A DNA stretch of 64,000 bases from Malania oleifera (taxonomy: Eukaryota; Streptophyta; Magnoliopsida; Santalales; Ximeniaceae): NCBI RefSeq assembly GCF_029873635.1, contig NC_080418.1:10058062-10122061 (forward strand), read 5' to 3'. The notes under the pieces were generated by a model. That model was given only the letters and a program-made list of their open reading frames with translations. It was not told the DNA's origin and did no database searches. How positions within the stretch are numbered: the stretch's first letter is position 1; every line of letters begins with the position of its first letter. Shown here one piece after another: positions 1 to 64,000 of this stretch. Position numbers and translations under genes: made by a program.

Positions 1-996
1 TAGGCTCACACCCTCGGATATAGAGCCGAACACTCTCAGTACCTGGACAATTCGGAACCCCATTCCTACTAGCCATTTAACATATCACACACACACATGC
101 ATGCTCATATAACCAAACAAACTACACCTATTTGGTAATCTAAATCATGGTTTTTCAAAAAAATACAGTTTAAATAAGTCAAGGCACGGTCATCCCAATA
201 TCACAGTATAAATCACACATACACTCGGTTTTCAACAAAACCAGGGATGCAGCCCGTCGCCCTCTTTTCCCAAAACTGTAATAATGAAAAATCCATAGTT
301 TTCCCCTTTAGATCCTCCCAAATAAGTAGCCAAAACACACACAGGACCGTGGACCATAGTTCCACCGAGTTCGATTTCAAAAATAACTAATATAAACATA
401 GTTCCCCTTATCTTTTTCCCGAATAACAAATCCCAAACTCCAAGACCCCTAAACAGCGAACTGAGTTCCAAAACCTACAAATCACAGTACATAATATGCT
501 CACAAAACAGTTACCTACAAAACTACTGGATCAGAAATGAAAATCGAGTCTTACCTCGATTTTACGCACAAACCCGAAAATCTCCAAATCAAGATTCCGA
601 TCCGTAGAAGTTGTAGAGAATCCTTCCATGATCCTCGTGGTAACTTCAGATTTCCGATTCCATTAACGATCGGGAGGAAATCTAGAGATAGTAGGGAGAG
701 TTCTAGAGAGAGAGAATTGAAGTTTCTTAGCTTTGGAGTAAAGAATATTCTATTTATAGGCCCTTTAACCCGACCCAATTTGTCGACGAAATGGTGTTCT
801 CGTCGACGAATCGGTGGCCTCATTGACGAATCTGGCTTCTCTGGTTTTTCCGAGACTCCTCGGTTTCTCCTTGTCGACGAGTGTCTGAATTTTGTCGACA
901 AGAATTATATAGGCTTCTTCGACGAATTCTGCCAAATTCCCATTTTGCCCATCTCTTATTTATTTAAACCAAATTATCACGGTTTGGGTTCTTACA
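1..996 (-). repeat. Ty3/gypsy LTR, cut by the window edge
   Basis: Read on the minus strand, it starts with TGTAAGAACCC at 996 and has a TATA box (TATAAATAG) near 751-760. It carries the GTCGAC-containing short repeats typical of chromovirus (Tekay/Del-type) LTRs, and its start resembles the LTR starts at 14,300 and 22,399. The other end lies outside the window, so solo LTR versus part of a full element cannot be decided. ORFs here (for example 232-471 and 537-1,163) run through LTR sequence and are not taken as genes. Confidence 0.75.
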
Positions 997-1764
997 GCTT
1001 CGGAGAGAAGCGAGTCGCGCTCCAAGATTCAATGATCCAACAGGATTTAGAGACGAAAAAGCATCAAAAGAAGAAACGAAAAATAGATCTACAAAGAACG
1101 ATCGACAAACAGCGGGGAGAAGTGCGCTCGGACGGATCAAGCTCGATAAGTTGTTGTGCTTGAAGTATTTGGTAAGCAAATCCCGAGCAAACTCAGTAGA
1201 TCGCCAGACTATGAAGGTAGATTCATCTTCGTTCCAGGAGATCAGGTCATCGAAGGAAGGATCATCTACAAGTTGATAAGTTTTGGTGAGGAATGGCGTC
1301 GGGAGAGATCGTTGCGAGTCCCCATGGATGGATTCACCAGTCTATTCGGTCGGCAATGGTGCCATGGCCCTCGCCGTCAGATCCAAACTCCATAATACTG
1401 AAAAGTTGAGATGTCTTGTAACAAAGCGCCTGATCGTGCATTCTTTTTGCATAGAAGCGCCGTCGAAAGTTGACCAAACCAGCCACCGGAAAACCAGACA
1501 CCGTCACCGAAACGCGCAAAGAGAGAATTACAGAGAGCAGTAGCGAAAATTTCTCTGATACCATATTAAAATAAATAAAATTGTATTATTCCGAAATTAA
1601 TTACAAAATGTTATCTTTATAGTGGTATTTATACTAGTATATAAAATAAAAAATACAACTGAATTAATAACTAAACTAACAACTAACAAATTAACAACTA
1701 AACTAATAATTAACAAATTAACAACTCTAATAGAGAGTACACCAAACTCTTACGACAAATCACA
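997..1764 (-). mobile_element. Ty1/copia-type LTR and primer site with captured host sequence
   Basis: On the minus strand an approximately 200-bp AT-rich LTR (1,565-1,764) is followed at 1,553-1,564 by TGGTATCAGAG, the initiator-Met tRNA primer-binding site used by plant LTR elements. Where gag would be expected there is a heat-shock-factor fragment (1,140-1,365), then about 140 bp of unassigned sequence, then the gypsy LTR at 996. The element sits about 50 bp beyond the stop of the SDR pseudogene. No second LTR is seen, so it is an incomplete fossil. LTR boundaries are approximate. Confidence 0.6.
1140..1365 (-). pseudogene. Fragment of class-B heat-shock transcription factor (HSFB2-like DNA-binding domain)
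   Basis: The minus-strand frame from an ATG at 1,363-1,365 reads MAPLPTE, an in-frame stop, [10 protein letters not shown], then [15 protein letters not shown], a [11 protein letters not shown] strand, EFARDLL and KYFKHNN. These are the start and core of the HSF DNA-binding domain, and the MAPLP...Q-TG leader is the HSFB2 subgroup pattern. HSFs bind heat-shock elements in nuclear promoters; class B members mostly repress. Homology stops after [10 protein letters not shown], before the RQLNTYGFRK part of the recognition region, so no complete domain or oligomerisation region is present. It lies directly behind a copia LTR and primer site in the same orientation, which suggests capture by the element. 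Very unlikely to be functional. Confidence 0.85.
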
Positions 1765-1815
1765 CCCAAAAAAGAAGGAAACAAGAATCGAGAAAAGGAC
1801 ATGCCCGAGCTGCTA

Positions 1816-2010
<195 letters not shown>

Positions 2011-2367
2011 TCAAGATCAAAAAGAAAGAGATGAGAATCATGCAGTATGCTTAAACCAATAATCAAAATAAGAATCAAAATTTAAAATTAAATTACCTGC
2101 TCCGCCATTGAGGTTTTGATGTACCATGGTGCAACAGCATTACTCCTGATATTGTCTTCGGCCCATTCACATGCCAACTTTTTTGTAAGTTGGTTAATTG
2201 CTCCTAAAAAGAAATCAGGACCTTTTAGTGTCAAACTCTTCAAGCCTACAAACTGTACACACAAGCAATGAACAGCAAAATTTCTAATTACCTTTAGTTG
2301 CTCCATAAACAGACACAGACTTCAATGACACGAAACCAGAGACTGAGGAGGTGAATACAACACTTCC

Positions 2368-2449
2368 TGTTGCGTGTAATTCCAGCTGATTGCTAATTCT
2401 ATTTTCAGATTTTGATTAATTCCAAATCAGCCCCAATAACACCTAAACA
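2368..2449. repeat. 82-bp terminal inverted arm of the copia element (partner 6,700-6,781)
   Basis: This segment starts TGTTGCGTG and equals, base for base, the reverse complement of 6,700-6,781, the 3' end of the right LTR, which ends CGCAACA. It directly abuts the primer site at 2,451, where the end of a normal 5' LTR would be in the opposite orientation. Confidence 0.95.
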
Positions 2450-5400
2450 AGTGGTATCAGAGCCTGACTATGTGATGGGGTCCGCTAGGTTTGAAATAGA
2501 AAAATTCACCGGTAAGAATGACTTTGGTTTGTGGAGGATTAAGATGTGTGCCATCTTGATACAGCAGGGGCTTGAGGAGGCTCTTCTTGGAGAAAAGAAG
2601 GGAGCATCCACTTCACAAGAGGGGAAACAAGATTTTCCCTCCACCGAAAAAATGAAGCCCGAAATTCTTCAAAAGGCACATAGTGCCATTATCTTGTCCT
2701 TAGGAGACAAAGTGCTTAGGGAAGTTGCTAATGAGGATACGGCAGCTGGAGTGTGGTCAAAACTAGAGAGTTTGTACATGACAAAATCCCTAGCAAATAG
2801 ACTCCATAAGAAGACTAGACTCTACACCTTTAGAATGACCCCTGGAACATCGATTGATGAACATTTAGATGAATTTAATAAAATTCTTTTGGATCTTGCT
2901 AATATTGATATTAGTATAGATGAAGAAGACCAGGCAATTCTTTTATTGAGTTCTCTTGATTCCACATATGACCATATTAAAGAAACTATGATGTATGGGA
3001 GAGAGAGGCTGACTTTAGAAGATGTGCAAGCCGTTTTGCACTCTAGGGAATTGCACACTAAGTTTGAGTCTAAATTAGAGTCAGGGGCAGGGTTAAATGT
3101 GAGAGGTAGGTCTGAAAAGAGGAACGAGAAAGGAAAAGACAAGAGGTCTAGATCAAAATCTAAGAGCAAGGCACTAAAGTGTTATGCATGTCACAAGGAA
3201 GGACATTTTAGGAGGGATTGCCCTGAGAGGAAAAATGGTGCAAATGTCACCACCTCTGAATCAAAGGGTAAGGCAGCTGTAGTTTTAGATGGGTATGATA
3301 GTGCGGAAGTGTTGAATGTCTCTGATAGAGATTCGGGAAAAGAATGGATATTAGATTCAGGTTGTTCCTTCCACATGTGTCCATTGAAAAACTGGTTTGA
3401 GTCCTTTGCATGCTTAGAAGGAGGTCATGTTATCCTAGGAAACAATAAGTCATGTAAAATACAGGGTATAGGGACTGTGAGACTTTTAATGCATGATGGG
3501 ATGGAGAGAGTGCTAAGAGATGTGAGGTACATACCTGAGCTGAAGAGAAATTTGATTTCTCTTGGTATCTTAGATAAGACAGGGTACACGTTTAAGTCTG
3601 AAGGAGGTAGCCTAAGAGTTTGTAGAGGTTCACTGGTAGTGATGAAAGGGGTGCTAAAGAATGGGTTGTATACCTTGGTAGGAAAGACAGTGATGGGTGA
3701 GGCTTCACCTATCAATCACAGGGTAGAAAATTAGGTTTCCTTGTGGCATAGTAGGCTAGGACATGTTAGCCTACAGGGCCTAAAGGAGCTGGAGAAACAG
3801 GGGCTCCTTGGAGATAGGAAACTTGAGGAATTGTCATTCTGTGAGGAGTGTGTCTTGTGTAAGTCCACTAGGGTTAGTTTTAAGAAGTCCACTCACACCA
3901 CAAAATTAGACTCTTGATTACATACATTCAGACTGTTAGACACTCTGATACCAGTGACCCGCAGCTTGAGGTGGAGCAACCCTCCACTTCACATAGCCAT
4001 TTAGAAACAGATGCTGCAGTTTTTGAGGAGCAAAACTCAGAAACGGAAACCTCTGATTTAAGTAAAACTTACCTTCTAGCACGGGATAGGGAGAGGAGGG
4101 TCATAAGACCTCCTCAAAGGTATGGGGAAGCTGATATGATAGCGTTTGCTCTTTCTGTTGCTGAAACAGAAATTGAGGTGGAGCCTAGGACTTTTAGAGA
4201 GGCCATGGATAGTAAAGAGGCTGAAAAATGGATTCTTGCAATGCAAGAAGAAATGGAGTCTCTAAACAAGAATGAGACATGGGTGATGGTATCTAGACCA
4301 GAAAAACAAAAACTCATAGGATCCAAGTGGATCTTTAAGAGGAAAGAGGGAATCCCTGGAGTTGAACCACCTAGGTATAAAGCTAGGTTAGTGGCTAAGG
4401 GATTTACTCAAAGGGAAGGGGTAGACTATAATGAAATATTTTCCCCTGTTGTGAGGCATAGTTCTATTATCCTTTGTTGCTGTACATGACTTGCATTTGG
4501 AACAACTTGATGTTAAAACTGCTTTCTTGCATGGTACTTTGGAAGAAATAATTTATATGCAACCTCCTGAGGGCTTTGATACGGAAGTGAATAAAAATCA
4601 TGTATGTTTATTAAAGAAATCTTTATATGGGTTGAAACAGTCACCTAGACAATGGTATAAACGATTTGATTCTTACATGCTTCAAAATGATTTCTGTAGG
4701 AGCAATTATGATGGTTGTGTTTATTTTAAACCATGTGATAAATGTCATATATATTTGCTATTATATGTTGATGACATGTTGGTTGCTTGTCAAGACATGG
4801 ATATGTTAAATCAAGTTAAGTGTATGCTCAAATCTGAATTTGAAATGAAAGACTTAGGACCTGTTAAAAGAATACTTGGTATGGAAATAACTAGAGAAAG
4901 GAATAAAAAGCTTCTCTATTTGTCCCAAAAGTCTTATATTTCAAAAGTGTTAAAAAGATTTGGAATGAGTCATGTTAAATCTACTTCTATTCCTATTGCA
5001 TAGCATGTTAAGTTGTCTAGCAAACAGTCTCCTGAAACTGAAGATGAATCACTGTTTATGAATAGAATACCTTATGCTAGTATGGTTGGTAGTGTAATGT
5101 ATGCTATGGTATGTTCTAGACCTGATCTATCTTATGCTGTAAGTCAAGTGAGTAGATTTATGAGCAAACCTGGAAAACCACATTGGCATGCTTTGAAACA
5201 AATTTTTCAATACTTGTCTGGAACAAAACAGCAAGGATTAATATTTGGTAAAAAGGATATGCATTGTGAAATAGGGTTAAAAGGATATGTAGATTCTGAC
5301 TATGCTGGAAATCTAGATACTAGGAAATCTTTGTCTGGTATGGTCTTTTGTTTTTTAGGTAGTGCTATTAGTTGGAAATCTCACATGCAGTCGGTGGTAG

Positions 5401-5816
5401 CCTTGTCTACCACGGAGGCTGAATATATTGCCATGACTGAAGCCTTTAAGGAGGCTATATGGATAAAAGGACTATGCCTAGACTTAGGAATGTATAGTGG
5501 AGCCGTTACAATTTATTGTGACAATCAAAGCACTATTCATTTGGCTAGGAATCATGTTTATCATGATAGGTCCAAACATATAGATGTTAGGTTGCATTTT
5601 GTGAGAGATATTATTTCTAGTGGAGAAATAGAAGTAAGAAAAATTCCAACGGAAGACAATCCTTCGGATATGATGACTAAAGCAGTACCTAAATCCAAGT
5701 TTGAACATTGTTCGAACTTGGTTAACCTTGGAAGCTGTTAGTATTTTGTTTTGCAGGAATCGCCATGGGAGATGCTAAGGAGGTGCAAGGGTTACAAGCT
5801 TGCCAAGGTGGAGAAT

Positions 5817-6781
5817 TGTTGGAGTGTCAAGGCTTGAAACAGAATCCAGGCTGTTCATTTCTTTACCCAAATCCAACGGCTGTTTTTTGTTTACTTTTGT
5901 TATAGGGGCAGTGATGTAATTTCCTGACATTAATTGTAAATGAATAAAAAACCACAACAGGGGGCGGGAGAAGAGAGATGAGGGAGCAGGAGCGCTGGAT
6001 CTAGGGAGGCGTCTTCGCAGCTTCAAGAAAAAATAGCAGCACAAGGGGGCTTCAGTTTATTTGCAGCAGCGCAGAAGGAGGAAATTAAAGATTTCCTGTT
6101 TGCAGCTTCAAAACCGAGAGGAGAGGTGTTCTCCTTTTCCCAGCCGCGAGTTCTTCCCAGCAGCAGGAGTCTTCCCAGCCGAGAGAGCACCTGCAGAACT
6201 GAAAGCCTTCAGCAACCGCGCGGGAGAGTGAGGCCGCACGGGAGAAGGAGCCGGCAGGAGGAGGTGCGGCGCTGGGTATCTCCAATCTCCAGTGGAGATT
6301 CACGCACTGGTAAGGGAAGGTAAAGACACATGTAGATTTAGTTTCTTGGGAGGGGTTTCTTGTAGGGAAATTAGGGAGAATAATAGGAAGAAACCTAGGG
6401 TTATTCGCAGGTGCGAAGGGTAGATTTCTTGGGTTGTTCTTGGGCTGATTTTCAGAAGAAATCGGTAAGACAAGAAAGGGTAAATCAGTGTGTACTTGTA
6501 TTTATTTTCACCGGTTTTATATAGTATCTCTGGAGGTGAGTTTCTGCCGTGGATGTAGGCCAAGTTTTGGGCCGAACCACGTAAATGTGTTCTTGTGGAT
6601 TGTGCTTGTGACATGTTTATGCGTTGTTATATATTATTTGGTGAACATACATTTTTCTTGATCAGGCTTAGCACAGACGCGTCAAAATAAACAGGTTTAT
6701 GTTTAGGTGTTATTGGGGCTGATTTGGAATTAATCAAAATCTGAAAATAGAATTAGCAATCAGCTGGAATTACACGCAACA
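5817..6781 (+). repeat. Right LTR of the first copia element
   Basis: It begins TGTTGGAGTG just after the polypurine tract and ends CGCAACA next to the CTTCC target duplication. It contains a GTGGATGTAGGCC...GAACCACGTAAAT motif, shared with the solo LTR at 58,593-59,090 and typical of Tork-type copia LTRs. Confidence 0.9.
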
Positions 6782-6927
6782 CTTCCCATGCCTGATGCTT
6801 TCAGAAAAGGATATGCAAGTTGGCACATATGGAAAGAAGATTCAAAATTGGTCGACACGAGAGTAGAAACTTCTTCAGCCATGAATTCGACCATTGGTTT
6901 CGGTCTATTTGTCCCAACATTGTTTAT

Positions 6928-7534
6928 CTGCATATCCAAACATAATTGACAGCGCTCTTGTTAAGTTGAAAGGAAAAACAATTCTAAGGTAACCTAATGG
7001 AATTTAACCGAGATGTTAACAGATGCCCAAAAAAATAAAATAAAAATTGCATTCATATTTGTGAGCTTGGTGATGTAATACTATTAGTTAATGTTCATTC
7101 AGCCAAGATTACTTCTATCTCGAATATAAAAATGATAAATTTCAACTGCATGCATTAGTAAATTACTGGTAATATAAGCTGACTTTATGCCTCAAAAAAT
7201 TCCTTCAATGAATATACAAATTAAAATTTTCAGCCACAAGAAGCATATCATAAACTAAAGTAAACAAAGAATTTTTTTTAATTCTATTATAAAAAATTTG
7301 GATACAAAATTCTACCCTTAGTGCACATGAGCTTAAATTTTAGGAATCAGCAGTTAGGACATTGGAAGAGTCCCAACGGCACAGCCTGCTTAAATTTTAG
7401 GAATCAGCAGTTAGGACATTGGAAGAGTCCCAACGGCACAGCCTAGCAGCAAGAAAAACAAACATTTCATTGTTAAAGCTACTTACACTAGAGGGGTGGT
7501 GTTGGATCTCCCACAAAAATAAAATATAGCAGAT
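6928..7534. other. Start of the giant SDR intron 2 (no gene)
   Basis: AT-rich sequence between the exon 3 acceptor (AG at 6,928-6,929) and the second copia. It holds a 57-bp tandem duplication (7,331-7,444) and the copia target duplication CAGAT at 7,530-7,534. I see no coding signal. Confidence 0.6.
7331..7444. repeat. 57-bp unit in perfect tandem duplication
   Basis: Two adjacent copies (7,331-7,387 and 7,388-7,444), each beginning GCTTAAATTTTAGGAATCAG and ending GGCACAGCCT. Identity suggests a recent duplication. Confidence 0.9.
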
Positions 7535-7909
7535 TCTTATAAAATGTATGGGGGACCCATGACATTAATGGATGTCCCCCAGGATGCCTTTTCTGTGAGT
7601 AAAAGAAAATGAAACTTGCTCACTCATCCTTCATTCGGCTATAAAAGAAAGAAGAAGAAGAAGAAATTGCAGCGCAGTGCAGAAGGAAAAACGGACGAGA
7701 AACTGAAAGAAGAAAGAAGCAAAAGAAGAGTGAAATATTTTGTAGGAGGTAAGAAAGTAGGATATTTGTATAAAACCAGATATATATTATAATTCCTCTT
7801 TACATAGTGAAGTTTCGATCCCATCCGTCTGTGGAGTAGGTATATCCAACCTAAAATTCGGTCTTGTCTCTATTTATTTTATTGTTGATTATTTATATAT
7901 TTTATAACA
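7535..7909 (+). repeat. Left LTR of the second copia
   Basis: It ends TTTTATAACA at 7,909 and contains CTATAAAAG near 7,640. It pairs with 13,590-13,994. Confidence 0.88.
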
Positions 7910-7966
7910 CATTATCAACACGAGTCTCTAATCTACTGAAATATTTACTTAGTTTTCTAACCAATT

Positions 7967-8000
<34 letters not shown>

Positions 8001-8089
8001 ACTGTTGATTATCTACATCTTTTATAACACATTATCAACACGAGTCTCTAACCTACTGAAACATTTATTTAGTTTTCTAACCAATTGAC

Positions 8090-8131
<42 letters not shown>

Positions 8132-8373
8132 ATTTTATAGTTGATTATCTGCATCTTTTATAACACATTATCAACACGAGTCTCTAACCTACTGAAATAT
8201 TTATTTAGTTTTCTGACCAATTGACATATATATATATATATATATATATATCTATTTTACTGTTGATTATTTGCATCTTTTATAACACATTATCAACACG
8301 AGTCTCTAACCTACTGACATATTTATTTAGTTTTCTAACCAATTGACATATATATATATATATATATATATAC
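7878..8373. repeat. Four tandem copies of about 120 bp spanning the LTR/leader junction
   Basis: Copies begin near 7,878, 7,998, 8,132 and 8,254. Each holds the last roughly 35 bp of the LTR (TTGATTAT...TTTTATAACA), the following TTATCAACACGAGTCTC, a TACTGAAA...TTTAGTTTTCT stretch and a variable (TA)n run. (TA)n runs continue to about 8,484. Confidence 0.88.
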
Positions 8374-8441
8374 CGCCTTAATGAATGGTTTTATTTCTGT
8401 TTATTAATACAGTTTTAATGGCTGGTTTTATTTCTATACCA

Positions 8442-8487
<46 letters not shown>

Positions 8488-11400
8488 AAATTTAAAAATT
8501 ACCAATTTTTAGAAGAGATGGTAAAATAGTCCTCCTAAAGAGGCTATATATATTTAATCTTCCGAGGAGATAAGCCTCCTAAAGAGGCGAGGCGATTTAT
8601 CTATTCTCCAGAAGGGATAGCAAATATTTACCTCTTGAAAAGAGTATATTTTTAATTTTCCGAAAAGACGTTATATTTAACCTCCCGAAGAAGTGGTACC
8701 CAATTTAATATTGTAAATTGGAATCATACTCATGAAGAGCACAAATTGGGGAAAATAAAATAATGTTCCTGAAGAAACATATTTAAGTAACCTTGGAAGG
8801 GTGGAAATTTTATATTATCTCAATTTTATTTTAGTTTTACATTTCGATTTTTTAAATTACTTTATTACTGTTAATTTATTCATATGTCAAGTCTAAACAA
8901 AGTTGAGTTTGTTCCCCTTAATCTCAAAGGCAACAACTATCTGTCATGGATTCTTGATGTAGAAATACATCTAAATGCAATGAACTTAGGAAATACAATT
9001 TTAGACGGAAATACCGCATCCCTGTAAGATCGCACAAAAGTCATGATCTTTATTCGACAGCATTTAGAGGAAGAGTTAAAAACGGAATACCTTACTATTA
9101 AAGACCCGCTTGCCCTATAGAGAAATTTAAAGGATAAGTTTGACCATAAAAAAATAATGATTTTACCAAAAGTTCGATATGAATGGTTGCACATAAGGTT
9201 GCAAGATTTTAAAATAGTCAACGAATATAACTCAACTCTACATAAAATTAGCTCAAAGCTAAATTTATGTGGAGAAAATATTGCTGATAAAGACATATTA
9301 AAAAAAACTTTTACTACTTTTCATCCCACTAATGTGTTCCTGCAGCAACAATATAGGGAGAAGAAATTTACTAAATTTTCCGAACTTATATCATGTCTTC
9401 TTGTCGCTGAACAAAATAACAAACTTTTGATGAGAAATCACCAAAATCGTCCAATTGGTTCGACCCCAATCCCTAAAGTGAATGTAAACACATCTCGTGG
9501 TCGAGGACGAGGGCGTAGGTATGGTCATGATCATGGTTGAAATAATCACCGACATCGACGTGAGGTAAAAAATTCCCCAAAAGAGGGATAACCCCCAAAA
9601 GAGGAATGACCCCCAAAAGCGGGTTAATGACCATAATCAACGACCCAGACATCATGAAACTGAGCGTTATAGATGCGGAGGAAAAGGTCATTGGGCGTGT
9701 ACCTGTCGTACGCCCAGACACTTGGTAGATCTATACCAAGCATCTATAAAAGAAAAAGGAAAAGAGTAAAAAAGTTGAAACAAATTTTGTCAATAATGTT
9801 GTTCCAATATATTTTAATGTTGAACCATCAAACTCTATATATCTTGATGTTGCTAATTTTCTCATAAATCAAGATGAAAACAATGATGTAATAGTTTAAA
9901 GTAAGCAATATTATGTTTGAATTTATTACCGTATGATCAATAATGGGTTTTTAAAATATGTATTCTAGTGTGGATTTTCCTAAAGCTTTGAGCGAGTCTA
10001 AGATGTCTATGGAAGAAGTTTGTTTAGCTGATAGTGCTACAACACACACAATTATTCGAGATAGAAAATATTTCCATCATTTCAATATATCTTCAACGAA
10101 TGTTAATACAATATTTGGGTCTATAAATTCAATTGAAGGTTCCGAAAGAGTTAATATAAAGTTACCCAATGGTACTTTATTACAAATTGATGAAACTTTA
10201 TATTCTAACAAATCCAAAAGAAATTTGTCAAGCTTTAAAGATCTAAGACTCAATCGATATCATATTGAAACTACAAATGAAGACAGTAAAGAATTTTTTT
10301 TATATTACTTCTATTGTTTCTGGAAAGAAACAAAGTTTAGAAAAACTGCCAACTTTATCTTCTAGACTATATTATACAATGATTAAAGTAGTAGAATCAT
10401 ATAATGTCTTGCACCAGAAGTGCAGTCATCCAAAGTTATATATACTTTGGCATGATCGTCTTGGACATCCTAGAGATGTAATGATGCGAATAATCATTGA
10501 GAATTCATATGGTCATCCACTAAAGAACCAGAAGATTCTTTTATCTAGTAATTTCATATGTATTGTCTGCTCTCAAGGGAAATTAATTGTCAAACCGTTT
10601 ATTTCAAAAGTAAGTCTTGAATCTCCTAGTTTCTTACAGAGAATTCATTGTGATAAATGTGGACCAATACATCCACCATCTGCACCATTCAGATATTTTA
10701 TGGTTTTAATTGATGCATCTACTAGATGGGCACATGTTTCTTTGCTTTCTACTCGTAATATTTCTTTTTCTAGACTTTTATCTCAACTGATCAGATTACG
10801 AGCTCATTTTCCTGATTATCCAATTAAATCAATTCGTTTGGATAATACTGAAGAATTTACATCCCAAACTTTTGATAACTATTACATGTCACTTGGAATA
10901 AATGTTGAATGTCATGTTGCTCATACCCATACACAAAATGGTTTAGCTGAATCTTTTATTAAGAGACTTCAACTCATTGATAGACCTATGATTATGAGAA
11001 CTAAATTGTCTCTATCTGTTTGGGGACATGCTATTCTTCATGCTGCATGTTTAGTTCGTATAAGACCAACTGCTTACAATAATCTTTCACTCATGCAATT
11101 AGTTTCTAGGCAACAACCTGATATTTCTTTTTTAAGAACTTTTGGTTGTACAGTATATGTTCCTATTGCCCCTTCTCAAAGAACGAAAATGGATCCTTAA
11201 CGTAAGCTAGGTATCTATGTTGGTTTTGATTTTCCTTCTATTATAAGATATTTCATACCTTTAATGGGTGATTTGTTTAAAGCACGATTTCAAGATTGTC
11301 ATTTTGATGAAACGGTATTCCCTACATTAAGGGGAGCAAAATTAGTGCCTAAAACACAACATGAAATCATATGGAATGCCATGAGTTTATCTCACTTAAA

Positions 11401-13589
11401 TTCTCGTACAAATTAAAGTGAACTTGAAGTTCAGAAGATTGTACATTTGCAAGGAATTGCAAATCAGTTACCAGATTGTTTTGCTGATACCAAGGTCATA
11501 CTAAAATCTCATAAACCTGTTGCAAATATTCCAGCATGTATTGCTGTCCCTAAAGGACAATAGCCGGCTAATAAATTTAAACCGCAAGTTAAACATGGAA
11601 GGCATGTTGATGCAAAAGATAAAACTCCTAGAAGGAGAAAATTGAAATTTGTAAACACTTCAAAATAGGTTACAGAGGTAAATAATCCAATCAACATTCA
11701 CAAATCCATTTCTTCTGAAAATGAAATCCATATTATAGAATCTCTTAAAGAGAAATCTCCTCCTGAAGAGGAATCTCCTGAAGATAAAACTCCTGAAAAG
11801 ACATCCCTTGAAAAGGGATAGGTACTTAGAAATAATAATGAGATCTTAATACATTACACAGGAGAAATGTGGGATAGAAATAAAGTTGTTGTCAACAACA
11901 CATTTGTATATTCAATAGCTACTGACATTACCAGAAGTAATGAGGATCCTGAACCTAAATCTATAAATAAATGTCGATATAGAAGTGATTGGCCAAAAAT
12001 AAAAGAGGCTATCACATCAGAAATAAACTCTCTATTAAAAAGAGAAGTTTTTGGACTTGTAGTCTAGATATCAGAAGATGTCCAACCCGTTGGATACAAA
12101 TGGATATTTGTGTGCAAGTGAAATGAAAATAATGAAATTACTCGATATAAAGCAAGGCTTGTGGCACAAGATTTCTCATAAAAACCTAAAATTGATTATG
12201 AGGAGACATATTCTTCTGTAATGGATGGAATCGCTTTTAGATTCCTAATTGGGCTAGTAGTCACTGAACGACTGAGTATGCGTCTTATGAATGTAGTAAC
12301 AACATACCTATATGGATCGTTGGATAGTGAAATTTATATGAAAATCCCTGAAGGATTTGAATTGCCCGAAGCAAAACCTATGAATTTATATTCAGTTAAA
12401 CTCCAACGTTCCTTATATGGATTAAAACAATCTAGACACATGTGGTACAATCGATTAAGTGAGCATCTTGTGAAATAATGATTCATAAACGATCCAATTT
12501 GTCCATGCATTTTTATTAAAAAATCAGAATTTGGATTTACTATAATTGTTGTTTATATTGATGATTTGAATTTAATTGGGACTTTTGAAGAGCTCACTCA
12601 AGCTGCTAATTATTTAATGGCAGAATTTGAGATGAAAGATTTAGAAAAGACAAAATATTGTCTTGACTTACAGATTGAACGTGTAAATGGCGGAATTCTT
12701 GTTCATCAATCTAGATATACCAAAAAAGTATTGAGGCAATTCTATATAGATAAAGTTCATCATTTGCGATCTCCAATGATGGTGCAATCACTTGATGTTA
12801 AAAAAGATCTATTTCGACCTCATGATGAGGGAGAAGAATTACTTGATCATGAAGTATCATATTTAAGTGTTATCGGCTCTTTGATGTATCAGGAAAATTG
12901 TACAAGACCTGACATTACATTTGCTGTAAATCTATTAGCAAGATATAACTCTACTCCTACTCGGCGACAGTGGAATGGAATTAAATACATTCTACACTAT
13001 TTGAGAGGTACATCTAATTTGGGTCTATATTACTCGTTTGATTTCAAATCTCGACTAGTAGGATATGCAAATATTGGATATCTATCTGATCCTCACAATA
13101 CTAAATCTCAAATTGGGTATATATTTCCTTATGGAAAAACTATTATATCTTGGAAATCAGTGAAACAAACGATTACAGCAACATCCTTTAATCATTTTGA
13201 AATACTTGATATTCATGAAGCTAGTAGAGAATGCGTGTGGCTCAAATCAATGATTTCTAATATCCAATAAAATTGTAGTCTTCAATCAATCAAGGATATT
13301 CCAACGGTTTTATATGAAGACAACGCCGCATGTATAGCTCAACTAAGAGGAGGATACATAAAGGGTAATAGAATGAAGCATATCTCTCTAAAATTCTTCT
13401 ATACACATGAACTTCAGAAGAATGGTGATATAGATGTACAACAAATCCAATCAAGTGATAATCTAACAGATTTGTTCACCAAAACTCTGTCTACTACAAT
13501 ATTCAAGAGATTAGTTCATTTTATTAGAATGAGACATCTTAAAGATCTTAGAAGGATAAGTTAGTATATGGGTGATATCTAAGGGAAAG

Positions 13590-13994
13590 TGTTATAAAAT
13601 GTATTGGGGGACCCAATGTCCCCCAAGATTCCTTTTCTGTCAATAAAAGAAAATGAAACTTACCTGCTCCCTTATCCTTCATTCAGCTATAAAAGAAAGA
13701 AGAAGAAGAAGAAGAAGAAGAAGAAGAAGAAATTGTAGCGCAGTGCACAGAAAAAAAGAACACAGAAAAAAAAAAGATGACAAACTGGAAGAAGAAAGAA
13801 GCAGAAGAAAAGTGAGATATTTTGTACAAGGTAAGAAAGTGGGATATTTGTACAAAACCAGATACATGTTGTAAGTCTTCTTTACATATTGGAGTTTTGA
13901 TCCTATCCGCCTGTGGAGTAGGTATATCCGAACCACATAAAATTCGATTTTCTCTATTTATTTTACTAATTGATTATCTACATCTTTTATAACA
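13590..13994 (+). repeat. Right LTR of the second copia
   Basis: It starts TGTTATAAAATG after a purine tract and ends TTTTATAACA before CAGAT. It includes a (GAA)n run near 13,698-13,732. The arginine-rich ORF at 13,653-13,874 comes from that run and is not a gene. Confidence 0.9.
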
Positions 13995-13999
13995 CAGAT

Positions 14000-14294
14000 T
14001 TAATAATAATAGACCCTAATGATTTTAGCATTGCAAGGATAGCCTAGAATAGTCAAAATGAGCAGTTGAACATTTAAAATGAAATATCGACTACAAGGAA
14101 CCTATACTTTCAACATTTGTAATGAAAATAGATAGGGCATGCCTGCTCTCTAGTTAGTCCCTGCCCATATATTTCAGTGCGCCTTTCCAAGGTGCAACTT
14201 GTCAAGTTAGACAAAATCTACAGGTATTATCGTGCCTATGGAATACAAGGGCTACTTTAATTTAAATTGCTCATAAAATATAAAATTGATTACA
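14000..14294. other. Short unique stretch between copia and gypsy elements
   Basis: About 295 bp of AT-rich DNA between the copia target duplication and that of the gypsy (TAATT, 14,295-14,299). No coding signal. It is presumably residual SDR intron 2. Confidence 0.5.
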
Positions 14295-14299
14295 TAATT

Positions 14300-15959
14300 T
14301 GCAGGAACCCAAATCAAGAAAAGAAAAAGAAAAGAATAGAGAAAGAAGAAGAAAAGAAGGAAAACGGTTGGGATAGGACCAAATCAGCAATGGTCTGAGG
14401 AACCTCAGGAAAATCATCGACGGTTTCAGCAGGGCCATGGTTTGGTAAGACCAAACCGTCGACAGTTTCAGAAATTTCAGGAAACTCTCCCCTCCCGGCT
14501 TGCCGTTCCTCGTCCTCGGCCAGTTAAGAAGCTACGGTTTCATTCTCCAAAGTTTAGCCTGTTTTTCAGGAACAGGTAAGGGGATTAGATTATGTCAGTT
14601 ATTTTTGAAATGTGAATCGATTAAATTGAAGTATACGGATACAAGAATACTATGTATGATTTTTCTGATTGAATCAAGCATATAAAAATGAGAGTTTTGG
14701 TATTTTATACGTATTTGGGAAAACTAAAGTGAGTGGGGTGATCATCTCCTTTTCCTGAAAAACATATGTATTCAGTTAAACTAAAACCTAGAGATGATCA
14801 TGCCTTTATTTTCAGCAAAATATATATTTTCCCGCGCATTTTAGTATATTATGATATATCACTCAAATCGTGTGGCATGAGAATGTTTATGGTTATTGCA
14901 TAATTAAACCTGATGATTTTTATGGTATTATACAGAATTATGAAATGACGATTTTTATACCGAATTATGATATGACGGGTTCTATACAGAATTATGAACA
15001 TGACAATTTTATACCAAGTTATGACATGACAGGTTTTATACGAATTTATGAAAATGAGATCATGTTACTATTTTTACTATGTAAATTATATATATGGTTT
15101 ATGAACCCTGAGGGACTAGCTCTTATGGAAGTTCAATACCGCAACTAGTGAAAGTGTTAGTGTAACCACACTGTAGTGGAAGCATAGGCCATGGGATAGT
15201 CGATTTGACCACGAAGAGTTGTTGTACCCCCCTGGAGTCCGAACCAAGCTCGGTAGGCAAATCGGACTTTTAGGCGAATATATTTAACTTAGCCGGGTGG
15301 TAGGCCAGCCATGGCTAAGTCCAATCTTTAGACCGCACAACCCGATCATGGAGGTTATTCATGTTGTTATATGATGGCCCAATAAGGAAGGTTCTCTATT
15401 CATATATGAAATTTATGAAAAATGGGCTATAATGAGTCGAAAGTATGTTATTAGGGAAATTATATATTTTCAATTATATAAGTGTGAGTACAATTTTCAA
15501 ATGTTTTTTAACCTATAGTTAAATATATGAATGTATTATAATCACACTAAAACTCATGTTAGCTACACATTGATGATAATCTAATCCGTCTTACTAAGAT
15601 GTGTCTCACCCCAATATCCAATTTATTTTTCAGGACCTACAAAGAATTGAGCCTAGCGTGCTACAAGGCTGGGTTTAGATTTTGTAGTATTGTAAGTGTA
15701 AGCGAGACACTTGTTTATCATGTTTTTGTTTTATTTTTGGATGTAATATATAACATGGATATAAATATGTGTAGCTGAGATGGTTTAGAACTCTGGTAAT
15801 GTGTTTGAGGTTTAATTATCTTCCGCTACATGTTTTATATGGAGTTATGGACAGGAACACCCGAGACCCCCTTTCGGATTCAGGTCATTATAATTATGGT
15901 ATCAGAGATATATGCATGGAATATTAGCACTCCGAGCCCACCAGGTTCGAGGCGCTACA
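14300..15959 (+). repeat. 5' LTR of the gypsy element
   Basis: It begins TGCAGGAACCC, ends GGCGCTACA, and is directly followed by the primer site. It is shorter (1,660 bp) than its partner (1,947 bp). Short GTCGAC-containing repeats lie near its start. Confidence 0.92.
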
Positions 15960-17966
15960 GTTGTGGTATCAGAACCCAAGTTGATAGGTCCTATAGACTT
16001 TGACAGATGATCTTTCCAGAGTATAGGTTCAAGTTAGGATGAGGATAGGAACGGGTAGATTAGGACACTGGTAGGTTATTTTGAATTTTATCTCGTAGCT
16101 TGGAGGCAGAAATCCCTTGACGATCTTCTGTCATTTTCCTGGAACGAAGGTTTCAAAAAAGTCATGGTAAATCCATAGACAGTTTTTGTTTCTGAGTAAA
16201 GAGACTAGAACTTGAAAAATTAGAACCGAAATGTTACATTGCTTGGATATGTCGTAATTTCAATTGTGGTTTGAGGTCGGTACCTCGAAATGACTAAATG
16301 TATACAAGAAAAGGATTAGCGAAGTTTTTTAGGGCCAAACCGTCGACAGTTTTCTGTGGTGTTCACAAATCGTCGACGGTTTCATCAAAATAGGTTCTTG
16401 GGATCTTAGGTTTTCCGTTGACGGTTTCAGAGATCTTAATAAAACCGTCGACAATTTTGTGTTTGAACAATGTGAATGAACCTTAAATTGAGAACTTGGA
16501 CGTTATGTTGGTTCTTAGTTTAACGGTTGTACCAATCATGTTAAGATATTGGAATTTTAAATTCATTTGTTCTATCTTCAAGATGGATTCCAAGGATAAC
16601 AACGTGAACACCAGAGGAAGTAGCAACGAGGGGGCCTCCAACGAGGACGACATTGATTCTACATCAGTGCTTCGTGGTTTTGCCTAGCAGTTCATTGCCG
16701 AGATCATGCAGAGTTCTAGGGGGCAGAACTATCCCACCACTGACCTGGGCTGTACCATCAAACAATTTACCTGCATGAATCTCCCAACCTTTGCGGGAGG
16801 TGCTGAACCAATCATAGCGAAGAATTGGGTTCAAGAGATCGAGGAAATACTGGCAGTACTACGCTGCACTGACGAGCAGAAGGTGTTTTACGCCACATTT
16901 AAAATAACGGGAGAGGCCAAGCGTTGGTGGATAGTTGTGAAGCTACTTGAGGAATAGAGGTCAGTGCCCGCAACTTTGACATGGAACCGTTTCAAAGAGA
17001 TTTTCTTTGATTGTTACTTCCCCACCTCCACTAGAGATGTAAAGGCGGAGGAGTTCTTGAACTTGACCCAAGGGCACTTGGCAGTTCAACAGTATGCAGT
17101 CAAGTTCGTTGAGTTGTCTTACTTCGCTCCATATATGGTTCCAGATGAGTCCAAGAAGGCGCGGAGGTTCGAGAAGGGCCTAAAACAGGGGATCTACGAG
17201 CAGGTGGTGGCATTTCAAGTGCAGGATTTCTCGGAGTTAGTGGATAAAGTCATTGTGGTAGAGACAAGTCTGCAGAGAAGTGCAGAGATTCAGAATCAGA
17301 GGAAGAGGCTTATGCCTCCTAGTTTTCACGTAGGTGCGAGTTAGGGTCCTTAAAGGAGGCATGGTAACAGTGGAGGTCGGAGACAAGAAATGAGGAACCA
17401 TGCGTAATAGGGTAACCAATCATACCTTACTTGTCCTAAATGTAACAAAAGACATTCGGGGGAATGCCGGAGTGGATCAAGTACCTATTACCAATGCAAT
17501 AGACTCAGCCACATTGCACGAGACTGTAGTGGGCCATCGAATAAAGCACCCCCACCTAATCAATACCGGGGATGGAATTAGGCACCCCAAGGCAACTACC
17601 AGAGGAACATTGCCCAGGCGTGGGTCTATTATCTTACTCTAGGTGATGCAAAAAATGCGGGAGACGTGGTGACAGGTAATATATTTATGTTTTCAAATAA
17701 ATTTGTTGTGTTATTTGATTCAAGAGCAACGCACTCTTTCATATCTCTAGGGTATATCAAATTTTGTGGGGTAGAAATTCGGTTATTAGACGCCGAATTA
17801 TCTAGTCACACCGACAGGAACAGTAGTGGTATGTAGAAAGGTGACTAGAGATTATCTAGTGAGTATTCAGTGAAGAATGTTACCTACTAACTTAATAGTG
17901 TTTGACATGCATGGATTCGATGTCATCTTGGGAATAAATTGGCTAGCCTCCAACTATACTAGTATA

Positions 17967-18972
17967 TAGGGGTGAACAAACGGTCGGTTCGGCCAAATTC
18001 GGTTAATTAACCGAATTAACCGAAAATTTCGGTTAAAGAATAGTGTTAACCGAACAGACCGAACCATTGGGCCTCACCGAACCGAACCCGACCGAATTTA
18101 TTTTCGGGTAATTTGGTTAACCTAATTTAACCGAGAAATATGAGGGAAGGGGGAATTGGGAAGGTAAATCCAGAACAAGGGAAGGGGGAAGTCAGGAAGG
18201 AGTCGGGGGAGATGATTGAGCTCGGGCGAGCTTGACGTCGATGACGATAAGGAGTCAGGGGTGGTTCTCGGTGACGATGGCTGGCCAGTGGCGACGGCGA
18301 TGGCATCACGTGAAGATGGTGGTGCTGTGGTGCGAAGCAGTGAGCTCAGGTGAGCGAGAGAGAGGCAGTGACTCAGTGAGGGCTTCCGACTTCTCACTTC
18401 AGAGAGCAGTTACTGTGTTGCACTGTTGGTGATGATGGTCGGCGATGGTGACGGCGATGGCGATGGACACAGATGAAGGCATCGCGTGAAGATGGTGCCT
18501 GGCGGTGCAGAGGAGCTCGGGTGAGCGAGAGAAAGGCGACGGCGATGGCTTCTGACTTCAGAGAGCAGTGACTGTGTTGGTGATGATGGCCGGCGACGGA
18601 GATGACGACGGCGACGGCGATGGCGACGACGACGGCGAAAGGCAGTGAGGGACTTACATGTTCTGACTTCTGTGAGACTGAGAGAAGTGAGAGTGTGAGA
18701 CTGTGAGAGTGTGAGACTGAGAGTATGAGAGGGAATGAGTCAAATCGGATTTTAATTTACTAATTTATATTTAAAATTTAATTAATTCGTAAATCGGTTA
18801 ATTGGTTAACCGAATTAATATTCTCCATTAACCGAACCGAAACCCGATTAACCGAAATATTGGAAAACATAACCGAACCGACCGAACCGAATTTTTTAAC
18901 CGAACTGAATCGACCAATTTCGGTCGGTTAATTCGGTTAATTCGGTTTTCCCCGAATTATGCTTCACCCCTA
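17967..18972. mobile_element. hAT-like non-autonomous DNA transposon nested in the gypsy
   Basis: An 8-bp target duplication CTAGTATA (17,959-17,966 and 18,973-18,980) and the terminal inverted repeat TAGGGGTGAA...TTCACCCCTA fit the hAT superfamily. Subterminal regions are dense in GGTTAATTCGG and its complement. The GC-rich middle holds two diverged tandem copies of a roughly 165-bp unit (about 18,299-18,462 and 18,475-18,620). No transposase is seen. The minus ORF at 18,122-18,397 is low-complexity. Confidence 0.88.
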
Positions 18973-21900
18973 CTAGTATAGACTGTCACAAGAAAGACGT
19001 AGTGTTCAAACCTCCTGGGGAGCAGAAGTATAAGTTTGTCGAGACGTGTGTGCGTTCCTCACCACATATTCTATCAGCTATCTAGGCAAAGAGGCTACTC
19101 CTGGAGGGATGTCAAGGATACCTAGTATGTGTGAAAGAAACACTAATAAAAGAACTAAAATTGGAGGATATCCCAGTAGTAAGGGAGTTCTCATATGTTT
19201 TTCCAGAGGACTTACCTGGGTTGCCCCCTGATCGTGAAGTGGAGTTTGCAATTGACTTACTTTCAGGTAAGACACCAATCTCTAAGACTCCGTACAAAAT
19301 GACTCTAACTGAATTGAAGGAATTGAATGAGCAGTTACAAAAATTACTAGACAAAGGATTTATCAGACCTAGTGTATCACCTTGGGGAGCACCAGTGTTA
19401 TTCGTGAAAAAAAAAAAAAAGACGGGTTGATGAGGATGTGTATAAATTATCGGGAAATAAATAAAATAATGACCAAGAACAAATACCCGCACTGATGATC
19501 TGTTTGACCAACTCTAAGGAACACAGGTCTTCTCCAAGATCGATCTTCGATCCAAGTATCATCAGGTGAAAGTCAAATCAAAGGATGTACCAAAGACTGC
19601 TTTTCGAACCAAGTATGGCCACTATGAGTTCTTGGTTATGCCATTCGGACTGACTAATGCTCCTGCTGCATTCATGGACCTGATGAACATGGTTTTCCAT
19701 AAATATCTAGATCAGTTTGTGGTGGTATTCATTGATGACATTTTGGTTTATTAAAGGAGTCCCGAGGAGTATGAGACTCATTTGAAGTTGGTACTTCAGG
19801 TGCTTAGAGAAAGGAAACTTTATGCTAAATTCAAGAAATGCCAAATCTAGTTGGAACAAGTTGCATTTTGGGGACATGTAATATCCAGGGGCGGTGTTTC
19901 AATGGACCCAAGTAAGATAGAGATGGTAGTGGATTAGCCAAGACCGAAGAATATTCACAATGTCGGGATTTTCTTAGGTCTAGCAGGGTATTATTGCCGA
20001 TTAGTGGAAGGGTTTTCTAAACTATTAGCTCCTCTTACACGATTGACAAGAAAGAATGCGAAGTTTGAGTCAACTGGTGATTGTAAGCAGAAATTCCAAG
20101 AATTGAAACAACGACTCGTTATTGCTCGGGTTCTAACCATTCCAACAGGAGATGGTGGTTTTGTGATTTACAGTGATGCGTCTCAAAAAGGGCTTGGGTG
20201 TGTTTTTATGCAACATGAGAAGGTCATCGCATATGCTTCTCATCAACTCAAGGAATACGAGAAGAACTATTTCATGCATGATATGGAATTGGCGACAATA
20301 GTGTATGCATTGAAAATATGAAGACACTACTTGTATGGTGAAAGATGTGAGATCTTCATGGACTATAAAAGCCTCAAGTACTTCTTCACACAGAAGGAAC
20401 TAAATATAAGACAGAGGAGATGACTAGAACTAAAAAAAGACGATGATTGTACCATCAGTTACCACCCAAGAAAAAGCTAATGTGATGGTTGATGTATTGA
20501 GTCAGAAGTTCGTGAGTGCATCAATATCAACAGTAATAGCTCAACATCAAATCGGGATGGACCTGGAAAGATTTGGTGTGGAAATAGTGGAAGGAAATCA
20601 TCAGGCATTCATTACTAATCTAGTAATCCAATTGACCTTGTTGGAAAGGATTAAGGCCACTCAAAGGAAAGATGCAGAGTTGGTGAAGATTGTGGATAAA
20701 GTATAGAGTGGACTGAGGGTAGATTTTAACATCTCAGATGATGGGGTTTTGAGGCTTTACACCAAGTTATGTGTACCCAATGATACTGAAATTAAAAGAA
20801 CCATTCTGGAAGGGGCACATCACTCTATTTATACAGTACATCCAGCGAGCACCAGGATGTACCAGGATTTACAAGAATCTTTCTGGTGGAATAACATGAA
20901 GAGAGAAATCGCCCAATTCATGAAGTAATGCCTAACATGTCAGCAAGTAAAGGTTGAGCATTAGCAACCAGAAGGACCATTGCAACCACTTCACATTCCT
21001 GAGTGGAAATGGGAGTACATTTGCATGGACTTCGTCACGGGATTACTACCAGCACTTCATAGGCAAAACGCCATCTGGGTAGTTGTTGACCGACTGACAA
21101 AGATTGTCCATTCTGTTCCGATTAAAGTTAACTATTCCTTGAATAGACTGACAAAGTTATATGTTCAGGAGATAGTTAGACTACACAGCGTACCTGTGTC
21201 CATCAATTCAGGCCAGGATCCACGGTTCACCTCCCAGTTTTGGAAGAGTTTGCAGAAAGTTTTGGGATCTCAACTGACCTTTAGTACAGCGTTTCACCCG
21301 CAGATTGATGGAAAGTCAGAAAGAACAATTCATATATTAGAAGATATGTTGTGAGCTTGTATACTAGATTTCGAAGGTAGTTGGATTCAGTATTTGCCAC
21401 TAGTCGAGTTCGCCTACAACAATAGTTATCAGGCCAGTGTTGAGATGACACCGTATAAAGCATTATATGGTCGGAGGTGTCAATATCCATTGTATTGGGA
21501 TAAGATTGGTGAACGATGAATTTTGGGGATAGAAATTATACAGCAGACTTCTGATAAAATCAAACTCATTAGGGATAGAATTAAAACAGCTCAGAGTTGA
21601 AAAAAAGTTGTGTTGATATTCGCCGACGAGAGCTAGAGTTTGAGGTAGGAGATAAGATATTTATGAGGATTGCTCCGATGAAAGGAGTTATAAGATTTGG
21701 AATGAAAGGTAAGCTAAACCCTAGGTATATTGAGTCATTCGAGATATTGGAGAGGGTTGGTCCGATGGCTTATAGGATAGTATTACCCTCAACATTGCCT
21801 AAGATCTTGGACGTGTTTTATGTGTCTATGTTGAAAAAGTACGTCCCAGATCTTTCACACGTGATAAGCTACGAGTCTTTGGAAGTCAAAGACATCTTAT

Positions 21901-22398
21901 CATATGATGAAGTACCAGTTCAGATTCTAAACCGTAAGGAGCAAGAACTACGTAGTTGGTAAAAGTGTTCTAGCGTAATCACGCAGTTAAGGAAGCTTAA
22001 TGGAAATTAGAGGAGGAAATACGTCAGAGGTACCCACAGTTGTTCAACGAGGCCCAACGCTAGTCAGGTAAGGTTGACGGTTTAGGTAAGCGTTTGGTTT
22101 TTGAATATGAATTTGTTTAGAGCGGGTTTGTTAGTTTAAACTGTATGGTTCTGGTTTTAGGTTAAGAGTGGTTTTTGGGAGAATATTGATTTGCTACATG
22201 TAATCTCCCAGAAGCTTATATGTAACCACGGTATTCCTCCGCCATAAGTGAGGCTAATTAATAAACTTGAGACAGAGCCGCTATGTGGATGGCTACCGAC
22301 TCTTTCTAGAGTCGGGCAAACATTTTAGTAATTTCCATGTGTTGGTATAAGTGTCAGTCAATAATTTCGAGGACGAAATTTTTATAAAGAGAGGAAGA

Positions 22399-22656
22399 TG
22401 TAGGAACCCGAACCAAGAAAAGAAAAAGAAAAGAATAAAGAAAGAAGAAGAAAAGAAGGAAAACAGTTGGGCTAAGACCAAATCATCGACGGTTTAAGGA
22501 ACCTCAGGAAAACCATCAACAGTTTCAGCAGAGCCATGGTTTGATAAGACCAAACCGTTGACGATTTCAAAAATCTCAGGAAAACCGTCGACAGTTTCCC
22601 CCAGGCTGAGCTTACTTAAGTGAGAAGTAAGCTTAATTTTTTATAACTCTCATATT

Positions 22657-22716
<60 letters not shown>

Positions 22717-24345
22717 GGGTTTTAGAGTCTTTCTCTCTCCTCTCTCATCCACTCACGCGTCTCACTCTCTCCTAAGCTCATCCAGAGTCCCCTCTCACTC
22801 TCCGATCGTCTATCTCTCCTCCCGGCTTGCCGATCCTCGTCCTCGGCCAGTTAAGAGGCTAGGGTTTCGTTCTCCAAAGCCGTAGACAGTTTTTCAGGAA
22901 CAAATAATGGAATTAGATTATGTCAGTTATTTTTGAAATGTGAACCAATTAAACTGAAGTGAACGGATACAATAATACTATGTATGATTTTTCTGATTGA
23001 ATCAAGCATATGAAAATGAGGGCTTTGGTATTTTAAACGTATTTGGGAAAACTAAAGTGAGTGGGGTGATCATCTCCTTTTCCTGAAAAACATATATATT
23101 GAGTTAAACTAAAACCTAGAGATGATCATACCTTTATTTTCAGCAAAATATATATTTTCCTCTAGCAGTTTAGTATATTATGATATATCACTCAAATCGT
23201 GTGGCATGAGAATGTTTATGGTTATTGCATAATGAAACCTAATGGTATTTATGGTATTATACAGAATTATGAAATGACAATTTTTATATCAAATTATGAT
23301 ATGACAGGTTTTATACAGAATTATGAACATGACGATTTTATACCGAGATATGATATGACAGTTTTATACCGAATTATGAACATGACAGTTTGAGATATGA
23401 TATGACATGACGATTTTATACTGAGTTATGACATGACATGTTTTATACAAATTTATGAAAATGAGATCATGTTACTGTTTTTACTATGTAAATTATATAT
23501 GTGGTTTATGAACCTGAGGAACTAGCTCTTATGGAAGCTCGGTACTGCAGCTAGTGATAGTGTTAGTGTAGCCACACTGTAGTGGAAGTGCAGGTCATGG
23601 GATAGTCGATTTGACTGCGAAGGGTTGTTGTACCCCCTAGAGTCCGGACTAGGCTAGGTAGGCAAATCAGACTTACAGGTGAACATGTTTGACTTACCCT
23701 GGTGGTAGGCCAGCCATGGCTAAGTTCAGTATTCGAACCGTACAACCCGATCATGGGCATTATTCATGATGTTATATGATAACCCAATAAGGAAGGTTCT
23801 CTATTCATATATTTAATTTATGAAAAATGGGCTATAATAAGCCGAAAGTATGTTATCAGGGAAATTATATATTTTTAGTTATATTGGTGTGAGTATTGTT
23901 TTCAAATGCTTTTTCACCTACAGTTAAATATGTGAATGTATTATGATCATACTAAAACTCATGTTAGTCACACAATGATGATAATCTAATTCGTCTTACT
24001 GAAAAGTGTCTCACCCTAATATCCAATTTATTTTTCAAGACCTACAGGGATTCGAGTCTAGCGTGCTACAGGGCTGGGTTTAGATTTTGTAGTATTGTAG
24101 TGTAAGCGAGACACTGGTTTATCATGATTTTGGTTTATTTTGGGATGTAATATATAACATAGAGATAAATATGCGTAGCTAGGATAGTTTAGAGCTCTGA
24201 TAATGTGTTTGAGGTTTAATTATCTTCCACTGCATGTTTTATATGGAGTTATGGACAGGAACACCCAGGACCCCCTTTCGAGTTCAGGTCGTTATAATTA
24301 TGGTATCAGAGATATATGTATGGAAGATGGGTCCAGAGTGCTACA
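22399..24345 (+). repeat. 3' LTR of the gypsy element
   Basis: It begins TGTAGGAACCC after the purine tract, ends AGTGCTACA, and is followed by TAATT. It contains a CT-repeat run at about 22,662-22,712 that is not seen in the 5' LTR. Confidence 0.93.
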
Positions 24346-24350
24346 TAATT

Positions 24351-25706
24351 GCTCGACTCATTGTTGAAAAGAGTATCCACAAGCTGAATTCTATAATCTA
24401 ACGTATCTTGAACTTTATTCTAGAAGGTTGAAGCAATCATCATCATATCAAATTTATGTCGAAAAAAAATGAACACTAAATAATGATAGTTTAGAAAATT
24501 GCCCATGGGGCAGCCTAACATTGAGGGCAGCTATCGCACCATAGAATTCCTAGATCTCAAATTGAGGAAACATATTGCCTTTGGACAAAATTAATAGGAG
24601 AGTGAAAACGAATGCAATGGAGGGTAGCACGGTAAATATATAGGGGAAAAAACTTAAAGACACTGGAATTTATAGCGTGCCCAGTTACAGCCCATATAGA
24701 TATAAGAAGTTTTCTATGCCATAAAGCATTGCAGGATTGCTCTGCAGATGAAATTGCTTGATCCACCATCAAATGCTTTTAGTAAGGTTTACTTTTTGCT
24801 CAGAAAACATTAATAAATAGGGGGTGAGGAGATTGCTAATCATCCTTTGCTGCGTAGTTTGAGTGGCCACCGAGCTACATTACCTTCTTTTTATACTTCT
24901 TAGGGTGCATTTGGTCATGCCAGGTTGATGTTAGAGTTGTTACGGAGTTGGTATGATGGCACAGCTTCGTATCACTCTTTACAGTGGCATATGAAGAAAG
25001 AAAGAAATAAGAAGAGCTTTGACAATGTAATCCACCTTCTTAAGTTGTCCAAATGTCCCATAAATACTACTAAGGATACGTGGCTCAAAACTTTATTTAT
25101 TTATTCATTTCATTCGCTGTTTAACAGACAACAGTTCTTTAATTTTCAAGATGCCATTGATTTCATTGTTGTGATTTCCCAATAAATTCCTTCTTCTCTT
25201 TGAGTTGCACTCGCACCCCCTTTGTGCTCTTTATGAAGTTCTCTTCGCGTATTAAAAAATATAGAAGTCCACTTCATAATTTCAGCATACCTTGCATCAC
25301 ACATTTGGTTCACTTCAGCCTTCTAATTCAATGTGCGCCCCTATAGTTCCTTCATTTTTTGGAAGGCTTGAGCTTTTGGGGTATTTTTGAGCCGTCCACC
25401 ATACTCACTTCTTCTTCCACACACTCCTATTCTTTGCAATGTTCTTGCATTTTACCCTTCAGCCTTCAGTGGGGATTTTTACTACTTACTTTCAATTAAA
25501 ACAAACTTTAAAATTCCATTTAACAATGCATCCATGGAACTAGTCAACTTTCTGAGCATGTCACAACACTTTCATTATTTGAACATGTATTAGAATCTTC
25601 AATTCCGGATTGTTTCATACCATTCCTATCAACCCACACCAATCAATTTTAACTTTAAAGCGGTCTAACCAAACAATTGAACCTCCTGGAAAAGAAAGCA
25701 ATATGT
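24351..25706. other. Non-coding flank in copy A
   Basis: Lies between the gypsy target site and the copia LTR. The longest plus-strand ORF (24,925-25,185) has no recognisable domain. It persists in copy B only because the two copies are nearly identical there. Probably residual intron 2. Confidence 0.5.
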
Positions 25707-27398
25707 TGTGTAAAACTCCTCAAACAATCGCTCGAATCGATAATAGTGTAAAGATCAAACACAAAAACACTGCAACAATCTAATGATGAATAACCAAAAA
25801 TCTTTCCACAACCACAACTAGTAATACAGCCAATAACAGAACAATGACCCGAAAATTACGTGGTTCGGCAAAGCACTACATCCACCGGAGCAAACGGCAA
25901 GAATTTCATTCACTATCTCCTTGTCTCAACTTACATGAACAATACATGGAATTCTCTCAATTCTCGTCTTCAACCACACTGATTTACTATAATACAATAT
26001 ATTTATATGTGTATTATAAGCCCCCTCTTAGTTTTCCTTCCCCCGAACCATAACCCATATTCACGTTCATTATTCAAAATTACCAAACATCGGCGCATGC
26101 TGTTTTATGAGCCATCGGTCGCTGATTTGGCCAATCCGTCCACTTATTTTTGCTCCTGCGCCAAAGATTCTGCATACACTTCCATAAAATGTGAGCTAAC
26201 ATTCCTAACAATAACCACCTTGGTCGAACATAGACCCCTCGGAGAAATCAAAACATTAACCCGCTGCCCATAAACTACAACCCTTGAACTTGGCACGTTA
26301 TGTTTGGGATTGTTTCTCGTCTTGCACTGGGAGACATACCAAGGTCCAAGCAACCCGCTTCACTTGTCGAAGGCAGTTCAGCTTCTACACCATCACCCCG
26401 ATACAATTGTAGTATACAACATATCGTAGACTTCACCCTAAGCTTCCACAAGACCACCCACCACTCCAAAAAAGCTGCTATACCGTCTTATATCACAAAG
26501 TCCCTAGTCTTTCACAAAATTTACAACTACGGTTTCACTCTTTGCCCCTGCCAAACACCCCATTGTACAATCATGGGGGACCTCATGCCAATATCTCTAC
26601 ATCACACAAAACCAATCCCCCCCCGGGTTTTCCTTAGATACCAATTGTAGACATTTCACAACGATTCTCTACACCCCCTTGAGACGGACAAACAAGTCTC
26701 CCTGGAGTTTCATCCACAAAGTCACCCTAAGAATAAACCCCAATCTCCCTGCACTTTGTCCATGCAAATCAATCAGCAACCAACCCATCTTGGGCGAACC
26801 CAACCATTTACACCATACTTTTCAACAAAGTGCAACTGATAAGCCACAAATCAAAGCTTTCTATCTCCAGATCCAATACATGGTCATTCACCACAAATAG
26901 ATATATCCACTCCATCTTCATCCTATCACACCCTCTTCCAACACTGGAAGTCCTCATCCCCACTAACACACCTGTGTATACGTAATACCTCCCTTTCTCC
27001 ACCACCACCTTATCCTTCATTTTTCCCTTTACTATCACGACAACTTGAAATAGTAGAACTTGCATCTAGTAGTAATGAATGGCATAAACTCACCGAATTC
27101 CTATTTTATTCCCGAGTAAGTTTAATAGTGCACTGGTGCCCACCATGATTTTGGCTGGTCTTCTCGCTAAAACTCCTTGCAATATGAACTATGTCTCTCT
27201 TTCTGCCTTGATCGGTCTGCTCCACTCTATTCCATGCCCATTTATACGGTGAGTCTTTGACTCGAGATCTAAACTCCCTAACTCCACTTGAATTATATGT
27301 CTGCTGCATCTGCTGTTACAACAGTTTTTTCACTTTGTTTCTCTTCTTTTACTTGAGTACACTGCCCCATATTTTATCACCAAATCAGTCTCGATCAC
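25707..27398 (-). mobile_element. 3' part of a Ty1/copia element (copy A)
   Basis: The 3' LTR lies at about 25,707-26,210 (plus-strand start TGTGTAAAAC). It is followed by the complement of a CAAGGTGG polypurine tract and then internal sequence up to the nested solo LTR at 27,399. It corresponds to 37,611-39,261 in copy B. Broken. The internal part has no clear domain. Confidence 0.75.
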
Positions 27399-29397
27399 TG
27401 ATTACGCGTCAAACTGCGTATTGGGCATCTATACCCCTACTTTAACGGTTTATTTTTTAATTCAATGTCCAAAATTTTCCAATATTGTTAATTAAATGCC
27501 AAAATCAATCATTCTTGACTTTATTGCACTATTTATGAAAGTTTTTGGTAATTTTTTGTTGGCCGGAAAATTCCCCGGAACCAAACCCACCTTTTTCGTA
27601 GTTCGTGGCAATAACTTCTTTTTCCGTCCAATCTCATGATCGAGACCATTCAATTCTTGGAGAAAGATGAAAGGATTATCTACAATCTTCGTGTTTGAGT
27701 TTTTTGAGATACGGGCCCCAGAAGAGGTCAGATTGGCGAACGAACGATAACAAAGAAAATGAAAAAAATAATAATTGGGCATTGATGTGACCGAGCCATG
27801 CATGGCCGTGTTGGGTTGTCCACGCCGGATCCTAGGGCACCCAGCTCTTTTCCTTATAACTCTTCTTAGCTTCCTCTCCTGCGCAGGAACCCCGTGAGGC
27901 TCTCCTCTCCTCATCCTCTCATCTCTTCCACCTTCTTCTTCTTCTTCTTTCTTCTCTGGTTAGTTTTTCTTTTCTTGTCCTTTTCTTTCTTTCCCCCCGC
28001 TGCCTCTCCTTCCTGCTCCTATCTCTCCTTCTTCCTATCTCTCTTCTTTCCCTTCTTCTTCTTTTCCCTCTTTTCCTTCTCCTCTGTTTTTTCCCCTACA
28101 ACCACTCCTACCTACCGCAACCCTGCTACCCCGCTGCAAACTCCACCCAACAGAGCCAGGAGGCGGCCAGCCCCCTCCATCATCAACCACTCAGCATCAA
28201 CCTTTGGAACCCCCGACACAAACCACCAGACAGCTCCTGCCGGGGCATTCTCTCTCGCGAACTCTCACGGCACCCTGCAACAGAGACAACCAAGCCGCCA
28301 TCAGGCCCAACCCGAGTTTCTCCAGTCTTCCCTGCTACAACAAACATCTTTCGGCCACACAGCAGAAGCCCCCGACGCTCCACAATCCAAACCATCTGCA
28401 GCAAGCCGTGTAGCCACTCCAACACAGGCAGTCCTGTCCACAGACAACAGCCCGAGCACAGCCCCTGCCCACTCCTCTGCAACACCTTTTCTCCTCTAAG
28501 TTTTCACTTTTTTCCCTTCTATCATTTTTATATTAACTAATTAGTGAAATTTTGAGTTTTGAATATTAGTTAGGGCAGTTTTTATTATTGTTGAATATTG
28601 TAATTGCTTTTGTTAATCGTCCTTAGTTGCAAATTTTCCCATCGCTTTAATTAATATTTGAATTCTTTAATTAGTTTGGTAAGCCCGGTTGTTTATTCTA
28701 AAAATAAATAATAAAAAAAAAAAAGAAAAGATAAAAAAAAAAGTGTTTTTGTTTATGAGGTTTTTTCAGATTTTAATTTTATTTTTCGTTGAAGTTAAAT
28801 TTATTAGGGTTATTTGATCAAATTCGTATTTTATTCTTTGTGTTTCACTTATCGTTCAACCAAGCTTTAGGGTTGTTTTATTATAATTTGGTATCTTTCG
28901 GTTTTATTGATGCAATGACTACCATGGAATTGGAGTTTGACTTCAAGTGTGGATTACCAGCAATGCGCGGCTAGTTCGATAACTCGGGTTGTGGGTCGAT
29001 GTTCGTTTGCTTCCATGGTTTCTTAGTTATCAGATTATTCATTGTTAAACTTTTATTATAGTTTAAAACCGAAAATTGAGGGATCGATTGATAAAATCGC
29101 TAGCTCTTGCTTCTTGTTGGTTGTTGATGTTAGGTCCACAATCCCAACCTTAATTTTTAATCTAGTCTTTTTCATCACTAATTTGCACGACATTCCGGTT
29201 GATGCTCAAGGTCATGAGAGTTTACGGCTTTATAAAAATCTCCGATTCTGGCTGCGAAGGAGAAAATTTGACACGGGGGATACCAGCGCTTACGTACGCG
29301 CCACTCCACATACACGGTGTGTCCTGCTGCGGCCTGCAGTGGGTTCTCTGGTACGGGGGTGCGAGGCGTTGATTGGTTAACAAGAAGAGGATAAGCA
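27399..29397. repeat. Truncated copy of a large solo LTR (copy A)
   Basis: Starts TGATTACGCG like 39,262 and follows the same sequence until the duplication junction. About the last 150 bp before the junction (29,230-29,380) no longer aligns well. The ORF at 27,894-28,499 runs through the CT-rich LTR leader and is not a gene. Confidence 0.7.
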
Positions 29398-32300
29398 GCC
29401 GGAGTGGATCAAGTACCTCTACCATGCATAGACTCAGCCAGCATGCCACGAGACGTATGGGCCATCTAAATAAAGCCCCCCACCTAATCAATCCGTTGGA
29501 TTGAATTAGCCCCCAAGGCAACTACCGAAGGACATTGCCCAGGCGGGGTCTATTAATCTTACTCTAGGTGATTGCAAAAAATGCGGAGACTGTGACAGTA
29601 ATAATTGTGATTTTTTCAAATAAATTTGTTTGTCTATTTGATCAAGAGCACACCACTCTTTCATACTCTAGGTATATCAAATTTTGTGGGGTGAACCTTT
29701 CTGATATTAGAAACTCCGATTATCTATTCACATACCAACCCTACAGACAGTGTGGTATGTCGAAAAGTGCCGTAGAGATTATCTAGTGAGTATTGAACGG
29801 TGAATAATTTTACCACCTACTACTAATAGTGTTTTGCCATGCATGGATTCGATGTCATTGGAATAAATTGGCTACCTCCAACTATACTATATAATAAAAA
29901 GGGGGGTGACAAACGGTCGGTTCGGCCAAATTCGGTTATTTAACCGATTAAACCGAAAAGTTCGGTAAAGAAATGTACCCGACCGACGAACCATGGGCCT
30001 CACCGCACCGACCACCGAATTTATTTTCCGGGTAATTTGGTTACTAATTAACCAGAAATATGAGGGAGGGGGAATTGGAAGTATCCAGAACAAGGGAAGG
30101 GGGAAGTCAGGAAGGATTCGGGGGCGATGATTGAGCTCGGGCGAGCTTGACGTCGATGAACGATAGGAGTCCGGGTTGGTTCGCGGTTACGATGGCTGGC
30201 CAGTGGGGCCGACGGCGATGGCATCACTAAGATGGTGGTGCTTTGGTGCGAATCGTGAGCTCATGTGAGCGAGAGAGATGCAGTGACTCAGTGAGGGTCC
30301 TCCGACTTCTCACGTCAGAGAGCATTACTGTGTTGCACTGTTGGTGATATGGGCGGCGATTGGGACGCGTGGCGATGGACACTCGGAAGGCATCGCGTGA
30401 AGATGGTGCCTGGCGGTGCAGAGGATCTCGGGTGAGCGAGCAGAAAGGCGACGGCGATGGCTTCTGACTTCAGAGAGCAGTGACGGTGTTTTGTGATGAT
30501 GGCCGCCGACGGAGATGACGACGGCGCGGCGTGGGCGACGACTACGGCGACAGGGCATGAGGACTTACATGTTCTGACTTTCTGTGATACCGAGAGAGTT
30601 AGAGTTAGACTGTGATATGTGAGACTGAGAGTAGGAGAGAAGGAGTCAATCGATTTTTAATTTACTATTTTATTTAAAATGTAATTATTCGTAAACGGTT
30701 ATTGGTTAACCGAATTATATTCTCCCTTAACCGAAACCGAACCCGATTAACAGAAATATTGGAAACATACCGAAACCTACCGAACCGATTTTTTTACCCG
30801 AACTGCATAGACCATTTCGGTCCGGTTAATTTTCGGTTAATTCCGTTTTTTCTTCCCCGAATTACATTATGCTTCACCCTAGACCCCTACTAGTATAGAC
30901 TGTCACCAAAAGACTAGTGTTTCAAACCGCCTGGGGAGCAGAAGTATAAGTTTGTCGAACGTGTGTTCGTTTCCTCACCCACATATTCTAAATCAGCTAT
31001 CTAGTCACAGAGGCTACTCCGGAGGGATGTTCAAGGATACCGATAGTGTAAAGAAACACGAATAATAACTAACTAAAATTGGAAGGAGATCCCAGTAGTA
31101 AGAGGATTCTTCATATGTTTTTCCAGAGGACTTACCTGGGTTCCCCCTGACGTGAATGGCGTTTGCATTGACTTACTTTCAGGTAAGACACCAATCCTAA
31201 GACCCGTAACAAATGACTCTAACTGAATTGAAGGAATGAATGAGCAGTTACAAAAAAGTAACTAGACAAGATTTTATCAGACCTAGTGGTATCACTGGCG
31301 AGCAAACCATGTTATTCGTGAAAAAAAAAAAGACGGGTTGATGAGGAATGTGTATAACATTATCGGGAATAAATAAAATAATGACCAAGAACAAATACTC
31401 CACTGATGTCGTTTGACCAACTCTAATGAACACAGGTCTTCCCAAAGATCGATCTTCGATCCGTATCATCAGGTGAACGTCAAAATCAAAGGAGGTTCCA
31501 AATACTGCTTTTCCGAACCAAGTATTGCCACCTATGAGTTCTTGGTTATGCCATTCGACTGACTAATGCTCCTGCTGCTTCATGGACCGGATGACAGGTT
31601 TCCATAAATATCTAGATCAGTTTGTGGTGGTATCATTGATGACCATTTTGGTTTATAATAAAGGAGTCCCGAGGAGTCTGAATACTCATTTGAATTTGGT
31701 ACTTCCGGTGCTTAAGAAAGGAACCTTTATGCTAAAATTCAAGAATGCAATCTAGTGAACAGAGTTGCATTTTGGGGACAGGTAATAATCCAGGGGCGTT
31801 GTTCAATCAATTGACCCAAGTAAGATGAGATGGGTAGTGATTAGCCAAACCGAAGAATTTCACATGTCGGGATTTTCTGAGTCTATCAGGTATTATTGCC
31901 GATTAGTGGAAGGTTTTTTTCTAAACTATTAGCTCCTCTTTTACAACCTATTGACAAGAAGAATGCGAAGTTTGGCAACTGGTGATGTAAGCATAAATTC
32001 CCAAGAAGAAACAACGACTCGTTATTGGCTCGGGTTCAACCATCCACCAGAGATGTGGTTTTGTGATTTACAGTGATGTCGTCTCAAAAAAGGGCTTGGG
32101 TGTTTTTTATGCAACATGGCTAAGGTCTCGCATATGCTTCTCATCCACTCAGTAATACGAGAAGAACAATTTCATTCATGATTCGGATTGGCTCCAATAG
32201 TGTATGCTTGAAATATGAAGACACACTTGTATGGTGAAGATGTGAGATCTTCATGGACTATAAAGCCTCAAGTACTTCTTCACACAGGAAAGGACTAATA

Positions 32301-34552
32301 TAAGAGCAGAGGATATGACTAGACGAAAAAAGACGATTATTGTACCATCAGTTACCAACCCCACCCCAGAAAAAGCTAATGTGAGGGTTTGATGTATTGA
32401 GTCAGAAGTTCGTGAGTGCATCAATATCACGTAATAGCTCCACAACATCAAAATCGGGATGGACCTGAAGATTTGTGTGGAAATAGTGGAAAGGAATCAT
32501 CAGGCATTCATTACATCTATATCCATGTGAACCCTTTTGAAAAGGATTAAGGCCACCAAAGGAAATATGCGAGTTGGTTAAGATTGTGGATAAGTATATA
32601 GTGGACTGAGGGTAGATTTTAACATCTCAGATGATGGGTTTTGAGCTTTACAACAGTTATGTGTCCCCAATGATACTGAAATTAAAGAACCATTCTGGAA
32701 GGGGGCACAAATCCGCTAGTTTCCGTACATCCAGCGAGCACAGGATGTACCATGATTTTACAAGATCTTTCTGGTGGATAACATGAAGAAGAGAAATCGC
32801 CCATTCATGAAGTAATGCTAACATGTCGCAATAAAGGTTAGCATTAGCAACCAGAAGGACCATTGCAAACCACTTCACATTCCTGAGTGGAAATGGGGGA
32901 GTACATTGCATGGACTCTCCGGATGTACTACGCCAGCACTTCAATAGGCAAAACGCCATCTGGGTAGTTGTTGAACCGACTGACAAAGCTTGTCCAGTCG
33001 TTTTCCGATTAAAGTAACTTTCCTTAATAGACTGACAAAGTTATATGTTTCAGGAGTAGTTTAAGCTCCCCACGTACCTGTGTCCCCATCAATTCATTCC
33101 AGATCCATGGTTCACCTCCAGTTTTGGGGAAGAGTTTGCAAAATTTGTACTAACTGACCTTAAGTACAAGCTGTTTCACCCGCAGTATTGATGGAAAGTC
33201 CAACAGAACAATTCATATATTAGAAGATTTTTGTGAGCTGTGTATATAGATTTCGAAGGTAGTTGGATTCAGTATTTTGCCACTGTCGATTCGCCTACAA
33301 CAATAGTTATCAGGGCCAGTTTGAGATGACACCGTATAAAGCATTATATGGTCCCGGAGTGTCAATTCCATTGTATTGGGATCAGCTTGGTGAACGATGA
33401 TTTTGGGGATAGAAAATTATAACCGCATACTTCTTATAACATCACACTCATTAGGGAAGAAATTAAAATTAAAACAGCTCAGAGTTGAAAAAAAGTTGTG
33501 TGATCTTCGCCGACGAGAGCTAGAGTTTGAGGTAGGAGATAAGGATATTATTAGGATTGCTCCGATGAAAGGAGTTATAAGATTTTGGAATGAAAGGTAA
33601 GCTAAACCCTAGGTATATTGATTCATTCAGAGATATTGGAGAGGTTTGGTCCGATGCTTATAGGATAGTATTAACCCTCACATTGCCTAAGATCTTGACC
33701 GTGGTTTATGTTCTATGTTGAAAAAGTACGTCCCAATCTTTCACACACGTGAATAAGCTACGAGTCTTTGGAAGTCCAAAAGACATCTTAGCATATGATA
33801 GAGTACCATTCAAGATTCAACCGTAAGGGCAGAATACGTAGTTGGTAAAAGTTGTTCTAGCGAATCACGCAGTAGGAAGCTTAATGGAACATTAGGAGGA
33901 AATACGTCAAAAAGGAGGTAACCCCACAGTTGTTACGAGGAGTCCCAATCGCTAGTCAGGTAAGTTGGACGTTTAGGTAAGCAGTTTGTGTTTTTTGATA
34001 TGAATTTGGTTTAGAGCGGGTTTGTTAGTTTAAAACTGTATGGTTTCTGGTTTTTAGTTAAGAGTGGTTTTTGGGAGAATAATTGATTTGCGACATGTAA
34101 TCTCCCAGAGCTTATATGTGAACCACGTATTCCCTCCGCCATAGTGAGGCTTAATTACTACACTTGAGACGACCGCTATGTGGCTGCTACCTGACCTCTT
34201 TCTAGAGTCGGGCAAACCTGTTAGTAATTTCCCTGTGTGGGTATAAGTGTCAGTCAATAATTTCGATGACGAAATTTGTATAACGAGAGGAAGATGTAGG
34301 AACCCGAACCACGAAAAGGACTAGAAAAGAATAAAGAAAGAAGAAGAAAAGAAGGAAAACAGTTGGGCTAAGACCAAATCATCAACGGTTTAAGGAACCT
34401 CAGGAAAACCATCAACAGTTTCAGCAGAGCCCTGGTTTGATAAGACCAAACCGTTGACGATTTCAAAAATCTCAGGAAACCCGTCGACAGTTTCCCCCAG
34501 GCTGAGCTTACTTAAGTGAGAAGTAAGCTTAATTTTTTATAACTCTCATATT

Positions 34553-34612
<60 letters not shown>

Positions 34613-36245
34613 GGGGTTTAGAGTCTTTCTCTCTCCTCTCTCAACCCCTCACGCGTCTCACTCTCTAATAAGCTCATCCAGAGTCCCCCTCTCACTCCTC
34701 CCGATCGTCTATCTCTCCTCCCGGCTTGCCGATCCTCGTCCTCGGCCAGTTAAGAGGCTAGGGTTTCGTTCTCCAAAGCCGTAGACAGTTTTTCAGGAAC
34801 AAATAATGGAATTAGATTATGTCAGTTATTTTTGAAATGTGAACCAATTAAACTGAAGTAAACGGATACAATAATACTATGTATGATTTTTCTGATTGAA
34901 TCAAGCATATGAAAATGAGGGCTTTGGTATTTTAAACGTATTTGGGAAAACTAAAGTGAGTGGGGTGATCATCTCCTTTTCCTGAAAAAACATATATATT
35001 GAGTTAAACTAAAACCTAGAGATGATCATACCTTTATTTTCAGCAAAATATATATTTTCCTCTAGCAGTTTAGTATATTATGATATATCACTCAAATCGT
35101 GTGGCATGAGAATGTTTATGGTTATTGCATAATGAAACCTAATGGTATTTATGGTATTATACAGAATTATGAAATGACAATTTTTATATCAAATTATGAT
35201 ATGACAGGTTTTATACAGAATTATGAACATGACGATTTTATACCGAGATATGATATGACAGTTTTATACCGAATTATGAACATGACAGTTCGAGATATGA
35301 TATGACATGACGATTTTATACTGAGTTATGACATGACATGTTTTATACAAATTTATGAAAATGAGATCATGTTACTGTTTTTACTATGTAAATTATATAT
35401 GTGGTTTATGAACCTGAGGAACTAGCTCTTATGGAAGCTCGGTACTGCAGCTAGTGATAGTGTTAGTGTAGCCACACTGTAGTGGAAGTGCAGGTCATGG
35501 GATAGTCGATTTGACTGCGAAGGGTTGTTGTACCCCCTAGAGTCCGGACTAGGCTAGGTAGGCAAATCAGACTTACAGGTGAACATGTTTGACTTACCCT
35601 GGTGGTAGGCCAGCCATGGCTAAGTTCAGTATTCGAACCGTACAACCCGATCATGGGCATTATTCATGATGTTATATGATAACCCAATAAGGAAGGTTCT
35701 CTATTCATATATTTAATTTATGAAAAATGGGCTATAATAAGCCGAAAGTATGTTATCAGGGAAATTATATATTTTTAGTTATATTGGTGTGAGTATTGTT
35801 TTCAAATGCTTTTTCACCTACAGTTAAATATGTGAATGTATTATGATCATACTAAAACTCATGTTAGTCACACAATGATGATAATCTAATTCGTCTTACT
35901 GAAAAGTGTCTCACCCTAATATCCAATTTATTTTTCAAGACCTACAGGGATTCGAGTCTAGCGTGCTACAGGGCTGGGTTTAGATTTTGTAGTATTGTAG
36001 TGTAAGCGAGACACTGGTTTATCATGATTTTGGTTTATTTTGGGATGTAATATATAACATAGAGATAAATATGTGTAGCTAGGATAGTTTAGAACTCTGA
36101 TAATGTGTTTGAGGTTTAATTATCTTCCACTGCATGTTTTATATGGAGTTATGGACAGGAAAACCCAGGACCCCCTTTCGAGTTCAGGTCGTTATAATTA
36201 TGGTATCAGAGATATATGTATGGAAGATGGGTCCAGAGTGCTACA
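29398..36245 (+). mobile_element. Partial second copy of the gypsy element (copy B)
   Basis: Lacks the 5' LTR and most of gag because it starts at the duplication junction. It includes a copy of the hAT-like insert (about 29,898-30,889), remnants of RT, RNase H and integrase, and a 3' LTR at 34,295-36,245 followed by TAATT. Heavily broken in the indel-dense part; the LTR right of 34.7 kb is nearly identical to 22.8-24.3 kb. Confidence 0.85.
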
Positions 36246-37610
36246 TAATTGCTCGACTCATTTTTGAAAAGAGTATCCACAAGCTGAATTCTATAATCTA
36301 ACGTATCTTGAACTTTATTCTAGAAGGTTGAAGCAATCATCATCATATCAAATTTATGTCGAAAAAAAATGAACACTAAATAATGATAGTTTAGAGAATT
36401 GCCCATGGGGCAGCCTAACATTGAGGGCAGCTATCGCACCATAGAATTCCTAGATCTCAAATTGAGGAAACATATTGGCTTTCGACAAAATTAATAGGAG
36501 AGTGAAAACGAATGCAATGGAGGGTAGCACGGTAAATATATAGGGGAAAAAACTTAAAGACACTGGAATTTATAGCGTGCCCAGTTACAGCCCATATAGA
36601 TATAAGAAGTTTTCTATGCCATAAAGCATTGCAGGATTGCTCTGCAGATGAAATTGCTTAATCCACCATCAAATGCTTTTAGTAAGGTTTACTTTTTGCT
36701 CAGAAAACATTAATAAATAGGGGGTGAGGAGATTGCTAATCATCCTTTGCTGCATAGTTTGAGTGGCCACCGAGCTACATTACCTTCTTTTTATACTTCT
36801 CAGAGTGCATTTGGTCATGCCAGGTTGATGTTAGAGTTGTTACGGAGTTGGTATGATGGCACAGCTTCGTATCACTCTTTACAGTGGCATATGAAGAAAG
36901 AAAGAAATAAGAAGAGCTTTGACAATGTAATCCACCTTCTTAAGTTGTCCAAATGTCCCATAAATACTACTAAGGATACGTGGCTCAAAACTTTATTTAT
37001 TTATTCATTTCATTCGCTGTTTAACAGACAACAGTTCTTTAATTTTCAAGATGCCATTGATTTCATTGTTGTGATTTCCCAATAAATTCCTTCTTCTCTT
37101 TGAGTTGCACTCGCACCCCCTTTGTGCTCTTTATGAAGTTCTCTTCGCGTATTAAAAAATAATAGAAGTCCCACTTCATAAGTTCAAGCATACCTTCAAC
37201 GCAATTTGTTTCACTTAGCCTTCTAATTCAATGTGCTCCCATAGAGGTTCCTCCAATTTTTTGGAAGGCTTGAGCTTTTGGGGATATTTTGAGCCTTCCA
37301 CCATACTCACTTCTTTCTTCCACACTTCCTATTCTTTGCATGTTCTTGCATTTCCCTTCAAGCATTTCAGTGGGGATTTTTACTTACTTTCAATTAAAAA
37401 AAAATTTAAAAATTCCATTTAACAATGCATCCATGGAACTATCAACTTGTCTGAGCATGCAAAACACTTTCATTAGTTGAACATAGTAGTTAGAATCTTA
37501 AATTCGTGATTTGTTTCATACCATTCCTATCAAACCCACACCAAATCAATTTTAACTTTACAAGCGAGTCTAAAAACAATTGAACAGCTCATGAAAAGAA
37601 AGCAATATGT
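36246..37610. other. Non-coding flank in copy B
   Basis: Equivalent of 24,346-25,706. To about 37,160 it is nearly identical, then indels accumulate. No gene recognised; the 36,747-37,085 ORF has no known domain. Confidence 0.5.
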
Positions 37611-40600
37611 TGTGTAAAACTCCTCAAACAATGCGCAGCGGAATATATAATCGTGTAAAGAATCAAACACAAATACTGCAACAATCTAAATGATGAATAC
37701 AAAAATATTTCACAACCACAACTAGTAAATAAAGCAATAACAAGAACAATGACACCGAAAATTACGTGGTTCGGCAAAGCCTACATCCACGGGAGCAAAC
37801 GGCAAGAATTCACTATCTCCTTGTCCAAATTACATGAACAATACATGAATTCTCTCAATTCTCTCTTCAACCACACTTGATTTACTATATACAATATATT
37901 ATGTGTATATATAAGCCCCCTTTGAGGTTTTCCCCCGAAACCTAACCATATTAACGTTCAATTATTCAAAATTCAAACATCTGCGCATGCTGTTTTATGA
38001 GCCTATCGGTCGACTGATTTGGCCAATCAGTCCACTGTTTGCTACTGCTCCAAAGATTTTCTTCATACCTTCCCTTAGAATGTGAGCTACATTCATAACA
38101 ATATCCACCTTGGCGAACATAGACCCCTTAGGAGAAATCAAAAACATGAACCCGCTGCTCTACCTTGAACTTTGGCACGTTAGGTTGGGATTGTTTCTCG
38201 TCTTGCACTGGGAGACAAATACCAAGTCCAAGCAACGCCGCTTCAACTTGTCGAAGGCAGTTTCAGCTTCTACCATCAACCCCGATACAATTGTAGATAC
38301 AACATTCGAAGACTTCACCCTAAGCTTCCAACAAGACCATCCCACAACACTAAACAAAAAAGCTGCTACAAGTCTTATATCACCAAAGTCCCCTAGTCTT
38401 TAACAAAAGTTACAACTAACGGTTCACTCTGTTGCCTGCCAAAACACCCCATTGTACAATCATGGGGGACCTCTGACATATCTCTAACATCACAGCCCGT
38501 CCTTAGATACCAATTGGTAGACATTTCACAACGATTCTCTACAGAACCCCCTTGAGACGGCAAACAAAGTCTCCCTGGAGTTTCATCCACAAAGTCACCC
38601 TAAGATAACATCAATCTCCCTGCAGCTTTGTCCATGCAAATCAGCAAACCAAGACCCATCTTGGTCGTAACCCAACACATTTACACCAATAACTTTCAAC
38701 AAAGTTCCCAACTGATAAGCCACAATCAAAGCATTCTCAGTCAATAACATGTCATTCACACAAAATAGATATATCACTCCACTGCATCCTATCACCCTCT
38801 TCCACACTGGAAGCCTCACCAACTCACACACCTGATGTATACGTAATACCTCCATTTCCTCCACCACAACACTTATCCTTCTATTTTTCCCTTTACTATG
38901 CACGACAACTTGAAATAGTAGGAACCTTGCAGCTAGTAGTAATGAATGCATAAAACTCCAGAATTCTAATTTTATTCCCGAGTAATGGTTTAATAGTGCA
39001 CATGGGCCCACCATGATTTTGCTGGTCTCTCAAGCTAAAACTCCTTGCAATATGAACTATGTCATCTCTGCCTTGAGTCTGTTGCTCCACCTATATCACA
39101 TGCCCATTTATACTGTGATTCTATTGACTCGAGATATAACTCCCTAACTCCACTTGAATTATATGTCTGCTGCTGTTACAGTTTTTTCACATTTGTTTCT
39201 CTTCCTTTACTTGAGTACACTGCCCCATGATTTTATCACCAAAAATCATGTCCTCGATCACTGATTACGCGTCAAAACTGCGTAATTGGGCATCTTAACC
39301 CTAGCTTTACGGTTTATATTTTTAATTAAATGTCCAAAATTTTCCAATATTTTAATAAAGTGCCAAAATCATCATTCTTGAACTTTATTGCACTATTTAT
39401 AAAGTTTTGGTAATTTTTTGTTGCAGGAAAATTCCCAGGAACCAAAACCGACACCTGTTCGTATTTCGTGCATAACTTTTCCGTCCAAGCTCTGATCGAG
39501 ACCATTCAAATTTCTGGAGAAAGAGGAAAGGATTATCTACAACTTTCGTGTTTTGAGTTTTTTGAGATACGGGCCCCAGAAGAGTCAGATTTGCGACGAA
39601 CAGAGAACAAAAGAAAATGAAAAAAAAAATAATAATTGGGTCATTGATGTGACCGGGCCATGCATGGCCGGGTTGGGTTGTCCACGCCGGATCCTAGGGC
39701 ACCCAGCTCTTCCTTTAAATCTTCTTCTCTTCCTCTCCTTGCGCAGGAAGCCCCGTGAGGGCTCTCCTCTCCTCTCCTCTCATCTCTTCATCTTCTTCTT
39801 CTCTTAGTTAGTTTTTCTTTTCTTGTCTTTTCTTTCTTTCCCGCTGGCCTCTCCTTCCTGCTCCTAGCTCTCCTTCTCTGATCTCTCTTCTTTCTTCTTT
39901 TTCCCTCTTTTCCTTCTCCTCTGTTTTTCCCTACACCAACTCCTACCCGCAACCCCTGCTACCCGCTGCAACTCCTACCCAACAGAGCCACGGCCAGCCT
40001 CCCTCCATCATCAACCACTCCAGCAGCAACCTGCTGGAACCCGACCACACCAGCAGACAGCTCCTGCGGGCTTCTCTCGAACTCCTCACGGCACCCTGCA
40101 ACAGAGAACAACCAAGCCTCCAGCAGGCCAACCCGAGGTTTCTCCAGTCTTCCCTGCTACACAGCTTCGGCCACCACAGCAGAAGCACCCGAGCTCCACA
40201 CCACCATCTGCAGCAAGCCGTGGTAGCCAACTCCAACACAGGCAGTCCTGTTCCAGCAGACAAACAGCCGAGCACAGCCCCTGCCCAGCTCCTCTGCAAA
40301 CACCTTTCTCTCTAAGTTTCACTTTTTTCCTTCTATCATTATTTATTATTAAACTAATTAGTGAAATTTTGGAGTTTGAATATTAGTTAGGGAGTTTTAT
40401 TATTGTTGAATTTTAATTGTTTATTTAATCGCTCTTAGTTGAATTTTTCCATCGATTTAATTAATATTTGAATTATTTAATTAGTTTGGTAAAGCCCGGT
40501 TTTATTCTAAAAAATAATAATAAAAAAAAAAGAAAAAGATAAAAAAAAAAGTGTTTTTGTTTTGAGGTTTTTCAAGATTTAATTTTTATGTTTGTTGAAG

Positions 40601-43600
40601 TTAAATTTAGTTAGGGTTAGTTTGATCAAAGTTCGTATTTTTTCTTGTGTTTCATTATCGTTCAAGCGTTAGGGTTGTTTTAATTTGTTATCTTTCGTTT
40701 TATTGATGCAATGAGCTACCATGGAATTGATTTGACTCGAAAATTGTGGATTACAAGCATGAGCGGCTAAGTTCGATAACTCGGGTTGTGGGTCGATGTC
40801 GTTTGCGTTCCATGGTTTATTAGTTATCATATGATATCATTGTTAAACTTTTATTTAGTTAAAACCGAAAATTGAAGGGATCGTTGATAAATCGCTAGCT
40901 CTTGCTTCTTGTTTTGTTGTTGATGTTAGGTACATCAAAACCTTGATTTAATCTAGGATTTTCATCAACTAATTTACACGACATTCGGTTGATGCTTCAT
41001 GAGAGTTTATATTTTCTTCCGTTTGGATGTGGCAAATTTACTTGAGCTTAGTAATAAAATTTCATCTTATTAATGCCTTGATTGGATTAACAAGAAGAGG
41101 AGTAAGGTCTAGGGATTTAGTAAACGATGGAAGCAAACAGACATTGACCCGTAATCCGAGTATTTGGTAAATTGTTTCAGTTAATCTGTTTAATTTGATT
41201 GCGTTAGTAGGTTTACATTTTTGGAGAATTGATAGAATTTCAGTTTCATTTTGATAGTTTACTCAAGCTTCTCTCTTTTTGTTTACTGTTTTTAAAATCA
41301 TAAAAGACCAAAAATATTTTCAACTTACATTTTACAGCAACAGGATTTCACTAAACTTTCGCAAATACTTTGATACTCAGTGATCCCTGTGGAATACGAT
41401 CCTGGACTCATCCTTGATACAACTTGACACTTCTGCACTTGGAAGCACAACTCAGAACGAGTCAATCACCCCTTTGTTTGCCACAGAATCAGCTAGCTTA
41501 CACTCACCTTTCTTATACCCCCGAAAGATGTAATGTTCGGACATAACACCAAGTCTAGATCCTCTATCACTAAAATAGTGCACCAATGAACATCCACTTA
41601 CGACCGAGTAGTCTACCGCAAAACCTGCCCACAATTCACCTGCAACTCTCTCATCTAGCGATACCATTGGTGATCGGTCACACGAGAAACGTACCATACT
41701 CGGACTTCACCAAGAAGCACCCTGCAAGCCCCGCATATAACCTGTCTTGCTCACAAAACTTCTTGAATTTCTCTCCCAATCTGGTGCTCCACCTCAACCA
41801 CAAGTTTAATCTGGTAAACACATCAACATCAAGCCTGTGCCATATGAGATAAACTAAAACCTTTAGTGATACACCCATGAAAAACATATATTTGCCCCGT
41901 GATGCTATCCTCCCTAGTCCCCAAACATCTAAATACATGTAGCCACTCATATACTCTAACCGCATATGTCACAGAATATCTAACTCAGATTCTACAGCTG
42001 CAGCTCCACCCACAACCGAAACACCCAGTAGTGCATAGATATTTCCCGCTACCGTTTCTCCTTTCATCACTATTGAGTCATTTTCACATACTTTCATTTC
42101 TCCACTTTCAAACTTGTAACTATACCCGTTACAGTCTAAAATGCCTAATGAAATTACATTCTTTCTTAAACCCAGTACATGCCTTACATCATATACGGTT
42201 CTCACAACACCATCATGCATTTTGATTTTGACATTTCCAATACCAAGTATTTTGCATGAAATATCATTTCCCATCAAAACACATCCAGTATTAACTAACC
42301 TGTAGATATCGAACCATTTTTTATTTTCTGTCATGTGATAAGAGCATCTGGTATCTAGGATCCAAGAATCATCCATAAGGCACTCCGAACCCGATGAAAC
42401 ACATAGCATATCCCCATCACTGCATTCTGAATCTCCTTCCACTACATTTGCAGATTTTGACAGACCTTACTGATTTTCAGAATTCCCTTTCTTCCACTTC
42501 AAACATTCCGTTCTTATGTGCCTAATTTTACCGCACTTAAAACATTTTATGTCCTTCCTCTTCCCGGACTGCAACCGAGATCCGCTCTGGGACTTACGTC
42601 TCCCATGTTCTTGGTTACTTTTCACAACAAGCTCTTCACCATGTGAAGCTTCATGGCTAACCATTTTTCTTTGATGAAAACCGAGCAATTCGCTTGTCAC
42701 TTCTTCCAAATTCAGGCTTTCCTTGCCCCATGTAAGAGTGGTAATCAAGTTTTCATAAGTTTGAGACGCAAGTAAGGAATTTAATAGCATCAGTTTCTTG
42801 TCTTCCTCTTCGAACTTTACATTAACATGCACCAAATCACTCACAATATGATTGAAAGTGTTGATATGTTGGCTCAAATCCAAACCTTCCATCATCTTAA
42901 GCCAATACAACCTTTGCTTAAGAAAGAGTTTGTTCGATAAGGACTTAGACATATACTGACTTTCTAGTTTAAGCCAAACTGCTGCCGGAGAATCCTCATC
43001 CATGACGTGATACAACACGTCATAAGCCAAACACAGTCGGATGGTTGATACCGCCTTTGCTGCAAACTCATTGCAAGTTACTTCATTCATACTTTCTGGT
43101 TGAATTACATACAATGTCTTCACCATCCCTTGCTGCACTAAAAGATCCTTCCTTCTTCTCTGCCACAAACCAAAATTTCCGATTCTATCAAATTTGACAA
43201 CATCAAATTTCGCAGATGAAGTTCCAAAGGCCATTACAACGGTGCTCTGATACCAACTCTTGTGTAAAACCCCTCAAACAATGCACAACAGAATATATAA
43301 TTGTGTAAAGAATCAAACACAAACACTGCAGCAATCTAAATGATGAAAACATAAATATTCCACAACCACAACAAGTAAATAAAACAATAACAAGAACAAT
43401 GACACCAAGAATTATGTGGTTCAACAAAACCTACATCCATGGGAGCAAACGACAAAAATTCACTATCTCTTTGTCCAAGTTACATGAATAATACATGATT
43501 TCTCTCAATGCTCTCTTCAACCACCCTTGACTTACTATATACAACATATTCTATATATATATATATAAGGCCCCTAAGAGGTTTCTCCCCGAAACTCAAC

Positions 43601-43822
43601 CATATTAACGTCCAATTATTCAAAATTCAAAAACTTGCACATGTTGTTCCGAGTCAATCAGTCCACTAATTGGGTCAATCAATCGACTGTTTCAGACAGA
43701 ATGTAATTGTTCTAAACTCTGGATTAATCAGTCGACGGATTTGGCTCATCAATCGACTGTTTTTTGTTGCTCCAAAGATTTTCTTCATGCCTTCCCTTAG
43801 AATGTGAGCCACATTCACAACA
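37611..43822 (-). mobile_element. Ty1/copia retrotransposon (Tork/TNT1-like) interrupted by a solo LTR
   Basis: Minus-strand order: 5' LTR 43,261-43,822; primer site TTGGTATCAGAGC at about 43,244-43,257; gag 42,467-43,234 (FGLWQRRRKDLLVQQGM, zinc knuckle CFKCGKIRHIRTEC); protease 41,969-42,442 (WILDTRCSYHM); integrase remnants 41,470-41,965; a nested solo LTR at 39,262-41,464; 3' internal sequence 38,101-39,261; 3' LTR 37,611-38,100. By eye the LTRs differ at roughly a tenth of sites, so it is older than the first copia. Broken in several places. I found no clear target duplication, partly because the outer edge of the 5' LTR is itself tandemly repeated. Confidence 0.88.
39262..41464 (+). repeat. 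Large solo LTR (about 2.2 kb) nested in the minus-strand copia
   Basis: It begins TGATTACGCG, ends GAGTCA, and is flanked by the 5-bp duplication ATCAC (39,257-39,261 and 41,465-41,469). Copia sequence resumes on the other side. It has a CT-rich leader near 39,720-39,960 and a terminal motif CCCTGTGGAATACGATCC reminiscent of Tat/Athila-type gypsy LTRs. Strand and family are tentative. No internal retrotransposon genes lie between its ends. Confidence 0.75.
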
Positions 43823-44081
43823 CAATACAAATCCATTAATTCACATGCTTCAAGACCTATCATATCTTGACATGCCTGACTGGTTTCAGACACAATGTAA
43901 TTGTTCTAAACTCTGGATTAATCAATCGACGGATTTGCCCAATCAGTCGACTGTTGGTTGCTATTCCAAATATTTTCTTCATGCCTTCCCTTAGAATGTG
44001 AGCCACATTCACAACACAATACAAATCCATTAATTCACACGCTTCTAGACCTATCATATCTTGACATGCCTGATTGGTTTA
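43692..44081. repeat. Tandem pair of about 195 bp at the outer edge of the copia 5' LTR
   Basis: Two closely similar copies (about 43,692-43,888 and 43,889-44,081), each with the LTR end (AGAATGTGAGCCACATTCAC) and about 65 bp of following sequence. The two similar minus ORFs in this area are by-products of the repeat. Confidence 0.85.
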
Positions 44082-44206
44082 AAACAAAAAATAGCTTCTT
44101 TTTTTTTAAGTCTTTTATTTTACACAATAACCTTCCATTCCTTTTATACATCAGTTTTGTGCTAAAAAAAAAAAAAAAAGAGAAAATAAAACTTTTGGTC
44201 TAATGT

Positions 44207-44935
44207 TACAACAACAACAAGCTTTACGTCCCACTAAATGGGGTTGACTACATGAATTCTTTTTTACCAATTCACCCGACCTAGAGCATTTTTCTTTACT
44301 AGATAAAGTGTTATTAAATCTTTCTTCACTACCTCATTCTAGGTTATTTTAGGCCTACCCACCCCCCCCCCCCCCCGGCCCCCCAAAAAAAAAATCCCTT
44401 TTAATGCCAGAAACAACAATTAACTCACTCCTCATAGGTGCGCTACTAGATCTACGTTTCAAATGCCCAAACCATCTAAGTCGTCCCTCCCTTATCTTTG
44501 GTCAGTGTTATGCCTAGAATTGTGCATATATGTCTGTTCTTTAATTTATCTTTTAATGTTATACCATTCATCTACCTTAACATTCGCATCTTGACAACTT
44601 TTACTTTTTGTACTTGTTCCTTAGTTGCCCAGCATTTTGGACCATAAAACATAACTGACCTTATACTCATCTTTTAAAACTCTCCTTTTAATTTTAAGGG
44701 TATTCTACAATCACACAACACGCCTAACACACTCCATTTTTCCCAACCTGCTTTAATTTTATATATTACATCTCCTTCAATTTCCACTTCAAGATATCAA
44801 AATCTATAAATGTTATTAATTTGTTAATTATCAAGTTCAATTTTCTCTCTTGTTACCTTTCGGTCTTATGTTGCCTTCACAAAAGCATTCTTCACTCTTG
44901 GAGGAGCATAGTGCTTTGCCATTGAGCAGTAGGGG
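44207..44935 (-). mobile_element. RTE-type LINE, 3' fragment
   Basis: The minus strand ends in the (TTG)n tail with the conserved CCCCATTTAGTGGGACG block seen in plant RTE 3' ends (plus strand ACAACAACAACAAGCTTTACG at 44,207). Upstream the minus strand still shows reverse-transcriptase C-terminal signatures such as IKAGWEKW, GVLCDCRIPLKLKGEF, a FYGPKCWA block and KMRMLR, interrupted by stops and frame changes. A poly-C run of about 15 bases near 44,361-44,377 interrupts it. It is 5' truncated and dead. Confidence 0.8.
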
Positions 44936-46080
44936 CAAAATACTCATTGGCTAAGGTGGTACTTATGTTTTGTTTTGTTGTTAAGATTCAAGAGTTGGTT
45001 TTTACTTTCATTTTAAAGTTAATTAACTTTTATTTTTAATTCGAGAAATAATATATCTTAATTTATTCCCTTACTTTCCATTTGTTTAGGGAAAGCAACC
45101 ACATGAAATATGATTTTTTTTATTGTCAAAATTTTAAATCTATTTTCTCTCTCTCTTGTTATTTGTATAGAATTATATGCATATCATTTAGAATTGAATT
45201 TAGAAATTTGTAACAAATCTTACGATTCGATTTGGTTCTTGATTCTCAAAATAATTTTAAAGTTTAATCTTGAGATAATTTTTGGTCTCCCTTGAAGTTC
45301 TAAAGGAAAATTTATGAGTGCTTAAAGCTACTAGTGTAAACCTTGCCTTTATGCCCACCTTAAAAAGAATTGAGTTCTGAAATAATTTTTTTGGATTTAG
45401 AAATTTTCTTTTATTTTCTAAAGAAAATGAGATTTCTTTTTTGAAAGTCATGAATTTTTGGGTGGAAAATAGACTTGGATTCTTTTACAAGTTTTCTAAT
45501 TAAGCCATTATTCCTATCAAATGCCATCATTCTTTGATGGCATACTTCAGTAATAGAAGACCCCATAGGGCTATCACCCTAAGTTAGCAATCATTGGGAA
45601 TGAGATGGAAGAGTTACATGTTGATAACACAAGGGATCATTAAGCACCCCAATGGCCTTTCAATCTTCTTTTTGAAAAATTGGTAAGTAAAAACCCATAG
45701 GCTATCCAAATCACATAGCAAGTTCAAACAATAATGGAGAAGGCACTCACACCAACATTCATGCTATGAATAAATTCACAAATAATCAAATTCAAAGCTA
45801 AGTTAAACAAGAACTCATAAAAATATCAAACTAGGGAACATGCAAAATAGTTTTAACCGTAGAGTTAAAATTCGGATGATAACGAATATAAAACTAGTTC
45901 ATGCCTTGGTCAAGAGGGGATCAAAACATGAATCATGCACACGCACATGCACATAAAATTCACATATCACCATATATCATGAAGCAAGTAATACGTGGTT
46001 ATACTCCTGCGACATGCTTCTACCAAAATCTAAGTTACTTCATTATGTGCCACTAATTCACAAAGTAATTTAATGCATCA
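44936..46080. other. AT-rich non-coding stretch
   Basis: No ORF with recognisable content. Ends at the target duplication of the hAT-like element at 46,081. Presumed intron 2 sequence. Confidence 0.5.
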
Positions 46081-46088
46081 CTCGAGAA

Positions 46089-46975
46089 CATGGTTTTAAA
46101 TAAAGGCCGCAACCGTTACGTAACGCCGTTACGTAAAGGTTTTTTGGGTTACTGATACCGTTACACACCGCGAAATCGGTGGAAAGAAAAATCACGACCA
46201 TAGCAGCCGTTATGGACCGCGACCGTTACGTAAAGGTTGCTACGGCCGTTACGTAACCACTACAAGACTGTTACACCAAAAAAATATTTTATTTTTTACT
46301 TTTTCTTCTCACTTTTTCTCTCTTTCATATATCATTCTCAATATACCAAGTGACAAGAGGGGGAGGAGATTATAATGAGGATGACAATGATACAAAATTT
46401 ACTATTTCTTTAAATTCTCACAATAGATGCATTAATTAACAATTTCAAAATACTAACTTGTTAGGAAATTTTTTTTTTTTTAATAATATTAGTAATGTGA
46501 TATTTATATTCTTTATTTTTCAACTTCAACCTTCTTTCTTTTCTAGTTATTTTATATTTATATTATTCGTATGTCTTATGTGACTAATAGATTAATTGAG
46601 TGTATAATGTATTTTATTTTATTAATTCATTAAGCACACATAAGAATTTATCACAGATAAGAACAATGAGAAGTATAAAACGCGCACACACGTAATTTTC
46701 TATCAATGATGGTTTAAAACAAATGTAAACTTGTTGCCCTTACCAAATAACTTAGTTACTCAAACTAAAGGGTCCAAAATACACTAAAACCCTTTCTAAG
46801 AATGACTAAAAGCTTAAAACATGTAAGTACGCTAATATGCACAAGATTGTGCATGCTTCAAATAAATTCACGGCCGTTACACCCGCTTCCCGTTATGTAA
46901 CATCCGCTACTCCTGCTTGCCGTTACACCCATTACCGTTACGTTACGCTACCCGCTACCGCGATTTAAAACCATG
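46089..46975. mobile_element. hAT-like MITE with ACGTAACGG subterminal repeats
   Basis: The 8-bp target duplication CTCGAGAA (46,081-46,088 and 46,976-46,983) and the terminal inverted repeat CATGGTTTTAAAT...ATTTAAAACCATG define it. Both ends carry many copies of CCGTTACGTAA-type motifs in both orientations, GC-rich and CpG-bearing, around an AT-rich core. No transposase coding. The unrelated terminal motif separates it from the element at 17,967-18,972. Confidence 0.87.
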
Positions 46976-46983
46976 CTCGAGAA

Positions 46984-48119
46984 TATGAACTCATAATCAA
47001 GGACCCTAGGCATGCTTCTAATCACATACTTCAATCTCAACACTTTTCCGAACAACATTGATTGAATGGAATTCAAAAATTAGAACATTAACATCTCTTC
47101 TTTTGGGAGAAGATTTATATCATTGGCTTTTGGAGATGCTTTGGCGATTCCTTACTATTCATACTGCAGACGCCACTAGTTATTTGTCTCTCTTCTACAC
47201 TCTCTCCTATCCCTGTCCAATTAATTCTCCAAATGCTCTTGTGATTATTGATGCCCTCAATGGAGTTGCCTAAGGGTGCATTTCTTTCTGTGACAAAGAT
47301 GTAAGGTTTAAAGGGCAGTCCAATCTCTATGTGCTCAGCTACTGCTGGCAAGTGAAGCTTTGGAGGGGTATGCCAGCCTTATGCTATGTAAATGGGCTAA
47401 GGCCTATCCTTTGTTGAGTAGTCCTATCCCACGCCTATGTTTAACAAACATAGGCAAAAGTTTCTTAGTCTAGCCTAGCTAAGCCACCAAAAGGAAAAAC
47501 ATCCTTAGGCCTTTGTGTCTATTTGTACACCAACGAGAGGTAAAACTTTCATTTGGAGCATCTTAATTTCATCAAGATGCTCAGGTGCTCCAGAGTGGTG
47601 TCAATGGCAAGCACTACCTCTCCATATGCTGGCATAGTGGCATCAAGTATAGTATTCCGAGGCACTGCAGGTGCCACTCCGTGGTATGGACTCCATAGTT
47701 TTGCCCATATTAAAGTCCTTTTAACCTCCAAGTTCTTTGATTTGGGCTCAGCCAAGGATATGGTTGAGTTTTGCATTTATTCCCTAAGAAACCCCATTTA
47801 ATTACCATAGAACTATATTGATACATGGCACCGGGAACCCTCAAATTTATGGAATCCTCGAAAAAGCATTGGCTGATTTGCCAAGTCAAAGGGAGGTGTC
47901 TGCAGTTAGCATGTTGTAACGCATGGAGGACCACTGCTTTCTGAATTTGGATTTCATAAATGCTCATTTTGATATGGTAGTCTTGTTGGGGTTGGTAGTA
48001 ACAGCAATGGTGGTTGGTGGTGGGTGTGTGATAAATATTTACCAAAATCAGGGACTGTGAAAAGCTCGTAGTGATGAATTAACAGCACAAGTTCAAAAAC
48101 ATAGGGATTTTGAACATAC
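46984..48119. other. Non-coding stretch next to SDR exon 2
   Basis: Several ORFs under 115 codons in overlapping frames, none with a recognisable domain. Ends at the GT donor of SDR exon 2 (48,118-48,119 on the minus strand). Confidence 0.5.
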
Positions 48120-48526
48120 AAGTATATTGAACTTCCCATCAAACACACAGGAGACGGTTTCCATAAGCCTCTCGCGCTGAGCTCGAGCGGACGCATCGCA
48201 TACAGAACCAGTGACACCCGAACCCTCATTGTTCCAATCCTGCAAGCATCTATTGAGCTGGGCTTCGTCCCGAGAACACGTATGTACTCTTGCCCCAAGT
48301 CCCACTAATTCCTCCACAACAGCATGCCTGAACTCACCCAAATTAAAAATTACAAATCCAAAATTAGGGTTCTTTTGAGTATTTGGGGCACTGTTTGGCT
48401 ATCATTTTGAAAATACTTTCCTCTTTTACAAAACCCCAGAAAAAAAGTAGAACATTTTTGCCTCCAAAATCAAGAAAAACACTTCAAAGTCACTAACCAA
48501 ACGGTGCCAGTATCAATCTAGGGGCG

Positions 48527-48561
<35 letters not shown>

Positions 48562-48653
48562 CCAATTCCTCGAGTACCACCAGTGACGAGGGCCGTCGTT
48601 CCGTGGAGAGACCATCTGTTATCGCTTCTCGCGCTGGTGGTACCTTCCTCTGC
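48120..48653 (-). pseudogene. Tropinone-reductase-like SDR pseudogene, exons 1-2
   Basis: Exon 1 (48,562 to about 48,653) encodes a leader AEEGTTSARSDNRWSLHGT and the cofactor motif TGGTRGIG, then a GT donor. A (CT)n run, read on the minus strand, follows in intron 1 at about 48,530-48,558. Exon 2 (48,120-48,327, 208 nt, as in the intact gene) encodes [20 protein letters not shown] through KFNIL and ends at a GT donor in phase 0. I find no in-frame ATG: the codon before AEEG is CAA and the frame runs back to a stop without a start. No exon beginning INNVG lies within 41 kb downstream; the first one is at 6,927, in the right strand and phase. I therefore join it with the exons at 1,813-6,927 as one disrupted gene. 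Confidence 0.85.
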
Positions 48654-49646
48654 TTGTGGCGTGCATTTGCTCGTAATAGCTCTTCTTGCGGATTGAACCC
48701 AACGATTGCTGGGAGATTTGCAATGGTGGGTTGCGGTGATCGATGCTTTGTAATGAATCTGCTAGTGTGAGTTGTATGATTGGATGAATTTCAATAGGAA
48801 AATGGAATGAATGGAATGAATGATTGAATGGAGATTTACTGAATGCAATAAAAATGAAAATGAAGCTACAGGTTGGCTGGTTCGAGAGAGCCACTCTCCA
48901 GAGAAACAAAGAAACAAACAGATTCCCAATTTTCTAACCCCCTCTATTCCCGCTGCCCCTTAACTTTATACATAGCAAACTCTAACTAACTAGAATACCC
49001 CTGCGCTCTCCTACAGTTGGCCTCTTAACACGTAAGCAACAACGAGCCGTTAAGGGAGTTCGACCCAACACCCAGCCTAGCTGCCACGTGATCCACGCCT
49101 CGGCCCATGACGACCCGAGCCGACCTACCCACGCGCTCACTCTATTTGGCCTCTTCTGACGACCCCAGCTCAGCACCATCTGCCCGAGCTCCCTTGCGAT
49201 CAGCTGTTCCATCCGAGCCCCTCAAGCCCTCTGTTCGAGCTCCCCTGTGATGGGTCGTCTCGTCCGAGCCCTCAACCAGCTCGGCATCTCTTCTATCTGA
49301 CAACCAGCTTGGACCCCTTCTATTTGCGTTCCCTGGTGACGAGTTACCTTGTTTGAGCCGCTCGATCTGCTTGGATTCCCCTCTGGTTGGCGTCTCAGAC
49401 CTTCCCCTATCTTGGCTCGTAGCATGCTTGAAAGAGAGAGTTGGGCAAGAAGAACAGTGGCTTCAGAAGAAGGAAGAAGATGCGCACGTAGACATAGGTG
49501 CTGCCTTCGGGATTCGAAAATGGAGACTCTGCTCCGCTCTTGTGGTCGCCTCCCTGCGCCTCAAATTCGCATTTGAAGCAGAGAAAGGAAATAAATTAGG
49601 ATTTATTTAATTATGAAAAAATATATTTCGTTTAGTTTCTAAGAGA
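48654..49646. other. GC-rich stretch upstream of SDR exon 1, possibly LTR-derived
   Basis: 48,980-49,560 is much richer in GC and CpG than its surroundings. On the minus strand a TGTAGGAGAGCGC start near 49,017, with TATAAAG shortly after, would suit an LTR running towards exon 1, but I found no second boundary or target duplication. CCGAGCCC/CGAGCTCC motifs recur between 49,180 and 49,330. Short ORFs here have no recognisable domain. Confidence 0.35.
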
Positions 49647-49656
49647 GCTATAAAAT

Positions 49657-51152
49657 GAGTTTTTTACCAATTTGTCTTTTTTTTTTAAATATATTAAATA
49701 ATATTTTTCTCGGGAAAATAATTTCCAAAATAACCCTGACGAGTAGCGAGATTTGTCACGTGTCATTTCGGGAATTATTTTCTCAAAAAAATATTATTTA
49801 ATATATATATTTTTTAAAAATGATAAATCAAGAAATAATTTTTTTTTGCCTAATAAATAGGGAAATAAATTTTTTTAATATATTTTTTAAAAAAATAATA
49901 AATCGGGAAATAAATCTTTTGCGTAATAAATTTTTCTGCGTAATAAATAAGGAAATAAATTCTTTCTATAAATTTTTATATGCTATAATATTATTATATA
50001 TAATAAAAATATTAATAATGATATCATAATATTAATATTATTTTTAAAATTTATGTAATATATATTATATATATAAATTGTCATATTAATAAATTTGATC
50101 ACTAATTTTGGATTTGAATTCACAAATCAAAATTTAATATATGAGTGCATGCTCAAGTCTCAAATAACAAAATAAGAGTTAGCAATCTAAAAAACAGTAA
50201 AAAATATTTGTTATCTTTTTTTATATGAATTTTAAAAAATAAAGAACGTCATTTTTAATTATTTAAAAAATAAAAAAATAAAAATAGAACTATTTCTACA
50301 ATAAAAAATAGTGTCAAATTTTTTATATTGTTAATTTATTTTAGAAAAAATTTCTAAAAAATGAAAAATGAGCTATTTTTTAAATATTTTTTTAAACTAA
50401 AAATAAATATTAAAAATATTTTCCATAACTAAATAGACCATTAATTTTTTTTAAAGTTTTCATGATATTTATTTTTACATTTAACTGGTGATTAGAAAGT
50501 CATATATGATGACAGTTTTTATATTTTGAGGAATATAAAATTTTAAAAAATGTGACATTCTTATCTTTATGCTCACATATGACAATACTTACAAAATATG
50601 AAAATTTTAATTTCATGCAACTCATGAAAATCTTATGTAAAAATTTTATTTTTGTTATGAACCAAATAGAGAAATGAGTATAGTGTATACTAAATAAAAA
50701 TCTTTAAATCTAATGAACAAAACAATACTTTTAAGTAAAAAAAATTTCAAAAATATATTAAATAGAAAAAATAGATATAATTAAATAGGAATTTTCTTTT
50801 TTTCAAAAATTTATTGTTCCAAAAGTAATAAGAGAAAGAATTAAATTTTGTTTTATTTTTCGATTTATTACACAGGGTATTTATTTCCCGATTTATCTTT
50901 TTTTTTTTAAATACATTAAAAGAATTTATTTTCCTATTTATTACGCAGAATAATTTATTTCTTGATTTATCATTTTTTTAAATATATATTAAATAATATT
51001 TTTTTGGGAAAATAATTCCTGAAATAACACGTGGCAAATCTCGCTACTCCGAGTAGCGAGATTATGTCAGGGTTATTCCGGGAATTATTTTCCCGAGAGA
51101 GGTATTATTTAATATATATTTTTTAAAAAAAGGACAAATTGGGAAAAAACTC
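49657..51152. mobile_element. Long-TIR non-autonomous element (MULE-like), copy 1
   Basis: The terminal inverted repeat starts GAGTTTTTTACC and ends GGGAAAAAACTC; similarity between the arms extends about 300 bp inward. It is flanked by a 10-bp duplication with one mismatch (GCTATAAAAT/ACTATAAAAT, 49,647-49,656 and 51,153-51,162). Each arm has a hairpin around TCTCGCTACT/AGTAGCGAGA. The AT-rich core has no transposase. A 10-bp duplication with long TIRs points to Mutator-like elements, but this is inference. The same family recurs at 59,895-61,241. Confidence 0.85.
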
Positions 51153-51162
51153 ACTATAAAAT

Positions 51163-51924
51163 TTTAACTTATTTTTCAGTTCGGTGACATTTATATTAAA
51201 AAATAATAAAAATATTTCACAGTATTTATTTATGGAAAATAATCTTTTTTTTTTTATTTTAAATTTTTAAATAACTACAAAAATAAAACTTTTAAAAAAA
51301 ATCATAAATTTATATAACAAAGTTGGGGGACATCTCTTTAGCCAATATAATGTCCTTTAATATGTACAATAACTGATTTTTTTTTTTTGGGAAAATTATA
51401 TAAACTTTTTTTGTGATTTAACTCAAAATTAATAAATCAACCTACAATTTTATTATGCTCACTCAAATGTCTTAAGAACTACTAAAATATCCTATATAAC
51501 TAATCAATGTAAGGAATATATGAGAGGAATGGCAATCTTCCAATCATATTGGTGGATGGGCCAAGGGTAGATCCATGGGTCAAGGGCATCGTCTGTCCCC
51601 TAACCTCTAATTTTTTTTTTATTAAAATTAATATATTTTACTTAATTTTTATTGATATTATAATATTATTTTCCAACTATTTTTAGATTTATTAAATAAT
51701 TATTGAGATTAGACACTAAAATAAGTATATCAAATTCTTATTTTAATTTTGTATCTAATGTATCAAGTGATAGTATATAGTATTCACATTAGCCTTGATG
51801 AACATATCTAGATACTATAGAAAGGACTATAGTAAATAATTTGATTGTTATCGTTCAAAAAGATTCAATGATACCATCGTATGTTCTGAAAGTAATATAA
51901 ATGAAGATTGAAGTTATTAACTAC
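51163..51924. other. AT-rich non-coding stretch before a copia
   Basis: No ORF above the reporting size and no recognisable element ends. Poly-T runs near 51,380 and 51,611. Confidence 0.45.
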
Positions 51925-54900
51925 GGTAAAAGATCAAGTGATTTCACTGCTGAAAATCATGAGATATGATTTGGGGACTTCAAACTTGAATTTGAATGTG
52001 AATATTAGAAAATCAGTTGTAAATATGTCTATATATACTGCATGTAAGTTACAAGCAAATTAATGAGAAATACATAAATCTTTCAAACACTTTCTCTCTT
52101 CTATTTTTTTACATGGTGTCAAATTAGCCATAAAAAATCAACATCTAAGGCATGTCTTCCTCATCTCCAATTTCCTCTACTAATACCAATAACCAACGCT
52201 CACAATCTCCCTCTATCATCACTATGTCCAATGTGGTCACTGTCAAACTAAATACCGATAATTACATTCTTTGGAAAGTACAAATGGTGCTTTAATTTTG
52301 TGGTCAAGACCTCTTTGAATACCTTGATGGTACCACGCCCAAGTCTCCCCACACCATCTCTGTATCTCATCCTGATATTGGTGTTATCTCTGAAACATCA
52401 AATTCTGCCTACTCTCACTGGATGCGCCAAGATAATCTTATTCTTAGTACACTAATGTCCTCTCTCACTAAATGGGTACTTGCTCATGTAGTAAATTATA
52501 CTACTTCCTATGTTGTTTGGCATGCACAAACGAAAATTTCTCCTCAAGATCTCATGCAAGGACTGTGCAAATTTGAACATAGCTTGCAATTGCAACAAAA
52601 GGCAGCAAGGCTGCCACCGAATATTTTCTTTTCATTAAGAAACTCACTTATGAGTTAGCTGTTGCAGGACAACCTATGACTTGTGAAGATGCATGTTATC
52701 ACTTATTTGCTAGCAGGATTAAGTCACGCATATGATAGCTTTGTATCCTCAATTTCTGCTTGCACCGGCAAGGTTACAATGGAAGAAATTTATTCTCTTT
52801 TGCTAACAACAGAGACTCGTCTTTCTCAAGATCAGCTTTCATCTCCAGTTCCACCAATGTCTATCAATGTTGCACAAAGAAAATATCAACACTATACCAA
52901 TTGGGGAAGAGGTGGTCCTCAAGGGAGGGGGCGTGGAAGTCGTAGTGGTTTTATTAATACTTCTCATAATTAACACTGATCGAAACTACTTAATATGTCA
53001 AGTTTGTAATAAACCAGGCCACTTGACACTCAAATGTTATCATCATTTTTATCTTTCTTATTAGGACTCAAAAGCAGAAAATAAACAAGCCATGGTTGTC
53101 GCTCCTGCTAGAAATTGGGAAACTGAATCGCATGCAAATACCGGTGCAACGCACCATGTGACCAATGATCTCAACAATATAAACCTTAGAAATGATGACT
53201 ATCATGGTACAAGTCATGTTCAAGTTGGAAGCCAAGGTTTGCAAATCTCTAAAATTGGTTCCACTAAACTTTCCACTGCCAACTCTACCTTTGTTCTTAA
53301 TCAAGTTCTTCTTGTCCTAGAAATTCAAAAGAATTTGTTATCTGTTCAAAAAATTTGTGTTGACAACCATGTTTTTTTCAAATTTCATGACCAATTCTTT
53401 CTTGTGAAGGATTACTCAGGGAAGGTCCATTATCAAGGACATCTCAGTGATGGACTCTAATAATTTACATCCAAATCACGTTGTCCACAGGATCTCTCAA
53501 CTATACGTGTCTCTCTTCGTAAATGGCATTATTGACTTGAACATGCATCCACACTTGTTGTCAACAAAGTTCTTTCATGCATCAATTTTCCAGTAGAAAG
53601 CAATAAGAAGTACCCTGTGTGCTTTGAATGTCACATAGCCAAAAACCGTGACTTGCCATTTCAGTACTCTACTCATGTTTCTTCATATCCTATAGATTTA
53701 ATTTTTAGTGATGTATGGGGACCAGCATCCGTGGCTTCTACCACTTGTGCCAAATATTATGTTAGTTTTCTTGATGATTATTCAAAGTTTGTTTGGTTAT
53801 TTCCAATGAAATTCAAATCTGAAGTTGAATTAATCTTTTTTCAATTTCAAGCCTACGTTCAAAAACACTTTGAACAAAAAATAAAATTCGTCCAGTTTGG
53901 CTGGGGTGGAGAATTTCAACGCTTGAATACTTATTTTACACGAACTGGAATTAATCATTGAGTAGCATGCCCATGTACTCATCAACAAAATGTTTCTATT
54001 GAGCATAAACATCAACATATTGTTGATTTTGGATTAAGCATGTCAACACACTCAAACTTACCATTGCTTTACTGGGAAGATGATTTTCAAACAACTACAT
54101 TTGTTATTAATAGACTACCAGAACCTGTTTTGAAGCAAAAATCTCCCTATGAAATTCTATATAACCACATGCTTGATTTCTCTTTTGTACATGTTTTTGG
54201 CTGTGCATATTGGCCTAACATAAGATCTTACAATACGAACAAACTCAATTTCCGCTCAAAAACATGCATATTCATTGGATATAGTCTCCGTCATCAAGGG
54301 CACAAGTGCCTTGATCTTTCTACTAGCAAAATTTATGTCTCACGACATGTGCTTTTCGATATGACACTATTTCTATACACCAAAAAAAATACTTCCAACC
54401 CCTCTTAACCGCAATTTGTTCCCCTTCCTCCTAATATTAATGTCTCACTTCCTCTCAGCTCCATAAATTTGCAATCTAGCCATATTCCTATTATAACAGT
54501 AGCTGCACCTTGCTTCTCTCTTTCTCCAGGTCTAGATGAGGATATCAATCCACATGCTACTACAAATCATCTTCAAATTGTAGATCTCCCCTCAGTTTTT
54601 CCATCTCATTGTAGTGTTTCAAGTCTTGTGACAAACAATCATCCCATGACAACAAAATCAAAGAAAAATAGTCACAAACCTCACAAGCAATTAGATGACT
54701 ACGTTAGGCATCCACTAACTCGAGCATGGATAGCCGAAAGATCCATCACAGCTGTAGAATCAAGCTCTTATATTGAAGCATCAAAGTCAATTCTTTGGTG
54801 AGAAGCTATGAACAAAGAATTTAATGCATTGCTGCAAAATGGTACTTGGTCCTTAGTTCCACACTTACCAGGTACAAGTATTGTGGGATGTTGTTGGGTC

Positions 54901-56485
54901 TACCAAATTTAAAGAAAAGCTGATGGGACTATTAAGTGTCATAAAGCTCAACTAGTCACCAAAGACTTCCATAAACAAAGAAGGAATAGATTTTTCAGAA
55001 AACATTTAGCCCTGTTATTAAGCATGCCACAATTAGATTAGTTCTTGCAATTGCAGTTTCTTATGTCCATTCACCAAATTGATGTGCAAAATGCATTTTT
55101 GCGCAGTGATCTTCAAGAAGAAGTTTTTATGACTTAACCACAAGGTTACATTCATCCTCAATTTCCAAGTCATGTTTGTAAGTTACATAAATCACTATAT
55201 GGTCTGCGACAAGCTCCCTGAGCTTGGTTTTCTAAACTTTCAGACAAACTAAAGTCATTACACTTGTATGAGAGTAAAGCTGACACTTCACTATTTGTTC
55301 TTAAAACAAAAACAGCAATTGTTTATGTTTTAATATATGTGGATGGCATATTAATCACTGGATCAAGTTCGGCTACCATCAGCTGAGTAATTATCTGCTT
55401 AAAAGAAGCATTTTCTATCAAATACTTAGGTCCTTTCAACTTTTTCCTTGGAGTAGAAGCACTTAGATGCAGTGACGGTCTTTATCTTACTCAATGCAAA
55501 TATATTGTGGATTTTCTCAAAAAGGGCAACATGGATTAGGAAAAACCATGCAGTAGCCCAATGGCTTCCACTTTCAATCTTACTCAAAAAAATGGCAAAT
55601 CGTGTGTTGATGTAAGCCTTTACAGAAGTATTGTCGGCAGCATGCAATACCTTGATTTACATTACCTAATTTGCCTTTTGCAGTCCACAAAGTCAGCAAG
55701 TTTATGCATAATCCTCTTGAAATCACACTGGAAAATCATAAATTGAATACTTTGCTATCTTCAATAGGCTTTCTAATCTCTAAAGTTGCAAACTTCAAAC
55801 TTTATGCATTCTCAGACTCGAATTGGGCATTAGATAGGGAGATGATAGAAGATCTATGGGTGCTTATTGTATTTATTAGGGTCCTAACTTGATCTCCTAG
55901 AGTTGTAAACAGCAGCAAACAGTGGCTCGTAGTAGCACTGAGGTTGAATACAAGGCACTGGCAAACATTGCAGCCGAGCTAATGTGGATCAAGCCAGTTT
56001 TAACTGAACTCTAAATTTCTATTCGACAACCACATATTCTTTGGTGCGACAACATTGGTGCCACTTATCTCAAATCCAATCCTATGTTTCATGCAAGAAT
56101 GAAACACATAGAGATCGACTTTCATTTTGTTTGAGATCGAGTCCACTGCAAACAATTAATAGTTCAATTCATCTCTAGTCATGATTAGTTAGCATATGCA
56201 CTAACTAATCCATTACCACAAAAGATGTTCCAAGATGTTCAATCCAATATGAGTGTTCGTGATCTCCCCTTCAGATCGAGGGGGCGTGTAGAAGATCAAG
56301 TAATATCAACTGAAATCATTGCTGAAGACCAAGAAATATGATTCTGAGGACTTCAAATTTGAATTTAAATTTGAATATTAGAAAATCAATTGTAAATATG
56401 TCTATATATACTACATGTAAGCTACAAGCAAATTAAAGAAAAATACAGAAATCTTTCAAACACTTTCTTCTATTTTTTTATTAGT
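51925..56485 (+). mobile_element. Ty1/copia retrotransposon with short LTRs (Ale/Retrofit-like)
   Basis: Left LTR about 51,925-52,113 and right LTR about 56,287-56,485, with a purine tract (GATCGAGGGGGC) just before the right one. After the left LTR, TGGTGTCA resembles a primer site. Parts: gag from about 52,150 (VVTVKLNTDNYILWK) with a knuckle near 53,000 (CQVCNKPGHLTLKC); protease about 53,100 (TGATHHV); integrase about 53,617-54,400 (FLDDYSKFVW); reverse transcriptase about 54,900-55,550 (SLYGLRQAP); RNase H to about 56,230. Old and broken, with well over ten breaks. LTRs are noticeably diverged. The target duplication is not certain. Confidence 0.88.
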
Positions 56486-56876
56486 ACCACTATTTGAATG
56501 AGTTGTCGCCAACATTGGATGCAACTTTTTGACCAAAACCTTAATTGTATCACAAACTACTTCAAAAAGTAAGAAACCTATATTTTGCAATGTTGATTAA
56601 GTACTTTTAAAAGATGTACTCAACAATCTTGTTATGATCTTCTACAATGTTTGTAGAAGTTTTGTTTTCAATTACATCACATAAAATGGAAATTCAAATC
56701 TAGAACACATTATCGACACTCCATTTTATCTAAACAAAGTAGAGGATAAGTCTTATTAATGCCAAAAAGAAAATGGCAATAAAGTAAAAGACGAACATTG
56801 AGCATAACTTTGTGGACATACACATTATTGCAGGTGGGAAAAGTACTAGCTAGTGTTTATTTTTGCAGAGTTATAT
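56486..56876. other. Intergenic stretch at the 3' side of the intact SDR gene
   Basis: About 390 bp between the copia right LTR and the SDR stop codon. It should hold the 3' UTR and poly(A) site of the minus-strand gene, but I see no decisive signal. Confidence 0.45.
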
Positions 56877-59304
56877 TCACAGGAGGAAGCCATTCACAGA
56901 CATCCCTCCATCAACGGTAATAGTTTGTCCAGTTATATAAGAGGAGGCAGGGAGGCAGAGAAACGCCACCAAAGACGAGACTTCATTTGGCTGGCCAGGA
57001 CGCCCAAGAGGAGTTCGAGCCTTAAGTACTTTGAGAAATTCTGGCTCAGAAATCAACTGTTGAAGGAGAAAGGGAAAAAAAAAAATCAAATAAAAACGAT
57101 AGTAACAGCCCACTAATAACCTGGTTACACACACAAATTGATTAAAAAGAACTCAAATAAAAAGATGATGATATGAAGTATGGCCTACGATAGATTTAAA
57201 AGAAGGCATACATATAATTTGTCATAACAAATATAAAATGGATGTTTAAGTAACTGAAATTAGAACTATGAATGATAAATAAAGAGAGATGAACTAGTCT
57301 CATTCATCGTAAAATGATGAAAATAACTTCGCCCATAAGTAGAATATATATTCTAGCAAATGCTATTTAACTATTTTAAGTATCATGCACTTGTGTGTGC
57401 ACAAGTGCATCAAGCATGTAATCTAAGAACAAAAGCAAGTGATAAGAAAGTTACAGATTCAACAAGAGGCGTCTCAGTAAACCAAGGTGTGACAGAGTTG
57501 CTTCTAATATTATCCTTTGCCCATTCACATGCCAGATTTCTTGCCAGTTGGTTCGTAGCTCCTACATTCACACAACAAACAATTGATCGAAAGTTAAAAA
57601 TTAAGCGAGTGTTTCTGACGACTTAATTATAAACACACACCGATTTCTATTCAACATTAATTATATGTTTGGCTACTTTATTTTAACTGCTACTTACATA
57701 TATATGCTCTCATCCGTTAAACTCTTGAGTAATTAAAGATATTAATTAATAGAGTTAGAGAGCTCATTCTGAAAACCTAAGTATCAAGGAAAGAGAGTTA
57801 AAGAAGATCTTTACTAGCTTGAGACTGCCCATAAGGGAGATGTGAGATTGGACGCACACCAATAAATAGGTCATTTTTTAAAGTTAAAAACAAAAATTTA
57901 ACTCTAAAATTTCATTAGTACATAAGCTACATGACCCATGGCCTTGATCGAACTCCCAATAAGAAAAAGATTAAATTCTAATTAGATCTGGTGCATTAGT
58001 AACGTAAGTATATACGAAAAGTAGTAATTATAAGTTAACCTTTAGTTGCTCCATAAATAGAGCCAATATTAACAGCAAGGAGACCAGCAACAGAGGACAC
58101 GAACACTATGCTTGCTGCCCCGGATGCCTTTAAAAGAGGATGAGCAAGTTGGCACAAATGGTAGGCCGACTCGAAGTTCACACACATGACATTCGACATT
58201 TCTTCTGCTGTGTAATCCTCCGTTGGTTTCTTTATGTATTTTCCCACGTTGTTTATCTGCAAGCATGCAGACCCCATGCACGTGCGTACGTACACAATTA
58301 ATCATCTATAAATTAATTATAATGGAGGAACATACACAATATAAGATAATAGGTTGACTTAACAAGAATGTTGAGGTTGCCGCGGAACAAGGAAGTGGCG
58401 ATCTCCATGAGCTTGTGGCGTTGGGGCGGAGAGGAGACGTCGCAGACAGAACCGGTGACCGCGAAGCCTTTCTGCTTCCATTGGTGGAGACATGCGTTCA
58501 ACTCTACTTCGTTGCGGCAACAGGTGTGCACTGCCGCCCCTAGCCCCGCCAGCTCCTCCACCACTGCATGCCTGCAACATGTATGTACGTATTGTTAGGG
58601 TGTGGCTCGTATTGGTTAGGTAGCCGCACTACCCAGCAGCTTATGTTGATTTTGCTAGTCCTCCACCAAACTCTTCCTACCATGTTTGAAATTGCAGCCA
58701 CCTTTTATGACTTTTCTCCTTCCATTTGTGTATATATATATGTGATGTATATGTGTGTAATTATGTGTGGGCTTAGGGCCGTATTGTGTGCAACAGAGAG
58801 CTCTGTGTGTGTGCAGCAGAAAGCTGTGTGTGATGGCTGAGAGCCGCCTGTGTTGTAAAAGGCGTGTCTGTGTTGTGTGAGGCAGTGAATCCTAGCTTGT
58901 AGAGAGAGAGAGAGAGTTGAGTTGAGGGCAATAGCTTCCTCCGTCTCTTTGTAATTCTCCCAATTATAGTGGATTGCATGTGCTCCCGTGGATGTAGGTC
59001 ACTGTAGACCAAATCACGTAAATCTGGTCTTATATTTTTTGTTATGTAATTTTGCTTGTGTGATTGTTATTCATAGATCACTTTCCAACACGTACCTAAT
59101 TAACAGATACACACACAAACATATACACATATATATAAACAGATACAAAAACCTAATGGCAGAAGAAGAGGAAGAACAAGAAGAATTGAAGAAGAAAACG
59201 AGGAAGAGGAAGAAGAAGAAGAACCCGATTCCTTTGGTTCCGCCGGTGACCAGAGCATTCATTCCATTAAGAGACCATCTATTCTCTCTCGGCTTATCGT
59301 GAGC

Positions 59305-59307
<3 letters not shown>
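56877..59307 (-). CDS. Tropinone-reductase-like short-chain dehydrogenase, five exons, intact
   Basis: Exons on the minus strand: 59,225-59,307 (ATG at 59,305-59,307), 58,364-58,571, 58,040-58,256, 57,455-57,561 and 56,877-57,056 (TGA stop). All introns are GT-AG; together 795 nt, 264 residues, normal for the family (about 260-275). Rossmann cofactor motif TGGTKGIG at 21-28; Arg47 after the second strand suits NADPH; NNVG at 99-102; the catalytic set Asn124, Ser152, Tyr165 and Lys169 (YGATK); and the conserved end [17 protein letters not shown]. Family members are cytosolic NADPH-dependent carbonyl reductases. True tropinone reductases act in tropane alkaloid synthesis, but most relatives in other plants reduce other small ketones or aldehydes, so the substrate is unknown. 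Intron 1 (653 bp) carries a solo LTR. A dead paralogue lies at 1.8-48.7 kb. Confidence 0.92.
58593..59090 (+). repeat. Copia solo LTR in intron 1 of the intact SDR gene
   Basis: It starts TGTTAGGGTG and ends CTTTCCAACA, flanked by CGTAT (58,588-58,592) and CGTAC (59,091-59,095), a 5-bp duplication with one mismatch. It contains the GTGGATGTAGGTC...AAATCACGTAAATC motif also present in the LTR at 5,817-6,781. No internal copia sequence is left. It lies antisense to the gene and leaves the splice sites intact. Confidence 0.82.

Positions 59308-59344
<37 letters not shown>
59308..59344. repeat. (CT)n run just upstream of the SDR start codon
   Basis: About 37 bp of CT dinucleotides on the plus strand, that is (GA)n on the coding strand, directly 5' of the ATG. 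Probably 5' UTR. CT/GA runs of this kind are common in plant core promoters and leaders. Confidence 0.8.
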
Positions 59345-59347
<3 letters not shown>

Positions 59348-59371
59348 AAGGCAAGTGGAGACTGGAGAATG

Positions 59372-59381
59372 ATTTATAAAT
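59372..59381 (-). promoter_or_regulatory. Putative TATA box of the intact SDR gene
   Basis: TTTATAAAT on the minus strand, about 65-70 bp upstream of the ATG. With the usual spacing of about 30 bp, transcription would start at the edge of the (GA)n leader. Inferred from position only. Confidence 0.55.
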
Positions 59382-59884
59382 TATGTGCAGGCGAATTAAT
59401 TATGAGATCGAGGTGTGTAGTATGTAGGTGGGATAGGTGGGAGGAATTAATGAAAGAGGACAAGAACACATGACAAACAACGAATACAGTGGCCAGAAAT
59501 TATAGAAACTATGAATTTTTAAGTAGCATACTAGCATTATCGAAGCAGGATAGTGCGGCGGACCATGATAAATTAATTTTTGTAATAATTACAAAGTATG
59601 ATTGAAGACAACATACACGTGAAAATAGCTTATCTCACCCATGTGGCGCCTTCACTGTGCAAATTGATTTGGACATTTGTGAGTATACTATGAAGATGAT
59701 TTTAAGCACTAAACCCGCATTGTTTAGTTTGATTTTTTCTAAATAATATTATTTTGTTGTAAATTATCTGAAAGTCATAGGAATGAACTGCTTTTCCCAA
59801 ATTCATGCATGCCCAAAACTCGTTATCTCATCCACTGCGTTTTATTTGCAGGGCTTACGTGGGCAAGGATTGACCAAAATTGAC
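59382..59884. other. Upstream region of the intact SDR gene
   Basis: About 500 bp of ordinary AT-rich DNA between the TATA box and the long-TIR element's target site. No ORF or repeat recognised. Confidence 0.45.
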
Positions 59885-59894
59885 GATGTGGATG

Positions 59895-61241
59895 GAGTTT
59901 TTTCCAGATTTACTCTTTTTTTAAAAAAAATATATCAAATAATACCCTTTTTGGAAAAATAATTCTCAAAATAATCCAAACGTAATCTCACTACTTGAAG
60001 TAACGAGATTTAAGCTGTCACGTGTCATTTCGGGAATTATTTTCCCAAAAAAAATATTATTTAGTATAAATTTTTTTTTTTAAAAAAAAAAAGATAAATC
60101 AAAAAATAATTTCTACTGGGTAATAAATGCTTTTGCGTAGTAAATTAGGAAATAAATTATTTTAATATATTTAAAAAATAATAATAAATCGAGAAATAAA
60201 TCTTCTGCGTAATAAATTCTTCAAGATAATTCAAATATTATTTGCTCTTTCATAATATATAATGATTATAAGATAATTCCAATATTAAGATCAATTATAA
60301 CAATACAAAATTAAAACAATATATTATTTTAATATGAAACTGAATATAATTACAACCTTATTATTAATAAAAAAAAAAGTGTGTAGGAAAATCATATTTG
60401 GAATTTACTATTTCATTAAATATTACCATTAAAATATATAATATAAATAATATTTTGGTGTAACTTTTTTATGTATTTTTACTAAGATTAATTGTCATCG
60501 TAGTTCAATGATTAGTTTTAACAATAATATCACAATTTAGCACATTATCTTATATTATTTGTTCAGTATAATTGACAACTATTGATAAATTCATATGAAT
60601 AATATAATATTTATAAAAATTGCATGTTGTACTAAAATTTTCAATAATATTATGAACATGTACATATGATATAAATTTATTTGCGACTGAAAAATAATAA
60701 CTTATAATATATGTAAACAAAAATGTAATACGGTATATATATTTCTATAATTTTGATAAATATTAATTAAAATTAATTCAATGATTCTTGTGTAGAAAAA
60801 TTATATTGTATAGTATATATTTATTAAATTTTAAAAATAATTCCAACCACTTTTACCCATGACTAATTGTTGGGCTAATAAATTCTTCTAATGGAATTCT
60901 TAGAATGACACGTAGCAAATTTCGCTACCAGAAGAATTCATTTTCTGATTTATCATTTTTAAAAAAATATATTAAAAAAATTTATTTCCCGATTTATTAC
61001 GCAGAAGAATTTATTTCCTGATTTATCATTTTTAAAAATATATATATTAAATAATATCTTTTTTTGAAAAATAATTCCTATAATGACACGTAGCAAATCT
61101 CGCTATTTGAAGTAGCGAGATTTGCTTAAATCTCGCTACCCCAAGTAGGGAGATTACGTCAGGACTATTCTGGGAATTATTTTTTCAAGAAAGGTATTAT
61201 TTAATATAATTTTTAAAAAATAATAAATAGGGAAAAAACTC
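59895..61241. mobile_element. Long-TIR non-autonomous element (MULE-like), copy 2
   Basis: Perfect 10-bp target duplication GATGTGGATG (59,885-59,894 and 61,242-61,251). Ends GAGTTTTTTCC...GGAAAAAACTC, with arms homologous to the element at 49,657-51,152, including TCTCGCTA/TAGCGAGA hairpins near 59,985 and 61,105-61,150 and the ACACGTAGCAAAT block, which occurs twice in the right half. AT-rich core without coding. It lies about 500 bp upstream of the intact SDR gene. Confidence 0.88.
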
Positions 61242-61399
61242 GATGTGGATGTCTAGCAAGTTTTAGAAAAATCTTGCGATCTCATCCATCAATTTTTACA
61301 AGACTCACGAAGGCAACCAATATTGATGACGTAGCAACCCAACAAGTTTTAAAACTTGGTATATGGATCACTCTCTCAGCTTGCCCATAACAATAGTCT

Positions 61400-62102
61400 T
61401 AAGTCGGTAACTAAGCTTTGAAAGATTCTCATTCCGTCAAATGTGAGTATCTTTTACTGGTTGGCTATCAATAATAGTATTTGACTACAGATAATTTACA
61501 AAGAAGAGGTTGGAATTTGGCTTCGTGTTCTTTGCAAAATGGAAATTGAAATTGTCAATCATCTTCTCATTCATTGTTAGTTCAGTAGAATATTGTGGTC
61601 TTTCTTTTTTAGTTTACTTCAATTACATTTCGTCATGCTGTCCAAGTTGAGTTCGTGTTATGATATATGAAATTCAACCTTTCTCAAGGTTTTCTGAAGA
61701 ATCTGAGGGCATCTATTTAGGGTGTGATTTTTTGGGAGATCTGGAAAGAAAGAAACACAAGGATCTTTATGGAACGTACCTCCTCAGCCACTGAAGTTAT
61801 TTCTAACTGTATCTCTTGCCTTCTCCAATAGTCCAGGTCCTACCCCATTCTTTTAAAGTTGGACCGGGAAGAATTTCATTGTATTTTAGCTAATCTAGGA
61901 GGTTAATTTTCCTACTGCTTCATTAGAGTTGTTCTTTGTTGGCTGTTTTTGGCATGTTAGCTTTGTTTGATTGTGTTTTGTTTGCTTGTTTTAATCTTTC
62001 GTGTTGGTTGTATTCCGTTTCATTTCTCAAACTTCTGACTTGAGCTTGTAAGTCTTGTTTCTTCGTTTTAATGTATCATTTTACCTTACTCAAAGAAAAA
62101 AA
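61400..62102 (+). mobile_element. L1-type LINE, 3' fragment
   Basis: Frame-broken remnants of the C-terminal zf-RVT region are visible: FTGWLSIIV-like and RRGWNLASCSLQ near 61,440-61,550, then VIFWEIWKERNTRIFMERTSS near 61,720-61,790 and ISNCISCLLQ. A T-rich 3' UTR and an A-run at about 62,093-62,102 follow. It is truncated at its 5' end and disrupted by stops and frameshifts. No target duplication found. Confidence 0.7.
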
Positions 62103-63459
62103 ATATTCCCCAAATCAAAACACGATTTTATTAGTTTGACCTTGATAGAGTTGTGTTGCATTATGAGGTTGAAAGTTCATAGGTGCATATGACTTCGTTG
62201 ATAATGTAATTACTGTTTGACTTTATATACTATACTCTCGAGTCTTAATCTTATACTATGCTCTGGGGGTTAAAAAACATTTTTTTGAGGTAAAAATATA
62301 ATAATGATTTTCTTTCTTTCTTTTTTAAGAAATTGAAATGAATATATCAAATTTGAGGTTCTTGAATACATCATATACTAACTTTTTTAAGTTTCTAGAT
62401 AAAGATAAAAGTCAACTTTTTAAAACTTGAAAAATTATATGTCAAACACATAACCAAATTTTGATTTTACAAAAGAAAATTTCAATAAAAAAGGAACTAA
62501 GAACTAAAAATATTGAAAATTCAAATTGCAAGTCAACAAATTAGCCCTACTGAAAAAAATAAATAAAAGAAATATCAAATAACAATAATCTTGATATGCA
62601 TCCAAAAGACTAAATCTAGTTTCAAACCCAAATAATTAGTGAATCAAATAATTTAACTTCTCAAATAAAAGGGCTTCAAATTAAAATTAGTTTTGACACA
62701 AGCTTATATGCCACAAGCGCCAAACTTTGAGCCTACGCAAATAAGTTCACAAGTTTACTTAACAATTTGATATCATGAAAAAAATAAATTTTGTAAATTG
62801 AATAATTAAATCATACCATAAATTCATCAATTACAACATAAAAATTGCAAATTTTGTGAATTGAATAATAAAATCATATCTTAAATTCATCAATTGCAAA
62901 TTCAATCAAAAACCTAACATTAAATTACACATATTCTGCAACTGGAAATTTAAAATAACACCAATTTTCTAAAATTAAATCAAAATCCTAACTTAAAATT
63001 TTAGGATTCCCACATATGAAAATTTCTCAACTACGCTTCAAATCATCAAATGGATAGCAAAATATACAAATGGAAGCAAAATATACAAATGGAACTTCAA
63101 ACTTACAACAATTGCAAGACAAGATATAAGAAAAATGAGTAAGCTTTCAAATTTGAATGAAAATTAGAGTGGGAAGAAACAAAACCTCATTATTTTAATT
63201 ATATAACTAATATCCTAACTCTTAATGGTTACTAGCAACTCCAATGTTCACCATTAACTCAAATGTTCACTAACAACTCATATAAATAGGTGACAGGTGT
63301 CAAGAGGGAAAGTTGTTGAAGTAGCATGAGCATGACTACAAGTCTATTACTTTCGCGACTAGAATGCAAAATGAGGGAGCGAGGAGGAAGGAAGAAGGAA
63401 AAAAAAAACATAAGCAAACTCACTAGATCAAGTAATAAGATTACTTTAAAACTCACTAG
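62103..63459. other. AT-rich non-coding stretch
   Basis: Nothing recognisable apart from a short near-duplicate (TTTTGTAAATTGAATAA and TTTTGTGAATTGAATAA near 62,790 and 62,852). The minus ORF that begins inside it at 63,259 has no known domain and overlaps the TRIM-like LTR. Confidence 0.45.
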
Positions 63460-64000
63460 TGTTAGGATTTGGGGATGAGTGCATGGGTTGGTTTGATATA
63501 CATGGATAAGTATCAACTTGAGCAAAAAGTTTAAACCTATTGGATTTTGAGTCCAGTTATGTATACAAGCACCCATCTTCAATTCTATTTACCAGTATAA
63601 GACAATCTCACAAGTGAAATTCTCAACAATCACTTTCTCACTTGTGAGTTTCAAACACCCCGATGAATGGAAGTCATTAATTAATCATCTTCATGTCATG
63701 TAACCAACTAGGAGTCACTACTAAAGCATTTGAAAGAGCATGAAATCATGCAAGTCTACTCATTAACAGGATCAGCATTCATAGAATCCACTGCTCCTCT
63801 TCTACAAGATCAACATCCACAGAAGCACATGCATGGAAACCCAAGCCATCAATTGTAATACCACTTGTTAGGATTTAGGGAGTCCATGAGTGGATTTGAT
63901 ATACATATAAATGAGCACTAACTTGATCCAAAAGTTTAACCCTATTGAGTCATAGACCTAACTATGTTATAAGCATTTATCTTTCATTCTATTTTACCAA
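63460..64000 (-). mobile_element. TRIM-like miniature LTR element, running off the window
   Basis: Two direct repeats begin TGTTAGGATTT: a complete one at 63,460-63,628 (ends CTCAACA) and one from 63,866 to the window end. On the minus strand TGGTATTACAATTG at about 63,851-63,864 sits where a primer-binding site should be, and GAGAAAGTGAT at about 63,629-63,639 where a polypurine tract should be. The internal part is only about 240 bp and codes for nothing. By eye the LTRs match at about three quarters of sites, so it is old. Confidence 0.65.

Follow-up and report, generated by a model that had tools for sequence, protein, structure and literature searches.

How does a retrotransposon come to be bounded on both sides by the same end of its long terminal repeat (LTR), in inverted orientation, and to lie within a proper target-site duplication? 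This question is raised by an element in the 64,000-nucleotide stretch of Malania oleifera DNA analysed here (C2:10058062-10122061, hereafter the window; the genome comprises 1.49 Gb in 510 contigs). A sequence-only reading of the window had described its segment 2,368-2,449 as the exact reverse complement of 6,700-6,781, with TGTTGCG...CGCAACA as the element's outer termini and CTTCC on either side. An inverted-repeat search and a script confirmed both statements: the arms are 82 nt long and 100% reverse-complementary, the inverted match ends at both element tips and at both inner edges, and the two copies of CTTCC are flush with the tips (Table 1). The arm pair was the sole inverted repeat reported between positions 1500 and 8000 (seed 12, minimum 20 nt). 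Four inverted repeats of at least 70 nt were reported in the window, which contains no runs of N, and no other of these is perfect. The right arm is the final 82 nt of a 965-nt 3′ LTR, which starts with TGTTGGAGTGTC, ends with TTACACGCAACA, and is preceded by the purine-rich AAGGTGGAGAAT. It is the only LTR of the element; the left tip consists of 82 nt of inverted U5, and a direct LTR pair is absent.

Next to the left arm, from position 2450, AG is followed by TGGTATCAGAGC, which we take to be a primer-binding site of the initiator Met-tRNA type. The left arm thus abuts the primer site, as had been noted, but only 78 nt of the arm are unambiguous, the innermost four (AACA) also being the normal LTR end before AGTGG. 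Whereas the normal left junction reads ...CGCAACA-AG-TGGTATCAGAGC, that of the window copy reads ...CCTAAACA-AG-TGGTATCAGAGC, the common suffix being AACA. At the outer side, TGTTG would be present with a normal LTR start just as it is with an inverted LTR end. The normal junction occurs in the genome at 14 places without mismatch and at 266 with up to two, the arm-to-primer junction of the window copy at a single place without mismatch. The next among the matches listed (best 100 of 249 at up to three mismatches) differ from it at two positions and, to judge from their sequence, seem to be normal ends of other families.

Table 1. Features of the inverted-U5 element and of the interrupted host exon (positions in the window)
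Feature	Position	Strand	Basis
Host dehydrogenase exon, part downstream of the insertion	2290..2367	-	tblastn of the joined exon peptide, joined frame
Left target-site duplication CTTCC	2363..2367	.	Same as 6782-6786; host exon restored when the flanks are joined
Inverted U5 arm (terminal 82 nt of the 3′ LTR, reverse-complemented)	2368..2449	-	100% complementary to 6700-6781
AG spacer and primer-binding site TGGTATCAGAGC	2450..2463	+	Sequence
gag and start of pol (Retrotran_gag_2, zinc knuckle, Pol beta-barrel), ends at a stop	2475..3734	+	Pfam
GAG-pre-integrase fragment	3735..3917	+	Pfam
copia reverse transcriptase (RVT_2), split over two frames	3884..5003	+	Pfam
RNase H-like region (presumed)	5004..5741	+	ORF; without Pfam family match
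Probable polypurine tract AAGGTGGAGAAT	5805..5816	+	Adjoins LTR start
Complete 3′ LTR, 965 nt, TGTTGGAGTG...TTACACGCAACA	5817..6781	+	Sequence
U5 end, its reverse complement being the left tip	6700..6781	+	Arm match
Right target-site duplication CTTCC	6782..6786	.	Script
Same host exon, part upstream of the insertion, and sequence before it	6787..6960	-	adh_short match, joined frame

The coding content identifies the element as Ty1/copia, with a copia-type gag (PF14223, 6.7e-33) and reverse transcriptase (RVT_2, PF07727, 6.9e-48). The region at 5004-5741, for which no Pfam family match was obtained, is presumably RNase H-like, judging by motifs of such domains, and no Pfam match to an integrase core was found in the element frames scanned. 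Spacings of ∼4.08-4.34 kb between LTR ends recur among same-strand pairs of relatives, and spacings of ∼5.0-5.1 kb are found in others. Since the shorter spacing recurs, a shared internal deletion is possible, and the window copy may represent an internally deleted form that depends on other elements for its integrase. Its 3′ LTR is 97.8% identical over 964 nt to that of a relative on the same contig (L044, C2:142.34 Mb). Three other readings were rejected: a DNA transposon with terminal inverted repeats, because the element encodes gag and reverse transcriptase and its exact junction occurs once in the genome; a replicating inverted-repeat subfamily, because of the same single occurrence of the arm-to-primer junction; and an ordinary nested insertion, because the arm is flush with the target duplication.

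At the insertion site, the element interrupts an exon of a minus-strand gene for a short-chain dehydrogenase, as identified via Pfam: a PF00106 (adh_short) match at 6763-6960 (E 2.5e-08) represents the piece upstream of the insertion, and PF13561 matches two pieces further downstream in the gene. When the element and one CTTCC are removed, an unbroken reading frame (...FLKASGMGSVVFTSSVSGFVSLKSVSVYGATKG) results. A paralogous dehydrogenase exon lacking the insertion lies in the same window (58038-58261, minus strand); over 224 nt it is 68% identical to the joined exon, and the alignment is free of gaps across the joint. The restored frame and the gap-free alignment show that the target duplication is real and that the insertion is clean on both sides. 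Elsewhere in the window, a perfect tandem duplication of 57 nt is found at 7331-7444, and three related segments (14201-15924, 22300-24328, and 34196-36228; ∼8.4 and 11.9 kb apart) are perhaps a tandem gene or repeat cluster.

How the other members of the family begin was determined with a 28-base pattern spanning the primer site to the gag start, which matched the genome at 263 places with up to three mismatches. The left sides of the best 100 of these were inspected, 70 with ∼1.5 kb and 30 with 420 bases upstream, using a 964-letter LTR as the BLAST query; the 163 places outside this set were those with two or three mismatches and any further ones with one. A forward LTR was present close to the primer site in 66 of the 70 longer left ends and in all 30 of the shorter ones, which marks the window copy as an aberrant descendant of the family. 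In the other four of the 70 (the window copy, L041, L091, and L097), no forward LTR match was found near the primer site. Within the best 100 of 263 places, one further left end showed the same anatomy at a different breakpoint; it is located on C8 (L104) and is counted among the 66 because it retains part of a forward LTR.

This second, independent copy spans G000:C8:36385512-36389957 including its target duplications. Its inverted U5 measures 50 nt (36385517-36385566) and is flush at the left tip from the outermost base; inside the arm follows a forward LTR, from ∼position 700 to the LTR end at 36385836, and then the primer site. The left tip is preceded by ATTGC, and the fetched 3′ LTR ends with ACACAACA, again followed by ATTGC. 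The LTR end plus ATTGC is found at 11 places in the genome with up to one mismatch, and the sole place without mismatch (C8:36389940-36389957) is on the same strand, 4.1 kb downstream. The left flank had thus served to predict the ATTGC on the right. Hence, both copies carry a 5-bp duplication flush with both tips, as is typical of integrase-type insertion (CTTCC in the window, ATTGC on C8). Over 276 aligned positions, 6 differences separate the left partial LTR of the C8 copy from its right LTR, which means that this insertion is not a very recent one; of the 50 positions of its arm, 1 is at variance with the left U5 and 2 with the right U5. At their boundary, the arm shares 6 nt (TTTAAT) with the forward LTR. 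The inner joints of the two copies therefore lie at different LTR positions, with microhomologies of 4 nt (AACA, window) and 6 nt (TTTAAT, C8). While the window case had been noticed because its arm is flush, the C8 copy came from a search for upstream inverted U5 of any kind, irrespective of flushness. A long inverted U5 was observed in two loci besides the window: that on C8 is flush with a target duplication, that in L097 is not.

Pattern scans of the genome were run at zero mismatches. A tip-to-primer distance of 45-105 returned the window copy only and one of 107-167 returned no match; from the tip to the LTR anchor CTGCCGTGGATGTAGGCC only the C8 copy was obtained, and to the anchor TTTCTTGATCAGGC nothing. 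These scans, which covered part of the possible distances, thus revealed no third inverted-U5 case. Palindromic arrangements (PBS′-U5′...U5-PBS) with gaps of 21-81 gave no match either, in a scan that cannot detect L097, whose primer-site letters differ from the pattern. Minus-strand matches of 14 nt (L110, L111) and 12 nt (L052, L087) were taken as chance. Other irregular arrangements were also seen. L097 (G000:C6:87102480-87104080) has the form of a fold-back, in which a forward LTR is followed by ∼440 nt of reversed gag, primer site, and U5, and then by forward U5, primer site, and gag; it could be a product of reverse transcription or of replication, and shows that fold-back products without tip symmetry also arise in this copia family. 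In L091 (G000:C5:77938140-77939740), which has no LTR match near the primer site upstream, a primer site directly follows the reverse complement of another (GGCTCTGATACCAA, then GTGGTATCAGAGCC). At G000:C13:25444852-25465366, five LTR ends on one strand are spaced ∼5108 bases apart, an arrangement suggestive of LTR-internal units in tandem.

During reverse transcription, minus-strand DNA begins with the U5 complement at the tRNA primer and, before the second transfer, ends at the primer site. The main steps of this scheme are also given in PMC9278108. We consider it probable that both copies arose when the left end of an incomplete cDNA was capped with U5 during this process, and that integrase then used two U5 ends. 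Minus-strand synthesis would have reached the primer site plus a few bases of U5, the left end never being normally completed. The unfinished 3′ end, or short U5 strong-stop DNA acting as a primer, would then have paired via AACA with minus-strand U5 DNA, and copying would have proceeded out to the 5′ terminus of the latter. The product of such a sequence of events would be double-stranded and would end on either side in a U5 tip that integrase can use; integrase could have trimmed and joined both tips as usual, leaving the 5-bp duplication. Trimming of two bases at both tips is suggested by the AG between LTR and primer site; the order of events and the identity of the template in this scheme are likewise reconstructed from the anatomy. 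The inner joint of the window copy coincides with the stopping point at the primer site plus AACA, that of the C8 copy lies ∼270 nt beyond this point. As the left tip ends where strong-stop DNA begins, arms that start at the outermost base in both copies, together with inner joints that vary, would be accounted for.

The exact tip-to-tip symmetry combined with a 5-bp duplication argues for a U5-capped cDNA, as does the host exon that is restored without gaps relative to its paralogue, and the notion that the U5/U5 cDNA existed before integration is strengthened by a second copy, which was joined at another breakpoint and has a target duplication of its own. The proposal of the sequence-only reading, that a linear cDNA with U5 at both tips was inserted, thus stands as the best explanation, although the argument given for it needs two corrections. 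Among the points against it, inverted-U5 cases number only two, and TGTTG tips are shared with the normal LTR start, so a template switch during replication could land at the tip.

The origin of the arms can be approached through single diagnostic bases. In the window copy, both arms have a C at position 36 of 82. Of 48 aligned rows, four are from this element and carry the C; the 44 non-self rows fall into 27 context groups, and the first row of each group has a T (fetched loci, at least 78 nt aligned). Grouping was by downstream context, which merges some left ends because the primer-site region is shared there. The window arm therefore shares a base private to its own LTR, which is compatible with self-copying, with an identical molecule as the source, or with later copying from the element's own LTR; to the extent that it fits such post-insertion copying equally well, it counts against a capped cDNA. 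The arm of the C8 copy has a C in CAGCTG, whereas both of its LTR ends have a T. In the other fetched loci, this site is C in 32 of 32 strict-pattern LTR ends, four of which belong to the window element; without these, it is C in 28 of 28 ends from 12 groups. LTR ends that do not fit the strict pattern include some with a T here (e.g., L067, L074, L077). This one site suggests that the C8 arm derives from a separate U5 DNA molecule rather than from later copying of its own LTR, and to this extent favors the capped cDNA; a back-mutation in the arm is possible as the source of its C.

A separate molecule would also be involved if the U5 ends of two cDNAs had co-integrated at one site and their free distal ends, a short or broken U5 piece and an incomplete left end, had been joined by microhomology end joining. 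The result would be the same anatomy, with a U5 tip on either side, duplication of 5 bp, and an inner joint with 4- to 6-nt microhomology, and a C8 arm unlike both LTRs of its element at one site is what a second molecule should leave behind. However, a second end-joining event is required at each locus, and the private base common to arm and LTR in the window means that the two molecules were near-identical there. We regard this route as unlikely.

Unlikely, too, is a normal insertion followed by a replication template switch of the four-point or break-induced type, in which synthesis left the element after TGTTG, copied 82 nt of the reverse-strand LTR end, and returned at AACA, the rest of the 5′ LTR being lost. 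Switches of this kind are documented in great apes (PMC7954356, the available text of which gives a median of 12 and a maximum of 128 for the inverted fragment), and microhomology exists at both joints of the window copy (TGTTG outside, AACA inside). Its arm carries the private base of its own LTR, and the L097 fold-back, which lacks tip symmetry, belongs to the same family. The sequence-only reading had objected that a later rearrangement would have to preserve both the duplication and the exact symmetry. This objection is too strong, as the shared TGTTG provides microhomology exactly there, and such an event is unlikely but possible. The tip-to-tip match is one of 1167 maximal matches of at least 5 nt (the LTR with 300 bases of flank and a further 30 bases, compared with the reversed LTR), a rough measure, because real switches need not choose evenly, and two independent loci hit the tip; in a near-identical count, about one-third of the matches were longer than 5. 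A loss of ∼880 nt is also needed in the window, and the C8 arm should carry the T of both its LTRs, which it does not. An assembly join or mis-scaffolding at 2368-2450 is very improbable, given that such an error would not be expected to give rise to a 5-bp duplication, an empty site that restores the frame, and another copy built in the same way.

If a U5-capped cDNA was indeed inserted at both loci, they are evidence from nature that two U5 ends suffice for a copia integrase to complete a paired insertion, and that copying of a U5 tip can rescue a failed left end. It is conceivable, and we propose it tentatively, that U5-capped insertions form a recurrent and overlooked class, in which strong-stop U5 caps unfinished left ends and integrase accepts two U5 tips. 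In that case, LTR elements could integrate as elements with terminal inverted repeats and be missed by direct-LTR finders. The signature, an inverted U5 followed by the primer site or a forward LTR inside a target duplication, is searchable; software relying on direct LTRs would probably miss it, and the class could be counted in any good plant assembly.

No plant LTR element with an inverted U5 tip was found in titles and the beginnings of abstracts, a search to which the subscription literature mostly does not belong; "LTR inversion" in one plant paper denotes only an index of assembly quality. The earlier statement that no standard class is known for such insertions has to be tempered, as comparable structures, HERV-K124 and template-switch complexes, are in print. 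Hughes and Coffin are said to have described, in 2002, a HERV-related element that resembles a DNA transposon. HERV-K124 (Shin et al, 2013, PMC3625200) contains short inverted partial LTRs (78 bp listed). Its authors propose that inversion of an LTR was combined with template switching and refer to Hughes and Coffin (2002; Genomics 80:453) for how an LTR might become inverted, but leave the mechanism unresolved. A short inverted partial LTR at a terminus is likewise found in the window copy, here at the 5′ tip and derived from U5, whereas HERV-K124, a human retrovirus, carries the inverted pieces internally and at its 3′ end, and has a second, truncated internal region.

Other systems resemble the window copy in single respects, as far as the available texts describe them. 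DIRS-1 is a retroelement bounded by inverted LTRs (PMC5633606), but there, inverted LTRs are regular and go along with a tyrosine recombinase and circular intermediates, whereas here a single aberrant copia copy has an integrase-type duplication. Twin priming of L1 also places an inverted piece, made during reverse transcription, inside a target duplication (PMC2837659), but it is target-primed, involves neither integrase nor LTR, and the inversion is not located at an integrase tip. Asymmetric LTRs are also known from HIV-1 proviruses (PMC9278108), where one defective LTR is explained by misplaced strand transfer, but the defects are deletions that start in the 3′ LTR and not an inverted U5 cap. 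In plants, Sabot and Schulman (2007, PMC1950507) deduced template switching from complexes of LTR retrotransposons inside a single 5-bp target duplication, and reported two such complexes, beside 20 recombinant ones, in ∼7 Mb of Triticeae sequence. Those complexes have three direct LTRs and two internal regions, whereas the window copy has one of each, having lost one LTR and gained an inverted U5 tip in its place. In both cases, abnormal template switching during reverse transcription is deduced from an odd anatomy within one 5-bp duplication.
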